Part shown: positions 1 to 64,000 of the stretch, piece after piece
Numbering within the stretch: position 1 is the first letter of the stretch
How the letters are laid out: every line of letters starts with the position of its first letter
Origin: a bacterium
GTDB taxonomy: Bacteria; Sysuimicrobiota; Sysuimicrobiia; Sysuimicrobiales; Segetimicrobiaceae
NCBI GenBank assembly: GCA_035307765.1
Contig: DATGHU010000034.1
Coordinates: 191,417-255,416 of the forward strand
Reading direction: 5' to 3'
Length of the DNA: 64,000 nt
The notes under the pieces: model-generated
What the model saw: the letters and a program-made list of their open reading frames with translations, nothing else
Databases searched by the model: none
What the model was told of the DNA's origin: nothing
Program-made: the position numbers and the translations under genes

Positions 1-463
1 GTAGAGCCGGTCTCGGGCGACCCCGCGAGGGGAGCTGGCGAGAGAGTCGCGTCAGCTCGGGCGGGTGGCGCGCGATGGGTCGCGCACCCTGCAACGAGGG
101 CGGGCAGGGAGTGGACGCCCTACTGGGCGGACTGGTAGGACTGTGGGACAGGGCGCTGGCGCCGGATTCCGGGGTATAATAGTGGAGGACAGTGTCATCC
201 GTGACAAGGTAGTCCTCGGTCGGTGAATCCTCGGTACAATCTCATACCCGATACTGCACTACACCGCGGCGACTTTGAGCTTCACGAGCTGGGCGTGGAG
301 GACCTCCGCGGTCACTGGTCCCAAATCGGGGCTCGACGGAAGATCCCCCGTATTGTCGGTAGCGTGGTCGTGCTCGCAGCGAGGGTGCGGCGGTGCCTCG
401 TCGGGAGCCCAGCTTCTCGGTGCAGAACTGTCGTATCTCGCACGGGCGAATCCTGGAGGCTTC
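1..463. other. No convincing gene; GC-rich flank of mobile-element debris
   Basis: I see no reading frame here with family motifs. A TATAAT hexamer stands at 175-180, but I find no matching -35 element. Bases 108-160 resemble 21930-21985 (both contain GGGAGTGGACGC followed by a similar run), so this end may be another copy of a dispersed element found near 21.9 kb. Confidence 0.4.
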
Positions 464-466
464 GTG

Positions 467-949
467 ATGGATGGCGATCTTGTCACGGTTGTGGTAGTCG
501 CTTACGTGGATGTGCCCGGATATGCCTCGTATATGCCCGGGGACGTGGCTGGCTTTGAGCCTAGTGTGGCCGAAGCGCTCATTCAGCAGCGCAAGGTTAG
601 GCGGTTTCAGGGGGTGCCCCCGACAGCCCCCGCACCTTCGGCCAACACTCCGCCGGAGCAAGCGCCGAAGCTGCTGGTGGCCGGGCCGACTACTCTCGCG
701 CCCTCAGCGGAAGCTGTACAACCGGTCGCCGCCAAGTCTTCCCAGCTCGCAATAGCCATAGCGTTTCTCCGCGAGGTCCTCGGTCGCAGGCCCAGGCCGG
801 TCACAGAGGTGCAGACGCTCGCCAGGCAGCGCGGTATTTCTCGCGCGACCCTTTGGCGCGCCAAGCGGGCGTTATGGGTGCAGTCCGAGAAAATCGGGAT
901 GAAGGCGGGATGGGCCTGGGCGATCCGCGAGGGGACGCTCTGGGGGTGA
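467..949 (+). CDS. Small protein with a C-terminal helix-turn-helix of the plasmid/phage RepA-primase type
   Basis: A protein of about 160 residues. The N-terminal third is unremarkable, the middle is Pro/Ala-rich and probably disordered, and the last 60 residues carry the recognisable part: a helical segment (AIAFLREVL), then RGISRATLWRAKRAL and a W-A-W ending. This pattern is the small winged-helix-like tail found at the C-terminus of many plasmid and prophage RepA/primase-type ATPases. The ATPase itself is absent, so this is either a stand-alone DNA-binding protein or a remnant of a replication protein. The ATG at 467 (or GTG at 464) follows GGAGG at 450-454; an upstream open frame from 275 lacks coding character. 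The stop codon sits in a 12-bp palindrome (944-955), and a tandem 11-bp repeat follows at once. Confidence 0.5.
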   Translation: MDGDLVTVVVVAYVDVPGYASYMPGDVAGFEPSVAEALIQQRKVRRFQGVPPTAPAPSANTPPEQAPKLLVAGPTTLAPSAEAVQPVAAKSSQLAIAIAFLREVLGRRPRPVTEVQTLARQRGISRATLWRAKRALWVQSEKIGMKAGWAWAIREGTLWG

Positions 950-955
950 TCACCC
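944..955. other. 12-bp perfect palindrome at the stop codon
   Basis: GGGTGATCACCC reads identically on both strands and contains the TGA stop of the preceding gene. It lies 5 bp before the 11-bp tandem repeats. It could be a protein-binding site belonging to the same replication-like module. Confidence 0.5.
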
Positions 956-960
956 TCGGG

Positions 961-1015
961 AATGGGGCGTGAATGGGGCGTGAATGGGGTGTTAATGGGG
1001 TGTTAATGGGGTGCG
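961..1015 (+). repeat. Five tandem copies of an 11-bp repeat (iteron-like)
   Basis: Five head-to-tail 11-mers run without gaps: AATGGGGCGTG twice, AATGGGGTGTT twice, then AATGGGGTGCG. Unit length and position just after a gene with a Rep-type DNA-binding tail resemble iterons of plasmid or integrative-element origins. The number of units is low and there is no obvious AT-rich unwinding region, so the origin reading is inference. Confidence 0.75.
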
Positions 1016-1181
1016 AAAGAGGCTGAAAACGTAAGTTTGCCCGGATGGGCGGAACCCCCGCTGATCTTCGGAACCTCATGGGATTCCAGGGTTTGCGCGA
1101 AGGTGATCGAGGTGCGCGGGGAGGGAAAAGACCCGAAGATTGGTGTAAGTGGGGGGGAGCACCCAGCCGCCCGACCCCTTC

Positions 1182-1451
1182 CACGCACGCACGACCCCAC
1201 CGATGAGCATGTAGCAGGGCGACGCAGTCGACGAAGGGTGCTGGAACTTGTGCTTAATGGTAACCACCCATTTACCACCGGCGCTGACAGAACCTGGGAC
1301 CGCGGCGTTGACGCCTGTGCTTTGGCTCGAGGGCGTGCAACGTCAGGGCGGCGAGGGCAACCTCGGGGACCAGGGTTCAGATGCCACCTCGGACAACCTC
1401 GGCCGAATAGAGATAGGTAGAGTCTGCCCCGGTCGATCGTCAGACCCTTGC
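1182..1451. repeat. Dispersed repeat A, copy 1
   Basis: This non-coding stretch matches 21560-21890 in two blocks. The first includes GTAGCAGGGCGACGCAGTCG. The second, about 150 bp, runs from a GGGACC-CGGCGTT motif through a shared CTTTGGCTCGAGGG to a shared CAGACCC. Between the blocks the copies differ in length by about 60 bp. I recognise no protein on either strand and see no terminal inverted repeats, so it may be a small non-autonomous element or a relic of a larger one. Confidence 0.7.
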
Positions 1452-2038
1452 TCCAGAGAGGCACGTCGGTCGGGACTGGCGACAGTGCATGATCCGAATA
1501 CATCGGTGCGGCCTCGTGGAAGTGCGAGCCGACCCTCCCTCTCGCGGCGTCCGGTAGGTCCCGATCGTTGGCCTTCCTTATGGACAGAGGGTACCACCGA
1601 CGACCTCGTTTTCCCGAGGGGTGGGAGGTTGCACTCAATTTACACTTGTCCGGCGCTATGCAGGATGCAACGGGGTGCATTCCTGTTCTACCTTCTGAGG
1701 GGCCGAAACCTTTGGAAGATAGGGCGTCTAGCAGCGCCGTGCAGTCGGATGTAGCCGGGTTCTTGGTGGAGGCGGCGGGAATCGAAACATCGACCTTTGG
1801 TCTGCCGTCTAGTAAAAACCGCATCTCGCTGTCAGCCTTTGTTCACAGGTGTTTGCGAAGTTTCATCGATCCTGCGTTCCCCTGCCCCACTCTGTCTAGT
1901 TTCGGGTACTTGGGACACAGGTTTTGGCACAGGTTGAAACGCGTCGGGGGGCCCGTTTCCTCGGCGCGGCCTCGCGGGGGGCCTAGCTACTCGATAAGAG
2001 GGGAAGGAAGGTCTGAGACCCTTTGGGCTCTCCGGGAC
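1452..2038. other. Gene-free stretch with repeat fragments
   Basis: No gene is supported here. Bases 1540-1600 contain GCGTCCGGTAGGTCC and a following CCTTCCT...GGAC...GGTACCA pattern that recurs at about 32130-32185 and, more weakly, at 20050-20080. At those two places it lies directly upstream of a tyrosine-recombinase fragment. The tmRNA-end-like sequence is at 1764-1786. Confidence 0.5.
1764..1786 (-). other. tmRNA/tRNA 3'-end-like sequence, candidate attachment-site core
   Basis: Read on the minus strand, this stretch ends in GATTCCCGCCGCCTCCACCA, preceded by TTC. That is the 3' half of a T-loop, the T-stem, the acceptor strand and an encoded CCA, as in many bacterial tmRNA (ssrA) genes. 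The 5' half of the T-stem is missing: upstream sequence reads GATGT and cannot pair. Having only the 3' half is what integrative elements leave at an att site. No complete tmRNA is present in the window. Confidence 0.5.
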
Positions 2039-2827
2039 TCATATCACCGACGATATCTCATCCTTTCCAGGATCCGTAGCGCCGGGGCCACCGATCCCCC
2101 CGTGGCGACCGGCGGAGAAAATCCTCCGCGCCACAGCCCCTATCCCAGCGATTACCACAATAGCAACGAGCCAGCGGATCCATGGGCGGGTCGCCGTGGG
2201 GCCGGCAGCCACGAACACACCCGGCAGGTCTGAGGGGGCAAAAACCTCCATGCCCTCCGATACCTGAGTCGCCCCCAGCGGGCTCCACCCCGATCCGGAG
2301 AACCGGAGGAGCGCCGTTGCGCTGATTGGATAGCGCAAGACGACCGTCACAGGCTTGGCGAGCTCGATCACCGCCTTGGAGTTCGCATAGCGCAGGTCAA
2401 TGCGATAGGCGTTCCCGTCGAAATTCAGTTGCGACGGCGGTGGGGCGAACGTGAAAGGGTCCACCGGGGTGATTTTCACAATCACGGAGGATTCGCCGTG
2501 ATGTGGGACGACGCCGTTCTGAGGAAAGATCACTGTGGCCTGGGCGTCATCGGTCGACACCTCCCCCTCCACCGACCCGAATTGGTTCAACGCGAGCGCC
2601 CCGGCTCCCGTCGCCGGAGCGTGATTTCCCTCTCGAAGAGAGGGCGGGGGGTGGAGCCAGTTATACGGGGGCAGTGGTGCGATCCCATCGTAGAGCAAGC
2701 GGATCGGACCTGACCCCCAGGCAGACACCGTCGCGGCGACATAGAGCAGCACGGTCAGGCCCCCCCACACAAGCCAGAGCCGTGAGCTCTCGTTGAGCTC
2801 GACCCCGGACCCCGCTCCTTTCACCAT
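2039..2827 (-). CDS. Membrane-anchored protein of unknown function
   Basis: About 262 residues. A hydrophobic segment near residues 14-36 and a second near residues 228-246 bracket a soluble, beta-rich, presumably extracytoplasmic domain. Distinctive motifs are LLYDGIAPLPPYNWLHPPP just after the first membrane segment and a TVVLRYP...LLRF-SGSGW block before the second. I know no family with this pattern. The ATG at 2827 is chosen because sequence upstream of it is a decayed copy of the same gene. It is the last member of a minus-strand run that begins with SCO1, so a role in copper or oxidase biogenesis is possible from context alone. Confidence 0.7.
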   Translation of the reverse strand: MVKGAGSGVELNESSRLWLVWGGLTVLLYVAATVSAWGSGPIRLLYDGIAPLPPYNWLHPPPSLREGNHAPATGAGALALNQFGSVEGEVSTDDAQATVIFPQNGVVPHHGESSVIVKITPVDPFTFAPPPSQLNFDGNAYRIDLRYANSKAVIELAKPVTVVLRYPISATALLRFSGSGWSPLGATQVSEGMEVFAPSDLPGVFVAAGPTATRPWIRWLVAIVVIAGIGAVARRIFSAGRHGGIGGPGATDPGKDEISSVI

Positions 2828-2906
2828 GGTTGTCTGAAGAGAGTTTTCTCCATCGTGGTGACCCCGGAGCCACCATCTGTGCGGAGATCCCTGGCCCGAT
2901 CTCGGA

Positions 2907-3297
2907 TCACGGCCCGGCAGGGACGAAGATCCCCAGGCTGTCTGTGTCCGCCAGCACCTGCTGGCTCCCGGCGAACCGCGTCGTGGGGAGAGCTTTCCAC
3001 CCGCTCCCGACTGATTGGAGCAGCATAGTGCTATGCACGGCGTAGCGGAGCACCACTGTCGCAGGACCGGCGAGCGTAGCCGGCATCGCCGATGCCGCGT
3101 AGGTCGCCTCGATGCGGTAGGTGCTGAGGGAGTTGATTGTCCCCGGTGCGATTTGCCGGAGGATGGACCCAGCGGTATGGAGGAAGGGGCGCCAACCCAT
3201 CGTACAGCAACCGAGAAAAGAACGACCACGAGCTGGTCACCGCCGCAAGATACAGGAGTGCCGCAACAATACCCCAAGCGAGGGGGCGAGTCCTCAC
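2907..3297 (-). pseudogene. Decayed tandem paralogue of the adjacent membrane protein
   Basis: The first part (3297 to about 3160) encodes a membrane segment and LLYDGLAPLPPYRWVHPP, matching the neighbour's motif. After a frameshift near 3150 the second part (to 2907) encodes TYRIEAT...TVVLRYAVHST and SGWKALP, matching the neighbour's later block and ending in VPAGP like its VAAGP. Roughly 80 residues of the central domain and the second membrane segment are missing. This is a tandem duplicate damaged by an internal deletion plus a frameshift. Confidence 0.75.
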
Positions 3298-3423
3298 GGT
3301 ACCTGGTGGTGCGCACTCACGACCTCTTCATCGCTCCTGACGGCCATGACTGCGTCGTGCTTGGCAGCTCGCTCAGCCGCACGCGCTGCGGCCGAGCGGC
3401 AAGCGCCCCACGTCGCATTGGCA

Positions 3424-3963
3424 TCAGCTCATCTGGAGGAGATTGGCCGCGGCATGCGTGACGGCTGAGGCGGACCACGTACCGGCCGCCCAGCGCTGCC
3501 AGCCGAACAACACCCCTGCCGCGAGATCAATCGGCAGGGCTCGCACCCCGTAGACCGGCACGTGCACGATCGCGAAGGCCATGGCACTCCCCCCCACGGC
3601 GAGCCATGCCCCCCATCGAATCAGCCAGCCATACACGAACCGCCGGAAAAAGAGTTCCTCGGCCGCAGCGGCGAGCAGACTTGCCCCCACAGCCAAGGTG
3701 GTGACGGGCGCAGGCGCCACGGCCACGCGCAGCCACCGGCCGATGGCGAACGCGGTGATGCCCATTCCGACGGCGACCAGCCAGCGCGTCCCTCGCGGCC
3801 GTTCAACCTCATCGCGCCGCAGGGGGGCGAGCGCCCCGACTGCCCCTACCGCGCCTGTCACCAGCACCGCGCTGAACGACCCCGGCGGCCGAACGGCCAG
3901 AGCCACGCAGCCGCAGACCGCCAACAGCGCCGCCCCCCATTCTCCCGGGCGCGCCCCTCCCAC
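3424..3963 (-). CDS. CPBP-family intramembrane metalloprotease (Abi/CAAX-like)
   Basis: A 179-residue, highly hydrophobic protein with about five or six membrane segments. It carries the family signature: AAEELFFRR (Glu102, Glu103 and the downstream Arg), a second motif with His134 in FAIVHVPVYG, and a third with His170 and Asn174 in VTHAAANLL. Members are membrane-embedded glutamate/histidine metal proteases involved in prenyl-protein processing, bacteriocin self-protection or membrane stress; the substrate here is unknown. The GTG at 3963 lies 2 bp past the stop of the upstream lipoprotein gene, so the two are probably co-translated. Confidence 0.8.
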   Translation of the reverse strand: MGGARPGEWGAALLAVCGCVALAVRPPGSFSAVLVTGAVGAVGALAPLRRDEVERPRGTRWLVAVGMGITAFAIGRWLRVAVAPAPVTTLAVGASLLAAAAEELFFRRFVYGWLIRWGAWLAVGGSAMAFAIVHVPVYGVRALPIDLAAGVLFGWQRWAAGTWSASAVTHAAANLLQMS

Positions 3964-3965
3964 GC

Positions 3966-4379
3966 TCAGCGAACCGTAAATGTTACCGATCGAATCACGC
4001 GCGGATTAAACGGGAAGTGGTCTTGTGCCACGAACTCCGCCGTGAGCAGGTGCGGGCCTTTGACCACAGCGATGTCCTGCTCGAGCCCGTAGGCCATTGA
4101 CACGACCCTCCCATCGACGAGCAGATGGACGTGCCCACGATCAGGTCGCAAGTGGGTGGAGACCTGGGGGGTGATCTGCGCCCCCTCTAGCCGGAGCCGG
4201 ACGTGGAGGGTGGTGCCTGAGATCGTGGCCCCGGGCTCCGGCCACACGATGGCGAGAGTGGCGCTTGAGCGCGGGCGGATCTGGGGTGCTGGCGGGGCGG
4301 CCGCTTGCGGGCGCGCACTGCATCCGATGATCGCAAGCGAGATGAGAATGAGGCCTGCATGCCCCATCAGGTTATGCAT
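3966..4379 (-). CDS. Lipoprotein with a small beta-domain (copper/oxidase-assembly neighbourhood)
   Basis: 137 residues. The signal peptide ends in a lipobox, LAIIGC (Cys20), so the protein is probably lipid-anchored outside the cytoplasmic membrane. The mature part is one beta-rich domain: WPEPGATISGTTLHVRL, then DRGHVHLLVDGRVV, then GPHLLTAEFVAQDHF. The His-x-His in GHVHLLVDG and an LHILVDG motif in the CopC-type protein at 12033-12815 suggest a related fold, so metal binding is possible but not shown. A decayed paralogue lies at 7812-8245. No enzymatic motif is visible. Confidence 0.7.
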   Translation of the reverse strand: MHNLMGHAGLILISLAIIGCSARPQAAAPPAPQIRPRSSATLAIVWPEPGATISGTTLHVRLRLEGAQITPQVSTHLRPDRGHVHLLVDGRVVSMAYGLEQDIAVVKGPHLLTAEFVAQDHFPFNPRVIRSVTFTVR

Positions 4380-4450
4380 CGGTAGAGGATTCGCTCCCAG
4401 CGGAGTCCCCTCCCGTCATCTCGACGTTCCGGACTGGCTGCCGTCATGAG

Positions 4451-5251
4451 CTAATTCCTTCCATGGGCCGCCTGCGCCTCACGGCGTTGCTGCACGCGTT
4501 CCTCACGCCCGAGGAACCACGCGATCAGGATCAGCAATGGGATGACATACATCATCTGCCCCATCACCCACATCAGGCTGCCACCCAGCTTTTGGTCTTG
4601 AAGAGCGCTCAGGCCCCAGAGGTGCGGGACGACCGTGTAAGGCCAGTAGAAGACTCGGTCCGAAAACGCCAGCGCGAGGCCGAGCAAGAAGTTGACAACT
4701 TCGGTACCAAACAGCATCGTGATGCGAACCCCCAGGTCCGCCTGAACGAGCGTCGGCGCCGGTGAGACGATGACGCCCCAGAACACGAGACCGACCGCGA
4801 CGAAACTGGCGTGCTCGGCCGCATGGATCCACGGCGCCTCGAGCGTCGCAATGTACGCCGCGGGGGAGTGCCAGAGCAGCAGCACCCCATTGTAGAGCAC
4901 GAAGGCCGGGACAGGCGACCACAGCGCCCGGTAGGCGTGCCACAGCGAAGGTCGACGATGGAGCCACCCAACGACCCCCGACGGCACGCCCAACACGAGT
5001 AACGGGGGGGCGACCATCATCAAGAGCATGTGCTGGACCATGTGGAGCGTAAACGAGTACGGGGCTCCAGTGTGAACCGGGGAGAGCAGGGCGACAACGA
5101 GCGTGGAGAAACCGGCCCAGAAGTACAGCTGTTGCCGGCGCCCGACGCGGAACCGGTGTAGCACCCAGAGGTACGCCGCCGCGGTCAGCCACAAACCGGC
5201 GACGCTTGTGGGGTTCCAATCCCAATCTGTGAGCCGTAGCGTGACGACCAT
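4451..5251 (-). CDS. ctaG: Cytochrome c oxidase assembly protein of the caa3 CtaG family
   Basis: A polytopic membrane protein of 266 residues with about seven hydrophobic segments. Family features are a tryptophan/aspartate-rich start (TDWDWNPTS), HMVQHMLLMMVAPPLLVLG with paired histidines, LLWHSP, and HAAEHASFVAVGLVFWGV. This family (Caa3_CtaG) is linked to maturation of the copper centre of caa3-type oxidases and is distinct from Cox11-type CtaG. The ATG at 5251 is preferred because the 34 residues of open frame upstream are basic and outside the family. SCO1 in the same gene run supports an oxidase-copper role. No oxidase subunit genes lie in the window. Confidence 0.85.
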   Translation of the reverse strand: MVVTLRLTDWDWNPTSVAGLWLTAAAYLWVLHRFRVGRRQQLYFWAGFSTLVVALLSPVHTGAPYSFTLHMVQHMLLMMVAPPLLVLGVPSGVVGWLHRRPSLWHAYRALWSPVPAFVLYNGVLLLWHSPAAYIATLEAPWIHAAEHASFVAVGLVFWGVIVSPAPTLVQADLGVRITMLFGTEVVNFLLGLALAFSDRVFYWPYTVVPHLWGLSALQDQKLGGSLMWVMGQMMYVIPLLILIAWFLGREERVQQRREAQAAHGRN

Positions 5252-5408
5252 CGATGGTGAGCCGAGTCCCGCCCTCCAGTATAGTAGCAGAAAGACGCGT
5301 CGGCGGTCGCGTTCCGAAGATCGTCCGAGAAATGTTGCCCATTTCGACGGCAACCTCCTCGAGTGCGTCTCGACCCGCTCACGACCACCTCGGCCGGATG
5401 AACGACCT

Positions 5409-5867
5409 CTAAGGCTCTGGATTCGTAGAGGTGCGTGTCGCGTCTGTCAGCATCTGGACCACGAAGAGGCCGATGACCAACACGTGCACGGCCGTGCACC
5501 ACAGGCAGATGCTTCCGATCACCACCAGTTCGGTGTAGAGAAGCCGCAGCACCGCTGCGGCACCGATCACCGCCCAGCCGATCCCGCCCCAACGTAGCCA
5601 CGGGGGCTCCGCGGCTCCGTGACGCACTAGCGACAGGATCGCGAGCGTGGCGGCGACGGCGAACCAGATCATGCCCCAGAGTGCCACGGGGATCCCGTTC
5701 CAGACGGCTTGAGGGCTCGTCAGCACGCGCTCGCAGTTCACGGCGCCCGAACTCGAGCAGACAAGAGACACGGCCGTGTCGTAGTGTAGGGCGCTGAGGT
5801 ACGCGGCGATCCCAAGCCCGATCAGGCTCGCGGCGAGACGGACGCGGTCCCAGGCCTGGAGGGACAC
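5409..5867 (-). CDS. Vitamin K epoxide reductase (VKOR) family membrane thiol oxidase
   Basis: 152 residues with four or five membrane segments. It has the two cysteine pairs of VKOR: Cys37 and Cys45 in the loop VCSSSGAVNCERVL, and the active-site CxxC, Cys121-Cys124 in ICLWCTAVH. Bacterial VKOR re-oxidises DsbA-like thioredoxins and passes electrons to quinone, replacing DsbB. The GTG at 5867 lies 4 bp after the stop of the thioredoxin-fold gene, and the two probably form one disulfide-forming unit. Open frame continues upstream but would overlap that gene by about 90 bp. Confidence 0.85.
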   Translation of the reverse strand: MSLQAWDRVRLAASLIGLGIAAYLSALHYDTAVSLVCSSSGAVNCERVLTSPQAVWNGIPVALWGMIWFAVAATLAILSLVRHGAAEPPWLRWGGIGWAVIGAAAVLRLLYTELVVIGSICLWCTAVHVLVIGLFVVQMLTDATRTSTNPEP

Positions 5868-5871
5868 CCGA

Positions 5872-6765
5872 TCAGTTCCCGGTGTGGGGCAGCACCTGCG
5901 CGGCGTCGCGCACCCCCGCACTCTGACACACGGAGGCCGGCGCCTTTCCGTCGACGGCACAGATCGCGGCGGTGATCTCGTTCGCGAAGCTGAGAATCGC
6001 CCGAGCCGCGGTGGTCGTGCCTACAGGGAGGGATGCTGCAATGGCGTGCCAATCCATTCCCTGCAACACGGATGGCGAAAAGGGCGATCCCGTCAGAAGA
6101 TATCGGCCGCCGATGATCAGGAACGGGATGCTCCCCGAGGAGTCGTAGTGGCTGAACAGCGCTGCCTGCGTATCGGTGAGGTGCTGCAGCGGTGGATATC
6201 GCCCGGAGGCGTCCTGGATATTGCCCTGCAGTTCCGCGGTCTGCAGCAGAAGGTATGGGCTTTCGTATCGTTGTCGCAGCAAGGTGAGGGTCGGCGTGCG
6301 TGGGAAGACGTCGGTTGCGGACGATGTCGAGAGCGCCAGCCCGGTAAACGTGCCGAATCGATCGAGCGTCGCGACGAGCGGCCACCGCATGACGGCACAG
6401 TAGGGACAGTACTCGGCGCCGACGTAGAGCACGACGGGCGTCACGTTACCCGACGGCGGCGTCCCCACAAGCATCAGGCGAGCCGCCCCGTCCGCTCCCA
6501 CCCGATCCCACGTAGGCTCGGGGATGGCGGCCAGGTTGCGCGCGATATCCGCCGGTAGTGGCGTGCCTTCGGCCGCGGCCAAGGCTAGCCGCGAGGCGCT
6601 TTGCCGTTGGCGCTGATGGACGATACCCCCGACGATGACCAACGCAACCGCCACGCCGAGGGCCGGGAGCGTCCACACTAGGGATGGTCGTCGACCATGC
6701 GGTGCGGGTCGGCGCATCTCCGGACCCGCACCAGTCTTGATCTTTCGACGCGGTCCCTGCGGCAT
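5872..6765 (-). CDS. DUF929-family membrane-anchored thioredoxin-fold protein
   Basis: 297 residues: a basic N-terminus, one membrane anchor at about residues 31-49, then an extracytoplasmic thioredoxin-like domain. The redox motif is YVGAEYCPYCAVMRWPL (Cys120, Cys123), followed by FLIIGGRYLLTGSPFSP, which carries the conserved proline region. This pattern fits the DUF929 family. With VKOR directly downstream the likely job is oxidation of extracytoplasmic thiols, as a DsbA substitute. GAGAGGAG stands a few bases before the ATG at 6765. The neighbouring SCO1 suggests clients may include copper-site cysteines. Confidence 0.8.
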   Translation of the reverse strand: MPQGPRRKIKTGAGPEMRRPAPHGRRPSLVWTLPALGVAVALVIVGGIVHQRQRQSASRLALAAAEGTPLPADIARNLAAIPEPTWDRVGADGAARLMLVGTPPSGNVTPVVLYVGAEYCPYCAVMRWPLVATLDRFGTFTGLALSTSSATDVFPRTPTLTLLRQRYESPYLLLQTAELQGNIQDASGRYPPLQHLTDTQAALFSHYDSSGSIPFLIIGGRYLLTGSPFSPSVLQGMDWHAIAASLPVGTTTAARAILSFANEITAAICAVDGKAPASVCQSAGVRDAAQVLPHTGN

Positions 6766-6792
6766 AGGACTCCTCTCCAGCGTGGCCTGTTC

Positions 6793-7491
6793 TCACGTCT
6801 GCGGGGGGGCGAGAATCTTCAGGTCCGTCATCAGCGCCTTCGGCGTGAAGTCCGCGGACAGGAAAACTCGAATTTGCCCCCTTGGATCGATGACGTACGC
6901 GAGGGCGGTGTGTGTGATGTTGCCGATGGTCGCCGCCACCGCACCGGCCTCAGGATCCAGTCCCCTCGTTCCGATATAGTATTGCGCCCAGATCGGGCGG
7001 AGTTGTGCGGGCGACCCTGTGAGATACTCTAGTTCCCCCCGTACGTGGTGCGCTGCAAGGAAGGCCCGAACCGCAGGGCCGGTGTCTCCCCGGGGATCCA
7101 CACTGACCGCGATGAACGCCACGTGCCGTGCCAGAATCCCCAATTGCGCGTAAGTGCGGTGCAGTTTCTCGGCGATCAGCGGGCAAACATCTGGGCAATG
7201 GGTGTAGAGAAAGGTCAGGACAACCACCTTTCCCCGAAAACCCGCGAGAGACACTTCCCGTCCGTCTTGATCTCGCAGGCGAAACCCGAAGGCTGATATT
7301 GGAGGCGTGAGCACGCTCCCGACAAGGGGGGTTGGGGGTTGAGGTAGCAAGCGTTTGAAGGTCGCGAGCCCACCGACGGTCGCCGCCATCAAGGTGACTA
7401 ATACTATTCCCACCCAACGTCGTGAACCCCGGATCGGCATGCGAGGGCCCCCAGAAGCGCGGCGCTTTTCCCGTTCATCCGTGTTGATCAC
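6793..7491 (-). CDS. SCO1/SenC-family copper chaperone for cytochrome oxidase
   Basis: 232 residues: one membrane anchor at about residues 26-43, then a thioredoxin-like domain. It has the metal-binding CPDVC motif (Cys99, Cys103) in FLYTHCPDVCPLIAEKL and the third ligand His194 in NITHTALAYVIDP, so all three copper ligands are present. SCO proteins deliver copper to, or reduce, the CuA site of cytochrome c oxidase. This is the first gene of the minus-strand run SCO1, DUF929, VKOR, CtaG, lipoprotein, CPBP protease. The start is GTG 7491; ATG 7440 is an alternative just before the anchor. Confidence 0.9.
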   Translation of the reverse strand: MINTDEREKRRASGGPRMPIRGSRRWVGIVLVTLMAATVGGLATFKRLLPQPPTPLVGSVLTPPISAFGFRLRDQDGREVSLAGFRGKVVVLTFLYTHCPDVCPLIAEKLHRTYAQLGILARHVAFIAVSVDPRGDTGPAVRAFLAAHHVRGELEYLTGSPAQLRPIWAQYYIGTRGLDPEAGAVAATIGNITHTALAYVIDPRGQIRVFLSADFTPKALMTDLKILAPPQT

Positions 7492-7811
7492 CCCGTTTCA
7501 CCATGCCCCCCCCGGAGTCATTCGGTCCCACCAAAATGATTGTATCATCCGGATACCTCTGGACAATGGTCCGGAAATAGTAGTCCTCACATCCCGGCCG
7601 ACTTAGCCGAGCGAGGTCTTGCCAACGTCGTCACTGGCCCGAGCACTACCGGAAAACCGACATTCCGGAAGCTTACATCAAAACGGAGGACTCTATTGTG
7701 CGCGCGAGAAAATGTATCGAATCTCTGTGATCACCCGACGATCAAGAAGGTAAACGTCTGAGCGTGCGCGACCGGACGCTACCCGACAAGGGGGCCCGAG
7801 GGAAAAAACGC
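7492..7811. other. Intergenic stretch without a gene
   Basis: This 320-bp stretch lies between the SCO1 start and a decayed lipoprotein gene and is more AT-rich than the genes around it. It should hold the promoter of the SCO1 operon. I see TCCGGA at 7547-7552 repeated at about 7569-7574 but no convincing promoter pair. Confidence 0.4.
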
Positions 7812-8245
7812 TCAACAATCCGTGAAGGTCAGTGATCGGATCACACGTGGATCGAAAATGATCTTGTGCGACGAACTCGGCAGTGAGCAGATGTCCCCCC
7901 TTTGGCGACAGAGATGGCTTGATCGAGCCGTATGCCATTGAAACCACTTGCCTATCGATGAGCAAATGGACGTCCCCTCTGTCAGGTCTCAGACGCGTGG
8001 AGTTCTGGGCGGTGATCTGCGCATATAGCTCGAAGCCGGACGTGGCGCATAGGTCCCGAGATCGTGGCGCCGGGCTCTGGCGAGACGATGGTCAGCACGG
8101 CGGTCCAGCGCAGATGGGTGTTGTTCGCGGGCCCGAGGGCCGCCGGGACGGCACTGCACCTGCGCAGGCTCAAGGCAATGCGCACCAATCCTGGAAGACC
8201 GACCAGGGATCCCCATTGGGAAAAGGATCGCTCCACACGCGCCAC
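7812..8245 (-). pseudogene. Decayed paralogue of the lipoprotein at 3966-4379
   Basis: Three segments in different frames match the intact copy in order. The first has LPGLVRIALSLRRCSAV at the lipobox position and SPEPGATISG. The second has LLIDRQVVSMAYG and GGHLLTAEFVAQDHF. The third has DPRVIRSLTF, ending at a TGA (7812-7814). At least two frameshifts separate them. The intact and broken copies flank the SCO1-to-CtaG genes, which suggests an old segmental duplication. Confidence 0.8.
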
Positions 8246-8268
8246 GCCGTTTCGCCTCCAGGGTCGCT

Positions 8269-10215
8269 CTACAGGTGGGCGGTGAAATGGGCGCGCAGGG
8301 TCTCGCCACTTCCGGTGGTGACGACAACGTCGATTCTCCAGTCCCCTTTGGTCAATCGGGCGTCCGCAATGAAGTGCCCAGGGCCGAACCGGCGCGCAGA
8401 CAGCGACAGAGGAACCTTCCCAGTCCCGGCCGCGAGAATCTGGGGAAATCGCGGGACCGGAAGCTCGCCGCCTGCAGCATTAATGAAGGTCAGGTGCAAC
8501 TCGTTGAGTCCTGGCTTTCCAGGATCGAGGTACGCGTCCAACAGACGGCGACCAGGGAGATCGATGTTGTAGAGGGCGGGCTGGCCCGGGGTTTGCAGGA
8601 TCCGAACGGCCTGGGGAGGGGTCCGGGTGGTCACCGCGAGAGGCACCTCCACGGCGGTACGCTGTCGTTCAATGACGGCGGTGACGAGCCAGGGTCCGTC
8701 GAGGGAAATGTTCACCCCCTGCCCCTGGTACGTTCCATCGGCCGCGCGCCGTAGTTCCAGCGTCGAGGCGCCAATGTCCGGTCGCGCGGGAGCCATAAAC
8801 CGCAGAGTGACCCGTTCCGCCGCGATGGGACGCCGCGTATCATAATCTGTAATCTGTGCCACGAACCGGTTCACGCCGGGGACCCCCGGGGTGACCTCCA
8901 GGTGGACTCGAATCGTCGTGGCGTAGTCGTTGGCCGTGGCCGTGACGACCGACACGGCGGATGCGGCGCCCCCGGTGAGGCTGGGCGGCGCCAAGCCCGT
9001 CAGCAGCCCGGCCACGGCCAGCACCACCGCCGCAAGCCCCAACTCAGTTCCCCCTATCCGACGCAGACCGCGCAGGGTCTTGGTGGCAGCGGGAACACTC
9101 CGGTAGCGGTTCACTGCTCCAAGGCTCGCGAGGACGAGCAAGAACGCGGCCTTGACCAGCACGACCTGCCCGAAATCGCTGGTGAGCAGGGCCCCCCAGC
9201 TCCCCACCTCATCGACCGCGCGAAGCACGCCCGTTGCCGCAACAACGACCAGTGCCACCCCGGCTCCGGTTGAGAAGCGCCGGACCAGAATAGCTTTGTC
9301 GCCATCTGGCCTGCCACGGACGGCCACCAGCAGGGCAGCGAGGCCCCCGACCCAGATGCCGATGCCGGCAAAGTGCAGCCACTGGTCCATGATGTTCGGC
9401 CATCGCCATGGGCCTGCGCCCGCGCCAGGATGCCCGGCCAGCACATGCGCGAGCATCGCGCCTGCCGCTCCTATGCCAACAATAAGAAGGGCGCGGCGAC
9501 GTGAACGGATGGATAGGCGTTGGGTCGCTCCAATGGCGATTCCCGCAATGCTGAGCGGGAGCGCCCTCCAAGCGAGGGCGAGACCGAGCGGTGTTCCGAG
9601 GAGGCGGCCGATCCCGACTCCCGCGTCGGCCGCCTGGGCCAGACCCAGGACGACTAGCCCCGCCGCGGCAAACGCCCACAGCATCCACAGATATCCCGCG
9701 CTCGGCATCACGGGCTCGTGGGCTGCCAGCGCCCACACCCATGCAGCCCCCAGCAGACCGCTCAGGCCAAGATACCACCCCCAACGGCTGATGACGTAGA
9801 GCGGTGAGGGCCACGGCGGCCTCCCTTGCGCTGCCGGAACCGTCCCTGGAGAGACACCGATCCCGAACCCAAACGCGCCCCCGGTTACGTGGCCATCGAC
9901 GCGGGATACGGTCCGCCAAGTGACCGTGTACACCCCGTTCAGGAGCGGGCCGAGAGGGACTCGTAGCTGCCGCGGATTCTCTGGAACGACCTGTGCCCCT
10001 CCGCGATCGACCACCCGGCCGGCATTATCGAGCACGTGGACCACGGAGAGGGTCGGCTCGGGTTCCTCGGTGAAGGTCATGGTCACAGCGGCGGGTGACT
10101 TCTGGAGAACGGCTCCGCTTGCGGGGGTAGCTTCGCGCAACAGCGCGTGTGCACCGGCCGGGGACGCGATGACGAGTACGGTTACGAGCGCGAGGGTCGT
10201 GCCCCGCGAGAACAC
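8269..10215 (-). CDS. CopC-CopD fusion with a C-terminal beta-domain (copper handling)
   Basis: 648 residues in three parts. Residues 1-125 are a signal peptide and a CopC domain; the mature protein starts HALLREATPASG, placing a histidine at the first positions as in copper-binding CopC. Residues 140-410 hold about eight membrane helices of the CopD type, with conserved histidines in AHVLAGHPGAG and QWLHFAGIGIWVGGLAAL. Residues 440-648 form an extracytoplasmic beta-rich domain (VHLEVTPGVPGVNRF, then ELRRAADGTYQGQGV) similar to the FixH/YtkA-like domain often fused to CopD. CopC/CopD proteins take copper across the inner membrane or pass it to oxidase assembly. The start is GTG 10215. Confidence 0.85.
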   Translation of the reverse strand: MFSRGTTLALVTVLVIASPAGAHALLREATPASGAVLQKSPAAVTMTFTEEPEPTLSVVHVLDNAGRVVDRGGAQVVPENPRQLRVPLGPLLNGVYTVTWRTVSRVDGHVTGGAFGFGIGVSPGTVPAAQGRPPWPSPLYVISRWGWYLGLSGLLGAAWVWALAAHEPVMPSAGYLWMLWAFAAAGLVVLGLAQAADAGVGIGRLLGTPLGLALAWRALPLSIAGIAIGATQRLSIRSRRRALLIVGIGAAGAMLAHVLAGHPGAGAGPWRWPNIMDQWLHFAGIGIWVGGLAALLVAVRGRPDGDKAILVRRFSTGAGVALVVVAATGVLRAVDEVGSWGALLTSDFGQVVLVKAAFLLVLASLGAVNRYRSVPAATKTLRGLRRIGGTELGLAAVVLAVAGLLTGLAPPSLTGGAASAVSVVTATANDYATTIRVHLEVTPGVPGVNRFVAQITDYDTRRPIAAERVTLRFMAPARPDIGASTLELRRAADGTYQGQGVNISLDGPWLVTAVIERQRTAVEVPLAVTTRTPPQAVRILQTPGQPALYNIDLPGRRLLDAYLDPGKPGLNELHLTFINAAGGELPVPRFPQILAAGTGKVPLSLSARRFGPGHFIADARLTKGDWRIDVVVTTGSGETLRAHFTAHL

Positions 10216-10337
10216 TATGCGGTACCCGGGCGCCGCGGTTCGTTCACGCCACCGAAAGCTCCCAAACTAGAGTCTTCTGCTCTTCGGCAGCACATTATCG
10301 AATTGGGACCAAGCGGGGTCCGATGGTGAACCCCTGC

Positions 10338-10994
10338 TCACCGTTTGCGCTGGCCCATGTCATGCCTCGTCGCGAAGGCGGCGAGCTCGACGCGGTTCCG
10401 TAGATGCAGCTTCTCCAGGATGTTCTGGAGGTGGCGTCTTACGGTATTCTCTGCAATGTCCAGCACCATCCCGATCTCCCGATTCGTCTGGCCGCGGGTG
10501 ACGAGCGTGAGAATGTCTCGCTCTCGCGCAGTGAGCATCGGCAGGGTCGTTGCCAGGTCCGGCTTCCGGGACCAGGTAAACTCTTGAAGGACGCGCTCCG
10601 CGATGGTCCGTGAGATACGCGCGTCTCCCGACACAATCGCATCCAGATATTCCAACCAGAGCTGCGGTTCCATATTCTTGATCAAGTAGCCTTGCGCGCC
10701 ACGCTTAATCGCTTCGAACAGATCCCGGGGGTCGTCCGAGACGCTCAGCACCACGATCTGCATCGACGGAAATTCTTCCTTGATCGCCTGGATCGCGCCG
10801 AGGCCGTCTAGACGCGGCATGCGGAGATCCATAAGCACGAGCTCGGGCATGAGCTCACGGGCTCGGGCGATGGCCTCCAGGCCGTTTGTCGCTTCGGCGA
10901 TAACCTCGAACTGCGAGGACCGTTCGAGGATGTTCCGAATGGCGCGCCGCGCAAGCGCGCTGTCGTCAACGATCAGCGTCCGCCTGACAGACAT
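10338..10994 (-). CDS. NarL/LuxR-family response regulator
   Basis: 218 residues. The N-terminal receiver domain has the acidic pair in LIVDDS, phospho-acceptor Asp56 in LVLMDLRMP, the Ser of VVLSVS and the Lys of YLIKN. The C-terminal LuxR helix-turn-helix is LTARERDILTLVTRGQTNREIG with AENTVRRHLQNILEKL. Its ATG overlaps the stop of the upstream sensor kinase in a TGATG arrangement, so the two are a cognate pair. Its position among copper and redox genes suggests those as targets, but no binding site was identified. Confidence 0.92.
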   Translation of the reverse strand: MSVRRTLIVDDSALARRAIRNILERSSQFEVIAEATNGLEAIARARELMPELVLMDLRMPRLDGLGAIQAIKEEFPSMQIVVLSVSDDPRDLFEAIKRGAQGYLIKNMEPQLWLEYLDAIVSGDARISRTIAERVLQEFTWSRKPDLATTLPMLTARERDILTLVTRGQTNREIGMVLDIAENTVRRHLQNILEKLHLRNRVELAAFATRHDMGQRKR

Positions 10995-11914
10995 CAGGTC
11001 CTTTCTCCCAAGCCGTGGAGGGAAAGGACAATCGCGGTCCCCCCACCCGGCACCTGCGATACCGCCACCGTCCCGCCGGCCGCCGCAGCGTGCTCCCGGA
11101 GCGTCGCCAGGCCGTACCGCCCTTGCGCCGGACCCGGGACGGGATCCGGCAGGCCCCGCCCATCGTCCGCAACGGCGACCGCGAGGCCGGCCTTGCTCCT
11201 GGTGACGGTGATGGTGACCGTCCGCGCCTGCGCGTGTTTGGCGACGTTGTGCAGGATTTCCCGGATCAGGGCCATCACGTGCAGTTCCCGTTCGACCGGG
11301 AGGGCCAGGGGGGGGCCCACCTCCTCCAGCGTGACCGCCACGTTGTGGATGTCACTCCATTGCTGCGCGTAGGCTCGCAGCCAGGCGGCGAACGGCTGGT
11401 CGGGCTGCCGCGCCGTTCGCAAGTCGAAGATGGTATCACGGACACGGCTGGCGGTGTCTTGGACGGCCTGTGCGATCTCGCGCACGGTGCGAAGGGCGGT
11501 CTCCGGTTGGGTGGGGTCACCTAGGGATCGTTCGAGCGTCCCGGCCTCGACATTGAGGAAGAACAGCGCTTGCGAAATTCCCTCGTGCAGCTCCCGGGCG
11601 ATTCGCTCCCGCTCGTCGCGCACGGCGTGCTCGATCTCGAGCCTCCGGACGCGCGCATCAGTTGAATCGAGCCGCCGGTAGAGCGGCACGAAGATCAGCA
11701 GGGAAATGCCGAGCGCGATCGCCCCGGTCACGACGTTCCCCAGCATCACCGGGAGGACATCGTGCAACCATTCGTGCCTGACGATCTCGGCGCCAAGAAC
11801 CAGAACCGCCGGCAGCAGAACCGTAAGATACCGGGCGAGCGTTCGCGCGCCAAACGAGACAATGGACCCCGGATACGTGGCGATCGCCATACGCGCCCCC
11901 GATCGTGCGGACAC
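10994..11914 (-). CDS. NarX/DesK-type sensor histidine kinase
   Basis: 306 residues. Two hydrophobic segments (about residues 30-45 and 53-77) leave almost no external loop. They are followed by a coiled-coil, a HisKA_3 dimerisation helix with the phospho-acceptor His110 in ERERIARELHEGISQALFF, and an HATPase domain (ILHNVAKHAQA for the N box, DDGRGLP for G1, GRYGLATLREHA for G2). With so small a sensor part it probably senses within the membrane or through redox state. ATG 11891, giving MAIATYPGS, is an alternative start. It pairs with the response regulator downstream. Confidence 0.9.
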   Translation of the reverse strand: MSARSGARMAIATYPGSIVSFGARTLARYLTVLLPAVLVLGAEIVRHEWLHDVLPVMLGNVVTGAIALGISLLIFVPLYRRLDSTDARVRRLEIEHAVRDERERIARELHEGISQALFFLNVEAGTLERSLGDPTQPETALRTVREIAQAVQDTASRVRDTIFDLRTARQPDQPFAAWLRAYAQQWSDIHNVAVTLEEVGPPLALPVERELHVMALIREILHNVAKHAQARTVTITVTRSKAGLAVAVADDGRGLPDPVPGPAQGRYGLATLREHAAAAGGTVAVSQVPGGGTAIVLSLHGLGERT

Positions 11915-12032
11915 TTCGCCGCCCCCAGCACCTAGCTGGGTAGATATGGAGACACCGCCATCCGAACCAGAGTACGTCTGGCTCTGGGCTGTCCGCCGCA
12001 GTTCTACAGCGGCCCGCCCTGCGAGTCTGCGG

Positions 12033-12815
12033 CTACTGCGTCACGGTGCACGTCGCTGCATGCACCGGGCCCACCGGCTGGTGCGTCTTATTGTCCGCCC
12101 AAAAGACCTTCACGGTATGCGGACCCGGCGACAACGGAGCGAGCATATACTGGTAGCGGTGGGTGCCGGCCGGTGTGAGTTGGTCGCTGCTCGGCATCGT
12201 CACCACGCCGTCCACCAGGATGTGCAGGTGGACGCCCGGCGCCATCCCCGCCATGCCCCCCCCACCGCTCGTCTGCCCCGTGGTCATGCTCCCCATGGTC
12301 AGCTTCTTGATATCACCGGGCGTCTCCACAATAAGGGCCACCGGGTTCTTGACCGTGCTGTGGTCGGCCGGCGCGACGAGTTGGAGCGCCGGCAGGGCCA
12401 TCGATCCGGGCATACTCATGGCGCTGGTCTGGATCGAGAAGCGGAAGTACCCTTGCGTGACCGCGTTATCGTCAGCCGACACCACATGCCAGCGCACGAG
12501 GTAACTGCCGGGGCTTAACCGCGGCGGCGCCAGTCGCAGGACCTCGTGGCTCGACACCTTCGGATCCAGGCCGCCGGTCCCCAGCTGCTTGTTGTGGGCA
12601 TCGTACAGGTGTAGGTAATTCCCATGCGTGGCGAGTTCCTCGCTGAACCACGCCTGAATCGCCGAAGGACTCGATGTCAGCGCCGCGCCGTTAGCCGGAG
12701 AGGATTTGGTCATCTCCGCATGCGCCGATACCCTCACCCCCGCGAGCAGGGTCGCCACTCCCACCGCCACCAGCCACACGGTTGCTGCCGTTGTTGTCTT
12801 TCCCATGTACCTCAC
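12033..12815 (-). CDS. CopC-domain periplasmic copper-binding protein with an extra C-terminal domain
   Basis: 260 residues with a signal peptide of about 32 residues. The mature N-terminus begins HAEMTKSSPANGAAL, the CopC start with a histidine copper ligand, and VRWHVVSADDNAVTQGYFRF is the matching end of the CopC beta-sandwich. A second beta-domain (residues 140-260) carries a Gly/Met-rich insert (MTTGQTSGGGGMAGMAPG) and LHILVDGVV, similar to the lipoprotein at 3966-4379. Methionine and histidine clusters fit Cu(I)/Cu(II) binding outside the cytoplasm. It lies 25 bp downstream of, and probably in an operon with, the gene at 12841-13524. Confidence 0.85.
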   Translation of the reverse strand: MRYMGKTTTAATVWLVAVGVATLLAGVRVSAHAEMTKSSPANGAALTSSPSAIQAWFSEELATHGNYLHLYDAHNKQLGTGGLDPKVSSHEVLRLAPPRLSPGSYLVRWHVVSADDNAVTQGYFRFSIQTSAMSMPGSMALPALQLVAPADHSTVKNPVALIVETPGDIKKLTMGSMTTGQTSGGGGMAGMAPGVHLHILVDGVVTMPSSDQLTPAGTHRYQYMLAPLSPGPHTVKVFWADNKTHQPVGPVHAATCTVTQ

Positions 12816-12840
12816 CTTCCTTTCCTCTCTCTGCTAGAGC

Positions 12841-13524
12841 TCATGCTGACCGCACCGTCCCGCCGGCGGGCCCGGTCCCGCGTGCGCGGCGACGGCTCGA
12901 TCTGGCGGCGACGATCACGCCGACGGTGCCCGCCAGGATCCCCATCGTGCCGAGCAGCTCTCCGCGACGGGCCCCGGCTGCGGCGGTAACCCGGGTGGCC
13001 TCCAGCCGCGAGCCGAGCCGGTCGAGCTTCTCCGCCAGTTCTCCCGGAGACGGATCCTTGGCGGGGAACTCGATCGCGGCCGCTTCCTGCACCGGATCGA
13101 ACGTTGTTTCGGAACTCGTGAAGGACTGGTCGATCCGCTGGCCGTTGAGCGACCCAATGAAGTGGAAGGTGTAGTTACCCGGTCGCGTCGGTACCACGGC
13201 GGCGCGAAAGTCGCCCGGCCTGCCGAACGCCTTTCCGAAGGCGGCCTCCAGCGGCAGCGGACCCGTCTTTTGGCCGCCGAAGACGATCTCGACCTTGAGG
13301 TCCTCGGGAAGGTCCGTGAACGGCTTCCCTTTCGCGTCGCTCAGCATGAGCTGGACGGCGTTCTTCACACCCGCATACGTGGGTTCATCGGCCCAGCCGA
13401 CGCGCATGACATACGCCCCCACCTGGCGCCGTTCATGCGCTCCGGCACTGCCCGTGGCAGTCAGTACCACACATAGCGCCAGGGCTAGTCCGGTTCCTAA
13501 TGTATACACACCACGCCATGGCAT
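12841..13524 (-). CDS. Exported protein with a C-terminal membrane anchor, copper locus
   Basis: 227 residues. The signal peptide ends near residue 29 (GSAGAHERRQVGAY) and leaves a histidine near the mature N-terminus. A beta-rich region follows (VQLMLSDAKGKPFTDLPEDL, then VPTRPGNYTFHFIGSLNG), then a helix and one membrane segment at about residues 190-208. The last 15 residues are basic, so the domain faces outward. I do not recognise the family; the arrangement resembles YcnI-like and CopC-like exported proteins that accompany copper uptake. It is transcribed away from copC at 13716 from a shared 190-bp intergenic region. Confidence 0.7.
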   Translation of the reverse strand: MPWRGVYTLGTGLALALCVVLTATGSAGAHERRQVGAYVMRVGWADEPTYAGVKNAVQLMLSDAKGKPFTDLPEDLKVEIVFGGQKTGPLPLEAAFGKAFGRPGDFRAAVVPTRPGNYTFHFIGSLNGQRIDQSFTSSETTFDPVQEAAAIEFPAKDPSPGELAEKLDRLGSRLEATRVTAAAGARRGELLGTMGILAGTVGVIVAARSSRRRARGTGPAGGTVRSA

Positions 13525-13715
13525 AATTTCTCCTTATTTCGTAGCAACCGGGGCAGGCTCACGTCGAACGCGCCGGAGGGCTATTGGAAGAGCCCCTGGC
13601 CTCCAGCCCCCTCATTCTAGAAACTCCGCCGGCGGATGTCTCTACTACTTTTGGACCATTGTACGAGATTTTGCCTCGATCTACACTGCTGGACAGGCAC
13701 ATTCGGGGGGGCTTC

Positions 13716-14177
13716 ATGGTTCGGCGAAGTGGGTGGATCGCTGTCATCATCATGTTAGGGTGCATGTGCGGAGGCCCGCAGGCCTCCGCACATGCTTTCC
13801 TCAACGCATCAGTTCCAAGCGCGGACAGCACCGCCAGCGCGTTGCTGAAAGAGGTCAGGTTATCGTACTCTGAACCGGTCGAGATCCGCTTCAGCATCTT
13901 CAAGGTCTACAAATTGAATGCCGCGCCCGGCGCCGACGTGCGGGCACTGCATGCGGCGGCGGACGATATTGTGTCTGCTGACTTGCTGAAGCGCGGTGAT
14001 GAGGCGGCTCGAAGCGATGCGGGTGTCGCGAACACCACGAGGACCAGCACCGACATCGTCCTGCGGCTCAAGGATCTGGAGCCGGGCGCCTACGTGCTCA
14101 TGTGGCGCGTCCTTTCGGTCGACACACACACGACGCAAGGTTCGTTCATTTTCGTCTACGCGCCCGGCGATTCATGA
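13716..14177 (+). CDS. copC: CopC-family copper-binding protein
   Basis: 153 residues. The signal peptide ends at ASA, and the mature protein begins HAFLNASVPSADS with His26 as the likely Cu(II) ligand. The rest is a CopC beta-sandwich (LSYSEPVEIRFSIFKVY, then LEPGAYVLMWRVLSVDTHTTQGSF) with an insert at residues 75-105. The ATG at 13716 has a run of G's (13705-13711) as ribosome-binding site. Its stop overlaps the ATG of the porin-like gene (ATGA), indicating translational coupling. The signal-peptide coding region contains a perfect 15-bp hairpin. Confidence 0.85.
   Translation: MVRRSGWIAVIIMLGCMCGGPQASAHAFLNASVPSADSTASALLKEVRLSYSEPVEIRFSIFKVYKLNAAPGADVRALHAAADDIVSADLLKRGDEAARSDAGVANTTRTSTDIVLRLKDLEPGAYVLMWRVLSVDTHTTQGSFIFVYAPGDS
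13762..13795 (+). promoter_or_regulatory. Perfect 15-bp inverted repeat inside the copC leader
   Basis: GCATGTGCGGAGGCC at 13762-13776, a 4-nt loop CGCA, then the exact reverse complement at 13781-13795. In RNA this gives a very stable stem about 45 nt after the start codon, over the end of the signal peptide. It is too far inside the gene for a normal terminator and has no U-tract. It could modulate translation or mRNA decay, or be a DNA-binding site. Confidence 0.7.
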
Positions 14178-15799
14178 ATAAGCACGCAGACACCCGGATC
14201 TGGCAGAGTGTGCTCCTCGCCGGTTTGCTGATCCTCGGAATCGCGGCCCCCGTGGTAGGTTTTTTGACGCCGCTCGCCTTCGGGCCAGCACATGATCCCT
14301 CTATGCTGACATCCGATGCGGGCACGCTGGGAATGACGGGTGGAGCCGGGCAGGAGCCACTGCTGGGGAGCGCTCCGTGGGCGACGATCCCGCTTCCGTC
14401 GACTGTTCTTGCCGCCGACGTCACGCAAGGCGGCGAACCCGCGGGAGCTCACCCGCCTTTGTGGGTGTGGCTGCCGGACATTGACGGCCCGGACCTATCC
14501 GGCGTGCGGGTCGCCAACGAACCCATTCGGTCACTGGAAACCGCAACCGGGTCATCGGACTTCTCTGCCGGCATTCGTGCACAGGCCTCAGCGATCGATG
14601 CGATGCCGCCGCAGGCTATTCAAGCGCTACAGGCTGGCGCTCCAGAGCGCCAGGACCCGCCGGCCAACCTCCAAGTCTCCGGTGTCTTGATGTACCGGCT
14701 ATTCAACAGCCCGTATCCCCCGGTCGCCGGTGGAGCCAACCTGAATGGCCTGGCACCCACGCCAGGCTTGTCCACAATCCACGATGGTCTGCTGGAGACG
14801 GCCTGGAATGCGACGTTCAGCCCCACGTTCAGCCTGTTTGCCGATCTGAGCCTCGAAAACACAACCGCGGCTGACTTTAGTACCTCGGACATCGAAGAAG
14901 CCTACCTCGATGCGCATAATCTATTTGGCCTGCCCGGCCTCGGCATACGGCTTGGCCGTGATCGGATCAAACTTGGCTTCACGGGATTATTGCTCGACGA
15001 AACTGCCTTTGACGGTGGCCGGCGCGATGGCATTGAGATGCAGTTGTCTCAGCTCGGCCCGGTCTCAGTCCTCGGCTTCATGCAGTACGCGGTGGACGAC
15101 GGATTGCAGATCGGGAACTGGACGTCAACGCGCCGGGTGTGGGGCGCCCGCGCCGAGGCTGAGGTGGTGCCGGGCTGGACCGTCAATGTGAGCTATCGGG
15201 CCGACACCGCGGGGGACGTCGAGGTCGGGATGTGCCCCGGCATCGGGTGCAATGTCGGCAACGGGTTCTCGGCGGGAATCCAGGGAGAGCTTACCTCTGG
15301 CGTGAACCTCATCGTGGAAGCGGCCACCTACACGCAATCACAGGATGTGGCGCGATGGTACTATGAACCGAGCCTCGCGTTCGACCTGCAGCGGCTGCTC
15401 GGGCTACCGGCGCAGCCGGTACTGACGCTCTGGTACAAGAATTTCGATCCGTATACACTTCCTCTGGATGCCCCTCTTGGTCACCTGCTGACCCCCAGTG
15501 ATTTCGGGATCTTCAACACCAACGACAACCTCACCGCAGTCGGCGCACGCGTTGACCTTTCGGTGACTCCGGCGGTTTCGCTGTTTGGGCTGGCCGAGTG
15601 GGGCACGTACAAGGACGGTGGACCCAACTACAATGTGTATTCGATCGGGGTAAAGTACAATCTCGGGGCGGACATTGTGATCAAAGTCACCTACAACAGC
15701 TATCAGGTCGATGGGGGCATCGTCACGACGAGTCCGGTGTCCGGCCTCCAATTGAGCAACGCACAAATCTACGAATTGGAAGCGACGAAGAGCTTCTAA
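14174..15799 (+). CDS. Predicted outer-membrane beta-barrel (porin-like) protein
   Basis: 541 residues. A signal-anchor-like N-terminus (residues 9-30) and a Pro/Ala-rich region of about 150 residues precede a C-terminal half of alternating strands typical of a porin: SPTFSLFADLSLENTTA, IRLGRDRIKLGFTGLLLDE, WTVNVSYRAD, YSIGVKYNLGADIVIKVTY. It ends in ATKSF, a terminal phenylalanine being the usual outer-membrane insertion signal. LGRDRIKLGF resembles strands of alginate/carbohydrate-type porins. It starts within the stop codon of copC and is followed by a CopD-like gene, so a role in moving copper or a small solute across the outer membrane is a reasonable inference. Confidence 0.75.
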   Translation: MNKHADTRIWQSVLLAGLLILGIAAPVVGFLTPLAFGPAHDPSMLTSDAGTLGMTGGAGQEPLLGSAPWATIPLPSTVLAADVTQGGEPAGAHPPLWVWLPDIDGPDLSGVRVANEPIRSLETATGSSDFSAGIRAQASAIDAMPPQAIQALQAGAPERQDPPANLQVSGVLMYRLFNSPYPPVAGGANLNGLAPTPGLSTIHDGLLETAWNATFSPTFSLFADLSLENTTAADFSTSDIEEAYLDAHNLFGLPGLGIRLGRDRIKLGFTGLLLDETAFDGGRRDGIEMQLSQLGPVSVLGFMQYAVDDGLQIGNWTSTRRVWGARAEAEVVPGWTVNVSYRADTAGDVEVGMCPGIGCNVGNGFSAGIQGELTSGVNLIVEAATYTQSQDVARWYYEPSLAFDLQRLLGLPAQPVLTLWYKNFDPYTLPLDAPLGHLLTPSDFGIFNTNDNLTAVGARVDLSVTPAVSLFGLAEWGTYKDGGPNYNVYSIGVKYNLGADIVIKVTYNSYQVDGGIVTTSPVSGLQLSNAQIYELEATKSF

Positions 15800-15835
15800 C
15801 GCACGACCCACGCGGAGACAGTTGTTATTGAACCC

Positions 15836-17209
15836 ATGCAGGTAGGTGCGAAAGCCGCGCTCTTTGTGGGCATCATCCTGTTGCTCGGGGCGGGGGTGTT
15901 CGTCCGCTGGATCGCGGGGGACGTAGTGAACAGGGGGTCGTGGCGACAGCTCCGAGCAGGAGCCTGGGCCGGCGGCGTCTTGTTGGTTGGCGGATGCGCG
16001 CTCGACGTAATCGACACGCTCTCCCGTGCGGTCGGCAGTTTTGACCCGTCTCTCCTTCTGCCCTATCTGTCGGAAACCCGGCACGGCAATGCGGTCATCG
16101 CCCGGGTGGCGATCGTCGCCCTTCTTCTCTGGCTCGGGGCGGGGCATCGACGGCCAGCCGGCGCGGACAACGCCGCGTTTGTTACACTCGGCGTGGGGCT
16201 GCTAATGACGTTCAGCCTCGTCAGTCACGCAGGTGCTCAACCCGGATTCCTCCCGGTTTCGGCCGATCTCGCCCATCTCACAGGCGTTGCTGCGTGGGCC
16301 GGAGCACTCGTGTACGCGGCATGGTTCTTCCCATGGCATGGATCCGGTACCGCAGGCCCATCTTTTGAGCGGGCTCTGGGTCGGCTCTCGACAGTTGGAC
16401 TCTGGAGCGTCATGCTGATCGCTGCAACGGGCGTTTACGCGTCCCTCAAAAATATTTGGGGCCCTCAGGCACTGATCGGTACGCCCTATGGCCGTGCCCT
16501 GCTCATTAAACTCGCCGTAGTTTCCATGGTGGTCATGGTCGCCGCGGTCAACCGGTGGGTGCTGATGCCATCGCTCGCACTCAGATCAGAAGCAGGCCGC
16601 CTGGGTGGGACGGTTAAGATCGAGTCACTGCTGCTCCTCGCTATTCTTGGTCTGACGGCCGTGCTGGTCTCCCAAGCACCCCCGGGGCCGCCCCCGACAC
16701 TCTCGCGACCCCTGACCTTCGGCGACACAGCAGGGCCGTGGGTTCTTCGCGGTACCCTAGAGCGTCGAGACCCTGGCCGCTTCGCGATCGAACTGACCAT
16801 TCGCGACGCCACCAGTGCGCCGGCACCCAATGGGGTGACGGTGGACCTTACCTTGACGATGCTGGAACATGAAATGGCTCCAGTACGAACGACCCTCGCA
16901 GAAATCCGCCCGGGCACGTATCGTGGGACATTCTTTCTTCCAATGACCGGTCGATGGCAGATGGCCATCCACGCTGGACCCAGCACCGCTCGGGTCACAA
17001 TCCCGACCGAAGACGCGGTCTTCATCCGACATTCCAACCCGTGGACAGTTATGCTCCCGGGCGTCGCGGTCATCGCCTTCGGGTGTGGGTTCGTCGTCGT
17101 TGGCTTACGCCGGATGGGTGCGGGCATGCGAGGATCGTGGCCGGCGATGGCCGCCGGGATCACGTTCTTAATCATCGGTACCGTGTTGGCCGCACGCACA
17201 GTGAATTAA
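15836..17209 (+). CDS. CopD-family copper transport membrane protein with FixH-like domain
   Basis: 457 residues. About eight membrane segments fill residues 5-285, with conserved CopD features SHAGAQPGFLPVSADLAHLTGVAAWAGALV (split at residues 125-155, histidines in SHAG and LAHLTG) and VNRWVLMPSL. A soluble beta-domain follows at residues 300-390 (LTMLEHEMAPVRTTL, then PGTYRGTFFLPMTGRW), the FixH/YtkA-type module. Two more membrane segments end the protein. It complements the fusion protein at 8269-10215; here CopC (13716) and CopD are separate, with a porin-like gene between them. The ATG at 15836 follows the porin stop by 36 bp. Confidence 0.82.
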   Translation: MQVGAKAALFVGIILLLGAGVFVRWIAGDVVNRGSWRQLRAGAWAGGVLLVGGCALDVIDTLSRAVGSFDPSLLLPYLSETRHGNAVIARVAIVALLLWLGAGHRRPAGADNAAFVTLGVGLLMTFSLVSHAGAQPGFLPVSADLAHLTGVAAWAGALVYAAWFFPWHGSGTAGPSFERALGRLSTVGLWSVMLIAATGVYASLKNIWGPQALIGTPYGRALLIKLAVVSMVVMVAAVNRWVLMPSLALRSEAGRLGGTVKIESLLLLAILGLTAVLVSQAPPGPPPTLSRPLTFGDTAGPWVLRGTLERRDPGRFAIELTIRDATSAPAPNGVTVDLTLTMLEHEMAPVRTTLAEIRPGTYRGTFFLPMTGRWQMAIHAGPSTARVTIPTEDAVFIRHSNPWTVMLPGVAVIAFGCGFVVVGLRRMGAGMRGSWPAMAAGITFLIIGTVLAARTVN

Positions 17210-17282
17210 CTGCGCCTCTAGCCGGGTGGCGCGATCCCCCGCTGATCAGCTTGCACCAGGCCCCTCGAGGGAGGTGATGCTC

Positions 17283-18116
17283 ATGCGGTGCAGTGTTCGC
17301 CGGTTGATTGCGGCAGCCACTGCGGCGATCCTGGTCCCTCTCGCACCCAGCTCTTCGGTCGCACATGCGCAGCTTCTTGGGATTAGCGAAGACGAGGAGA
17401 TCCAGATAGGACGGCAGGTCGAAGCCGAAGTGGCCAAGACATACGGGTTCGTGAACGATTCCGCCGAAACGCGCCGTGTGGCGACTATGGGGCTCAAGCT
17501 CGCCCGCGTTTCAGAGCGGCCAAACCTCCCGTGGACCTACCACATCGTGCGCGATTCCTCCGTGAACGCCTTCGCTGCTCCCGGGGGGTTTATTTTCGTG
17601 ACCAAAGGGCTATTGTCGTTTGCTAAATCGGACGATGAGTTAGCGTTCGTGTTGGGTCACGAAACTACCCACATCGCGCATCGCCATGCTGTGGATCTTG
17701 CCCAGCGTGAAATGGAGTTGCAGCTAGGAGCCGCCCTGATTACCCGCCTATTGTTTGGGGGGAGTTTGAGTGTATATCAGCTCTCTCAGATTGCGACTGG
17801 CCTGATCGGAGCGAAGTACTCTCGTGACAAGGAATACGAAGCGGATCATTACGGCGTGATCTATGCTCGGAAAGCGGGCTTCGACCCTAGGGCCTCCATC
17901 TCGTTTTTCGAGCGACTTCAAACACTTGAGCAGAAGCAGGGGGCGGTTGGGGTTGCTTTCGCCAGCCACCCTCCAACGCCCGATCGGATCAAGGCCATCA
18001 GAGATGAGCTTCGTCAGATAGGGTACCAGGTCGCTCTCACGGACAATTTCGTTCCTATATCTCTGACAGAACGCTGGGCCGAGCTAAAGACTAATCCCCA
18101 CAACGTCAAATTCTGA
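17283..18116 (+). CDS. M48-family exported zinc metalloprotease (BepA/LoiP-like)
   Basis: 277 residues with a signal peptide ending near VAHAQ. The zinc site is HETTHIAHRH (the HExxH of M48), and the third ligand is the Glu in YSRDKEYEADHYGVIYARKAG. VNAFAAPGGFIFVTKGLL upstream is the standard M48 strand before the active site. Such periplasmic proteases degrade or help fold outer-membrane proteins, which fits the porin-like gene two genes upstream. ATG 17283 is preferred over ATG 17277 because GGGAGG at 17269-17274 is then 8 bp away. Confidence 0.88.
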   Translation: MRCSVRRLIAAATAAILVPLAPSSSVAHAQLLGISEDEEIQIGRQVEAEVAKTYGFVNDSAETRRVATMGLKLARVSERPNLPWTYHIVRDSSVNAFAAPGGFIFVTKGLLSFAKSDDELAFVLGHETTHIAHRHAVDLAQREMELQLGAALITRLLFGGSLSVYQLSQIATGLIGAKYSRDKEYEADHYGVIYARKAGFDPRASISFFERLQTLEQKQGAVGVAFASHPPTPDRIKAIRDELRQIGYQVALTDNFVPISLTERWAELKTNPHNVKF

Positions 18117-18453
18117 TCCTCTCGCGCCACCTACCTCTGGTAGTTTCCCAACCTCCCTCCGGTACTCGTCCAGCCGGGCCTCTGCTTCAGCCCCAGGATA
18201 GCGGCAGAGTTGCTTTGGAGTTCCCTTACCACACATCTTCAGACAATTTCCGCGCTTCTCATTTCGGCCTTAGTTAAGAGTCTTCCCGTTTGCGGATACT
18301 GTTTTGAAGGGCGGCGATACCAGACAACTGCAGGCCTGAGTAGCCTACTCCGTTGGTCCGATTTCGTGACCTATAAGAGATTGGATTGATTAAGAAGCGA
18401 GCGACGATTAATTTTTCGGGCTAACTCGCATCACACCCCGGGCATTCGCGCCC
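18117..18453. other. Intergenic stretch without a gene
   Basis: No coding frame of family character is visible. Composition becomes more AT-rich toward 18300-18420, leading into the strong promoter at 18454-18483. I see no clear terminator hairpin after the M48 gene. Confidence 0.45.
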
Positions 18454-18483
18454 TTGACAGGTGAATATCGGTTTCGATATGAT
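18454..18483 (+). promoter_or_regulatory. Sigma-70-type promoter with an overlapping inverted-repeat operator
   Basis: TTGACA (18454-18459), 18 bp, TATGAT (18478-18483). An inverted repeat ATATCG-GTTT-CGATAT (18465-18480) fills the spacer and overlaps the -10 element, placed where a repressor would block RNA polymerase. A second smaller repeat, GAGA-CTAAA-TCTC, is at 18488-18500. It precedes a Zn/Mn-type binding protein gene, so a metal-responsive repressor (Zur, MntR or Fur type) is the obvious candidate, but the repeat matches none of their standard boxes by eye. Confidence 0.7.
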
Positions 18484-18535
18484 TCATGAGACTAAATCTC
18501 GATACCCAATCTCATCTATATTAAGGAGGTGCCAA

Positions 18536-19435
18536 ATGCCCTCGAGGCCCTTTCGCCGCTTGCTCGTCAGCATTGCGATAGGCTCTGTGACACTCGCGGC
18601 GGGGTACCCGGTCGCTGCCGCGCCATCCTCTCCCGTCATCGTGGTCGCCGCCGAGAATTTCTACGGCGATATCGTGGGGCAAATTGGCGGCGATCATGTC
18701 GCCGTCACGAGTATCGTGAGCGATCCCAACATCGATCCCCACGAATACGAGACTAACGCCAGGGATGCCGCTGCGGTGGCGAACGCCCGCCTCATTATTC
18801 AAAACGGTCTCGGGTACGACGCCTTTATGGACCGCCTGGAGGCGGCGTCGCCGAACTCCCAGCGAAAGCTGATCGTGGTATCAGAACTAACCGGGCACAA
18901 GAAGGGCGACAACGTGCACCTATGGTACGATCCGGCGACGATCCCCAAGGTCGCGCAGGTGGTCCTCGAGGCGCTGGTCCAGATCGATTCCGCAAACGCC
19001 CCGTCGTACCGGAACTGGTACCGAGCCTTCCAGGCGTCGCTCCCACCCCTGACCCAGGCGATCGCCGACCTTAGGGCCCAACACGCCGGCACCGCTGTTG
19101 GCGCGACGGAGCCTGTGTTCGGGTACATGGCGCAGGCGATTGGGCTGAACGTCATCACGCCCGTGAAGTTCCAGAAGGCGATCGAGGAGGGGGAGGATCC
19201 GCCCGCCGCGGCGCTGGCGCAAATGGAAGATCAGGTCAGGAAGCACCAGGTCAGGCTGCTCCTCTACAACATCCAAACGGTGTCACCCATCACCAAGCGA
19301 GTCCAGGAGCTGGCGAAGCGGCAGGGAGTTCCCGTCGTTGGCGTCTCGGAGACCGAACCGCCGGGAAAAACCTTCCAGCAGTGGATGCTGACCCAATTGG
19401 AACAGGTGCGTGCGGCCCTCGCCCAGGGGAAGTGA
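18536..19435 (+). CDS. Metal ABC transporter substrate-binding protein (ZnuA/TroA-like), orphan
   Basis: 299 residues with a signal peptide to about residue 30. Cluster 9 (SBP_bac TroA) motifs are VVAAENFYGDIVGQIGG, VSDPNIDPHEYE (metal-ligand His), NVHLWYDP (second His), VFGYMAQAIGL and GVSETEPPGKTFQQWM. The usual third histidine region reads GATEPVFGYMA, so metal coordination may differ from classical ZnuA. The ATG at 18536 has AAGGAGGT 5 bp upstream; an ATG-less extension to 18461 would cover the promoter. No permease or ATPase gene is adjacent; downstream is a broken SLH porin. It must work with a transporter encoded elsewhere or be a leftover. Confidence 0.88.
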   Translation: MPSRPFRRLLVSIAIGSVTLAAGYPVAAAPSSPVIVVAAENFYGDIVGQIGGDHVAVTSIVSDPNIDPHEYETNARDAAAVANARLIIQNGLGYDAFMDRLEAASPNSQRKLIVVSELTGHKKGDNVHLWYDPATIPKVAQVVLEALVQIDSANAPSYRNWYRAFQASLPPLTQAIADLRAQHAGTAVGATEPVFGYMAQAIGLNVITPVKFQKAIEEGEDPPAAALAQMEDQVRKHQVRLLLYNIQTVSPITKRVQELAKRQGVPVVGVSETEPPGKTFQQWMLTQLEQVRAALAQGK

Positions 19436-19466
19436 TGCAAGACACGCCCCATCCCAGGGGCATGAG

Positions 19467-20063
19467 ATGAAAACGTCGTTCTTGGCAGGACCGGTTGTGC
19501 TCGTCCTTGGGCTGCTCACGTCCGCCTGGGCCCAGCCATTCGCGGATGCGCCAACCACCTACTGGGCGCATGGTGCGCTCGCCAAGTTGGCGGCGGACGG
19601 CCTCATCCAGGACTACCGATGGCATGTTCCGCGGCGATCGAATGCTTACGCGCTATGAGATGGCGACGATCGTCGCGCGGCTCCTTGCCCGCATCGAGCT
19701 CCGGTCCGCAGCATCTACGGCCAGCAGAGCCACACCCCCCCAGCCAGAGGTGACCAAGGAAGACCTCGATCTGATTATGCAACTCGTCAATGAGTTACGC
19801 CAGGAACTGACCGACAAGAACGTCCGCCTGCCATCGTCGAGGAAGAGTTGAACGCCGTCAAGAGCAAGATCCACAACGTCAAGATCACCGGCGCGACGGA
19901 ACTCCGATACGACATCGCCCGGATCGCCACCGGGGCTCCTTTGAACGGTAACCCCACCACTGGCAATGTGAGCGTAGGCGCCAGTCCGACGGGCAACATG
20001 GCCCGGAGTGTGCTCCGGCTGTTGCCGCCCGCAGCCGGCGGGGTTCCTTGGTCTTCCTCATAG
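19467..20063 (+). pseudogene. Broken SLH-domain porin (OmpM-like) gene
   Basis: A signal peptide (MKTSFLAGPVVLVLGLLTSAWA) leads into an SLH domain: FADAPTTYWAHGALAKLAADGLI, then after a frameshift near 19640 the domain end RYEMATIVARLLARIE. A coiled-coil segment follows (KEDLDLIMQLVNELRQEL). After a second frameshift near 19840 comes ELNAVKSKIHNVKITGATELRYDI, the first barrel strand. The rest of the barrel is absent. SLH plus coiled-coil plus barrel is the envelope-tethering porin type of diderm Terrabacteria (Thermus, cyanobacteria and others), so the remnant is informative about the cell envelope. Confidence 0.8.
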
Positions 20064-20066
20064 GCG

Positions 20067-20303
20067 GAGCGTACCATGAAAGGTCCTAACACGAAAGGGA
20101 CTCGTATTGGGTGTTACGAAAAGGGGCGTATGTTGGGGGGGGACGTCCAAATGAGACTCGTTGCGCTGGAGAAGGAGGAGGTGCTCCGGCTCCTCGAGGC
20201 GGCCAAGCGGCACGGCCCGCGCTCACACGCGATGGTCCTGCACGCGATCCGGCACGGCCTGCGAGCGGCGAAGGTCATGGGCCTGTGGGTCGAGCACGTC
20301 AAA
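20067..20303 (+). repeat. Dispersed repeat D, copy 1 (5' end of a tyrosine recombinase)
   Basis: This stretch matches 32174-32417. Both begin GAGCGTACCA and both contain GTCCAAATGAGACTCGT. After that both encode MRLVALEKEEVLRLLEAAKR (from 20151), then RHGLR and VEHV, a SAM-like core start of a phage-type integrase. Copy 1 breaks off after VEHVKG, and 60 bp later a serine recombinase begins. It is a truncated integrase pseudogene (20151-20303). Confidence 0.75.
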
Positions 20304-20368
20304 GGCGCTCGGCATCGCCGCGCTAGCGGGCGCTGTCGTGGCGACTCTGCCGAAAGGAGGTGAGCAGC

Positions 20369-20938
20369 GTGATGCGCGCCGCGATTTATGCGCGGGTCTC
20401 CACGTCAGACAAGGACCAGAATCCCGAGACGCAGCTGTGGGCGCTGCGGACGTTCATCCAGGCGCAGGGCTGGCGGGCCGCCGGGGAGTACGTGGACGAG
20501 GCGTCCGCGACGAACCTGCGGGGCCGGGCCCAGTGGCGGGCGCTGCTGGACGCCGCCTCGAGGCGGCAGATCGACCTAGTCGTCTGCTGGAAGCTCGACC
20601 GCTGTTTCCGCAGCGTACTCGACGCGAACACGACCCTCCAGAACCTCAAGCGATGGGGCGTGGGGCTACGGTCCTACACCGAGTCGATGATCGACACGGC
20701 CTCCGGGTCGCCCTGGTCGGAGATGCTGTTCAACCTGATGGCCACGTTCGCGCAATTCGAGCGCGGCCTGATCTCGGAGCGGACGCGGGCGGGGATGGCC
20801 CGGGCGCAGGGCAAGCACGTCGGCCGGCCCCGGAAAGGGGGGGTCCCGGGCGCGCCCCGCGGGCCCCTGCAAATCACGGGGTCCCCTATTCGGAACGGCG
20901 AGCTGGGAAAGGGTTCCCTTTCGGCGGGAGGGGGGTGA
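20369..20938 (+). CDS. Serine recombinase of the resolvase/invertase type, C-terminus divergent
   Basis: 189 residues. The N-terminal catalytic domain is complete: AAIYARVSTSDKDQNPETQL with the nucleophile Ser, VVCWKLDRCFRS with the conserved Arg, and MATFAQFERGLISERTRAGMARA for the long E helix. The usual C-terminal helix-turn-helix after GKHVGRPRKG is not recognisable; the last 30 residues (VPGAPRGPLQITG onward) look like read-through into unrelated sequence, so DNA targeting is probably lost or changed. The GTG at 20369 sits 8 bp after AAGGAGG (20354-20360); ATG 20372 is an alternative. A 10-bp inverted repeat follows the stop. Confidence 0.8.
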   Translation: MMRAAIYARVSTSDKDQNPETQLWALRTFIQAQGWRAAGEYVDEASATNLRGRAQWRALLDAASRRQIDLVVCWKLDRCFRSVLDANTTLQNLKRWGVGLRSYTESMIDTASGSPWSEMLFNLMATFAQFERGLISERTRAGMARAQGKHVGRPRKGGVPGAPRGPLQITGSPIRNGELGKGSLSAGGG

Positions 20939-20939
20939 A

Positions 20940-20977
20940 AGTGCTGGCAAGGACCATTCCGGGATGATGCCAGCACT
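20940..20977. other. 10-bp inverted repeat just after the resolvase gene
   Basis: AGTGCTGGCA (20940-20949) is repeated inverted as TGCCAGCACT (20968-20977) with an 18-bp spacer. No T-run follows, so it is a weak terminator candidate. Given its place directly behind a resolvase-type recombinase it could equally be part of a recombination (res-like) site. Confidence 0.5.
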
Positions 20978-21058
20978 GGAGGCGTCCTCCGGGGGGCAGG
21001 GCGACTGTCGTTGGGTGTAATCGATCGCGCTACTTCAGAGAGCCTGAGAAGACCATGA

Positions 21059-21430
21059 TCAGTAATCCGGCAGATTGATCGACAGATCTCCCGACACAGT
21101 CTCAGTTCGCTCCATATCTCCGAGCGTCTTTGCTACCAGCGAGACCGCCGTAGAGACCCCCAAATAGGTCGCGGTACCATTGAAGGTGCAGCCGGCATTG
21201 CAGTGATAGGTGCCGCCGACCACGAGCGTGCCCCCCGAGGCAATTCCCCAGAGCCCATCCGAATATGCCCCCACGAAAGCGGTCCCACCCCAAGTCCCGG
21301 CAATCGTTCCCTTGGCGGAGGTACCCGAGAACGTGAGAGAATAGTGAAGCGTTGCGTGTTCCGGTGGGCGCCCCGGTAGGGCCACGATTAGAACGAGGGC
21401 GATCACGAGCCATGTCCCGAGCCCGGTCAA
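21059..21430 (-). CDS. Small exported protein of unknown function
   Basis: 123 residues: a signal peptide or anchor (residues 5-19, TWLVIALVLIVALPG), then a Gly/Thr/Ser-rich, strand-forming mature part (HYSLTFSGTSAKGTIAGTWGG, written here only as position 29-49, then GGTYHCNAGCTFNGTATYLG). Two cysteines (CNAGC) could form a disulfide. Such low-complexity beta proteins are common among secreted surface proteins; I recognise no family. The start is TTG 21430 with GAGGAGGG very close upstream, so the exact initiation codon is uncertain. Confidence 0.5.
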   Translation of the reverse strand: MTGLGTWLVIALVLIVALPGRPPEHATLHYSLTFSGTSAKGTIAGTWGGTAFVGAYSDGLWGIASGGTLVVGGTYHCNAGCTFNGTATYLGVSTAVSLVAKTLGDMERTETVSGDLSINLPDY

Positions 21431-21559
21431 CCCTCCTCACCCCTTCGCGTCCGGAGCCTGTTGCGCGGCGAGAAACATCTGAGCAAATGTTTACCCAATT
21501 ACTCTTATCATCTCCTCTTCGCTGGATGTGCCCATCGCGCCTATCGACCTGTACCGGTC

Positions 21560-21890
21560 CACGCGCGCACGACCCCGCCGACGAGGAATGTAGCAGGGCG
21601 ACGCAGTCGACGAGGGGAGCGCCGCTGCCGTGGCGCCGGCGGACGCCTCCATTGCTGGCATCATGCGCACCGCCGGGAGGCGTCCTCGCGGCGATCCGCT
21701 CTCAATACCACTACCATCCGCCTGAATGTGGGACCACGGCGTTGGCGCCTGTGCTTTGGCTCGAGGGAGTGCAACGTCAGGGCGGCGAGGGGGCAATCTC
21801 GGGGACCAGGGTTCGGATGCCACCTCGGGCAAACTCGGCCGAATAGAGACCACTATAGAGTCTGCCTCGTTCGATTGTCAGACCCGTGCG
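21560..21890. repeat. Dispersed repeat A, copy 2
   Basis: This is the partner of 1182-1451, about 20.4 kb away in the same orientation. The two outer blocks are well conserved; the middle (about 21620-21720) is longer and differs. No gene is recognisable inside. The ends do not show inverted repeats, so a transposon-end reading is not supported. Confidence 0.7.
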
Positions 21891-22360
21891 GGTGGGGGTG
21901 CTCGTGAGACTGTGCGGGGCGCCGTGCTGGGAGTGGACGCGCTACTGGACGGGCTGGGAGAGCTTGGACAGGGTGTGGCGACTTCCCCAGCCCGTCTTTG
22001 ATACTGCGCCCGAAGCCATCGCAGGACTCGCTTCAATTCGGAGAGGCGTGGCGGCTTTCGCTTTGGCATCGGCAAGTCCGCGTATTTTCAATGATCTCGA
22101 ACCGAAACGAGGAGCCGCTCGGAGTGTCGGACCAGCGCGGACCCGTGTGGAGGGGAGGGCTTCCCGCCGTCACCCGCCCGACAGCGACGTGACGCCGAGC
22201 CAGGTGGGGAACTGCCGCCGCTGCCTGAGCGCCGCCATGAGTCAGCCCAACCCGGCGACGTACGCGTTGACCGGCCCGAAGGAGTCGTATGGGCGACAGA
22301 AGATCTGATCGCGCTGTACCCTGGTTTCATTACGAGATTCGGTTGCCGCTTCGAACGCGA
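21891..22360. other. Gene-free stretch between repeat A and the chemosensory operon
   Basis: No coding frame with recognisable motifs. Bases 21930-21985 resemble 108-160 at the start of the window. Since repeat A copies also occur near both places, a larger duplicated segment has probably been broken up. Confidence 0.4.
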
Positions 22361-22813
22361 CTAGCCCCCAGGAATGTGGCTGAACAACACCCTGTAAAAA
22401 TCGACCGTGTCCCAGTAGAACCTTGTCGTGCGAACCGCGTCGGTTAATTTCTGAAAATCAACAGGCTTGACAATATAGCTGTGCACGCCCAACTCCCGGC
22501 ACGCTTGGGCGTCACGCTCTTCCTGCGAGGCGGTGAGGATGATCACGGAAATCCCTCGAGTAGATGGGTTCTCTCTGATCCTACGGAGGACTTCAATGCC
22601 GTCGATTCCCGGAAGCTTCAGATCGAGCAGGACAAGCTTCAGCCCAGCGTTGCGCTCGTGGTCCTTGGCACAGAGTATTTCGATGGCTTCCGCCCCGTCC
22701 GCGACCACCTGAATAGGGTTGGAGATATTGAACTTGCGGAGCGCGCGGACGGTCATCTCTGCGTGATCCGGCGTATCCTCAACCAGTAGGATCTCGACAG
22801 GCTCTCCGGTCAT
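22361..22813 (-). CDS. Single-domain response regulator (Rcp/CheY-like)
   Basis: 150 residues forming one receiver domain: ILLVEDTPDHAEMTVRAL with the acidic pocket, phospho-acceptor Asp in LVLLDLKLPGIDG, the Thr in IILTAS and the Lys in YIVKPVDF. The ending (FYWDTVDFYRVLF) is typical of Rcp-type regulators partnered with hybrid or phytochrome-like kinases. Its ATG lies inside the end of the upstream kinase gene (4-bp overlap), so it is the likely output of that kinase at the end of the chemosensory operon. There is no DNA-binding or enzymatic output domain. Confidence 0.9.
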   Translation of the reverse strand: MTGEPVEILLVEDTPDHAEMTVRALRKFNISNPIQVVADGAEAIEILCAKDHERNAGLKLVLLDLKLPGIDGIEVLRRIRENPSTRGISVIILTASQEERDAQACRELGVHSYIVKPVDFQKLTDAVRTTRFYWDTVDFYRVLFSHIPGG

Positions 22814-24024
22814 GTGGCCTCGCTTCCCGGAAGGGTGAAGTAGAAGGTAGCGCCCTTTCCAACCTCCCCTTCGGCCCAGACGCGTCCCCCGTGACGCTGA
22901 ATAATGCGTTGCACGATCGCGAGCCCTACGCCGGTCCCCTCGTATTCTTCTTGACGATGTAGGCGCTGAAACACGCGGAACATCTTACCGGCATACTGCA
23001 TATCGAATCCCGCACCATTGTCGTTGACGAAGTAGGTGTGGTGCGTGGGTTCCTCAAGATCAGTGCGCCCCCCGACCTCGATCACCGCGTCCTTGCGATT
23101 GCGACTGAACTTTAGGGCGTTGGAGAGCAGGTTCACGTAGACTTGTTTGAGCAGAGCGGGATCCGCCCAGCAGGGGGGAAGATCGTCAATGCGGACATCG
23201 GCTTCCTGCCCCGCTCTCGCTCCGTTCACCTCTGCCAGGGCCTGGTGGACGATATCCGCTGGCTCGACATGCTGCTTATTCACGGGTTGGCGACCGAGAC
23301 GCGAGAACGACAGCAGATCATCAATGAGATCGCTCATTCGCCGCGTCCCGTTCGCCACTTCGTGGATATACCGTTGGGCCTCTTCGGGGAGGGACGATGC
23401 ATAGTCTTCGAGGAGCATTTGAGAGAAGCCGTGTACTGTTATAACGGGTGCCCGGAGATCATGGGCGACCGAATACGCGAAGGCATCCAATTCGGCGTTC
23501 GCCTGTTCCAGTTGTTCGGCCCGATAGGCGAGTTCCTCCATGGTGCTGAGAAGCAGCGCGACGATCTGCTGCCGTTCCGGCGTGACGGCAATCTTCTTCC
23601 CGAACAATTCCACATCCATCGTCAGCCGAAATTTCTGCTGCCGGTGCCCCCCCTCTTGCTCGGCGAACAGGGCCTGCATCCGTCCTTGGAGTAGGACATC
23701 TTCGTAGGGTTTGATGAAAAAGTTGTCGGCGCCCGCTTCCAGGCCTTTGATGATGTCCATGGGCGCGCCCTTTGAGGTGAGCATAATGATGGGAGTCTCT
23801 TGAAACTTGGGGGAACCCCGCAGTTGCCGGCACAGCTCATAGCCGTCCATCCGCGGCATCACGATATCGGTGATCACCATATCCGGGTGCCAGGTGGCGG
23901 TCTTGGTGAGCGCTTCCTCCCCATCTCCCGCTACCTGCACCTCGTACCCCTCTGCCTCGATGATTGCACGGAGGCGCTCCAACTGTGTACGGCTGTCTTC
24001 AACGATGAGCACCTTCTTCCTCAT
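22810..24024 (-). CDS. Receiver-histidine kinase hybrid (REC-HisKA-HATPase)
   Basis: 404 residues. Residues 1-120 are a receiver (KVLIVEDSRTQLERL, Asp in MVITDIVMPRMDGYE, Lys in FFIKPYED). A coiled-coil linker (EELAYRAEQLEQANAELDAF) leads to a HisKA helix with the phospho-acceptor His in AYSVAHDLRAPVITVHGF, then the HATPase (NLLSNALKFSRN, DNGAGFDM, GTGVGLAIVQRI). There is no membrane segment, so it is a cytoplasmic kinase controlled by its own receiver, presumably phosphorylated by the CheA of this operon. This is an unusual output for a chemosensory cluster. It overlaps cheB by 4 bp. Confidence 0.9.
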   Translation of the reverse strand: MRKKVLIVEDSRTQLERLRAIIEAEGYEVQVAGDGEEALTKTATWHPDMVITDIVMPRMDGYELCRQLRGSPKFQETPIIMLTSKGAPMDIIKGLEAGADNFFIKPYEDVLLQGRMQALFAEQEGGHRQQKFRLTMDVELFGKKIAVTPERQQIVALLLSTMEELAYRAEQLEQANAELDAFAYSVAHDLRAPVITVHGFSQMLLEDYASSLPEEAQRYIHEVANGTRRMSDLIDDLLSFSRLGRQPVNKQHVEPADIVHQALAEVNGARAGQEADVRIDDLPPCWADPALLKQVYVNLLSNALKFSRNRKDAVIEVGGRTDLEEPTHHTYFVNDNGAGFDMQYAGKMFRVFQRLHRQEEYEGTGVGLAIVQRIIQRHGGRVWAEGEVGKGATFYFTLPGSEAT

Positions 24025-25076
24025 CGACCTCGGCCTCCTCTGCTAGCCACCAGGGTCATAATTCTGTCCGCAATGTGACTCAGCGGCTCAACGTAATCGA
24101 CGGCCCCGCGGGCGATGGCCGCCTTCGGCATCCCAAAGACTACGCAGGACGTCTCGTCCTGGGCGATCGTCTGGCCTCCGGCGTCCCGAAGCTCCTTCAT
24201 CCCGTCCGCTCCATCTTCACCCATTCCGGTCAAGATGACGCCGACAGCTCGCGGCCCATAGGTCTTGGCCACCGAGCGGAAGAGGTAGGTCGCCGATGGG
24301 CGGTGTCCGCTCACTGGGGGGACCTGGCTGAGGGCGATATCACCGTCGCCTGCCACACCGAGATGGCAGTCACCCGGGCCCAGCAGGACGCCGCCCCCGT
24401 TCAGCCGCTCGCCGTTCTTCGCCAGGCGCACGCGACGCGGCGTAAGCGATCCGAGCCACTGCGCAAGCCCTGGCTCGAAGCCCGGGCTGATGTGCTGGAC
24501 GACCAGAATCGGTATGCTGAGGTCCGGCGGCAGATCCTGCAGCACTGCCGCCAGCGCCGCCGGGCCCCCAGTCGAGGCGGCGATGGCGATGACCTGATTC
24601 CAATGAGCAGTCGGGCCGGCCAGATTCCTGACGGAATGGACTGCAGAGACCCGATCAGGCCGACCCCGTACGACCCTTACGTCCGCCATCACCTTGATTG
24701 TCGTGAGCAACTCGTGGCGCACTGCCTGAAATGCCGCGTGAGTCGGTGCCCGGGGCTTCTCCACGACGGCCACGGCTCCCAGCTTCAATGCGTTGAACGC
24801 GATCTTTACCTCATCGGGGTCCACGCTCGAACTTACCACCACGATGCGCGTGGGCGACTCGCTCATAATCCGTTTGGTCGCCTCGAACCCGTCGATCACG
24901 GGCATGCGGATGTCCATCGTGATGACATCGGGCCGCAGGCTGGCGGCGAGGGCTACCGCTTCGGCCCCATTGATCGCTTGGCCCACCACCGTCACGTCCT
25001 GATCGCTCCGCAGGACGGCGACAATGAGGTCGCGCATGACGGGGGAATCTTCGGCTACCAACACGCGAATCGGCAA
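24021..25076 (-). CDS. cheB: CheB methylesterase (receiver plus CheB domain)
   Basis: 351 residues. The receiver (VLVAEDSPVMRD, phospho-acceptor Asp55 in VITMDIRMPVIDGF, Lys in VVEKPRAP) is joined to the methylesterase domain with catalytic Ser in IAASTGGPAAL, His in VVQHISPGF and Asp in GMGEDGADG. It removes methyl groups from the receptor for adaptation. The start is TTG 25076, with TAGGAG 7 bp upstream lying across the stop codon of cheA; the longer frame to 25130 would overlap cheA and has no ribosome-binding site. Confidence 0.93.
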   Translation of the reverse strand: MPIRVLVAEDSPVMRDLIVAVLRSDQDVTVVGQAINGAEAVALAASLRPDVITMDIRMPVIDGFEATKRIMSESPTRIVVVSSSVDPDEVKIAFNALKLGAVAVVEKPRAPTHAAFQAVRHELLTTIKVMADVRVVRGRPDRVSAVHSVRNLAGPTAHWNQVIAIAASTGGPAALAAVLQDLPPDLSIPILVVQHISPGFEPGLAQWLGSLTPRRVRLAKNGERLNGGGVLLGPGDCHLGVAGDGDIALSQVPPVSGHRPSATYLFRSVAKTYGPRAVGVILTGMGEDGADGMKELRDAGGQTIAQDETSCVVFGMPKAAIARGAVDYVEPLSHIADRIMTLVASRGGRGR

Positions 25077-25086
25077 GGTCTCGCTC

Positions 25087-27360
25087 CTAGAGTAGCTGTC
25101 GAATCGTCTCGAGTAGGTTGGCCTGGTCAAACATGCTTTTCATGATGTACGCATCTGCCCCGGCCGCGATCCCTCGCTCTTTGTCCTCGCGGGTCTCTAG
25201 CGACGTCACCAGGATCACCGGCATGCGCTTGAGGGCCTCATCGCTCCGAAGCCGTGTGGTCAACTCGAACCCATCCATGCCGGGCATCGCCACGTCTGTC
25301 ACAACTAGGTCGCACCCGTCGGCCTGCAGGACGTTCCACGCTTCGACCCCGTCGATCGCCACCAGAACCTCGTACCCTGCCGCCTCAAGGATCGTCTTCA
25401 CAAGCGTTCGCGTGGTGATGGAGTCATCGACCACCAGGATCGTTTGCCGCTCCTCCGCAACGGCCGGGGCACCCGGCCGGGTCATGTGCCTTCGGATCTG
25501 CGCGCGCCCGGCGGATCTCAACAAATCGATCACGTTGAGGACGACCACAACCTCGCCGGTGCCCAGGATGGCGGCGCCGATGACATGCCTGACTTTGGCA
25601 AGCTGCGGACCCAGGCTCTTGATGACGATCTCCTGCTCACCCAAGAGGCGCCGCACGCGGAACGCGGCCCGCTGCTCCCCTGACGCGAGGACAACCGCGG
25701 TGACGGTGTCGTCCGGCAGTGGGTCCTTCGCGGCGACGGCGACAGGAGGCAGACCGAGAATGTCCTCGAGGCCAACGAGAGTGACAGGACGACCGTTGTA
25801 ACGAATAGCGTCTTGCCCTGCCACGGCAACCATCTGCTCCCGTGACACGCGGAGGATCCGCTCCACGTTGCCGAGAGGGATCGCAAAGGTCTGGCCCGCT
25901 GCTTCTACCAGGAGCCCCTGGGTCGTGGTGAGCGTCACGGGCACGGTCAGAACGACCCGCGTCCCTCCGCCGAGTGTGGAGGAGATCTCGACCCGGCCGT
26001 GCAGCCGCTCGATGTGCTCTCGGACCACATCGAGCCCTACGCCACGCCCGGAGAGATCCGTAATCATCGCGTTGGTGGAGAGGCCCGGCCGAAGCACCAG
26101 GGCCAGCGCTGCTTGCTCGTCCATCGCGGCTAATTCCTCCGCCTCCACGATGCCCTTCCGCAGCGCCGCTTCCTTGACCCGCTGGGTATCAATCCCTCTC
26201 CCGTCATCGGCCACTGCGAGGGTGACGCTTCCGCCTTCCGAGCCTGCCTCGAGCGTAATGGTCCCTTCCGGAGGCTTTCCCACCCGCTCCCGGTCCTGCG
26301 GGGACTCGATGCCGTGATCCAGGCAGTTGCGCACGAGGTGAACGAGAGGGTCCTTGAGCAGCTCGAGAACCGTCTTGTCGAGCTCGGTGTCGGCGCCCAC
26401 CACCTGCAGGGTGACCCGCTTGCCCTTCTCGCGAGCCAGATCACGCACCATTCGGGGGAACAGGTTGAAGACGGTCGAGATAGGCAGCAACCGGATCCGC
26501 TTCACCTCATCCTGGAGGTTCGCACTCACCTGGGCCAGGCGCCGGGTTTCGGCCTTGAAGCGGTGTCGCAAGCAGTGCATCTGCTCCTGCAGTTCCCGGA
26601 GGCGCTCCTCGTTCCGGTGCAGGAACCGGAGCAGTTCTGCCGGCGGGGCGCCGCCTTCGTCAGGCCAACCGCGCTTTTGGATCATCCCCCGGACCTGGCG
26701 CCAGTCGTCATGCCAGCGGTTGGCCAGGTCCGCGACCGATCCAAGGGTCTCGACAGGCTGCTCCACACCCATCCTGGCCACGAGCAGCTCTCCTGCCTCG
26801 GCCAAAAACGAGTCCAGCTTCGCTGCGGGCACACGCACGGTCGGCATGACGGTGGGAGCGGCATTGGCCAGACGGGACCCATCTCCACCTGCCGAGGCAG
26901 GAGGGGCAGCCTGCCCGGGTCCCGGGACGGTCGCCGGTGCAGGTCGCGGTACCCCGGCCTGCGTGTCCTCCCGTGAGATGGACGTGTCCACCTGGGAACT
27001 CGGGTCCGGGGGCACGGTCTTCATGGCTGCGGCAATCCCATCAAGCCTCTGATAGATAAAGGTCAAGGTCTCCGGGCCTAGCGCTGCATTCCCTGTCTTC
27101 ATCTCTGACAGCCGGGACTCCAGTTCGTGGGCCCTGGCTTCGATGTCATCGAACCCAACAGCTTGCGCCGCTCCCTTCAGGCTGTGCGCCTCCCGGAAGA
27201 ACGCCTCCAGGTGGCCTCGGCGCAGGTCTGGCGTGAGGTCTTTCTCTAATTCCAGGAGGAGCCCGGTCATCGACTGGAGATGTTCCTCGGCTTCCGCGAA
27301 GAAGGTCGTTCGAAGCCGGCGCAGGAACTCATCGTCCAATGAAGCCGATGCTCTAACCAA
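25087..27360 (-). CDS. cheA: CheA-type histidine kinase fused to a C-terminal receiver
   Basis: About 757 residues. The order is: HPt domain with His59 in [15 protein letters not shown]; a Pro/Ala-rich linker; the dimerisation and HATPase domains ([11 protein letters not shown] for the N box, [18 protein letters not shown]); a CheW-like domain ([20 protein letters not shown] region, residues 485-610); and a C-terminal receiver ([15 protein letters not shown], Asp in [15 protein letters not shown], Lys in YIMKS). CheA-REC fusions are typical of Wsp, Frz and other non-flagellar chemosensory systems. TTG 27360 overlaps the receptor stop; TTG 27339 is an alternative. Confidence 0.92.
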
Positions 27361-29140
27361 TCTTGTACCGCTCCACTGTCCCGCGCAACTCACCGGCCAG
27401 CTCGTTCAGGTGCTCTGCGGCTTGCTGAGACTGGCGAGACCCCGCGACGGCTTGCGTGGTGGCCTGGGTGATATCCTTCATGGCCTGGGCGATCTGGCCC
27501 ATGCCGAGGCTCTGCTGTCGGGCCGAGGCCGCGATCTGCTGGGCCGCCTGCGAAGCTTCCCGGATCGTCTCTGCGAGCTGCCGGATGCCCTCGCCCGCCT
27601 TTTGAGCCATCACTACCCCCGCCTCGGCATTCTTCGTCCCCTGCTCCGTCGCTATCACGGCGGCGTTGGTGGCTCGCTGGATCTCCCCCAGAATCGCCCG
27701 CACGCGAGCAGTGGCCTGCTTGGACTGCTCGGCAAGGGTGCGCACCTCGGCGGCCACGACGGCGAACCCCCTGCCGTGCTCTCCAGCTTTGGCCGCCTCA
27801 ATCGCCGCGTTCAGGGCCAAGAGGTTGGATTGGTCGGCGAGGTCGTTGACCGTCGTGGTGATGTCCCCGATCTGCTGGGTCTGCTCGCTGAGTGCCAGGA
27901 TGTCCTGGGCAATCGCGTCGACCTTGGCGCGGATCTCTTGCATACCCTGGACGATCGCCTGCACGTTCTCCAGGCCGGTCTGGCCGATCTTTGCCGCGTT
28001 CTGGGACGCCTCGGCGACCCCTTCCGCCCGCTCCTGCGCCTGCTCAGCAGCGGCCCGGACCTCGTCCACCGTCGTGCCAGTTTGGGAGATCGCCGCTGCT
28101 TGCTCCGTCGCGCTGGCCGTGTGCTGCGTGACCGCTGCAAGGATCTCCGCCGCGGCCGAGGTGATGCTCCCCGCGCCCTTCCCCACCTGACTGGCGAGTT
28201 CGTGGAGGCTCACCACCATGGTGTTGAGGTGAAGGCCGAGCACTCCGAGCTCGTCCTGGCCATCTTGGGCCAACCGCGCGGTCAGATCACCTTGCGCCAC
28301 ACGCTCCGCCAGGACCTTGTAATCGCGCACGGTGTTTTGCAGCTTCTCCTTCATGAGGCGCTCGGCTTCGACCATTTCCTGAAGACGTTCGGCCATCCGG
28401 TTAAAGGCAGTGGCCATGGCCTCGACCTCATCGCCACTGTGGACATCGGCACGATGCGTCAGATCGCCGCCCGCCAGCCCCTGAGCGGCGCGCGCGACTT
28501 CGCCGACATTTCGGGTGATCCGACGAGTGACGACGAACCCGATCGAAACGAGCAGGAGCACGCTCAGAATCGCGCCGTATGTGATACCGCGGATAGTGTC
28601 GCGAGCTATGGCACCGGCTGCCCCATCCCTCTGCCGGAGCAGAACGCGCTCGTCGTCCTGCTGTGTGCCAATCACCTTCCGGATCTCGTCCATGATGGTC
28701 TTGCCGCGACCGTCCAGAATCACCTGGGTCGCCGCCGCAAATCCCTTGCTTCTCCGGAGACTGATGGTCTTGTTGAGTTCGGAAAGTTTGTCCGCGATCA
28801 GGGGAGCGAGGGCGTCAAGCCCGCGCTGCAAACCAGGGGCAGCACCAACGAGTTGTTGGAGAGCGCTTTGTTCCTGGCTGACGACCGCGACGGCGCTGTT
28901 GTACGGTGCCAGATACCGCTCGTCTCCAGTGATGATGTACCCGCGCTGACCGGTCTCGGCGTCTTTGAGTGTCGAAAGCAGCGTCTCGAGGTGCTCAAGC
29001 ACCTGGAGGGAGACCGTCACCTGACGGCTGGACTCAACGAGCTGCACCGTGATCCGGTAGGCGAAGATGTCCGTGACAGCCAAGAGCACCAGTGCCAGCC
29101 CGAACCCGGCCCCGATTCTTCGTCCGATCGACCATTTCAT
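27353..29140 (-). CDS. Methyl-accepting chemotaxis protein with CHASE3 sensor
   Basis: 595 residues. A membrane segment (about 7-28) is followed by a helical extracytoplasmic domain of CHASE3 type with the signature [17 protein letters not shown]. The second membrane segment is at 190-206, then two HAMP-like regions ([20 protein letters not shown] and [15 protein letters not shown]), then the signalling domain with hairpin tip [22 protein letters not shown] (read at positions 437-458). There is no C-terminal CheR-binding pentapeptide; it ends in VERYKIG. As the only receptor in the operon it is probably its dedicated input. Confidence 0.93.
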
Positions 29141-29185
29141 CGCCCGTCACCTGCTTTCGTTAATAGCGACCGCGGCTCAGGATCA

Positions 29186-29719
29186 TCACTCCATGTCAGC
29201 GGCGGCCACGATCATCCGCCGGTCTCCAAGGATGGCATCGAGGTTCAAGATGATGAGCGCATCGGGCATGATACCGAACACGTACTCCTCTCTAACCGCC
29301 CAATCGAGCGACGACATCTTCCCAATGTCCTGCACGGGCACGGTGCGGACATCGCCGACCTCATCGGCAAGGATTCCGACGGTCAGCCCTGCCCCCGTCA
29401 CCAGGACCACTTTGGCCGGACTGCCGGCTCCGGCATCGAGCAGGCCAAGGAACCGCCGCAGGTTGATGACCGAATAGAGGGTCCCGCGGATGTTGATCAC
29501 CCCCGCCACAAATTCGGGTGTGGAAGGGAGCGTCACGAGCCCCCGCACGGGGTGGATCTGGTGGATGTGCGTCACGTCGATCCCATAGGCCTCGCCGCCG
29601 ATAACGAAGGTTACGATCTGCTTCTGCTCCCCTGCGTAGGGGAGCTCGGGGACGATGGAGAGTCTGCGCGCACGCTCTTCGAGAATGCGCTGGACATCGA
29701 CGGGGGTCCGGGTCTCCAT
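29186..29719 (-). CDS. cheW: CheW coupling protein (second in operon)
   Basis: 177 residues. A CheW domain (VTFVIGGEAYGIDVTHIHQI, VTLPSTPEFVAGVINIRGTL, VVLVTGAGLTVGILADEVGDV) is preceded by a 35-residue extension containing a basic helix. CheW bridges receptor and CheA. It differs clearly from the CheW at 31111-31617, as expected for systems like Wsp that use two non-equivalent CheW proteins. It lies 12 bp after cheR and 45 bp before the receptor gene. Confidence 0.92.
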   Translation of the reverse strand: METRTPVDVQRILEERARRLSIVPELPYAGEQKQIVTFVIGGEAYGIDVTHIHQIHPVRGLVTLPSTPEFVAGVINIRGTLYSVINLRRFLGLLDAGAGSPAKVVLVTGAGLTVGILADEVGDVRTVPVQDIGKMSSLDWAVREEYVFGIMPDALIILNLDAILGDRRMIVAAADME

Positions 29720-29731
29720 CGTGATTTCGCC

Positions 29732-31114
29732 TCACCGGTGATTCAGTTTCATGGCCACCGCGTCCAGAAGCTGGCCCACCGTCACGCCCTCGCCGTCAGG
29801 GATGGGCTCCTCCCTCGGTCGCGCTCGAAGGAGGCGGTGGGCCACCTCCAGGCACTTTCGAGCCTGACGATTGTTCCCGGCGTGCATCGCCACGTCGGCG
29901 AGCACAACGTAGGCCAGAACGAACTCGGGATCCAGGAAGATCGCGCTTCTGAAGGCCTCCACGCTGACCTCCCAGCGTGCTTGCTCTTGATAGACGAGCC
30001 CCCTCAGGTAGTGGGCCCTCGCCTGCAGCGGATCGATGGCCAGCATGTCCGCAATCACGGCATGGGCGTCCTCGAGGCGACCGTGGTCCGCGTGCTCGCG
30101 AGCCTGCCGGTACGCCTCCTCCGCGGTTGCGGACGCCGCTCCTGCCACTGTTGCGCCCGGGAGAGGACCCTGATGGCCCGCGTCCATGCGGGGGGCAGGG
30201 TCAGCGAAAGAATTCCGCCTCGGGGTCTCGTCGGGGGGCGTCCATGGCAAATGAGGGGCCGGCACGGATGGCTGCGTCGTCACCTTCTGATAGGCCATCG
30301 CATTAGGGAAGGTCCTGATCTGAAAGCGCCGGTAGATCTCAAGCGACGGCTCGGCATGGCCGACGAGGAGCCATCCGCCCTCAACCAGGGCGTCGTAAAA
30401 GCGACTCACCACTTGCTGAGTCGTGTGACTGTCGAAGTAGATGGTGACATTGCGGCAGAGGATGAGATCCATCCCTTCGGGGCCGCCCGCGAGGGGTGGA
30501 TATGGTCCCTCGATGAGGTTGTGGTGGGCGAAGGATACCATCGTCCCGATCTCAGGCCTGAGATGGAACTCCGCTCCGTGCTGAGTGAAGTACCGAGCCT
30601 GGATGCCTGGAGGGCACCCGCGAAAGGACCATTTCCCGTAGCATGCCCTCTCAGCCGTGCGGAGCTGCTCCTCGTTAATGTCTGTGCCTAGGATCAGAAT
30701 GGTCCAGGTGTCGACGTCGGGAAGCAACTCCCGAAGCACCATGGCCACGGAGTAGGGCTCTTCACCCGAAGCGCACCCAGCGGCCCAAATTCGCAGGCGA
30801 CGGGAAGCGCGATTCGAGGCGATCAACTGGGGGAGAATCTGCTGCTGCAGCGCGTCGAATTGCTCGCGGTTCCGGAAAAAGTACGTCTCGCCCACGGTCA
30901 GGTGTCTCAGCAGTCGTTCGAACGCGGCTCTTCCACGAACCCCATCGGCCAGTAATGCGTAATAGCTGTCAAGATCGTGGTGCGTGGACTGGACCAGGGC
31001 CCTCCGTACCCCCGCCTCCAGGTCCGCCCGTCGTTGATCCGGAAACGCTAGCCCGGCCCTCGAAGCGATAAGGTCACGAAAGCGCCGGTAGGCTACATCG
31101 TCGAGGCGGATCAC
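29732..31114 (-). CDS. cheR: CheR methyltransferase with C-terminal TPR domain
   Basis: 460 residues. An N-terminal all-helical domain, then the SAM-binding domain with IWAAGCASGEEPYSVAMVL, ILGTDINEE and DLILCRNVTIYF. After a Pro-rich linker (about residues 290-325) come two or three tetratricopeptide repeats (AHYLRGLVYQEQARWEVSVE, then LAYVVLADVAMHAGNNRQAR). CheR-TPR proteins such as WspC and FrzF tie methylation to protein-protein contacts. The ATG at 31114 overlaps the stop of the first cheW by 4 bp. Confidence 0.93.
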   Translation of the reverse strand: MIRLDDVAYRRFRDLIASRAGLAFPDQRRADLEAGVRRALVQSTHHDLDSYYALLADGVRGRAAFERLLRHLTVGETYFFRNREQFDALQQQILPQLIASNRASRRLRIWAAGCASGEEPYSVAMVLRELLPDVDTWTILILGTDINEEQLRTAERACYGKWSFRGCPPGIQARYFTQHGAEFHLRPEIGTMVSFAHHNLIEGPYPPLAGGPEGMDLILCRNVTIYFDSHTTQQVVSRFYDALVEGGWLLVGHAEPSLEIYRRFQIRTFPNAMAYQKVTTQPSVPAPHLPWTPPDETPRRNSFADPAPRMDAGHQGPLPGATVAGAASATAEEAYRQAREHADHGRLEDAHAVIADMLAIDPLQARAHYLRGLVYQEQARWEVSVEAFRSAIFLDPEFVLAYVVLADVAMHAGNNRQARKCLEVAHRLLRARPREEPIPDGEGVTVGQLLDAVAMKLNHR

Positions 31115-31617
31115 GGCATTCCTTCGCTCCGGGAGATTGGCACCGAGCCCATCTCCTCCGGCGCATAGAGCATCTCGGGTTCCAAGACGGGGATCGAGCG
31201 ATCGTGGAGCTGTGCGACAAGCGACGTGCGTTGTCCAGTCGGGTCGACTGCCACGCTTTGCACCTCCACCTGCTCCGCGGTCACGACCTCCTCGACACCA
31301 TCTACCAGCAATCCGACAGTCTGCTCACCCGCGTGAACGACCATAATGCGATCAGTGAGCGTCGGTTCCCTGGAGGGGAGACCCATGCGAGCCCGGAGAG
31401 AGATCACGGGAATGATGTGTCCCCGCAGGTTGATGGCCCCGACGACTTCAGAAGGGACGTTGGAAAGAGGCGTGATTGCGACCATCCGGAGCAACTCCTT
31501 AACATGCTCAAGGGCCAAGGCATAGGTGCGCTCCCCGATGGTAAAGCACACGAGCGTGGAGGCTGCCGGACCTTGTAAAGCCGCGAACGGAGCTCCACGG
31601 GGTGGTGAATTGCCCAT
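31111..31617 (-). CDS. cheW: CheW coupling protein (first gene of the chemosensory operon)
   Basis: 168 residues with a single CheW domain: LVCFTIGERTYALALEHVKELL, ITPLSNVPSEVVGAINLRGH, RIMVVHAGEQTVGLLVDGVEEV (quoted in pieces under 25 residues, key blocks only). It opens a tightly packed minus-strand operon of eight genes running to 22361. No flagellar or pilus genes are next to it. The promoter should lie in 31618-31750, where I see no clear consensus. Confidence 0.92.
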   Translation of the reverse strand: MGNSPPRGAPFAALQGPAASTLVCFTIGERTYALALEHVKELLRMVAITPLSNVPSEVVGAINLRGHIIPVISLRARMGLPSREPTLTDRIMVVHAGEQTVGLLVDGVEEVVTAEQVEVQSVAVDPTGQRTSLVAQLHDRSIPVLEPEMLYAPEEMGSVPISRSEGMP

Positions 31618-32173
31618 GGCTCCGCTACCTCCTCACGGCGTATAGCCTGCGCCAAGTAGTGCCCGAGGCGTGCAGGTTCTCTTCCAGGGTCAATATGTGC
31701 TCCCGCAGGGGCAGCCCGGCTCACAAGTCAGCTTCCAAACCTTGAGCCGCAGATCCCGGCTCGTTCACCAAGCGACGCGAATCTTATGCCGCTCTTCTCA
31801 ACATGCCCCACAGCAGGCTGTCGTAGACTTCCCGGAAACTTCTCTCTTGGGCCTGGCGCATCTGATTACAAATCAACATCGGCCATCCCACTCTGCCCGC
31901 GTCCACCCATACGTGTCGGGGATTGCGCAAGATGGGCGCCTGGGGTGACAGAACGAGGCAAGCTACCTCCCAGCAATCATGACCCGCAATCAAAGGGGAC
32001 ATTATGGGCTAGGGCAACCTCCCACGCCTTCTTGCCGCCCTTGACGCCACCCATCGCTCCCAGTCTGGACGCCGCATACCGGCTGACGGCCGCGAGCGTT
32101 CTGCGACCGAGGCGGTCCAGGGTTCTTCGTAGCGCGTCCGGTAGGTCCGGATCCTTGCCTTCCTCAATGGACC
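31618..32173. other. Gene-free stretch upstream of the chemosensory operon
   Basis: No intact gene. On the minus strand, 32210 to 31980 can encode RSIEEGKDPDLPDALRRTL and VSRYAASRLGAMGGVKGGKK, which look like a genuine helical protein tail but without a start or partner. A weaker copy of the DNA is at 1500-1600. This is most likely the end of a decayed mobile-element gene. Confidence 0.4.
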
Positions 32174-32417
32174 GAGCGTACCACGCCAAGCGCACGGTAC
32201 AAGAGGGACTCATTCTAGCTTTACGAAAGAGGGGTCGTATTGCTGAGTCGGAGGTAGTGTCCAAATGAGACTCGTCGCGCTGGAGAAGGAGGAGGTGCTC
32301 CGGCTCCTCGAGGCCGCCAAGCGGCATGGTCCCCGCGCACACGCTATGGTCCTGCTTGCGATCCGGCACGGCCTGCGGGTGTCGGAGGTCACGGGCATGC
32401 GGGTCGAGCACGTCAAC
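32174..32417 (+). repeat. Dispersed repeat D, copy 2
   Basis: This is the partner of 20067-20303. It covers about 90 bp of upstream sequence beginning GAGCGTACCA and the first 50 codons of the tyrosine recombinase. Confidence 0.75.
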
Positions 32418-32690
32418 GTGAAAGAGGGGTGGATCCGCGTCGAGCGGCTAAAGGGCAGTCTCACCACGGTGCAGACGCTCGAGCGCCACCCGGGCCAGCC
32501 GCTGCTGGACGAGGTGCGCGTGCTCAGCCGTTGGCTGCGGGCACGGCGGGAGCGGCGTCCTGTTCGTCTCCTCCCACGGCGGCCAGATGAACCGCTCGAC
32601 CTTCGCCCGACTCTGGCGGCGCCTGGCCGAGGCGGCCGGCCTGCCGCCGGTCGATCAGTTCGTCCCAGGTCTACTGCACCGTGAGCGATC
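32265..32690 (+). pseudogene. Frameshifted, truncated tyrosine recombinase
   Basis: The frame from ATG 32265 encodes MRLVALEKEEVLRLLEAAKR, RHGLRVSEVTGMRVEHVNV (with the first catalytic Arg) and WIRVERLKG. Near 32560 the reading shifts: the family continues in another frame as VLFVSSHGGQMNRSTFARLW and RRLAEAAGLPP. The C-terminal part with the HxxR and Tyr nucleophile is missing; the gene ends where direct repeat C begins (32725). It is a dead integrase at the left edge of the catabolic islet. Confidence 0.8.
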
Positions 32691-32724
32691 GGGACGCGAG
32701 CGCGGCCGCCCGAGCCGCGTTCAT

Positions 32725-32951
32725 CCGGGCGTTCTGAGCCCGAAACGCACCAATACCGGTGATCCGGGCCTCCCGTCCGTTCACGGATTCTGAGGGTTTC
32801 GGACGCCAAAGGTGTGGCGAACGCACCAATATGAGCGAAACGACGCGCCGGACGATAGGCTAGGCGTCTCGGGCGTCCTTCACAGAAGCCGCCGCCGTCG
32901 TTCATGGGAGCCGTTCCCAGATCACGCGTGTAAAACGGTTGGGTGTTGTAC
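32725..32951. repeat. Direct repeat C, left copy, bounding the catabolic islet
   Basis: Matches 45586-45827 in the same orientation: both open with GGGCGTTCTGAGCCCGAAAC followed by GCACCAATACCGG, both contain CCGTCCGTTCA, both end around TTCCCAGATCACG and a final GTAC. The motif CGCACCAATA or CGAACGCACCAATA occurs twice in each copy, 70-80 bp apart. No coding potential of note. The pair lies 12.86 kb apart and encloses the importer/dehydrogenase gene set. Confidence 0.8.
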
Positions 32952-33102
32952 AGTGCTGAGTGAGCATTTCCGACAAGGATCAGACGATATCTTCGTCATT
33001 GCGGTTAGGGGCAAGGCCGGATTATGGTTGAGCACTGCTGCAGGGCCTCACCGGGTCGCCGACCAGCTGGATGGGAGAACGCCGATGGAATCGAATGGTT
33101 AT

Positions 33103-34299
33103 CTACGGCTCCAATTCGACGCGCCGTCCTTCTGCGGCGGAAAGATAGCCGGCGTAGACCACCTCGACGACGTCGCGGCCGAGGCGTCCACTGGCGAGCG
33201 GCTCACGGTCCTCGGCCACACACTCCACGAAGTCTTGAAGGACCTGCCGGTGGCCTTGCGCCCAATCCTCGTCCGGAGCCGGAGAGCTCCAGCCGGCCTT
33301 GGTCTCGAGTTTCTCCATCAGATATTCGTTCTCGAAGACAGTGGGGTCGGGCGCAAACGCCTGCACGAGATTGGTGTGCTCCATGCTGCACTTGATGTGC
33401 GCGTTTGACAGAAAGACCTGTAGGATGCTCTCCATCCCGCCCAGCACGGCATCCGAAGCCCAGACGACTCCCCGGGTGCCGTCCTCGAAGGTGATGAGGA
33501 GGCAACCCCAGTTCTCCACATCCACCCAGCCGGTGCCGATCCAGTGGTGTTCTTCCCGCTGAAAGGCCGGCGTACGTGTCAGGTCGCCCACGTCAGCGAC
33601 GACGGCACGGGGCCGGATGGGCACACCTGCGCGACGAAAGCCTTCCCGCCGTTTCAAGTGCAGCATCGCGCCGATCGGATGGACGCCGAGGCGAAGCAGC
33701 GCACCACCACCTGTGAATCGCCACTCCCGAGCGTAAGGCGAGTGAGATCCACTGTGGCACTCGCCACCGCGCATCTCGAGAATCGCCCCGCCCGACGCGG
33801 CCGCCAGGCGATCCGCCTTTGCGATCGACGGAGCATACACCCAGTTCTCGGCGTACATGAGGCGCACGCGAGCCCGCTCGGCGGCGGTGACCATCGCGTC
33901 GGCGTTGGCGACCGCGCCCGCCAGCATCTGTGCGCGGGGCACTGCGGCGACGTCCGTGTCCGGGGGCAGGCCATACCCATCAAATGCGGTGAGGGGCTTC
34001 GCGCAGACAACGTGCTTGCCGGCCACAACGGCATCTTCGACCATGGACCGGTGAAGATGGTTCGGGACGCAGAGGTCCACGATGTCAATGTCGGGGCGGA
34101 GGAGGATCTCCCGGTAGTCATCGTATACGTCCGGAACGCCGTACCTGCGGGCATATGCCTCGGCGCGGTCGCGGGACCGACCGGCGACGGCCGCGATCCG
34201 CACGTCGTAGCCTGATACGGTCGCGTAGCACCGAGCCCGCGTCTCCGCGATGAATCCGGCGCCAATCAGCGCTATGTTAATGCGGCGCTTCTCGCGCAT
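33103..34299 (-). CDS. Gfo/Idh/MocA-family NAD(P)-dependent sugar dehydrogenase
   Basis: 398 residues. The N-terminal Rossmann domain starts INIALIGAGFIAETRARCY. CVPNHLHRSMVEDAVVAGKH is followed by CAKPLTAF, with the family's conserved lysine-proline. The C-terminal alpha/beta domain has GGECHSGSHSPYAREWRF and GGGALLRLGVHPIGAMLHL, supplying the catalytic-region histidine. Such enzymes oxidise or reduce hydroxyls of sugars, inositols, amino-sugars or their acids. It is the last gene of the minus-strand run starting with the sugar-binding protein at 39048, and a second family member is divergently encoded at 39189. Confidence 0.88.
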   Translation of the reverse strand: MREKRRINIALIGAGFIAETRARCYATVSGYDVRIAAVAGRSRDRAEAYARRYGVPDVYDDYREILLRPDIDIVDLCVPNHLHRSMVEDAVVAGKHVVCAKPLTAFDGYGLPPDTDVAAVPRAQMLAGAVANADAMVTAAERARVRLMYAENWVYAPSIAKADRLAAASGGAILEMRGGECHSGSHSPYAREWRFTGGGALLRLGVHPIGAMLHLKRREGFRRAGVPIRPRAVVADVGDLTRTPAFQREEHHWIGTGWVDVENWGCLLITFEDGTRGVVWASDAVLGGMESILQVFLSNAHIKCSMEHTNLVQAFAPDPTVFENEYLMEKLETKAGWSSPAPDEDWAQGHRQVLQDFVECVAEDREPLASGRLGRDVVEVVYAGYLSAAEGRRVELEP

Positions 34300-34342
34300 G
34301 ACTCATCAGTTTTCGAGTGCATGGCTCTATACTCAGGCGAGG

Positions 34343-35629
34343 TCAAAGGCGTTGGACCTCACGTTCGTCCGGCACGGCCCGTCGTAAGCTACCGGCATCT
34401 AGGTGGCGCCGCAAGCCGCCCAAGACCTCCCTCACTATTGCTGTGCTGGTGTCGATATCTTGCTCGGTGTGCGTAAAGGCGACAAAGTTCAAGCCGCCGC
34501 GCCGAAATAGCACGCCGCGCCGCGCCGTTTCCTGGAGAAAGTAACTCCACGATAGCGCCTCAGCGTCTGGCGCGGCCGAGTCGAACTTCATGGCGCTCAT
34601 CGGCGCCAGCCCAAAGCAGCGAAATGCAACACCGGCCGAGCGTGCCGCGTCATTCAAACCACGCATCAGCCGTTCGCCCAGTCGCCAAACGTGAGCGAAG
34701 ACTTTCTCGGTGCGATACTCATTAATGGTTGCCACGGCAGCCGCCAGTGAAAGTGCTTCGCCGCCGTAGGTCGTCGTAACTGTCAGTCGCTCTGCCGCCT
34801 GCATGACTGCGCGCGAGCCGCAAACGGCGGCAAGCGGCATCCCATTCGCAACTCCCTTGGCAAAGCACGCCAAATCGGGCGTGACCCCAAAGTACTCCTG
34901 CGCGCCGCCCAGGGCTACGCGAAAGCCCGTGACAACTTCATCAAAGATAAGCAAGGCGCCATGGGCCCGAGCCAGTTCTCGGACGCCTTCCAGGAAGCCC
35001 GGCGCGGGAACATCGCGGCGCGCCGGGTCGAGTATCACGGCAGCAACCGCGCCCCTGTTGCTGTCCAGCGCCGTTTCAAGGGAGGAGAGGTTGTTGAACT
35101 CAAATGGCAGCGTATGGGCTCGCAACGCGTGCGGGACACCCTCCTCGTTGCCTGAGATCATCCACTGATCGTGCCAGCCGCGGTATCCGCAGTTGGCCAC
35201 TTTCTCCCGTCCCGTGTAGGCCCGCGCGATTCGCGCGGCTGCGGAGGTGGCCTCGCCTCCGGACTTGAGAAAGCGTACCTGCTCCGCACACGGGACCGCC
35301 GCCACCACCGCTTCTGCCGCGGCGACCTCGACCTCGGCTAGGAGGCTGTATATGATGCCCCGGCCGAGTTGCACCTTGATTGCCTCGTCCACAGCCGGGT
35401 AGCAATAGCCCAAGGTGATCGGCCCCAGCGCCATCACGAAATCGACATATTCATTACCATCGATATCCCAAATATGGCCACCGCGGCCATGACTGGCATA
35501 GATGGGGTACCGTCCGAAAGCAAACCGCCCGGGTCGCTTGCTGTTCGTCTGACTTCCCGCGGGGATCACCGCGAGGGCACGTCTGAATTCAGCTAGCGAC
35601 CTGTCGAAGCTGTGTATCGTTTCGGGCAT
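34343..35629 (-). CDS. Class III aminotransferase of the glutamate-1-semialdehyde aminomutase type
   Basis: 428 residues. PLP-fold class III features are HIWDIDGNEYVDFVMALGP at the start, SGGEATSAAARIARAYTGR, LLIFDEVVTGFR with the ring-binding Asp, and the Schiff-base Lys in DLACFAKGVANGMPLAAVCG. Similarity is greatest to GSA aminomutase-like proteins, but a sugar-import operon is an unlikely place for haem synthesis, so transamination of a keto-sugar or keto-acid is more plausible. ATG 35629 follows AGGAGG by 8 bp. It lies 33 bp downstream of the permease gene. Confidence 0.85.
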   Translation of the reverse strand: MPETIHSFDRSLAEFRRALAVIPAGSQTNSKRPGRFAFGRYPIYASHGRGGHIWDIDGNEYVDFVMALGPITLGYCYPAVDEAIKVQLGRGIIYSLLAEVEVAAAEAVVAAVPCAEQVRFLKSGGEATSAAARIARAYTGREKVANCGYRGWHDQWMISGNEEGVPHALRAHTLPFEFNNLSSLETALDSNRGAVAAVILDPARRDVPAPGFLEGVRELARAHGALLIFDEVVTGFRVALGGAQEYFGVTPDLACFAKGVANGMPLAAVCGSRAVMQAAERLTVTTTYGGEALSLAAAVATINEYRTEKVFAHVWRLGERLMRGLNDAARSAGVAFRCFGLAPMSAMKFDSAAPDAEALSWSYFLQETARRGVLFRRGGLNFVAFTHTEQDIDTSTAIVREVLGGLRRHLDAGSLRRAVPDEREVQRL

Positions 35630-35662
35630 GGCGCCAACCTCCTGTTGCACGATCTGGGCCGG

Positions 35663-36490
35663 CTACAGTTTCAACCCGCCGGACATCAATCCCGTGATAA
35701 ACGTCCGCGTAGCGAGGGCGAAGAGAATGAGTAAGGGGATGCTCGCGATGGTGTACGCGGCCATCAACGGTCCCCAGTTCGTCACGTATTTGTTTTGAAA
35801 GTCAAGCAAACCCAGTGTTAGCGTCTTCAGCGAGCTGTCGAACACGGTGATCAGGGGCCACACATAGTCGTTCCAACTGTAGAGCACTTGCAAAATAGCG
35901 ATCGCGCCGAGCGCCGGCTTGGTGAGTGGCAGCGCGATGCGCCAGAAGGTAACTGCCTCACTAGCCCCGTCAATCCGAGCGGCCTCGAACAGCTCCTCCG
36001 GCAGCGTCGCAAAGAACGCACGCAGAACAAAGATCCCGAACACCTCGCCTCCCGCGATATACGGCAGGATCAGGGCCTGCCGGGTGTTGAGCAGGCCGAG
36101 TTCCTTGACCAACACGAAACTGGGCACCAGTGTCAGCACTCCCGGTACCATCATCAACGCGATCACCAGGTAATAGAGTACTTCCTTCCCCGGGAACGCA
36201 AAGCGCGCGAAGGCATACGCAGCCAGTGACGAGACCACGACGACGCCCGCTGTGGAGAACGCTGTCACGATCAAACTGTTCAGAATGTAGTGATTGATAT
36301 CGGCCCATGCCAGACCGTAGTTGCTGTAGTGCAGCGGCAGCGTCACCGCGAAAAACGAGCGGTAAAACTGCGTATTGTCCTTGAAGCTCGTGATGACCAT
36401 GAGGATGAAAGGAAAGAAGGTGAGCCCAATGAGCAGCCACAGCAGCGTGTGACGGCCGCCTTCATGCACGTAGCGGGCCAGACGCGTCAT
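35663..36490 (-). CDS. Carbohydrate ABC transporter permease (MalG type)
   Basis: 275 residues with six membrane segments. The ATPase-contact loop (EAA motif) reads LFEAARIDGASEAVTFWRIALP, residues about 170-191. The N-terminal loop after the first helix and the ending (TRTFITGLMSGGLKL) are of MalG type. It partners the MalF-type permease, whose stop it overlaps by 4 bp. Confidence 0.92.
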   Translation of the reverse strand: MTRLARYVHEGGRHTLLWLLIGLTFFPFILMVITSFKDNTQFYRSFFAVTLPLHYSNYGLAWADINHYILNSLIVTAFSTAGVVVVSSLAAYAFARFAFPGKEVLYYLVIALMMVPGVLTLVPSFVLVKELGLLNTRQALILPYIAGGEVFGIFVLRAFFATLPEELFEAARIDGASEAVTFWRIALPLTKPALGAIAILQVLYSWNDYVWPLITVFDSSLKTLTLGLLDFQNKYVTNWGPLMAAYTIASIPLLILFALATRTFITGLMSGGLKL

Positions 36491-37518
36491 GACGTTCCCG
36501 CGGTGTCGGATGTGTCCGGCACGCGCCAGCTTCCCGCCAGTGCGCCGCTGGGCTGAACTGGGAGATCGGCCCGATCCGGCTCGTACTCAACCCTTGACCG
36601 TATGGACCGCAGGTTGATGAACGTGAGCACGAGAATCGCAGCAAAGAGCACAGTACCGATGGCGCACGCGCGACCCATACGTTGATTCTCGAAAGCTTCG
36701 ATATACATCCGTAAGGCCGGCACCGTCGTCGCGTAGCCCGGCCCGCCCTGCGTGAGGATAAGGACGCGCGTGAAACTCTGAATACCGTCAATGATCGCCA
36801 GCACCCACATGAGCCGCAGCTGCCCCACGATCTGTGGAATCTGCACGGCGAAGAACATCCGCACAGCGCCGGCTCCGTCGATGTGTGCCGCCTCCACGAT
36901 CTCGTGAGGAATCGCCTGGAGGCCGGCGGTGTAGATCAATAGGCCGACACCTTCAACCCAGGGGAAGCCCATGGCCATAATGGCGTAGAGCGCGGTCTGC
37001 GGATTGCCTAGCCAATCCTGTTCCAGGCGGTTGAGGTGCAAAGCGCCGAGTACCTGGTTCAACGGACCGTCGCCAGCGTAAATGAACTGCCAAAGCAGAA
37101 TATTCACCACGGCGGGCACCACGAGAGGCAGAACGAAAAAGAGGCGATAGATGAACTGAAGTCGCGGGCTCTTGATGCCGAGGATGAGCTGCGCCACAAT
37201 GAGCGGCACCGTCACCGCCTGCACCATCCAGAACAATGTCAACTCCCCAACGTTCAGCACCGAGCGGCCAAAAATCGGATCCGCAAAGAAGCTGCGGAAG
37301 TTCGCCAACCCCACAAAAATCGGGGGGCTCGTTCCGTCCCAAGTCGTTAAAGAATGGTAGAGTGCCGACAGGGCCGGATAGTATCTGAAAACAAGCAGCA
37401 TCACGAGGCCGGGAGCGATAAATAGGTAGGCGAGCCGCGTGCGCGCGCGCTGCCGGCCCGCGCTCGGCCGAGGCGCGCCGACTACTCCTGCACTGCCAAC
37501 CGATAGTATGCTCATCAC
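36487..37518 (-). CDS. Carbohydrate ABC transporter permease (MalF type)
   Basis: 343 residues with six membrane segments after a basic N-terminus (first helix ARTRLAYLFIAPGLVMLLVF region, residues 25-44). The EAA loop reads IVEAAHIDGAGAVRMFFAVQ with the following IPQI. The extracytoplasmic loop YHSLTTWDGTSPPIFVGLANF is typical of sugar importers. It lies 66 bp downstream of the binding-protein gene and is coupled to the MalG-type gene. No ATPase gene occurs in the islet. Confidence 0.92.
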   Translation of the reverse strand: MMSILSVGSAGVVGAPRPSAGRQRARTRLAYLFIAPGLVMLLVFRYYPALSALYHSLTTWDGTSPPIFVGLANFRSFFADPIFGRSVLNVGELTLFWMVQAVTVPLIVAQLILGIKSPRLQFIYRLFFVLPLVVPAVVNILLWQFIYAGDGPLNQVLGALHLNRLEQDWLGNPQTALYAIMAMGFPWVEGVGLLIYTAGLQAIPHEIVEAAHIDGAGAVRMFFAVQIPQIVGQLRLMWVLAIIDGIQSFTRVLILTQGGPGYATTVPALRMYIEAFENQRMGRACAIGTVLFAAILVLTFINLRSIRSRVEYEPDRADLPVQPSGALAGSWRVPDTSDTAGTS

Positions 37519-37584
37519 CTCAAATCAAATCGGGCGTCTTCAACACACTGAATGCTAAGATTCTCCGCCACCCATGGCCGAACT

Positions 37585-39048
37585 TCAAGAGAGGCCGACA
37601 CTGGCCAGGGCGGCGTCGGCAACCTCGTGGCACACCTGATTCAACTGAGCCGTTGCTGCCTCCAAACTGAGTGATCCCGCGAGATATCCCTGCAAGAAGT
37701 CGTGTTCACCCCGGCTCAGCCTTGGCGATAGATCGAAGTGGACCGGCCCGAGCAGGCTCTGCCGAGCGATGATCTCATCGTACGACTGTTTGACCAGGGG
37801 CGGCAGGTTCCTCGCCCCGACGACCGCCGGAACCGCACCATACGCTACTGCCAGCGGGTAGACGACATCAGCCACCGTGTAGAACTGCAGGAAGTCGAGG
37901 GCCAGCGGGAGGGTCCCCCTACTGACCGTCGTGGTCGGTATGGCAATCGGATGTCCACCCGCCATGGCCCCGATCCCCGTATGGCTATCGCCGATAGCCA
38001 GGGGTGACGATGGCTTTGTGATCGGCGGGATAGGAAATATGCCAACTTCGAAGTCCTTGCCGACGGTCTTCTGCATGGAGATCGCGTATCCGGTGTTGTC
38101 GTACCACATCGCTGTGTTCCCGGACGTGAAGGCACGAAATTCGGTTGCGGTCAACGTGCCGCGAGCCCAAAATTGCGAGAAGTCTTTGATAAGCTGCCAG
38201 GCTTGCCGAGTACGTTCGGCTGTCTTCGAATACCGGCCTGCCTTAACAGCGCGGCAGAAATCCAGGGGCGACATGACATACGGATCGTCAGGGCCGTGCT
38301 TGAAGGCGCCCGCCCACAACATGCTTTCCACCACAGTGCCGAACGGTTGAATGGCTCTTCTGAGGCCTGCGAGACCAAAAGCCGGGTGGCCCGCGTCCGC
38401 CATCTTTCGCGAGACGGCCATGAGATCCGCCCAGGTAGCCGGCGGTGTTACACCAACCTTCTTGAATAGATCTTTGTTGTAAAAGATCGCCCAATCAGCG
38501 TACTCCGTGGCGAACACGTACGTCTTATTATCCAGGTACATGCCTTGGTCGAGCAAGTGCGGCGGCTGAATCAGATCGCGCCACCGCCGGTTACCCGAAA
38601 CGTAACGATTGGGCTGCTCGAGGTATGGATCTAGGGCGACGAACCACTTCTTTGGAACAACACCAAGAACGAGGTTGACACTATCGGCCTCATACAAGTC
38701 GCTCATGCTGCCACCCATCATCCTCGTCTGCAACCAGGCCGGCGCATCGTTCGTAGGCTCGACGTCGTCCACAATCTTCACCTTCGGATTGAGCGCCATA
38801 TACTGATCGTAAAGACGCTTCGTCTCCGGTTGTTTGTACGCGAGGGAATGGTACCAGGTGATGGAAAGCGTCCCAGAAAGCTCTGGTGCGGCCGCTATGG
38901 CCCGGGAGGCATCACCTCCCCGATTGAGCGCAACTAAGCCTGATCCCAACGCTGCCGCTCCAATCTTTAGAACCTGCGCCCTCGTGTACGTGCGCTGTCC
39001 CCTCGGAGCCCGAACTCCCCAGCGATTGCTCCCGCGTCTATTGCTCAT
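37585..39048 (-). CDS. Extracellular sugar-binding protein of the ABC importer
   Basis: 487 residues. The long basic N-terminus leads to a hydrophobic stretch (QVLKIGAAALGSGLVAL); RTYTRAQVLK before it is Tat-like but lacks the twin arginine. The mature part has cluster-B/MalE-type features: LSITWYHSLAYKQPETKRLYDQY, DLYEADSVNLVLG, YADWAIFYNKDLFKKVGVTPP with TWADLMAVSRKM, and WYDNTGYAI. The substrate cannot be read from sequence. ATG 39048 has GGGAGGGA 6 bp upstream. It heads the importer operon and is controlled from the divergent region with the shared operator at 39106-39128. Confidence 0.9.
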   Translation of the reverse strand: MSNRRGSNRWGVRAPRGQRTYTRAQVLKIGAAALGSGLVALNRGGDASRAIAAAPELSGTLSITWYHSLAYKQPETKRLYDQYMALNPKVKIVDDVEPTNDAPAWLQTRMMGGSMSDLYEADSVNLVLGVVPKKWFVALDPYLEQPNRYVSGNRRWRDLIQPPHLLDQGMYLDNKTYVFATEYADWAIFYNKDLFKKVGVTPPATWADLMAVSRKMADAGHPAFGLAGLRRAIQPFGTVVESMLWAGAFKHGPDDPYVMSPLDFCRAVKAGRYSKTAERTRQAWQLIKDFSQFWARGTLTATEFRAFTSGNTAMWYDNTGYAISMQKTVGKDFEVGIFPIPPITKPSSPLAIGDSHTGIGAMAGGHPIAIPTTTVSRGTLPLALDFLQFYTVADVVYPLAVAYGAVPAVVGARNLPPLVKQSYDEIIARQSLLGPVHFDLSPRLSRGEHDFLQGYLAGSLSLEAATAQLNQVCHEVADAALASVGLS

Positions 39049-39086
39049 ACCGGATCCCTCCCGGACTTGACCGGACTTGATCGTTC

Positions 39087-39128
39087 TTGACAATTATCGA
39101 TACCTAAAATACGATGTCTGATACATCA
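39087..39128 (+). promoter_or_regulatory. Promoter with GntR-type operator between the importer and dehydrogenase genes
   Basis: On the plus strand, TTGACA (39087-39092), 17 bp, TACGAT (39110-39115). The inverted repeat GATGT-CTGAT-ACATC (39113-39127) overlaps the -10. On the minus strand the same bases lie between TTGATG and a TA-starting -10 position, so one protein could control both directions. A stretch of 23 bp (39106-39128) recurs with one mismatch upstream of the GntR gene at 45404-45426. Confidence 0.75.
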
Positions 39129-39188
39129 ATCCTCTGTCAAGCGAAGAACACCGCCTCGACCATAATCGGGCCGCTATAGGGGCTCTTT

Positions 39189-40229
39189 GTGCCCCCACGG
39201 CCGGATCACTTGACCGAACTTGAGAAAGGAGCGCACTTCACGCCCGTATCGGTCGCGCTTGTTGGCCTCGAGGGACATGCCTCGTATGTGCTCGCCGGCG
39301 TCAAAGAAACGGCGGGCATCCATCTCGTTGGCGCGGCCGTTTTGGGTGAGCAGGCTGAGGCTTTCACCGCCGAACATCACGTACCGGTTTATGAATCAAT
39401 TGGCGCGCTATTGGAGCACTGCTCGGTCGACGTTGTCGCCGTCTGCCTGGTTCCAAACCGACACGGCGCAACGGTCTTAGAAGCACTCCGAGCCGGTAAG
39501 CACGTCATCACCGACAAGCCGCTCGTCACCGACGCGGAGATGTTCGCTCGGGTGGTGGACGAGAGCGCACGCCACCCCGAGTTAGAAATCGGCATGCTAT
39601 TGGCGCTGCGCGGCAATCCTCGATACCGGGCTGTCCGACAAATCATTCAATCTGGCGCCATCGGTACGCCGGCGCTTGCGTACGCAAAGCGAGCGGCACA
39701 ATTGCGCCGTGCGACCCGCGCGCGCTGGTACTTCGATCGCCGTCTCTCCGGCGGACTGATGCCGGATCTCGCCATCCATGATGCGGATTACCTGACCTGG
39801 GCCACCGGACTACGGTATCAACAGGTAAGCGCCCATGAGGTGAACGTCGGGAACCGCGACGACCAGTATATGGATGATGCTGGGGCCGCTTTGTTTCAGA
39901 TGGAGACCGGTATTCCGGCTCTGATCGAATACCATCGTCTCCTTCAGGCACCCTTCGGCAAAATGGATTGCAGAGTCAAGATAGTCGGGACGCGCGGACA
40001 AGTCGAAATGGCTGCCGATGGCCCCGTGACGGTTATCACCGAAACAGAACGTACGACAGTACGTGACATACCGCCCGCGCAGAACGTCTTCGTCGATTTC
40101 GCCGAGGCAGTGGTAGCTGGCCGCCGGCCGATCGTGGCCACGTCAGACACCTTCCACGCGATGGCAGCTGCGCTAGCGGCTGGTCAATCGGCCCGAGATG
40201 GTCGCACGGTGACAATCGCCCGATTCTAA
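39189..40229 (+). CDS. Second Gfo/Idh/MocA-family sugar dehydrogenase
   Basis: 346 residues. Rossmann start VSVALVGLEGHASYVLAGVK is less regular than usual (GLEGHAS in place of GxGxxG). VCLVPNRHGATVLEALRAGKH is followed by ITDKPLVTD with the conserved Lys-Pro. The C-terminal half has SGGLMPDLAIHDADYLTWATG, with the histidine of the HDxD-type active site. It is the only plus-strand gene of the islet and is divergent from the importer. The start is GTG 39189 with a weak ribosome-binding site; a TTG at 39210 is possible. Confidence 0.85.
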   Translation: MPPRPDHLTELEKGAHFTPVSVALVGLEGHASYVLAGVKETAGIHLVGAAVLGEQAEAFTAEHHVPVYESIGALLEHCSVDVVAVCLVPNRHGATVLEALRAGKHVITDKPLVTDAEMFARVVDESARHPELEIGMLLALRGNPRYRAVRQIIQSGAIGTPALAYAKRAAQLRRATRARWYFDRRLSGGLMPDLAIHDADYLTWATGLRYQQVSAHEVNVGNRDDQYMDDAGAALFQMETGIPALIEYHRLLQAPFGKMDCRVKIVGTRGQVEMAADGPVTVITETERTTVRDIPPAQNVFVDFAEAVVAGRRPIVATSDTFHAMAAALAAGQSARDGRTVTIARF

Positions 40230-40278
40230 AGGAGGGCGCGCTTGTTCGGTCACGTCGCCAAGACCGCCTTGGTCGACG

Positions 40279-41511
40279 TTAGATAATATTACTGGCTCGC
40301 AAAGCATCGATTTCGCTGTCTGAGAGACTGAGCAACTCTTTGAGGACTTCTCCGGTATGAGCGCCCAGACCCGGACCTGCCCAGCGAACTTGTCCCGGCG
40401 TCCTCGAGAACCGCGGCGTCACGCCCTGCATGCGTACGGAACCCAGTTCAGCGTCGGATACGGCCACGATGTTCTGACGGGCTGCGATATGCGGATCTTC
40501 GAAGATGTCGCGCACACTGTTGACTCGAGCATAGGCCACATCCGCCGGCGCCAAAGCGGCATCCACCTCGGCAAACGTGCGCGCGGCAACCCATTCGGCC
40601 ACCACGCGGTCTAGCCTGTCCCGCTGGTGGAGGCGCAACTCAGGCGTGCTCGTCTCCGGATTGTGAACGAGGTCGGGCTTTCCGATCGCGCCCATGAATC
40701 GCTCGTAGATCGTCGGGGTCGATGTCGCAATACTGACCCAGCGGTCGTCACTGGTTTGATAGACGTTGGCCGGCGCGACATACTGGCTAAGATTCCCGCC
40801 GCGCTGGCGAACCGCCCGAAGTTGATCATACTCGATGACCAGATACTCGAGGATACGCAGGACGGCCTCGTAGAGGGACAGGTCGATGCACTGGCCGTCT
40901 CCGGCTGTGCGCTCGCGTTCCGCGAGCGCAAAACCGACGGCCATCGCGCCAAACACCCCAGTCAGGGCGTCGGCGATGGGGTAGCCGGCGTGCTGCGGCG
41001 CCGTTTCGGGAGTTCCGGTAATATTCGCCAAACCGGCGAATGCCTCGGCCATGCGCGCAAATCCGGCGCGACCGGCGTAGGGGCCCGTCTGACCATAACC
41101 CGTAATCCGCAGCATCGTGAGCTGCGGGCGCAGCTTGTGCAATGTGTCCCAACCCAACCCCCATCGCTCCAAAACCCCGGGCCTAAAGCTTTCGATGAGG
41201 ACGTCAAAGTGCACGATAAGGCGGCGCACCAACTCCTGTCCCTCGGGCTTACGCAGATCGATTGTGATGGACCGTTTGTTGCGATTGGTAACCTTCCACC
41301 ACAGCGACACTCCATCTTTGTGGGGGGGCATCAGGCGGAGAGCATCACCCCTCTCCGGCATCTCCACTTTGACGACGTCCGCGCCGAAGTCGGCGAGCAG
41401 ACAGGAAGCGAACGGCCCGGCGATGATGTTGGAAATGTCCAGAACGCGCACACCGGACATTGGGCCTCGTGGATTGTCGTCGGCGGTTTCTGGCGTCACT
41501 TTGGTTCTCAC
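40279..41511 (-). CDS. Class III (CaiB/BaiF) CoA-transferase
   Basis: 410 residues. Family signatures: VRVLDISNIIAGPFASCLLADFGADVVKVE (residues 20-49), NRNKRSITIDLRKPEG, FDVLIESFRPGVLERWGLGW, ITGYGQTGPYAGRAGF, and IADALTGVFGAMAV carrying the Asp that forms the acyl-CoA anhydride. These enzymes move CoA between organic acids. In this islet it may activate or recycle a carboxylic acid made from the imported sugar. GTG 41511 overlaps the TGA of the upstream hydrolase gene (GTGA); ATG 41460 just before SGVRVLD is an alternative. Confidence 0.85.
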   Translation of the reverse strand: MRTKVTPETADDNPRGPMSGVRVLDISNIIAGPFASCLLADFGADVVKVEMPERGDALRLMPPHKDGVSLWWKVTNRNKRSITIDLRKPEGQELVRRLIVHFDVLIESFRPGVLERWGLGWDTLHKLRPQLTMLRITGYGQTGPYAGRAGFARMAEAFAGLANITGTPETAPQHAGYPIADALTGVFGAMAVGFALAERERTAGDGQCIDLSLYEAVLRILEYLVIEYDQLRAVRQRGGNLSQYVAPANVYQTSDDRWVSIATSTPTIYERFMGAIGKPDLVHNPETSTPELRLHQRDRLDRVVAEWVAARTFAEVDAALAPADVAYARVNSVRDIFEDPHIAARQNIVAVSDAELGSVRMQGVTPRFSRTPGQVRWAGPGLGAHTGEVLKELLSLSDSEIDALRASNII

Positions 41512-42368
41512 TGGGCGCCGGCGCGGCAAGCGGCCACGAAATCTCGTGCCGACGCCGAGTACCCCAAGTCCATTTCGATTACGCGGATCGCCGCGTGGGT
41601 CATCCACCTGCCATCATAGGTTTCAGGAAACTCATATGCCGTCGTGCATTCGCGCAACACGACACATCGGTACCGGAACTTCGTCGCCATTTCACGCAGG
41701 GCCCCTGGAACGTTCACCAAGCACACATCAGCCATAAATCCCATGTAAAAGAGCGTGTCGATATCCATTCGGCGACATAAGCCGTTCAATTGCCACCCAT
41801 CCAAGAACACCTCTTCATGGGGTAGCGGCCGGACTGCTTGGGCGATATCGAATCGGTCCGCATGCGTCCGCCAGGCGGGTCCCGGGAAATCAGCGCCATA
41901 CAGGTCGTGCCTTCTTTCCTCGACCGACCACGGACGCACGCATCCCTCGACGGACTGTTGAGGGCCCGGCGGCTGCAGGGCAGGGTCGACTGCGATCTTT
42001 AGATACTGAGGATACTTTGGAGCATATCCAGACTGCGCCAGGTGAAAGACGGCGACGCCCGCGGCTCTGGCCGCGTCCACAGCCGGCTTGATGTAATTGG
42101 CGATGATCTCGTGTGCCGTGGGGACCCAGTCGGCGGCTTCACCCGGACAATGCGCATCGGGGCCGATGGGATAGGGTCCAGTCGACTCCCCCAAATTCCA
42201 ACAATGGACGCATACCAGCCCAACCTGCCCAGCCGGCGCGTCGAGTTGCTTTTCGTGTAACCCCTCGTCGCCCGCGGCCGGCATGCCAGGCCCATAGAGT
42301 CGCGCGATTTGATAGTGGCGGATTGGGAGACGTAGCCGGTTTGGCTGCTCGTCGTCGTCGCCGCTCAT
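41508..42368 (-). CDS. Isochorismatase-like cysteine hydrolase
   Basis: 286 residues. The isochorismatase fold is visible in VGLVCVHCWN (with a hydrophobic strand where the catalytic Asp is normally found), then a long insert, and YMGFMADVCLVNVPGALREM with the nucleophile Cys in the usual GxxxxxCV position. RYRCVVLRECTTAYE follows as in the family. The expected Asp after the first strand appears as His in VCVHCWN, so chemistry may differ; relatives hydrolyse N-carbamoyl groups, nicotinamide or isochorismate. It is translationally coupled to both neighbours by 4-bp overlaps. Confidence 0.75.
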   Translation of the reverse strand: MSGDDDEQPNRLRLPIRHYQIARLYGPGMPAAGDEGLHEKQLDAPAGQVGLVCVHCWNLGESTGPYPIGPDAHCPGEAADWVPTAHEIIANYIKPAVDAARAAGVAVFHLAQSGYAPKYPQYLKIAVDPALQPPGPQQSVEGCVRPWSVEERRHDLYGADFPGPAWRTHADRFDIAQAVRPLPHEEVFLDGWQLNGLCRRMDIDTLFYMGFMADVCLVNVPGALREMATKFRYRCVVLRECTTAYEFPETYDGRWMTHAAIRVIEMDLGYSASARDFVAACRAGAQ

Positions 42369-43210
42369 AGGCGAGTCGTTCCTCTTTCGTCACGCGCGTC
42401 CGCCGGGCCTCCGGCAAATACCGATCCACCGCGGAGCGAAGCCGCCGCGGCTTCATCGAGGTAGAGTACCGCGTCCCGATGCGAGCGGAGAATGCTCGCG
42501 GGACACATGGGCGATACAGGTTCCAGAAGGGTCGTCCTCACTGCTTCGGACTTTGCCCGTCCCGGAACAACACAGGACAGATAGTTGGTCTGCATGAGAG
42601 CGGTGACGGTGACGGTAAGCGCATGTGTCGGCACTTGGGCCAAAGATTCGAATTGAGCATCGTGAACCTGTTGTTCCCGGCTCCGCGCATCCAAGGCCGC
42701 AAGCCTGACGAGCTCCGGATCGTCGAAGTTCGCGGGGGGGTCGTTGAATGCCAAGTGACCATTCTCCCCGATCCCGGCACAGACGATGTCCACCGGAGAA
42801 TGCGTGAGGATCTCGATGTAGCGGAGGCGCGCATGCGTCGCATCCTCGCCGACCGCGAGAAGAGTGTGCATCACCCCCGGACGGACCACTTCGTACAGGT
42901 GCTCCTCGAGGAAGCGCGCCAGCGTTTGCCTCGACCCCGGCAGACTCACATACTCGTCCATCTGCAATGCCACCACGCGCGACCAATCGATGTGATCCAT
43001 TCGGGCGAGGGTCGCGAGAAATTCACGCTGCGAAGGTGCCGATGCGAACATTATTGTCACGCGTCCCTTCCGACCGATAACGTTGCGCATGCGATGTGCG
43101 ACTCGCTCAGCCGCTGCGGCGCCGGTCGCCGCGCGATCAAGATACACCTCCACGCTAAGGCGATCGACTGTAACACGATAGAGCAACCCGCTGGCTGGTG
43201 TGGAACTCAT
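42365..43210 (-). CDS. NagB-like glucosamine-6-phosphate deaminase/isomerase family protein
   Basis: 281 residues. It has the NagB/RpiA/SWI fold motifs: VTIMFASAPSQREFLATLA (sugar-phosphate loop), VVALQMDEYVSLPG (the Asp-Glu pair) and VCAGIGENGHLAFNDPP. Relative to E. coli NagB (GNDGH and FNEP) the proton-transfer Asp is Asn and the Glu is Asp, the version seen in a distinct NagB-like subfamily. Amino-sugar deamination or ring opening is the likely chemistry, but the classical reaction should not be assumed. It overlaps its neighbours by 4 bp on both sides. Confidence 0.82.
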   Translation of the reverse strand: MSSTPASGLLYRVTVDRLSVEVYLDRAATGAAAAERVAHRMRNVIGRKGRVTIMFASAPSQREFLATLARMDHIDWSRVVALQMDEYVSLPGSRQTLARFLEEHLYEVVRPGVMHTLLAVGEDATHARLRYIEILTHSPVDIVCAGIGENGHLAFNDPPANFDDPELVRLAALDARSREQQVHDAQFESLAQVPTHALTVTVTALMQTNYLSCVVPGRAKSEAVRTTLLEPVSPMCPASILRSHRDAVLYLDEAAAASLRGGSVFAGGPADARDERGTTRL

Positions 43211-44643
43211 TCTAGTCTCAGACTGTCGCGCCCGTCGACGCGTACATCGCTCCCCCGGGGCCTGCTGTGCGAACTGCGGAATATAGGTCTCGGAATCTCA
43301 TCGGTGCGAAACCCAAATCCGGATCCGTAGAGACTGTCGGTTCGCACGAACCCTTCTTTCACAGAAAAGATGTCCGGATGAACGGAGGCCTCGGCGGCCG
43401 ATGTCGCGGGAAAGTATTGCCGCGAGTTGGTCTCCACGCCGACAAGGGGATGTGTCCGCGCGGCAAACCCTACAGAGTGAAGAAGCGCCAAACCGGGGTT
43501 GGTCAGATCCTGAACGGTATAGGGAATCCCGCGCTGTTCCGCCAGGCAAACGAACAGCAGGTCCTTGGAGTGACACTTGCAGGTCTTCAGGGCGATCCCG
43601 GACCATCCGAGCGTAAGGGCGAGATCGAAATCTTGAAGACTGGCTAGCCCCTCATCTAGAATCACGGGCTTCAGACGCGCGACGGCGCGCATGTCGTGTG
43701 GGTTTGCCGCGAGATTACGGGTGACCGGTTGTTCGACGTACAGTAGGGCATCGAAGGCCGGTGCGTCTTGTTCTGCGAGCCTGCGGAGGAACTCAACGAT
43801 ATACTCCGCGCTTTCGCACTGCTCGTTGGTATCCACAGAGAAGACCGGTGGACACGGCACGATCGTCGCCAACTCTCGAACAACCGTCACAACGTGGAGA
43901 AAACGCTCAAGGTCCCAAGACAGATCGTTTCCGCGTAGCTTCACCTTGAAGCAGAACAGACCGTCGCGCTCAATCCAATCCTCAAGGGACCTCGGTAAAT
44001 CATCATCCGCACCAGTCAGTTCGTCCTTGTGAATTTGGTCGAGACCGCCGACGAGGTGAAACACTGGAAGCCGAGGAGTCGCAGCGGATATGAGATAGTC
44101 GCTGATGTACCTCCCCTTGAAGCCCGGACCCAAGTAGGCGCCAAGGTCAAACCGCATAAACTCTGGTCCATATCCTTGATAGGTGTGTATCCCGTTGACG
44201 TTCCCGAAGGCGTCGTGCAAAGCCATGTCGAGGGGCGAGGCAGAAATGAGGGCGGCCAGAGGCGGAATGGACTCCTGCGCACCAAGGCCACCAGCGACTG
44301 ATCCAGCGATCGCGGGCAGATCGCGCTCCGCTTCCATGAAGACGCTCAAGGGATGGGCATAGTCTCGTGACCTGGAAAGGTTTTGGGCAAAGGCCTCCGT
44401 AACCCGCTGGAGCGCAACCTCCCGATCTACGTGAGACACGGCTGCTGACGGCCATCCCCACATGTCCATCAGAAAAATCGCGCCCCATCCGTCCGCAACG
44501 TGCCCACGCGCATTTTCTACCGTGACACGCGCATGGCAGTAGAGACAATTGTCCACGATCACGTTGCCGAATTTTAACGACTCGCGCGCTGTCTCCCGCG
44601 AGACATATACATCCGTTTCAAGGACACGAATGTCCGTCAGCAT
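43207..44643 (-). CDS. Enolase-superfamily sugar-acid dehydratase/racemase-like protein
   Basis: 478 residues, about 100 longer than typical mandelate-racemase relatives. Barrel motifs appear in order: FCFKVKLRGND (catalytic Lys), VFSVDTNEQ (first metal Asp), LLYVEQPV (second metal Glu), LKPVILDEGLAS (third metal acid), and GIALKTCKCHSKDL (second Lys). The family removes an alpha-proton from a carboxylate, usually dehydrating aldonic or uronic acids. With two sugar dehydrogenases nearby this supports an oxidative sugar-acid route. The extra length lies in the N-terminal 150 residues, which contain several cysteines and histidines (NCLYCHARV). Confidence 0.82.
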   Translation of the reverse strand: MLTDIRVLETDVYVSRETARESLKFGNVIVDNCLYCHARVTVENARGHVADGWGAIFLMDMWGWPSAAVSHVDREVALQRVTEAFAQNLSRSRDYAHPLSVFMEAERDLPAIAGSVAGGLGAQESIPPLAALISASPLDMALHDAFGNVNGIHTYQGYGPEFMRFDLGAYLGPGFKGRYISDYLISAATPRLPVFHLVGGLDQIHKDELTGADDDLPRSLEDWIERDGLFCFKVKLRGNDLSWDLERFLHVVTVVRELATIVPCPPVFSVDTNEQCESAEYIVEFLRRLAEQDAPAFDALLYVEQPVTRNLAANPHDMRAVARLKPVILDEGLASLQDFDLALTLGWSGIALKTCKCHSKDLLFVCLAEQRGIPYTVQDLTNPGLALLHSVGFAARTHPLVGVETNSRQYFPATSAAEASVHPDIFSVKEGFVRTDSLYGSGFGFRTDEIPRPIFRSSHSRPRGSDVRVDGRDSLRLE

Positions 44644-44666
44644 GGCCGGGTCACGGCGAGACCGCT

Positions 44667-45359
44667 CTACGAACCGCCCCGGGCATCGCCCGAGCGCCGC
44701 TGCAGCAGGTCGGCCTCCGCGTTTCGCAAGTGCTTGATGATGGCTTCTTTAGCCCGTGGTACATCCCGAAGTCGGAATGCCTGAGCGATATCCTCATGCT
44801 CAGCAACGGTAGCTTGCGCGCGCTGGAAGGGAGATCGTGACAGGGCCCGGACAACCATAATAGGCCAACGAAGGGTTTCGTAGAACTGGCTCAGCCGACG
44901 GTTTTCAAGAACCTTGGTTATACACCGATGAAAGTCTGTGTCCAGCGAGCTGAACGCATCATAGTCGGAGAAGATCTCTTCTGTTCGCAGGGCTTCCATC
45001 GCCTTCGCCAAATCGAACATCTGGATCAGGATCGCCTCGGGGGCGGACGGCAGTTCATCGGCCGCCGCGCATTCAATGATTCGCCGAATATGAAAGATCT
45101 CTCCTATACTCCTTGCGTCGAAGGCGGCGACGATGGTACCCCGGCGTGGCAACACGTCGACGAGTCCATCGGTGCTCAGCCGCCTGAGGGCATCGCGCAC
45201 AGGGGTGGGGCTGAGTCCGATACGAGCAGCCAGGCCGCTGACCGTCACTCGCTCGCCAGATCGAAGGCTGCCCGCCAAGATCTCTGACTTGAATAGTTCG
45301 TAAACCTGGTCACTGAGAAGACTAAGATCAACGGATGCGCTCCGAAGTCGGGTAGCCAT
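44667..45359 (-). CDS. GntR-family regulator with FCD ligand domain
   Basis: 230 residues. The N-terminal winged helix (LAGSLRSGERVTVSGLAARI, GLSPTPVRDALRRLSTDGLV, DVLPRRGTIVAAF) is GntR type. The C-terminal all-helical FCD domain has LDTDFHRCITKV and VAEHEDIAQAF, with the metal-binding Asp/His pattern, and so probably binds an organic or sugar acid. It lies 23 bp upstream of the dehydratase gene and heads that operon. An operator (45404-45426) nearly identical to that at 39106-39128 lies 45 bp before its ATG, indicating autoregulation and joint control of the importer. Confidence 0.92.
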   Translation of the reverse strand: MATRLRSASVDLSLLSDQVYELFKSEILAGSLRSGERVTVSGLAARIGLSPTPVRDALRRLSTDGLVDVLPRRGTIVAAFDARSIGEIFHIRRIIECAAADELPSAPEAILIQMFDLAKAMEALRTEEIFSDYDAFSSLDTDFHRCITKVLENRRLSQFYETLRWPIMVVRALSRSPFQRAQATVAEHEDIAQAFRLRDVPRAKEAIIKHLRNAEADLLQRRSGDARGGS

Positions 45360-45403
45360 TTATCTACCCCCATATCAAATCAGAATCAGGCGAGGCTTCG
45401 TGT

Positions 45404-45426
45404 AAAATACGATGTCTGATGCATCA
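45404..45426 (-). promoter_or_regulatory. GntR-type operator upstream of the regulator gene
   Basis: Core GATGTCTGATGCATC (45411-45425) differs from the importer-side site by one base, and the conserved stretch extends to 23 bp. On the minus strand TTGATG (45427-45422) and a TA-starting hexamer 17 bp on would place the site inside the promoter spacer. A partial repeat AAAATACGA recurs at 45434-45442. Confidence 0.75.
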
Positions 45427-45585
45427 AGACCTCTAAAATACGAACTCTGTGCTTTCCACGCCGCGTGATTCTTTGACCACTGCCCGATCGAGAACTTGGA
45501 TGCACGGTTCATGCTTCAAGTAGCGTGGGACGCGCCCAAAGGTGACGCTCTTGGGTCATCCACCGACCCGGGTCCATCCTTGGAG

Positions 45586-45827
45586 CCGGGCGTTCTGAGC
45601 CCGAAACGCACCAATACCGGCGATCCGGTCCTCCCGTCCGTTCAAGGATTCTGAGGGTTTTGGGGAGCCGAGGTGGGCGAACGCACCAATACGGGTGAAA
45701 CGGTGCGCGGGTAGGCCGGTCGTCTCGGGAGTCGTTCAGCACGGCATCCTTCACAGGAGCCGCCGGCGTCGGTCACGGGGGAAGCCATTCCCAGATCACG
45801 TGTGTGCAAAACGGGTGGGTCTTGTAC
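45586..45827. repeat. Direct repeat C, right copy
   Basis: This is the partner of 32725-32951, about 85% alike by eye and in the same orientation. It again holds two CGCACCAATA motifs. With the left copy it brackets the whole catabolic gene set. The rest of 45427-45899 has no gene. Confidence 0.8.
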
Positions 45828-45899
45828 GATCGTGTCGCCGGGGAAGAAATTTCCCTTGATGGGAAGCATATTGCGATTCGAGATCCGACCATTCGCAGT

Positions 45900-47594
45900 T
45901 TACGCTTGTTCAGGGACCTTCGGCCGATTACCTAACCAGCGGAGAATTTCCGGTACGGGTTCAGGGATCGCCAGCCCTGGTTCCATTGCGATTAATCGCG
46001 CCCTTGTTGGCTTTCCCACGTTGGGAAACTTTTGGCAAAGTTCCTGATACTTCTGTTCACCGAGTGCCTTACGCAAATGGTCTTCGTAGCAGGTGTCCAA
46101 CCGCCAGACACGTACAGTCCCCACCGGTTGGTGCAGAGCGTCCAACTGGGTGTTATAAGTAGTCTCTTCGCCCTTTTTGTCGCTCGAAAAATCAGACGAG
46201 TCGCTGTCGTACACTACCCCTGTCGGGATACCAAATGAGATGGCGATCTTAGCGAACTCCATCAAGTTGCGTTTCCCACCCGCCTCAATAATCGTGGCCC
46301 CGGCTTGATCAAGATCGATCCCAAGGTCTCTGGCGTATTCCGGTAGAGCGAGCTTTTCGGTATCACCTTCAACGATAAGAAGCCGCGTTGCGAAGAATAG
46401 CTCGTTTCTCTCAGGGTCTAATTCCTTGATGAGCTTTTCCCGTCGCGCGCTGTCGCTCGGCAGCCTTGAAATGGTCACGCCAGTTCTGCCGGTTTGCTTG
46501 CGGACCAGAACGATTTCTTTGTAGTCGGGTACTGCGACAAAATGAGGCGAATGAGTAGTATAGATGATTTGGTTCTTCTCTCCGATCCTGCGGAGAGTCT
46601 TATAAAGCGCTCGCTGCATTTGGGGATGTAGAAACATTTCCGGCTCTTCAATGAGCAGGATTGCTCCCCGTCTTTGGGTTTCTTCAAAAGCCTGCAGAAT
46701 CGCGAGAACGATGGCATTTTGCATACCTTCACCCATCTCCTGCGCGCTTACAGTAAAGCCGTCCTCGCGGACATGCAGGTCTAACGTTTTGTAGAAGTCG
46801 AGGCTATCAATTGGCTTGAAATAGAGATCGATCTTGCTTGCATCGTTCACCGGATCAAAACCGAGCTGCTGAAGCACCTTGTCTTTAATAGACGATTCCA
46901 CTTCGTTGAACGCATCAGTGTGGAGGAGTTCAAGCGCTGACTCCATTAATTCTCGGAAGCGCTCGATGCGAGACACCATCACTTCGGTTCCGTCCCCTCG
47001 CTTTACCCGTACAGTGTTTTTGGGGTCTTGTAGCCCGCGGTTGATGTCTTCGAACATCTGGCGCAGGAGCGAATAGCGCGCGCTCGGCAGCTGCTCTTTC
47101 AGAGACCGATTAGTGCCGATGTAGATGAGCGGAACAGCATCGCGGACCTCGGGTGGGATGCCGATGAGGCGTTCGTACTGATGTGTCTGTCCCATTTTCG
47201 GGGCCTTGGTAAGAACGCTTGGCGGCTTGCCCCTTTCATCGCGGCAACTTTGCTCTAATCGGGGCTGGCCTTTCTTTTCGCCCATCTTGTACCGTGTGTA
47301 TTCAAACGAGAGGCCATGAACATCGGTCCGGGGTGCCTCCTTGAAATGATGATATGAAATCGGCGGGTCTACCGAGCACGAAATCGTGACAGCCGCTTCA
47401 GTGCGCATGAAGATATCCTCTGGGGAGAAGCTCGACGCCGCAACCCAGTTTGTTCCTAATATTCTGCGAAGGGCTTCTAGAATGTTGCTTTTTCCGGCAT
47501 TGTTGGGGCCGATTAAGGCGCAGATCTGCGGCACCTCGAAAGTGAGACTCTCGATCGAGCGAAAGTTCTCGATCCGGAGGGATTTGATTCTCAT
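45900..47594 (-). CDS. OLD-family ATPase with TOPRIM nuclease domain
   Basis: 564 residues. The SMC-like ATPase N-terminus starts MRIKSLRIENFRSIESLTFE with Walker A GPNNAGKS (residues 29-36). The ABC-like signature region is SAQEMGEGMQNAIVLAIL, Walker B is AILLIEEPEMFLHP (about 310-320), and the switch His is in IIYTTHSPHF. The TOPRIM domain follows: LLIVEGDTEKLALP, then GVVYDSDSSDF. OLD proteins are DNA nucleases used in phage defence (P2 Old; GajA of Gabija). No UvrD-like GajB partner is adjacent, so this is a stand-alone or class 1-type OLD. It lies divergent from, and only 41 bp from, the ThiF fragment. Confidence 0.88.
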   Translation of the reverse strand: MRIKSLRIENFRSIESLTFEVPQICALIGPNNAGKSNILEALRRILGTNWVAASSFSPEDIFMRTEAAVTISCSVDPPISYHHFKEAPRTDVHGLSFEYTRYKMGEKKGQPRLEQSCRDERGKPPSVLTKAPKMGQTHQYERLIGIPPEVRDAVPLIYIGTNRSLKEQLPSARYSLLRQMFEDINRGLQDPKNTVRVKRGDGTEVMVSRIERFRELMESALELLHTDAFNEVESSIKDKVLQQLGFDPVNDASKIDLYFKPIDSLDFYKTLDLHVREDGFTVSAQEMGEGMQNAIVLAILQAFEETQRRGAILLIEEPEMFLHPQMQRALYKTLRRIGEKNQIIYTTHSPHFVAVPDYKEIVLVRKQTGRTGVTISRLPSDSARREKLIKELDPERNELFFATRLLIVEGDTEKLALPEYARDLGIDLDQAGATIIEAGGKRNLMEFAKIAISFGIPTGVVYDSDSSDFSSDKKGEETTYNTQLDALHQPVGTVRVWRLDTCYEDHLRKALGEQKYQELCQKFPNVGKPTRARLIAMEPGLAIPEPVPEILRWLGNRPKVPEQA

Positions 47595-47635
47595 GGCGCT
47601 ACTGCCATCCTGCGTGTAGTGGTGCCCTGTGCTCC

Positions 47636-48130
47636 GTGACGCGTCTTCTTCAGAATCCCGAGTACTTCCTTCGTGCGGACTCGCTCGCCGCTCGCGAGCA
47701 GATTAACGCCTTCTGCCGTCGTCACCACCTACCCCTTGTTGATATCGGGATGACGATCCTGACAGAGGGCGAGCATCTCGCGTTGGCCCACGGCCAGCTC
47801 GTGCTTGTAACGCCGGACTCCGCCTGTCTCCGCTGCGGGCCGTTACTTTCCGATGCGGCTCTTGAGCGCGAACGTACTGTGCGTCGACCGGGTTATGATC
47901 GGAATCCCGAGACCCTGGGAGACCCTCAGGTGGTATGCATGAATGGGGTCCTTGCCTCAGGGGCGGCGAATAGCGTTCTCAACCTCATCACTGGATATGC
48001 GGGTGTGGCCCGGAATGCAGGTTGGTGGAGTTATGATGGTCGCCAGGGAGCCCTCATTCCCTGTGCGTCGCCAGGGGGGGCTGTCCTGCCTACGCCGAGC
48101 AAGGTCATGGCGATTTGCCTTAATGACTAG
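47636..48130 (+). CDS. 5'-truncated ThiF/E1-like protein (C-terminal part of the adenylating fold)
   Basis: 164 residues that match only the second half of a ThiF/MoeB/E1 domain. DSLAAREQINAFCRRHHLPLVDIG is the strand-helix after the adenylation site, CLRCGPLL (Cys64, Cys67) is one half of the zinc or thiol motif, and MNGVLASGAANSVLNLITGYA is the classic closing helix. The glycine-rich nucleotide loop and catalytic Arg/Asp that should precede residue 1 are absent; instead the OLD gene begins on the other strand. It cannot adenylate a substrate as it stands. The start is GTG 47636; the nuclease-like gene follows 9 bp on. Confidence 0.72.
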   Translation: MTRLLQNPEYFLRADSLAAREQINAFCRRHHLPLVDIGMTILTEGEHLALAHGQLVLVTPDSACLRCGPLLSDAALERERTVRRPGYDRNPETLGDPQVVCMNGVLASGAANSVLNLITGYAGVARNAGWWSYDGRQGALIPCASPGGAVLPTPSKVMAICLND

Positions 48131-48139
48131 GGGGGCCTC

Positions 48140-49465
48140 ATGACAGCATTTTCCTCGCGACACATAGCTGGGATCGATGCGAATCGCACTGTCAAAGATG
48201 AGTTGGCTGCCGCCATCGCCCGCAGGTCGGCAAGGCGCAGAATCTCGGTCACCGACCTAGTGAACCCGCGACAGACCTTCTTTAGCCGAACTCGGCCAGA
48301 CATTGTCATCTCCGCAGACCGTAAACAGTTGATGATGGCAGGGACCGGGTTCCATGACTTATTCGGTCGCGCGGTCTCGACGGAAGAGTACGTCGAGCAG
48401 TTCGTTGAGTTTGAAGAGATCGTCGGCAAGATCGACGTCTTCGAGAGCGAGCCGATCGAGCTAAAGACCACCTCCTCAATCCCCACAGAGGTGCTCACAT
48501 CACGTCCGGGTCAGGTGGAGCAACTAGCGATGTACTGCGCGATGGTCGCCAGGCCCTTAGGGCACCTCCTGTATTATCGACGGTCTGAGTACGGGCGCGA
48601 GCCTCTCCTCAAGGCGTTCGACGTGGAAATGACGGATCGCGACCACATCGTGCGCGAGATGCTTCAGCGTCGCGACCTCCTGCGTGCCGCTCTCGACACC
48701 GGGGATCCCTGCCACCTCCTCCGCTGCGAGTGGTTTGGCCGGGACTGTACGTATGCGGACGTTTGCGGTTGCGTCACCGCGCAGCCGCTCACGCGCATGG
48801 TTTCGACCGGGACAGTCCGCATCGCAGAGAACACCGCACTGGCCGAGGTCCTCAAGGCTAAGATCCTGGCAGTGCCCCCGATAGGGCCGGCCGACAACTT
48901 CACGCTGAACGACCTGGTATTCCCGCGGAAAGCGGCCCTCCGGCGTGATGGCATCCCAGAGAGTGGGGAGCCAGATGCAGGCGAACAAATGGAGTCGATG
49001 GAACGTCGTGGTTTCCTTGACGTGCTTGAGGACGCGGTGTGGCACGGAGTACCTGGGGCCTGCCGGACAACCAGGGTGCAGTTTGGGCCCATTCGCGGAT
49101 CGCTGCTGCTTTACCGGGGGATCCCGACGTTGCTGCGCGCCACCAAACGCAGGGAGATGATCCCCCGAGACCGCCTCGCTGTCGATGCCCCTTACTACAC
49201 GGACCGACTCGCCTTCGAGTGCGCGATGGCGGGCAGTGAGAAGGGAAGGCTCATCATCTACTATTCTGCTCTGGAAGACAAGTTCATGGTGTACGACTTC
49301 TGGTTTCGAGATCTCGAAGGCATTCGGGCCGAGATGCGCAGGCGCCTCGATTTGCTCCAATCAGGCGCCCAACCAAATGAGCTTCCGCCCTGCGAGCCGG
49401 CCTGGATGAGCAGGCTCTGCAACTTTGGGCACAAATGTGCCTGTGCGGGGGTCCCGCGGCGGTGA
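48140..49465 (+). CDS. Cas4-like PD-(D/E)XK nuclease built of two tandem units
   Basis: 441 residues. Unit 1 (about 34-212) has VTDLVNPRQTFFSR, the nuclease core Asp99...Glu107-Leu-Lys109 (VGKIDVFESEPIELKT), QLAMY (Gln128, Tyr132) and cysteines 191, 196, 203, 209 and 211, as in Fe-S Cas4/RecB-type exonucleases. Unit 2 (about 254-441) repeats the order: LNDLVFPRKAALRR, a core IRGSLLLYRGIPTLLRATK in which the acidic and Lys residues are lost, RLAFECAM, a matching helix, and cysteines 418, 427, 433 and 435. One unit should be active and the other structural. It is co-directional with the ThiF fragment and away from any CRISPR genes. Confidence 0.75.
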   Translation: MTAFSSRHIAGIDANRTVKDELAAAIARRSARRRISVTDLVNPRQTFFSRTRPDIVISADRKQLMMAGTGFHDLFGRAVSTEEYVEQFVEFEEIVGKIDVFESEPIELKTTSSIPTEVLTSRPGQVEQLAMYCAMVARPLGHLLYYRRSEYGREPLLKAFDVEMTDRDHIVREMLQRRDLLRAALDTGDPCHLLRCEWFGRDCTYADVCGCVTAQPLTRMVSTGTVRIAENTALAEVLKAKILAVPPIGPADNFTLNDLVFPRKAALRRDGIPESGEPDAGEQMESMERRGFLDVLEDAVWHGVPGACRTTRVQFGPIRGSLLLYRGIPTLLRATKRREMIPRDRLAVDAPYYTDRLAFECAMAGSEKGRLIIYYSALEDKFMVYDFWFRDLEGIRAEMRRRLDLLQSGAQPNELPPCEPAWMSRLCNFGHKCACAGVPRR

Positions 49466-49747
49466 TGCATCGACAAATACTCTGAAGAATCGCCAAAGCA
49501 TGGAAGCGCAATAGAATCGCATGAAGCACGGTCGCCGGTGGCATGCCAGCACGGTAGGGCATGTCCTTTGGAATTCGCTTCATCAGATATGGTTGCCGGC
49601 CCGCGGCACCAAGAACAACCTAGACAAGTAATCGTTATCGCCGCCCGCTTCTGTGCTGCGCTGTCAATCTTAGTCGATCCTGAAGGAGGAGGAGCCACCC
49701 AGGAGAATGACCTTCGCAGAGTCCTTCGATGATCCGGAGCATCGACC

Positions 49748-50011
49748 ATGAGGATCGCCGGATTGTTCGCCGGCATAGGCGGGATCGAGGTCGGCCTTGA
49801 GGGGGCGGGGCATTCGACGGAGTTCCTCTGCGATATCGACCCCTGCGCGCAAGCTGTTCTACGGCATCGTTTTCCCGGGGTGCCAGTCGAATCCGATATC
49901 CGCAAGATCCGTTGTCTCCCGAAGAACGTCGAGCTACTTACCGCCGCCGCCCCTCCTCCCCCGCCCGACCCCTTCCCCCCGTGCATCGCGACCCCACCGA
50001 CTACATCGTAA
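49748..50011 (+). pseudogene. N-terminal fragment of a C5-cytosine DNA methyltransferase
   Basis: The first 65 residues match the Dcm/HhaI-type start: MRIAGLFAGIGGIEVGLEGA (motif I, SAM binding), EFLCDIDPCAQAVLRHRFPG (motif II), then SDIRKI and VELLTA. The next residues should be GFPCQ with the catalytic Cys; instead the frame runs into a proline-rich stretch and stops. Motifs IV to X and the target-recognition domain are absent, so there is no methyltransferase activity. It is the scar of a lost restriction-modification or solitary methylase gene. Confidence 0.8.
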
Positions 50012-50239
50012 CGTAGCCGATGGCATGGCGACGTCCTTGGGCCCCGGCGAGACGCCCGTGTTGACGCCCGAGGAGCGGAATTTGCGAGCCGCCGCGCGGG
50101 GCGCCGGAGGGACGATGGAGGGGTGGAAGAAGCGCATCAGTGTTGATTAGGCACGGACGTTTGGCGAGTTGTAGGGCCACTCGACGATGACCCGCTCTCT
50201 TGTTCGCACCCATCCCCGGAGAATGGTATCATTCGGGGA

Positions 50240-51028
50240 ATGGACAAACCCGGGTTCCGCGACTTGAAAGCAGAAGCGTTGGCCGTCCGAGACGGGATGG
50301 CGAACGCGGTCGCGCGGTACGCTGTTGCGCTTGTGCCCGCGACCGGGCCGACGATCGGCAGCGGTGTCCTTGTGTCACACGGAACGGATTTGTTTGTGGC
50401 TACCGCGGAGCATGTCGCCGACGCGCTCGACCTTGATGATATCCGCTGCATTCCCAAACCGCCCCAGCCTGTCAACATAATTGAGCATCGCGACGAACGG
50501 TATCGGCACCTGATACGTCCCGATCTTGCTGACACGGTTGCGTTCAGGCTGCCGGTGGCGAACGTACTCGCGGACGCGGCAGCGGACGTGGCACTCCTGC
50601 GTCTCAACGGGCACCCGGCCGAGTTCCGTAGCATGGAGTTCTACCCGCTCGAACGGGCGCGTTCAACCGAACTGCCGCACGATCGGGTGGTGGTCTGCGG
50701 GTTCCCGTTTGACCTGACCCTCGTGTTTCGTCCCACACGTCAGAGCGCGGTGTTCTCACGTACGCTCTGGGGTAAGTTGACGACTACTGTCCGGGAAAAC
50801 TTCGACCCTGACCGCCAGTTGCTCATTACGTACGAGGTCGATGAAGTGATGGACGGACACGGCATGAGCGGGGGAGGGGTATGGATGCCCCCGCGACCAG
50901 GCACGGACCTTTGGAATCCCGACGATCAGATCCTCGTTGGCCTGCAGATCGGGTGCTTTGAAAAGACTGCAGGGCGACCGCTCGTCGCAACGCGAATTGA
51001 GCGGGTCAGGCGCCTGCTCGTTAAGTGA
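50240..51028 (+). CDS. Trypsin-like serine protease, cytoplasmic
   Basis: 262 residues without a signal peptide. The chymotrypsin-fold triad is visible: His58 in LFVATAEHVADAL, Asp116 in AADVALLRLNG and Ser210 in DGHGMSGGGVW. SGVLVSHGTDLFVATAEHV is the standard first barrel. There is no PDZ domain, unlike HtrA. Small cytoplasmic trypsin-like proteins occur as effectors or cofactors in anti-phage gene sets, which fits the neighbours, but no fused sensor is present. ATG 50240 starts the frame; AATG is preceded by GGGG. Confidence 0.8.
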   Translation: MDKPGFRDLKAEALAVRDGMANAVARYAVALVPATGPTIGSGVLVSHGTDLFVATAEHVADALDLDDIRCIPKPPQPVNIIEHRDERYRHLIRPDLADTVAFRLPVANVLADAAADVALLRLNGHPAEFRSMEFYPLERARSTELPHDRVVVCGFPFDLTLVFRPTRQSAVFSRTLWGKLTTTVRENFDPDRQLLITYEVDEVMDGHGMSGGGVWMPPRPGTDLWNPDDQILVGLQIGCFEKTAGRPLVATRIERVRRLLVK

Positions 51029-51042
51029 CTTTACGGCCGATG

Positions 51043-52464
51043 TCACGGTCGATTCGGCTGCATCCTCAGCTCCGGCAGGGGTGGCTTCCTCCCCTTGCCC
51101 CCGCTCCGGACGCGCGCCCAGTAACCCCTCGGCGGCACGGGCACATTGAGCAGGCGGCAGACCTTGCCGAGCCGCACGGCGGAGACTACGTACGCCTTGG
51201 CCACGGTCAGCACGGGCTCTGACCAGACTTGCTCGTAGAGCACCTCACGGTCGTAGTCACGCAGCAGTTTCCTTATCGCGTTCGTCTGCTTCCCGTGCTC
51301 AGACTTTCTCTTCTCGCTTTCGGTGATGGGCTTCTTCTTCAGGCCCAGGGAAACGAGCCGCGCATGCACCTTCGGAGTTCGGACGAGCTCCCGATAAGTT
51401 TCTGGCGCGCAGATCTCGGGCCGCTCGAGGCGATGCATGATCGTTTTCAGGTGATAATCGCCGACTTTCAACAGAGAGCGCCGTATCCGCACGAGCCGCT
51501 CCGGATCCCTCTCTTCCCAGCGTACGCCGCACTTGAGGATCGCCTCGATTACGCCGGTGCCTCTATAGCCAGCGCCCGTGTTTGGAAAGCGATCCTCCAG
51601 CCACCAGAAGTGCCACGACAGGATTCGGGTCAGATCCCTGGGCGGCTGCACAGTCAGAAGGAACGCGACGATGGATTCGTACCTCGCACATTCGTACAGC
51701 TCGTCGAAGTCGTCACGGGCGGGATCGGGTCCGAGGCGCTTCAAGATGCCGAGATGCCCGGCGCGTGCAGCCTCCGTGATCGCTGACCAGCCAACGAAGC
51801 GCTCCTCGCCGTCTTCCGAGTCAGCATCCTCGGCGATGCCCAGGTTCAGATTAGGCGCCGGCGCGTGGGGATCGGCGCCGGCCCAGAGGCAGAGGGCGAT
51901 GCCTCGTTCGTTCGCCTCCCTGACGTGGTAGCCGAGGGCGATATTCAGCTCCCGCTGGATTTTTGGGTTCTCGGCCCGATGGCGCTTGACGAATCCAAGT
52001 AGTGGGCGGTTCGAGGTGCCGTGACCGAGGATCGACGCCATCTCGTGGCCCTCCGTCAGATCATAGCCGGAGGCCCTGAAACGCTCATAGAGATCGGCAT
52101 TGTAGGTGTTGAGCACCGTGTAGACGTCGACGCTCCTGAGATCTCCGCCCCACTCCAGGAGGAGGTCGAACAGGTCCCAGCGTCGGGACCGGAGCGCCAG
52201 GTCGAGCGGCGCGTACCGCTCGAGCTCGAGCCGGTAGCCATTCTGCAGGAGAAGGGTCGCGAGCGAATGCTGGCCGGTCTCGAGCACGATCTGCAGCGCC
52301 GTCTTCGGCCGGGCTCCCTTGGGGACGGCCTCTGACGTCAGCTGAAGCGGCTTCCCGTCAGCGATCCAGCGCTCGACGTCGTAGAAGCGGCCTTCGCGGC
52401 ACAACTGGTGAAGGGGCCGGACATCCTCAGGGGAACACGCGAGAGGAAGGCTGACCTCTGGCAT
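51043..52464 (-). CDS. Ankyrin-type repeat protein with a C-terminal HTH-like domain
   Basis: 473 residues. The N-terminal 320 residues are helical-hairpin repeats of ankyrin type (LHQLCREGRFYDVERWIADG, TALQIVLETGQHSLATLLLQNG, PLDLALRSRRWDLFDLLLEWG, ITEAARAGHLGILKRLG). After a charged linker the last 65 residues form a distinct domain (DREVLYEQVWSEPVLTVAKA, YVVSAVRLGKVCRLLNVPVP, PPRGYWARV), a helix-turn-helix-like module found alone in many bacterial genes of accessory regions. It probably binds DNA or protein; no enzymatic motif. It is convergent with the protease gene, whose stop lies 14 bp away. Confidence 0.7.
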   Translation of the reverse strand: MPEVSLPLACSPEDVRPLHQLCREGRFYDVERWIADGKPLQLTSEAVPKGARPKTALQIVLETGQHSLATLLLQNGYRLELERYAPLDLALRSRRWDLFDLLLEWGGDLRSVDVYTVLNTYNADLYERFRASGYDLTEGHEMASILGHGTSNRPLLGFVKRHRAENPKIQRELNIALGYHVREANERGIALCLWAGADPHAPAPNLNLGIAEDADSEDGEERFVGWSAITEAARAGHLGILKRLGPDPARDDFDELYECARYESIVAFLLTVQPPRDLTRILSWHFWWLEDRFPNTGAGYRGTGVIEAILKCGVRWEERDPERLVRIRRSLLKVGDYHLKTIMHRLERPEICAPETYRELVRTPKVHARLVSLGLKKKPITESEKRKSEHGKQTNAIRKLLRDYDREVLYEQVWSEPVLTVAKAYVVSAVRLGKVCRLLNVPVPPRGYWARVRSGGKGRKPPLPELRMQPNRP

Positions 52465-52651
52465 GGCGGGCCGGTTCTAGGCCGGCGACCGGTCACCCTC
52501 AGATCTAACCAACTTCGTCGCCTGCGAACACCTGACCCAGCTTGAACTGGGGGTTGCGCACCAGGAGAGCACGCGTCCGACGTTCGGGAACGCGTATGCT
52601 GATCTGATCAAGCGAAAGGGTGAGGAGCACGAGATTCGTATTCTGGACGGT

Positions 52652-55600
52652 TTGCGCGCCGAAGGGCACAAGATAGTCCATGCAGGCCTCGGTCAGGACC
52701 ACGACTTCCAGGCGGCGGCCAAAGCGACAATCGAGGCAATCCACGCAGGCGCCAAGTATATCTACCAGGCCGTCTTCTTCGTTGATGGTTGGCGCGGGGT
52801 CGCAGACTTCCTCGAGCGAGTCGAGCGGCCCTCTGTTCTCGGCGCGTGGAGCTATGTAGTCCTTGACACCAAGCTCGCCCGACATCCGCGACCCGAGCAC
52901 GCCCTTCAGCTCTGCTTCTATGCGCACTGTCTCAGGCGAATCCAGGAGCTCGAGCCCGAAATCGCGTACGTTGTCCTTGGCACCCGGGAGCGCATCCCAA
53001 TCAGGCTTGCAAATATATTGGCCTATTACCGCCGGTTGCGGCGGCGCTTCGAGTTAGCAGCAGAAGGGCGCGCCCAAACCGCGCCCTATCCGTGCGAGCA
53101 TTGCCCCCTGTGCGACTTCCGGCCGGTCTGTGAGGAACGCTGGAATCGTGAGGATCACCTTGTCCGCGTTGCTGGTATCCGTCACGATCAGGTCGATCGA
53201 CTCGTGACCGCCGGCATCACCACGTTGACCGCCCTGGCTGAGGCACGTTCGGGCATACGAATTCCGAAGATGGCCGCTCCGGCGTTAAAGGGCTTGCATG
53301 AGCAAGCCGCGCTGCAGCTTGAGCGTCAATGTTCGGGAAAGATCCAATATAGTGCGCTTCCGATCGAAGATGGTCGCGGTCTCGCGGTTCTCCCCCAGCG
53401 ATCGAAGGGTGACATCGTCCTCGATCTTGAGGGACATCCCTTCTTTGAGCCCGCGCGGGGCCTGAATTTTCTCTTTGGTGTCCTCACGTTTGATGGCCTT
53501 GAACCGCATTACGATGTCTTCTGGGCGCACGACCGCGATGGCGAACGCCGGGTATTCGAAGGCTTCGTTGACCTCGTCCACACGCGGCTTGCCCTTTACC
53601 CCGATCTCCACGTGTATCACTTCGGCGCTTACGAGCCGACCGCGATCAAACGGCTGATGGGCGAGTACGCGACGCGTGAGACTGAAGTGGACGAACTGCT
53701 CCGACGCAAAACCTTTGTTGATCTCCATGCCGTCGTACGTCAAGCTCTGCGGGCAGGCGTTCCGAGTTACTCACTTAAGGAGCTTGAACTATTGTTCTCT
53801 TTCACGCCGTCCGCCGCAGTGCGTTCGGGCACGCAGGCGATTCTCCAATACGAGCAGTGGATCTCGACGAAGGACGACGCGTTTCTTGCCGGGATCGCCG
53901 CATACAACGAGGACGATTGTCGGGCGACCCACGCTCTCCTCGGCTGGCTCCACAGATTGCGCCCGGCTGACCTCCCGTGGCCTACTATCCCGGCAGCACC
54001 GACTGTTACGGAAGAAGCGTCTGCGGCATTAGAGGCTCGCCAGCGCCTTCGCGAGGAGCTCTTGAGGGGTGCCGAGCCAGGCACGCCTCGCTGGCTCACC
54101 GCCGAGCTCCTTGAGTACCATCGCCGCGAGGCGCGACCGGCTTGGTGGTGGTACTTCGAGCGGCTCGGCATGACGCCGGAGGAATTGGTTGATGATTCTG
54201 AGTCGATCGGCTGTCTTGAATCCGATGCGAACATGCCGCCCAAACCGCGCAAGAGATCTGTCCTTCATATGCTCAGGTTTCCACCTCAGGACCACAAGCT
54301 CCGACCCGGGCCGGCTGACGACCCGGCGACCGGGAAGAGCGCTGGCGAGATCCTGGAGATCGACGAGGCCACCGGGACACTCTGGCTCCTGCGCGGTCCG
54401 ACGCTCGCGGGGGTGCCGCTTCCACGGGCTCTCATCGCCACGGGCCCCTATGATGATCGTCAGCAACGTGAGGCCGTGCTTCGGTTTGCTGAATCGATCA
54501 GAGATGGTGACAATCGCTATCCGGCGCTCCAGGCGATTCTGGGTCGAGAGCGCCCTCGGACTCGTGGGCTAGCTTCGGGTGATCGAATCCAAACGACCGA
54601 TTTGGCTCGCATGGAGCACCTCGCACTCAGCCTCGACGACAGCTACCTTTTCTTGCAGGGACCGCCAGGGACGGGCAAAACAAGGACCGGAGCTCGTCTC
54701 ATCGTGCACCTATTGGTCCACGGACGGCGGGTGGGAGTTACTTCCCAAACTCACAAGGCAATCTACAACCTGCTTCATGAAGTCGAGGCTGTCGCACACG
54801 AAAAGGGCTTCAGCTTCCGCGGTCTCAAGAAGTCGACTGCCGGCAATCCGGAGTCGAAGTACGAAGGCGAGTTCATCAAGAGCGAATCGGACGCATCGGC
54901 GGTCTTCTCCGCGTCCGATGTCCAGCTTCTCGCGGGTACAGGGTGGCTCTTTGCACGTGGCGACATTGATGGTCAGCTCGACTATATCGTAATTGACGAG
55001 GCTGGCCAGATCTCGCTCGCCGACGCGATCGCCATAGGGACCTCATCCCGAAACATAATCCTGCTTGGCGACCCTCTTCAGCTTGCACAGGTAACCCAGG
55101 GTTCACACCCGTCGGGTAGCGGGGTATCGGTCCTCGAACACCTTCTCGGTGAGGTGGCCACGATCCCGGAAGACCGCGGCGTGTTCCTAGATCACAGTTT
55201 CAGGATGCACCCTGATGTGTGCGCATTCCTCTCAGAGATGGTCTACGCTGGCAGGCTCCACTCCGACCCCTGCGCGGCACGACGCGCGACCTCCTTCGGG
55301 ACCGGCATCCGCTTCGTTGCTGTCGAACATCACGGAAATCGCTCTGCCTCGGACGAGGAGGTCGCACAGATCGCAGCCCGGATTCAAGAAATGCTTCGAG
55401 GTTCGTTCACCGATGCGAATGGAACGACCCGGCCGATCCGCGAAGACGACTTCATGGTCGTAGCGCCCTACAACGCTCAGGTACGGTGCCTTCGAGCAGG
55501 TTTGCTAGCTGGTGTGCGCGTCGGCACCGTTGATAAGTTCCAAGGTCAGGAGGCCCCGATAGTCTTCTTTTCCATGGCGACCTCCAGCGGCGAGGATGTC

Positions 55601-55789
55601 CCGCGCAATCTTGCTTTCCTCTTCTCTCGCAACCGTTTGAACGTAGCAATCTCTCGGGCGCAGTGCCTCGCCGTTCTTGTCTGCTCGCCGCGGCTACTTG
55701 AAGCGCGCTGCCGGTCGATTGATGAGATGGAGCTTGTGAACGCACTGTGTCGGTTGGTTGAGTACGCTGACGGGAGGGCGCAGGGATAG
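52652..55789 (+). CDS. TM0106-type RecB-like nuclease / RNase H-like / SF1 helicase fusion
   Basis: 1045 residues from the first standard start, TTG 52652. The RecB-like nuclease (FVDGWRGVADFLERV, SYVVLDTKLAR) is followed by a cysteine cluster (CEHCPLCDFRPVC), an RNase H-like exonuclease domain (GDIVLDLEGHPFF, VYHFGAYEPTAIKRL, YNEDDCRAT), and a Dna2/UPF1-type SF1 helicase with Walker A GPPGTGKTRTG (about residue 669), VIDEAGQISLADA (about 778), GDPLQLAQV and VGTVDKFQGQEAPIVFF. Homology continues in frame upstream to 52502 (SDLTNFVACEHLTQLELG, then EEHEIRIL). In that stretch an in-frame TAG (52478-52480) follows ATG 52463 by five codons and no usual start remains. Confidence 0.85.
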   Translation: MRAEGHKIVHAGLGQDHDFQAAAKATIEAIHAGAKYIYQAVFFVDGWRGVADFLERVERPSVLGAWSYVVLDTKLARHPRPEHALQLCFYAHCLRRIQELEPEIAYVVLGTRERIPIRLANILAYYRRLRRRFELAAEGRAQTAPYPCEHCPLCDFRPVCEERWNREDHLVRVAGIRHDQVDRLVTAGITTLTALAEARSGIRIPKMAAPALKGLHEQAALQLERQCSGKIQYSALPIEDGRGLAVLPQRSKGDIVLDLEGHPFFEPARGLNFLFGVLTFDGLEPHYDVFWAHDRDGERRVFEGFVDLVHTRLALYPDLHVYHFGAYEPTAIKRLMGEYATRETEVDELLRRKTFVDLHAVVRQALRAGVPSYSLKELELLFSFTPSAAVRSGTQAILQYEQWISTKDDAFLAGIAAYNEDDCRATHALLGWLHRLRPADLPWPTIPAAPTVTEEASAALEARQRLREELLRGAEPGTPRWLTAELLEYHRREARPAWWWYFERLGMTPEELVDDSESIGCLESDANMPPKPRKRSVLHMLRFPPQDHKLRPGPADDPATGKSAGEILEIDEATGTLWLLRGPTLAGVPLPRALIATGPYDDRQQREAVLRFAESIRDGDNRYPALQAILGRERPRTRGLASGDRIQTTDLARMEHLALSLDDSYLFLQGPPGTGKTRTGARLIVHLLVHGRRVGVTSQTHKAIYNLLHEVEAVAHEKGFSFRGLKKSTAGNPESKYEGEFIKSESDASAVFSASDVQLLAGTGWLFARGDIDGQLDYIVIDEAGQISLADAIAIGTSSRNIILLGDPLQLAQVTQGSHPSGSGVSVLEHLLGEVATIPEDRGVFLDHSFRMHPDVCAFLSEMVYAGRLHSDPCAARRATSFGTGIRFVAVEHHGNRSASDEEVAQIAARIQEMLRGSFTDANGTTRPIREDDFMVVAPYNAQVRCLRAGLLAGVRVGTVDKFQGQEAPIVFFSMATSSGEDVPRNLAFLFSRNRLNVAISRAQCLAVLVCSPRLLEARCRSIDEMELVNALCRLVEYADGRAQG

Positions 55790-55882
55790 ACAGCCGACGC
55801 CTCGGCCCGCGCCAACCCTAAGCTCCGCTCCCGGCCCTAAGAGGATCTTCGCGGGAACTCAGCCACCCGATGTGCCCAAGAA

Positions 55883-56146
55883 TCAGCGCCCTGCCCTAAG
55901 ATTGTCGAGGGGGCTGGCCCTCCGGAACTTTCGGCTCACGTCTAGTTTCGTAAGCTGAGCATAGCGGAGAGTCATAGCGAGGCTTTCGTGAGCACGATCA
56001 TAACGTTCGGTGACGTCCACCATTTGCCGGGCCGCCAGTAACGCAGCGCAGATCTCTTCAACCAGTGGCAGGTTCGGGTAGGCGGCGCGAAGCCGAGCTT
56101 CGTCGGTTTCCCCACGCATCATTTCCGCCCACATCTCCGGGGACAT
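55883..56146 (-). pseudogene. Possible tyrosine-recombinase C-terminal fragment
   Basis: An 87-residue frame. Its second half, HESLAMTLRYAQLTKLDVSR, resembles the end of phage-type integrases (the H/E-SLAMTLRYAHL pattern with the Tyr nucleophile). Its first half is unlike the family and may be unrelated sequence read in frame. The upstream catalytic Arg and His motifs are absent, so it cannot be active. Confidence 0.45.
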
Positions 56147-56258
56147 ATCCTTCCACCGTCCCGAGCGTCCGCCGTGTAGATAGCGGTCGGTCTCTCGAGT
56201 CTGCCGCTCGAGCTTCGGGGTGTCTGGTTGGTGCGGCGTCTGGGCATAAGCACGGGTG

Positions 56259-57356
56259 ATGAACAGAGCAAAGACCCTGCCTAATCGCCTTCAGACGCCT
56301 TGGAGTGGGGAAATCCTCTCCGGGCGCATCAATCGTCTGATGCGCACAAACGTTATCTGGCACCCCATCTTCTCCCCAGAGTTCAATACTGACGATTGGG
56401 TTCTTATACCAGGGTGGCACTTCATGTGGGGGTGGACCTCTAATCGCCCCCACGCCCCGGGGGCCGCAAAATTCCACCCCGAAGATTGGGGGACCGATAC
56501 CCTCGCCGATTGGGTTCCCGTAAGAGTCCCGGTTCCACTCCACCGACTGAAGAAAACTCCCAGGCAGGTCTCCTGCTCCTTTGAGGACTTTCTCCGGAAA
56601 TATCAGCCTGTGGGAATGCTGATCCTCAAGGAGTGGTTGCTCTACATGCGCCCTCACGTTGCCGATCTGTTCCAGCATCCAGAGGACTACTCAGAACTCG
56701 TCGTGTGGATAGCACTGTGCGGGCTGAAGTTCACCGTCGAGCAGGCAGAAGCAATCCGGGGGTTCCTCACGAACCGTGTCATCCAGAAACTGAAGTGGTC
56801 AAATCCGGAGAAACTCCGCAAGCACCTGGGGATCACCGTGCAGCGTGATAATACTTACAGGCATGTTCCTGCAACAGGTACCGAGATAGAGTCGGATCTC
56901 TACGATCACTTCGTCGCTGATGTCTTGAACGACGTCTATGTCGTTCGGACCAATTGTCTCGGCTATCTGTACAGCGCGGCCAGAAACTACCAGCTTAACC
57001 TCTACAAAAGAGCGAAGTCTCGTCCGGCCCTAGAAGGGGTGCCCCCTCCCTCGAATGCGGAAGGAGAGCGGTCGGAAGATGAGACGGCCTTGGACAAACT
57101 GGCCACTGACCAGCAGAGGCAGAAGGCTGAGGCAGAGCGAGAGGCCGTGGAATCAAAACTCGACATGGACCGGCTGTTAGATCAAACGAACCTCACACCT
57201 CGCGAACGCGAACTTGCGGTCCTTCTGTGCCAGCCTTCTCAACTTACCCAGAAAGAGATCGCCCGGCGAATGCATGTTACGCCCGCAAGAATCAGCCAAA
57301 TGATCAAGCAACTCGCCTCGAACCCGGTGCTCAAGCAAGCTTACGCCAGGCTTTAA
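56259..57356 (+). CDS. Protein with a sigma-70 region-4-like C-terminus, otherwise unrecognised
   Basis: 365 residues. The last 55 residues form a helix-turn-helix of sigma region 4 type: LTPRERELAVLLCQPSQLTQ, then KEIARRMHVTPARISQMIKQ. The middle (about 195-250) has helices with VRTNCLGYLYSAARNYQLNLYKR, reminiscent of region 2 of divergent sigma factors, and a charged linker with coiled-coil character (QQRQKAEAEREAVESKL). The N-terminal 100 residues are rich in Trp and Pro (WHFMWGWTSNRP) and match nothing I know. It may be a phage- or element-encoded transcription factor. GTG 56256 and ATG 56259 are both possible starts. Confidence 0.65.
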   Translation: MNRAKTLPNRLQTPWSGEILSGRINRLMRTNVIWHPIFSPEFNTDDWVLIPGWHFMWGWTSNRPHAPGAAKFHPEDWGTDTLADWVPVRVPVPLHRLKKTPRQVSCSFEDFLRKYQPVGMLILKEWLLYMRPHVADLFQHPEDYSELVVWIALCGLKFTVEQAEAIRGFLTNRVIQKLKWSNPEKLRKHLGITVQRDNTYRHVPATGTEIESDLYDHFVADVLNDVYVVRTNCLGYLYSAARNYQLNLYKRAKSRPALEGVPPPSNAEGERSEDETALDKLATDQQRQKAEAEREAVESKLDMDRLLDQTNLTPRERELAVLLCQPSQLTQKEIARRMHVTPARISQMIKQLASNPVLKQAYARL

Positions 57357-57538
57357 TCCAGCCCCCCCTTTCCTGGTCCCCTGAGGGTTTTAGCCGCCAG
57401 GATATTAACTTTCGCTTCCTCCCAGTTGTCTGTACACAGTAGAGGGCAATAAGACACCCTTTCCGTTCTGAGCCTTCCTGGACGGCTAGGCGGAGTCTGA
57501 ACGTGGCAATCCAGTTCGTGACAAGAGGAGGAGCAGCG

Positions 57539-57853
57539 ATGGGAGAGACTCAGGAATCGGGGCGGTTCGAGACCGTGGAGGATGGCGCGGCGATGGACGG
57601 TAGAGATCGCTGGGCCCCCGCCGAGCCGGGGGAGCGCGAGGTCGTGATCCAGTTTGATATGGCCAGCGGAGGGATGGCGCTTGTCTTTACATCGTGGCCA
57701 GGGTGGTATTCGAAGTTCCGGCGGAACCCCTCGGCCCGGCTGCTGGAAGTACACCGGGACGAGCAAGGGCGGCTGACCGGCGCGGATTTCGAGCTCCCGG
57801 TTGCGCTCGTGTCCACCCGGTCAAAGCGGCGCTCGGACAAGAAGGTCGGGTAG
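57539..57853 (+). CDS. Small hypothetical protein upstream of the serine recombinase region
   Basis: 104 residues, no membrane segment. The C-terminal half has regular strands (VVIQFDMASGGMALVFTSW, LLEVHRDEQGRLTGADFELP) and a basic end. The ATG at 57539 is chosen because AGGAGG lies 8 bp upstream; an ATG-less extension to 57503 adds no structure. I recognise no family. It may be cargo of the element mobilised by the recombinase at 58246. Confidence 0.5.
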   Translation: MGETQESGRFETVEDGAAMDGRDRWAPAEPGEREVVIQFDMASGGMALVFTSWPGWYSKFRRNPSARLLEVHRDEQGRLTGADFELPVALVSTRSKRRSDKKVG

Positions 57854-58039
57854 CCTCTGGTGCCGGTCGCGCGCGGCCGCTAGGATGGCCTCTTTTGCCT
57901 CTAGAGTGAGTTGGAGCCGGGGTCCAGCAGGCCCTAGGGCGGCGAGGGGGAGCGAGGTCCCTCCCGGCCCGCTCGCCGACGCAGAACGCGATACTGGGCA
58001 CCGGGTGGTGCCCGCGGTGCCGGAGGAGCCAGCGGGGTC

Positions 58040-58249
58040 GTGACGCCCAACGCGCGGCAGGGAACAGGCGCTCGACCTCCCGAGACGCTCGGGAAGAAGA
58101 GAGGAACGCCCGCTGATGACCGGCGAAGCGAACGGCCTATGACCGTGCGGCTCATCCAAGTCGAACCCGATCTTGGGGCGCAGGACGTCATGGATCGGGT
58201 GTGGCACCAGCTCCTCGCGGATGATCCTGCTGCGGAGGAGTCAGCGTGA
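58040..58249 (+). CDS. Small accessory frame coupled to the large serine recombinase
   Basis: 69 codons from GTG 58040, or 36 from ATG 58139. The C-terminal part (TVRLIQVEPDLGAQDVMDRV, then WHQLLADDPAAEESA) looks like a real short protein, while the first 33 residues are arginine-rich and less convincing. Its TGA overlaps the GTG of the recombinase (GTGA), so ribosomes would pass directly to it. GGAGGAG at 58022-58028 could serve the longer start. Function unknown; small coupled frames upstream of serine integrases may control their expression. Confidence 0.45.
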   Translation: MTPNARQGTGARPPETLGKKRGTPADDRRSERPMTVRLIQVEPDLGAQDVMDRVWHQLLADDPAAEESA

Positions 58250-59796
58250 AGGCAGCTCTCTACGTGCGCGTCTCGACAATCGACCAGGTCGAGAAGTGGT
58301 CGCTCGCGGCCCAGAAGCGGGCCCTCGTGGAGTTCGCCGAGCGCCAGGGTTGGACGTACGGGGTCTATGAGGATGCCGGGATCTCCGGGGAGACGCTGGA
58401 CGCTCGTCCCGCAATGTTGCGGCTGCTCGAAGATGCCCGGGCCGGGCAGATCCAGGTCACCGTGGCGATCGAGATGGAGCGGTTCAGCCGGTCGGAGAGC
58501 CTATTCGACTGGCTGGTGATCAAAAAGGCATTCCGGGAGGGCAAGATCAAGTTCGGGACGCCGCAGCAACTCTACGATCCAGCGGATGCCGAGGACGACT
58601 TCCTTACAGACCTTTTTGGAGCGCTCGCCAAGCGCGAGAAGCGCAAAATCCTGGAGCGCACCCGTCGCGGCCGGCTGGAGGCGGCACGCCGGGGACGGTT
58701 CGTGGGCACGCGCATCCCGATCGGCTACCGGCTCGCCTCGCCGGGCGTCTTGGAGGTCAATGAGCAGGGCGCGCGCATCGTGCGACTGATCTTCGACCTA
58801 GCGCTGCGGGGCCGCAGCACGAGGGCGATCGCCCGAGACCTGTTACGGCGCGGGATTTCGTCGCCCCGGGGGGTCCGGACGTGGACGCACTCCGAGGTGG
58901 GCCGCGTCCTGCGCAACCCGGCGTACGTCGGGCGGATGCGGTTCAACCGCCGTCGCGTGGTCCGCGAGGGCGCCGGCCGCCGGCTCGCGCCAACCCCCGA
59001 GCACGAGTGGGTGGAGATCGCGATCCCTCGCCTCGTCAGCGAGGAAACGTTCCGGCGCGTCCAGGACCAGCTCCGCCGGAACCTCCTGTTCTCGCCGCGC
59101 CGGAGGAAGGCCACGTACCTCGTCGCCGGCCTCATCCGCTGCGGCGTGTGTGGGGCCGCCAGATCAGGATCGAGCGCCGACGGTCGCGGGTACTACCGCT
59201 GCAACAACGCGATCGACCCAAAGCCCGGGCACGAGCGATGCCGGGCCCGTCCGGTCCGGTCCGACAAGTTGGACGCGGCGGTGTGGGCCCAGGTGGTCGC
59301 CTCACTGCGCCAGCCGGACGTGATCCTCGAGGCGGCCCGACGATACCGGGAGTCGCATCTCGGGCAGCGCGACGAGCTGCTAATACGCCTGGAGGCGTTG
59401 CGGACCGCGATGTCGCGGGTCCCGGAGGAGCGCGAGCGGGTGCAGCGGCTGTACCGTGAAGGGCTGGCTTCGTTCGAAGAGACGAAGAGTCACGTGGGCG
59501 AAATCGACCGCAAACGCTCGGCGCTCCACCAAGAGAAGGAGACGCTCGAAGCGCGCTTGTCCATGCAGACCGCGGACGAGGCGGAGGCGGATCGCCTAGG
59601 TCGAGTGGTCCGGCGCGTTGCCGACCGGCTCGAGCTGCTATCGCCTGGACAGCGCGTCGAGGTCATCCGCGCGTTCGTCCGTCGGGTCGTCGTCCTACCG
59701 GGTCCCGAGATCCAGGTCCATGCCTTCGTGCCGGTCCCCGGTCGCCAGGAGGAGCAGCAGTACGTGGGGGCGACATGGGAGGCAGCGCTGTCATGA
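58246..59796 (+). CDS. Large serine recombinase (site-specific integrase)
   Basis: 516 residues. The catalytic domain starts KAALYVRVSTIDQVEKWSLA with the nucleophile Ser10; AIEMERFSRSESLFDWLVI carries the conserved Arg, and LTDLFGALAKREKRKILERT the long helix. The recombinase domain follows (TRIPIGYRLASPGVLEVNEQ, TWTHSEVGRVLRNPAYVGRM), then a zinc ribbon with CGVCGA (about 298) and further Cys in YYRCNNA and HERCRA, then a coiled-coil (about 370-450). It integrates or excises DNA at att sites without resolvase-type reversal. GGAGGAG precedes GTG 58246. Its last codons run into a gene read on the other strand. Confidence 0.92.
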   Translation: MKAALYVRVSTIDQVEKWSLAAQKRALVEFAERQGWTYGVYEDAGISGETLDARPAMLRLLEDARAGQIQVTVAIEMERFSRSESLFDWLVIKKAFREGKIKFGTPQQLYDPADAEDDFLTDLFGALAKREKRKILERTRRGRLEAARRGRFVGTRIPIGYRLASPGVLEVNEQGARIVRLIFDLALRGRSTRAIARDLLRRGISSPRGVRTWTHSEVGRVLRNPAYVGRMRFNRRRVVREGAGRRLAPTPEHEWVEIAIPRLVSEETFRRVQDQLRRNLLFSPRRRKATYLVAGLIRCGVCGAARSGSSADGRGYYRCNNAIDPKPGHERCRARPVRSDKLDAAVWAQVVASLRQPDVILEAARRYRESHLGQRDELLIRLEALRTAMSRVPEERERVQRLYREGLASFEETKSHVGEIDRKRSALHQEKETLEARLSMQTADEAEADRLGRVVRRVADRLELLSPGQRVEVIRAFVRRVVVLPGPEIQVHAFVPVPGRQEEQQYVGATWEAALS

Positions 59797-60007
59797 ACCC
59801 GACCGGGTTGTATTGCGGAGCGTTTGTCAGCCCAAAGGCGCCCGACAGACTCGCCGCCGCCATGTTGAAGAGATTCGTCAGAGGGCCGAACAGGTCGCCG
59901 GTCGATGCGCCGCCCGAAGGTCCAGGAGTCTGTCCGGCGGCTGGAGCGACCGACATCAGGATGGTGACGAGTCCGAGTGCCCCGCTCGCACGTCCACGAA
60001 GCCACAC
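59771..60007 (-). pseudogene. 5' part of an exported protein gene, apparently cut by the recombinase element
   Basis: The frame starts at GTG 60007, one base after the stop of the VirB10-like gene. It has a signal peptide (SGALGLVTILMSVAPAAGQ), a Gly/Ser stretch and FGPLTNLFNMAAASLSGAFG, then NPVGFMTALPPMSPP. Beyond about 59770 it would be read inside the recombinase coding region and becomes Arg/Gly/Pro shadow sequence. The natural end is missing, as expected if the element carrying the recombinase inserted here. Confidence 0.6.
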
Positions 60008-60008
60008 G

Positions 60009-61283
60009 TCACGATGCCTCCGTCACCAGAATGATCAGCGGCGTTCCCGTGGGGATCTCGATCGTCGGCACCCAGGATCCGGGGGCGCCGGGTGGGCTGA
60101 GTTCCTGTGCCATGCGCGCCGCCACATAGGTCCAAGCTGGAGCCGTCTGTCCCCCGGAAATTTGAACCCCTCCGTCAAAGATGTTCACGGTATCCTGGCG
60201 TGCGACGGCCTGAAGATAGTCGGCGGTGGCCTGCAGAGTGGCCGCGGCGACGGCGTTGGCCGCGGCGGGGTGGCGCATGGATGTCCGCCCGGAGAGACCG
60301 GGGACAAGGCTGCCGGGATCAAGCGCCAGGCCGCGAACCAGATGCCCCTGTTGCTTCTCAACGAGCGTCATCTGGATGCGGCCCGCCGGACCGACCACCG
60401 CTTGTCCGAGCCAGATCCCCGGCGGGTCGGCGACTTGAACGACAACCGGCACGGGCGGACCGCCCGGCACGTTGAGAATCCCCGTCACCAGCGTGGCGGA
60501 GAGCCGGGTGCCCGGAGCCAGAGAAGGCCCAGCGTCGTGTGCGTTCGCCGGCGAGGGATCCGCGGGGGCGGTGGGCGTCGTTGCCGAGGCGTCGGCGGCG
60601 CGATTGTACACCACGGGGGAAAACCCGCTGAGATCCCCGGACGGTCCGCGGTCGATCACCGGGCCGATTGGGACGCTGATCACGATGGGGTTTCCCGGGG
60701 GACGCGACGCGAAGCCGGAGGGTTCCACGGGTTCGAATAACGGTGGAACCGGAAGGACGCCGGCCGTCGAGGCCCTGGGTTCACCCTGTGGAACGACGGG
60801 CTCCCCTTCCTGCGGGCGGAACGGCGCGGTGAGAAGGCGAGGCAACTCCGCCCTGATGGCGGCGGTATCGTCAGGCCCCGGTTTGGACACCGCCACGGGC
60901 GGCGCCGGCAAGGGGAGGGCCCGGTGGCGGAAGGCGATCGAGAGCCCGAGCAGCACCAGGGCCAACGCGGCGATCGCCAGGGGCACCGCGGCCGCCACCT
61001 CGCGTTTGGCCAGAAGCCGGTCCCCCACGCTGGTCTCATATTCCCCCCACCAGAAGAACAACCGCCTCAACATGCCTCGCCGCCGTCGTCGCCGGAACTC
61101 GTCCTCGCTGTCGAGGCGGATCTGGGATCCCGAAATCTCCGCCAGCACCTGCGAGTACGTCGCCGGTGCCTCTACGGCAAGCCGGGCGAGAACCGCCGGG
61201 ATGACTTCGGGCGCCAGGTCCACGTCGTCTCCAAGCGTGCCGCGGATCCGTTGGGCCGTCTGCTCACTCAAGGCAATTTTCAT
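60009..61283 (-). CDS. VirB10/TrbI-like protein of a type IV secretion-type apparatus
   Basis: 424 residues in the VirB10 layout: a cytoplasmic N-terminus of about 90 residues, one membrane segment (AVPLAIAALALVLLGLSIAF), a Pro-rich periplasmic linker (about 115-270), and a C-terminal beta-domain beginning LAPGTRLSATLVTGILNVPG and continuing PVPVVVQVADPPGIWLGQAV, GRIQMTLVEKQQGHLVRGLA and ending PTGTPLIILV. TrbI/VirB10 spans both membranes and energises the channel, which again implies a diderm cell. ATG 61283 has GAGG 6 bp upstream; GTG 61295 is also open. No VirB4, VirB9 or VirB11 gene is in the window. Confidence 0.72.
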   Translation of the reverse strand: MKIALSEQTAQRIRGTLGDDVDLAPEVIPAVLARLAVEAPATYSQVLAEISGSQIRLDSEDEFRRRRRRGMLRRLFFWWGEYETSVGDRLLAKREVAAAVPLAIAALALVLLGLSIAFRHRALPLPAPPVAVSKPGPDDTAAIRAELPRLLTAPFRPQEGEPVVPQGEPRASTAGVLPVPPLFEPVEPSGFASRPPGNPIVISVPIGPVIDRGPSGDLSGFSPVVYNRAADASATTPTAPADPSPANAHDAGPSLAPGTRLSATLVTGILNVPGGPPVPVVVQVADPPGIWLGQAVVGPAGRIQMTLVEKQQGHLVRGLALDPGSLVPGLSGRTSMRHPAAANAVAAATLQATADYLQAVARQDTVNIFDGGVQISGGQTAPAWTYVAARMAQELSPPGAPGSWVPTIEIPTGTPLIILVTEAS

Positions 61284-61302
61284 CCGCACCCTCACCCATT
61301 GT

Positions 61303-61352
61303 GATAGGTATATATTCCAGCATCAGTATATCTATCAACTTCATTGTGTCAA
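61303..61352 (-). promoter_or_regulatory. Promoter of the VirB10-like gene with an overlapping inverted repeat
   Basis: On the minus strand TTGACA (61352-61347), 16 bp, TATACT (61330-61325), then about 40 bp to the start codon. An inverted repeat GATAGGTATA (61303-61312) and TATATCTATC (61327-61336), 9 of 10 matching, spans the -10 and start region. It lies in the 106-bp divergent gap with the Lon-like gene and could allow one regulator to control both. Confidence 0.7.
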
Positions 61353-61389
61353 GAGGCGAACTCCTGGCCCCTATCGAAATTTGTCTCCC

Positions 61390-63831
61390 ATGACTGCACC
61401 CACCCGAGAGCGCCTGCGCGTTCCGGTGGAGGCGCTGCGCTGGACGTGCGACCTCACCTCTCTCGGTTTTGCGACGACGGCGGACCTCCCCCGTGAGTCC
61501 GCGATCGTCGGGCAGGTTCGAGGGGTGCGCGCGCTGCAGTTCGGCTTGGGGATCGACCAACCCGGGTACAACATTTTCGTAAGCGGCGCGCCGGGGACGG
61601 GCCGGAGCACGTACACGCGCGGCGAGGTCGAGCGGGCCGCGCAGGCCAAGCCCGTCCCCTCCGACTGGTGCTACGTCCGGAACTTCGCTGCGGCGGATCA
61701 GCCGGTGGCGATCTCCCTCCCCGCCGGCGAGGGGCAGGCCTTCCGCGCGCAGGTGGCCGACCTTGTGACCGAGGTCCGGGAGGGCCTCCGGCGGGCGTTC
61801 GCGAGCGAAGCCTACGAGCAGCAGCGGGCGACGGTCGCCAAACAGTACGAGCAGCAACTGGGAGAGATCTGGCAGGCCCTCGAGAACCAGGCGAAGATCC
61901 GCAGCCTCATGCTCCAGCGCACGCCGACCGGCATCCTGACGGTGGCGGTGGACCTCCAGGGACGGCCGATCACCCCCGAGGTCTTTCAGTCGCTCCCGGA
62001 GGGTGAACGCCAGCGCATCGCCGATCGCAGCAAGGAGCTCGAAGAGGTCCTGGCCGAAGCGCAGCGCAAAGCGCGCAGCCTCGAACGCGAGGGGCGCGAA
62101 GCCCTTCGCCAGTTCGACGCGCAGACGGCGAAGTTCGTGATCGACACCCCGGTGGAACGCCTCAAGGACGCGGACCGCGACCACGCCAAAGTCGTGGCGT
62201 TTCTCAACGCGATCGAGCAGGACATGCTCGAACACCTCGCCGAACTCCGCGGCGACGACGAGGGCGAGCGGCCGCGTCAGGAGCTGCCATTTCCCCGCCA
62301 GGATCCGTACGCCCGCTATCAGGTCAACCTCCTCGTGGATCATCGGGGCACCCACGGGGCGCCCGTGATCATCGAGACCAACCCGACCTACTACAATCTC
62401 GTAGGCAAGGCGGAGTACCGGTCGGAGTTCGGAGCGCTGCTCACCGACTTCACGATGATCAAGGCGGGCGCGCTCCATCGCGCCAACGGCGGGTTTCTCA
62501 TCCTCCAAGCGCGCGATGTGCTCACGAACCCGTACGCCTACGATGGACTGAAGCGCGCGCTCCGCAGTCAGGAGATCCGGATTGAGCACCTGGGGGAGGC
62601 GGCGGGGCTGCTGCCGACCGCGACGCTTCGGCCGGATCCGATCGCGCTGGACATCAAAGTGGTCCTGATCGGGACCCCGGATGTCTTCCACCTGCTGTAC
62701 GGGCTCGACGAGGAGTTTGAGAAGCTGTTCAAGATCCGCGCGGACTTCGACGTGACGATCGACCGCACACCGGCGAACCAGGAGGAATACGTGCGGGCGA
62801 TAGCGGCAATCTGCCACCGCACAGGCTCGTGCCACTTCGACCCTTCGGGGGTCGCCGCCGTCCTCGAACACAGCGCCCGGCTGGCCGCGAGTCAGGACAA
62901 GCTGAGTACCCGATTCAACGAGGTGGTCGAGATCGTCTTCGAAGCCACCGCCTGGGCGCGGGAGGGCGGGAGTCCGGTGGTGACGCGGGAGCACGTCCGT
63001 CGGGCCGTCGAGGAGAAGGCGTACCGATCCAACCTCCTCGAGGAACGGATCCGCGAACTGATCACCAAGGGTGTCATCCTCGTCGACACCGATGGCGCCG
63101 TGACCGGCCAGATCAACGGCCTGTCGGTGCTCCAGCTCGGCGACTACACCTTCGGGCAACCAAGCCGGATCACCGCCCGTGCCTACGTCGGCGGCCGGGG
63201 GGTCGTGAACATCGAGCGCGAAACCCAAATGTCCGGCCGGGTCCACAGCAAAGGCGTATTCGTGCTCGCTTCGTTCCTCGCGAGCCGGTTCGCCCAGGCC
63301 CACCCCCTCAGCCTCTCCGCCTCGCTAACCTTCGAGCAGCTCTACTCGGACGTAGACGGAGACAGCGCCAGCTCGACCGAGCTGTACGCGTTGCTGAGCG
63401 AGCTCTCGGGGCTGCCGATCGCCCAAGGCCTCGCGGTGACGGGATCCGTCAATCAGATGGGGGAGGTTCAGCCCATCGGCGGGGTCAACGAGAAGATCGA
63501 AGGTTTCTACTACGTGTGCAAAGCCAAGGGGCTCACCGGGCGCCAGGGGGTCGTGATCCCGCACCAGAACGTCCGCGACCTCATGCTGCGCGAGGAAGTG
63601 GTGGCCGCCTGCCGCGAGGGACGATTCGCCATCTGGGCCGTCCACACCATCGACGAAGGAATCGAGGTCCTCACGGACAGCGAGGCCGGCGCGCGCGGCT
63701 CCGATGGGCGATTTCCCCCCACCTCGGTCAACGGACGTGTCGAGACGCGCCTGGCGGAACTGGCCAAGCGCTACCGAGAATTTGGCCCCACCCCTGAGCA
63801 CCCGAAGGACACCCCCCCCGCCTCCACCTAG
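61390..63831 (+). CDS. Lon-like AAA ATPase-protease (LonC/AAA_32 type)
   Basis: 813 residues. The N-terminal ATPase has Walker A as SGAPGTGRSTYTRGE, with Arg in place of the usual Lys after the glycine. A long helical coiled-coil insert covers about 130-280; GALHRANGGFLILQARDVL supplies the Walker B region and FKIRADFDVTIDRT the sensor/Arg-finger region. The C-terminal Lon protease domain has the Ser in DVDGDSASSTELYALLSELS and the Lys in PIGGVNEKIEGFYYVCKAKG. This is the AAA_32/Lon_C architecture of stress-linked Lon homologues. ATG 61390 is the first start of family character. The Walker A Arg might weaken ATP hydrolysis. Confidence 0.88.
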   Translation: MTAPTRERLRVPVEALRWTCDLTSLGFATTADLPRESAIVGQVRGVRALQFGLGIDQPGYNIFVSGAPGTGRSTYTRGEVERAAQAKPVPSDWCYVRNFAAADQPVAISLPAGEGQAFRAQVADLVTEVREGLRRAFASEAYEQQRATVAKQYEQQLGEIWQALENQAKIRSLMLQRTPTGILTVAVDLQGRPITPEVFQSLPEGERQRIADRSKELEEVLAEAQRKARSLEREGREALRQFDAQTAKFVIDTPVERLKDADRDHAKVVAFLNAIEQDMLEHLAELRGDDEGERPRQELPFPRQDPYARYQVNLLVDHRGTHGAPVIIETNPTYYNLVGKAEYRSEFGALLTDFTMIKAGALHRANGGFLILQARDVLTNPYAYDGLKRALRSQEIRIEHLGEAAGLLPTATLRPDPIALDIKVVLIGTPDVFHLLYGLDEEFEKLFKIRADFDVTIDRTPANQEEYVRAIAAICHRTGSCHFDPSGVAAVLEHSARLAASQDKLSTRFNEVVEIVFEATAWAREGGSPVVTREHVRRAVEEKAYRSNLLEERIRELITKGVILVDTDGAVTGQINGLSVLQLGDYTFGQPSRITARAYVGGRGVVNIERETQMSGRVHSKGVFVLASFLASRFAQAHPLSLSASLTFEQLYSDVDGDSASSTELYALLSELSGLPIAQGLAVTGSVNQMGEVQPIGGVNEKIEGFYYVCKAKGLTGRQGVVIPHQNVRDLMLREEVVAACREGRFAIWAVHTIDEGIEVLTDSEAGARGSDGRFPPTSVNGRVETRLAELAKRYREFGPTPEHPKDTPPAST

Positions 63832-64000
63832 TCGTCGCCTGTCCCAGTCCGCGCCCGGCCAGAGTCTCCGTCAATCTCCCATCGTTCTTCTTCCACCCTG
63901 GACCACCGGCCGCGCCCTCGGGTGGAAACGCCGATCTATCCACTCGATGCGTCCGTGACCGGAGAGTCCGGGGCATTACTTTGAACGAGGAATCTTCCAC
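63832..64000. other. End of window, no gene seen
   Basis: No supported coding frame. CCACC (63901-63905) and GGTGG (about 63920-63924) could form a weak hairpin after the Lon-like gene, without a T-run. Confidence 0.35.

Follow-up and report, generated by a model that had tools for sequence, protein, structure and literature searches.

A tandem Cas4/RecB-like nuclease family that couples a predicted active unit to a retained pseudo-nuclease unit

Cas4 nucleases have been described as single-unit proteins. According to the available text of PMC5704561, every Cas4 member is a predicted active nuclease with four cysteines; the paper also notes a link between Cas4-like nucleases and YprA helicases, which was suggested to be defensive. 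In B. subtilis, the MrfAB system acts on mitomycin-C damage as a UvrABC-independent repair route, as given in the available part of PMC11194089. Here we analyzed a window of 64,000 nucleotides from a genome of the bacterial class that belongs to the CSP1-3 group, now named Candidatus Sysuimicrobiota. It encodes a protein in which a Cas4-type layout appears twice, once with and once without the catalytic residues.

The nuclease gene (48140..49465, + strand) is an intact open reading frame of 441 amino acids, with which 11 homologues align over their full length and in which both units are under purifying selection. It follows, on the same strand and after a gap of 9 bp, a 164-residue E1/ThiF 3' remnant (47636..48130, + strand); the positions and the spacing given for this pair in a preceding sequence-only reading were reproduced by our ORF calls. 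The nuclease yielded no significant match to Pfam or NCBIfam, Cas4 and PDDEXK_1 profiles included, and nothing significant in PADLOC, so that its earlier Cas4-like assignment had rested on motifs. A search of the PDB with the single protein sequence produced no match, and searching with the family profile brought up no more than a weak match to Cas4 (4r5q, E 0.023). Unit 1 of one homologue (L017) has a match, with an E value of 2.2e-14, to PHROG 1706, which is annotated as CRISPR/Cas system associated. A CRISPR link was rejected for the nuclease: no cas1 was found in the whole genome of the window, and no CRISPR-like direct repeats were found at 44.5-58.5 kb of the window, in line with the sequence-only reading, which had noted no cas1, cas2 or repeats nearby.

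The two units occupy residues 20-215 (unit 1; 48197..48784, + strand) and 233-436 (unit 2; 48836..49447, + strand). Aligned by hhalign, the profiles of unit 1 and unit 2 gave a probability of 99.5% and an E value of 2.6e-23 over 188 columns at 27% identity; control profile alignments with the ThiF fragment and with the TM0106 RecB domain showed no match. At the level of sequence profiles, chance does not account for the duplication. Among single-unit proteins, the nearest relative of unit 1 is the Cas4-like protein L022, encoded at 8443-9135 (- strand) on contig 18 of G021, where it adjoins genes for a DnaB-like protein and a family-A polymerase and probably belongs to a prophage. L022 matches unit 1 with an E value of 8.8e-17 and unit 2 with one of 5.4e-8. 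A protein of the L022 type was rejected as the source of unit 2, L022 being closer to unit 1. Units 1 and 2 are closest to each other and not to L022, which fits an internal duplication.

The family alignment, which comprises 12 sequences, separates the two halves clearly. The motifs of a RecB-type PD-(D/E)XK nuclease are present in unit 1, where His72, Asp99, Glu107-x-Lys109 and Gln128-x3-Tyr132 are invariant, and the set is absent from unit 2 in all 12 proteins. The sequence-only reading had numbered Asp99, Glu107, Lys109, Gln128 and Tyr132 correctly, and our alignment adds His72 to this list. In unit 2 of the window protein the counterparts of the catalytic residues are Leu293, Leu323, Leu331, Arg333, Arg356 and Glu360, the last five being the replacements that had been read there before. 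Across the 12 sequences, position 293 is mostly Arg, 323 Gly or Leu, 331 Leu or Ile, 333 and 356 Arg, and 360 Glu. Stray catalytic letters occur as His293 in L005, Asp323 in L020 and Lys333 in L021; the Glu, Gln or Tyr of the set is kept in unit 2 of none of the 12. Unit 1 is the more conserved half, with a mean pairwise identity of 61% versus 55% for unit 2. In both units dN lies far below dS, as expected under purifying selection; between G038 and G030, the dN/dS values are 0.002/0.126 for unit 2 and 0.012/0.110 for unit 1. The dead half is thus itself maintained by selection.

Unit 1 is predicted to be an active nuclease on these grounds, and the same alignment bears on the idea that the Cas4 fold is used here without catalysis, in a DNA-binding or structural capacity, with the unit-1 motifs being kept for metal or DNA binding. 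Such a use has a precedent in TP1 of TTV1, in which Cas4 was exapted as a capsid protein (PMC4625639), and unit 2 is already catalytically dead. The full catalytic set of unit 1, however, is invariant across homologues that are 45-60% identical to the window protein, and we regard a wholly non-catalytic protein as quite improbable.

Each unit ends in a cluster of four cysteines, C196-x6-C203-x5-C209-x-C211 in unit 1 (48725..48772, + strand) and C418-x8-C427-x5-C433-x-C435 in unit 2 (49391..49444, + strand). All eight residues are invariant across the 12 sequences, in line with the earlier remark that unit 2 keeps four cysteines. Classical Cas4 proteins have one N-terminal and three C-terminal cysteines, whereas the tandem nuclease carries all four at the C-terminal side of each unit; the classical N-terminal position is occupied by Asn42 in unit 1 and by Phe261 in unit 2. 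The description of the layout as Cas4-type consequently stands for the motifs and the fold and fails for the arrangement of the cysteines. The clusters are possible Fe-S or Zn sites. The single-unit protein L022 is likewise without the N-terminal cysteine.

AlphaFold2 models were built on six sequences and reached a pLDDT of 78.5 for the whole protein and of 70.9 for unit 2 alone. Both halves are modelled with a like order of elements, in which helices are followed by three strands, then a pair of helices, two more strands and lastly a long helix, and not as a single domain or with an unrelated second half. Foldseek searches of the PDB returned Cas4 SSO0001 first both for the whole model (E 2e-5, TM-score ~0.5) and for unit 2 modelled alone (E 1.3e-6, TM-score ~0.5); LHK-Exo came next, and RecE, lambda exonuclease or MGME1 ranked lower. 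The models support a Cas4/RecB fold, but with TM-scores near 0.5 and shallow alignments they do not support a particular placement of the units relative to each other. Taken together, the pattern of conservation and loss, the selection on both halves, the same order of fold elements and the match of unit 2 alone to SSO0001 indicate, from sequence and models, that the active/pseudo-nuclease tandems form a real family, and they bear out the earlier proposal of a Cas4-type layout present twice in one protein.

The family is narrowly distributed. Within the class of the window, whole-genome searches located the tandem nuclease in 10 of 43 genomes. Across 84,980 species genomes, a pattern search, which reaches only close relatives, retrieved five full-length relatives of 46-59% identity, namely three Armatimonadetes-labelled metagenome-assembled genomes of the CSP1-3 group and two Chloroflexota. 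When 386 sampled genomes, most of which belong to other families of the domain, were searched with the family profile, no further member turned up outside the class. This sample is small, and together with the reach of the pattern search it leaves room for a wider family. A phage or plasmid origin was rejected: tblastn with two family members gave no hit among 50,697 phage and 72,556 plasmid records, and a scan of viral contigs with the family alignment detected no relative.

A recurrent genomic context was seen in another family than that of the window, denoted f2 (genomes G012, G021, G030, G036, G038 and G040). In all six f2 genomes with a readable mrfAB locus, mrfA, mrfB and then the nuclease gene lie on one strand, the distance from mrfAB to the nuclease being about 84 bp in G012, 6.1 kb in G021, 0.1 kb in G030, 0.7 kb in G036, 0.75 kb in G038 and 2.4 kb in G040. 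In G030, mrfA encodes the Zn-binding domain of MrfA, and those mrfB genes that were tested encode an RNase_H_2 domain with TPRs. A gene for an RNase J-like beta-CASP metallo-hydrolase (L017 7196-8749, - strand) lies 20 bp downstream of the nuclease in G021; it recurs close to the nuclease in two other genomes, at L018 and, in fragmentary form, at L023, and its product is a possible further partner.

The nuclease was not found beside mrfAB in the window's genome, in G041 or at the Chloroflexota loci. The two MrfA-type helicase genes of the window's genome are located on another contig and ~60 kb away. MrfA-type helicases are present in 39 of the 43 class genomes and the nuclease in 10 of the 43, so MrfAB does not require the nuclease. 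Because the association is confined to f2, and mrfA lies elsewhere in the window's genome, the link is suggestive only, and the f2 neighbourhood may represent one inherited arrangement. It nonetheless offers a testable connection of a Cas4-like nuclease with MrfAB repair and not with CRISPR.

In the window, the gene lies within an insertion. Two conserved chromosomal segments that are contiguous in the relatives G001, G005 and G010 are separated in the window's genome by a 64,063-bp insertion (C34 187182-251245), which is absent from the equivalent site in these three relatives and takes up nearly the whole window (1-59829). Its right junction lies near window position 59829 and its left junction ~4.2 kb to the left of the window start; the ends carry imperfect inverted sequences (GCAATACAACTCCCGGGTCGG versus CCGACCGGGTTGTATTGC). 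A large serine recombinase with Pfam Resolvase, Recombinase and Zn_ribbon_recom domains is encoded at the right end (58246..59796, + strand). The insertion is close to a gene for a LonB/LonC-like protease.

Among the other genes of the insertion are an OLD/GajA-like ATPase-TOPRIM gene (45900-47594, - strand), which runs on the strand opposite to the ThiF fragment, starts ~40 bp from it and has no obvious GajB helicase gene beside it; a truncated C5-cytosine methylase covering the first 70 of 324 profile positions (49748-50011, + strand); and a gene for a 1045-residue fusion of a TM0106-type RecB nuclease, an RNase H and an SF1 helicase (52652-55789, + strand), found in one other genome of the family only (G005, 57% identity). 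This company, the patchy presence of the nuclease in the class, the toxin-antitoxin, Fic and PLD-nuclease/ATPase genes next to its relatives, and the proposal in the available text of PMC5704561 that pairs of a Cas4-like nuclease and a YprA helicase are defensive would all suit an anti-phage nuclease, whether stand-alone or accessory, that mobile elements and defence islands carry. This is the main rival of a repair function, but no defence partner recurs from locus to locus, the best PADLOC hit was DruK at a non-significant E value of 0.03, plasmid and phage collections lacked the nuclease, and the f2 neighbours are the repair-type MrfA-MrfB and not a defence operon. We hold a defence role to be possible, if on the unlikely side.

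The ThiF neighbour had been taken, together with the nuclease, as a possible descendant of an E1-plus-nuclease defence module. The ORF is indeed the C-terminal part of a ThiF/E1 protein, as had been recognized, since its Pfam ThiF match is confined to profile positions 118-221 of 238 (E 7.8e-7). When it is aligned with complete E1 proteins from multiubiquitin operons, its start falls near residue 105, so that ~104 N-terminal residues are gone and the fragment is without the ATP-binding Rossmann part and its glycine-rich nucleotide loop. Its closest plasmid relatives are E1 proteins of about 30-40% identity, and most of the E1 relatives examined reside in ubiquitin-like conjugation operons with multiubiquitin and E2-type genes; beside the fragment, no multiubiquitin or E2 gene was recognized.

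The 9-bp spacing, the shared strand and the operon setting of the E1 relatives could speak for the remains of such a module. Against this, none of the 11 other homologous nuclease loci has a ThiF gene upstream or nearby, the ThiF fragment finds no match in 60 related genomes, and the E1 operons examined contain no nuclease of the tandem family; a viral scan with ThiF also recovered no relative. With no nuclease homologue adjoined by ThiF, an E1-nuclease module was rejected, and a descent of this one pair from such a module is very improbable. The truncation point of ThiF abuts the divergent OLD gene, which gives the fragment the look of a junction scar. In view of the insertion, the absence of ThiF in relatives and the truncated methylase at 49748-50011, the pair is best read as nuclease cargo next to unrelated debris, and the pairing as incidental. 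The locus also cautions that a gene spacing of 9 bp within an insertion can be accidental.

The reading that we favour, with a chance we would put at about even, is that of a metal-dependent DNA nuclease, unit 1, whose pseudo-nuclease partner, unit 2, shapes the path of the DNA in repair-type processing. The protein would be a stand-alone Cas4/RecB-type DNA nuclease born of internal duplication. Unit 2, a retained pseudo-nuclease that shares the fold of unit 1 and has a cysteine cluster of its own, would probably complete a DNA-binding or channel surface, making the chain a covalent pseudo-dimer. The most likely role of the protein would be the processing of DNA ends or damaged strands in DNA repair, and in at least one bacterial family the nuclease may work alongside the MrfA helicase and the MrfB 3'-5' exonuclease. 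In the window, its gene would be cargo of the serine-recombinase-bearing insertion, unrelated to the E1/ThiF fragment upstream. A bolder version makes the protein the third part of an MrfA-MrfB repair machine, in the form of a covalent active/pseudo dimer whose cysteines bind two metal centres. The DNA would be guided by the dead unit, while the live unit would degrade the strand that is complementary to the one degraded by MrfB; we consider this version unlikely and offer it as speculation.

Several described systems resemble parts of this picture. The fragment upstream of the nuclease is like the E1 proteins of multiubiquitin/E2/E1 operons at ~30-40% identity, but consists of the E1 C-terminal half alone and is without a link to the nuclease. 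With the Cas4-like/YprA (COG1205) association described in the available text of PMC5704561, the f2 loci share a nuclease near a YprA-family helicase with pfam09369; here, by contrast, a repair-type MrfB accompanies the helicase, the nuclease has two units, and the window itself does not show the link. The mitomycin C repair system resembles the f2 loci in the MrfA and MrfB homologues, which lie upstream of the nuclease, and differs in that the available part of PMC11194089 describes no third, Cas4-like tandem gene. In the systems of PMC12458937, too, a live nuclease domain is coupled to a dead one from its own superfamily, but there the domains (Vsr, EEP or PLD) are part of a helicase fusion and do not form a separate Cas4-like tandem.

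The closest relationship is to Cas4 and solo-Cas4 and to the Cas4-like pfam12705 nucleases, such as SSO0001 and Pcal_0546 (PMC5704561, PMC4176176). These share with the tandem nuclease the RecB-type fold, the H, D, E-x-K and Q-x3-Y residues of unit 1 and the four conserved cysteines found in each unit, and SSO0001 is the top fold match in the PDB. The tandem nuclease differs from them in having two units per chain, of which the second is dead, and in residing in a genome without cas1. A term search of the available text of PMC5704561 brought up no tandem or duplicated Cas4 (the string 'duplicat' does not occur in it), and our searches found no literature on tandem inactive Cas4-like nucleases. 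The fold and the catalytic chemistry were known already. The conserved active/dead tandem, whose cysteine clusters are wholly C-terminal, is apparently undescribed in the literature searched; it presents the Cas4 fold as a covalent pair of an enzyme and a pseudo-enzyme.
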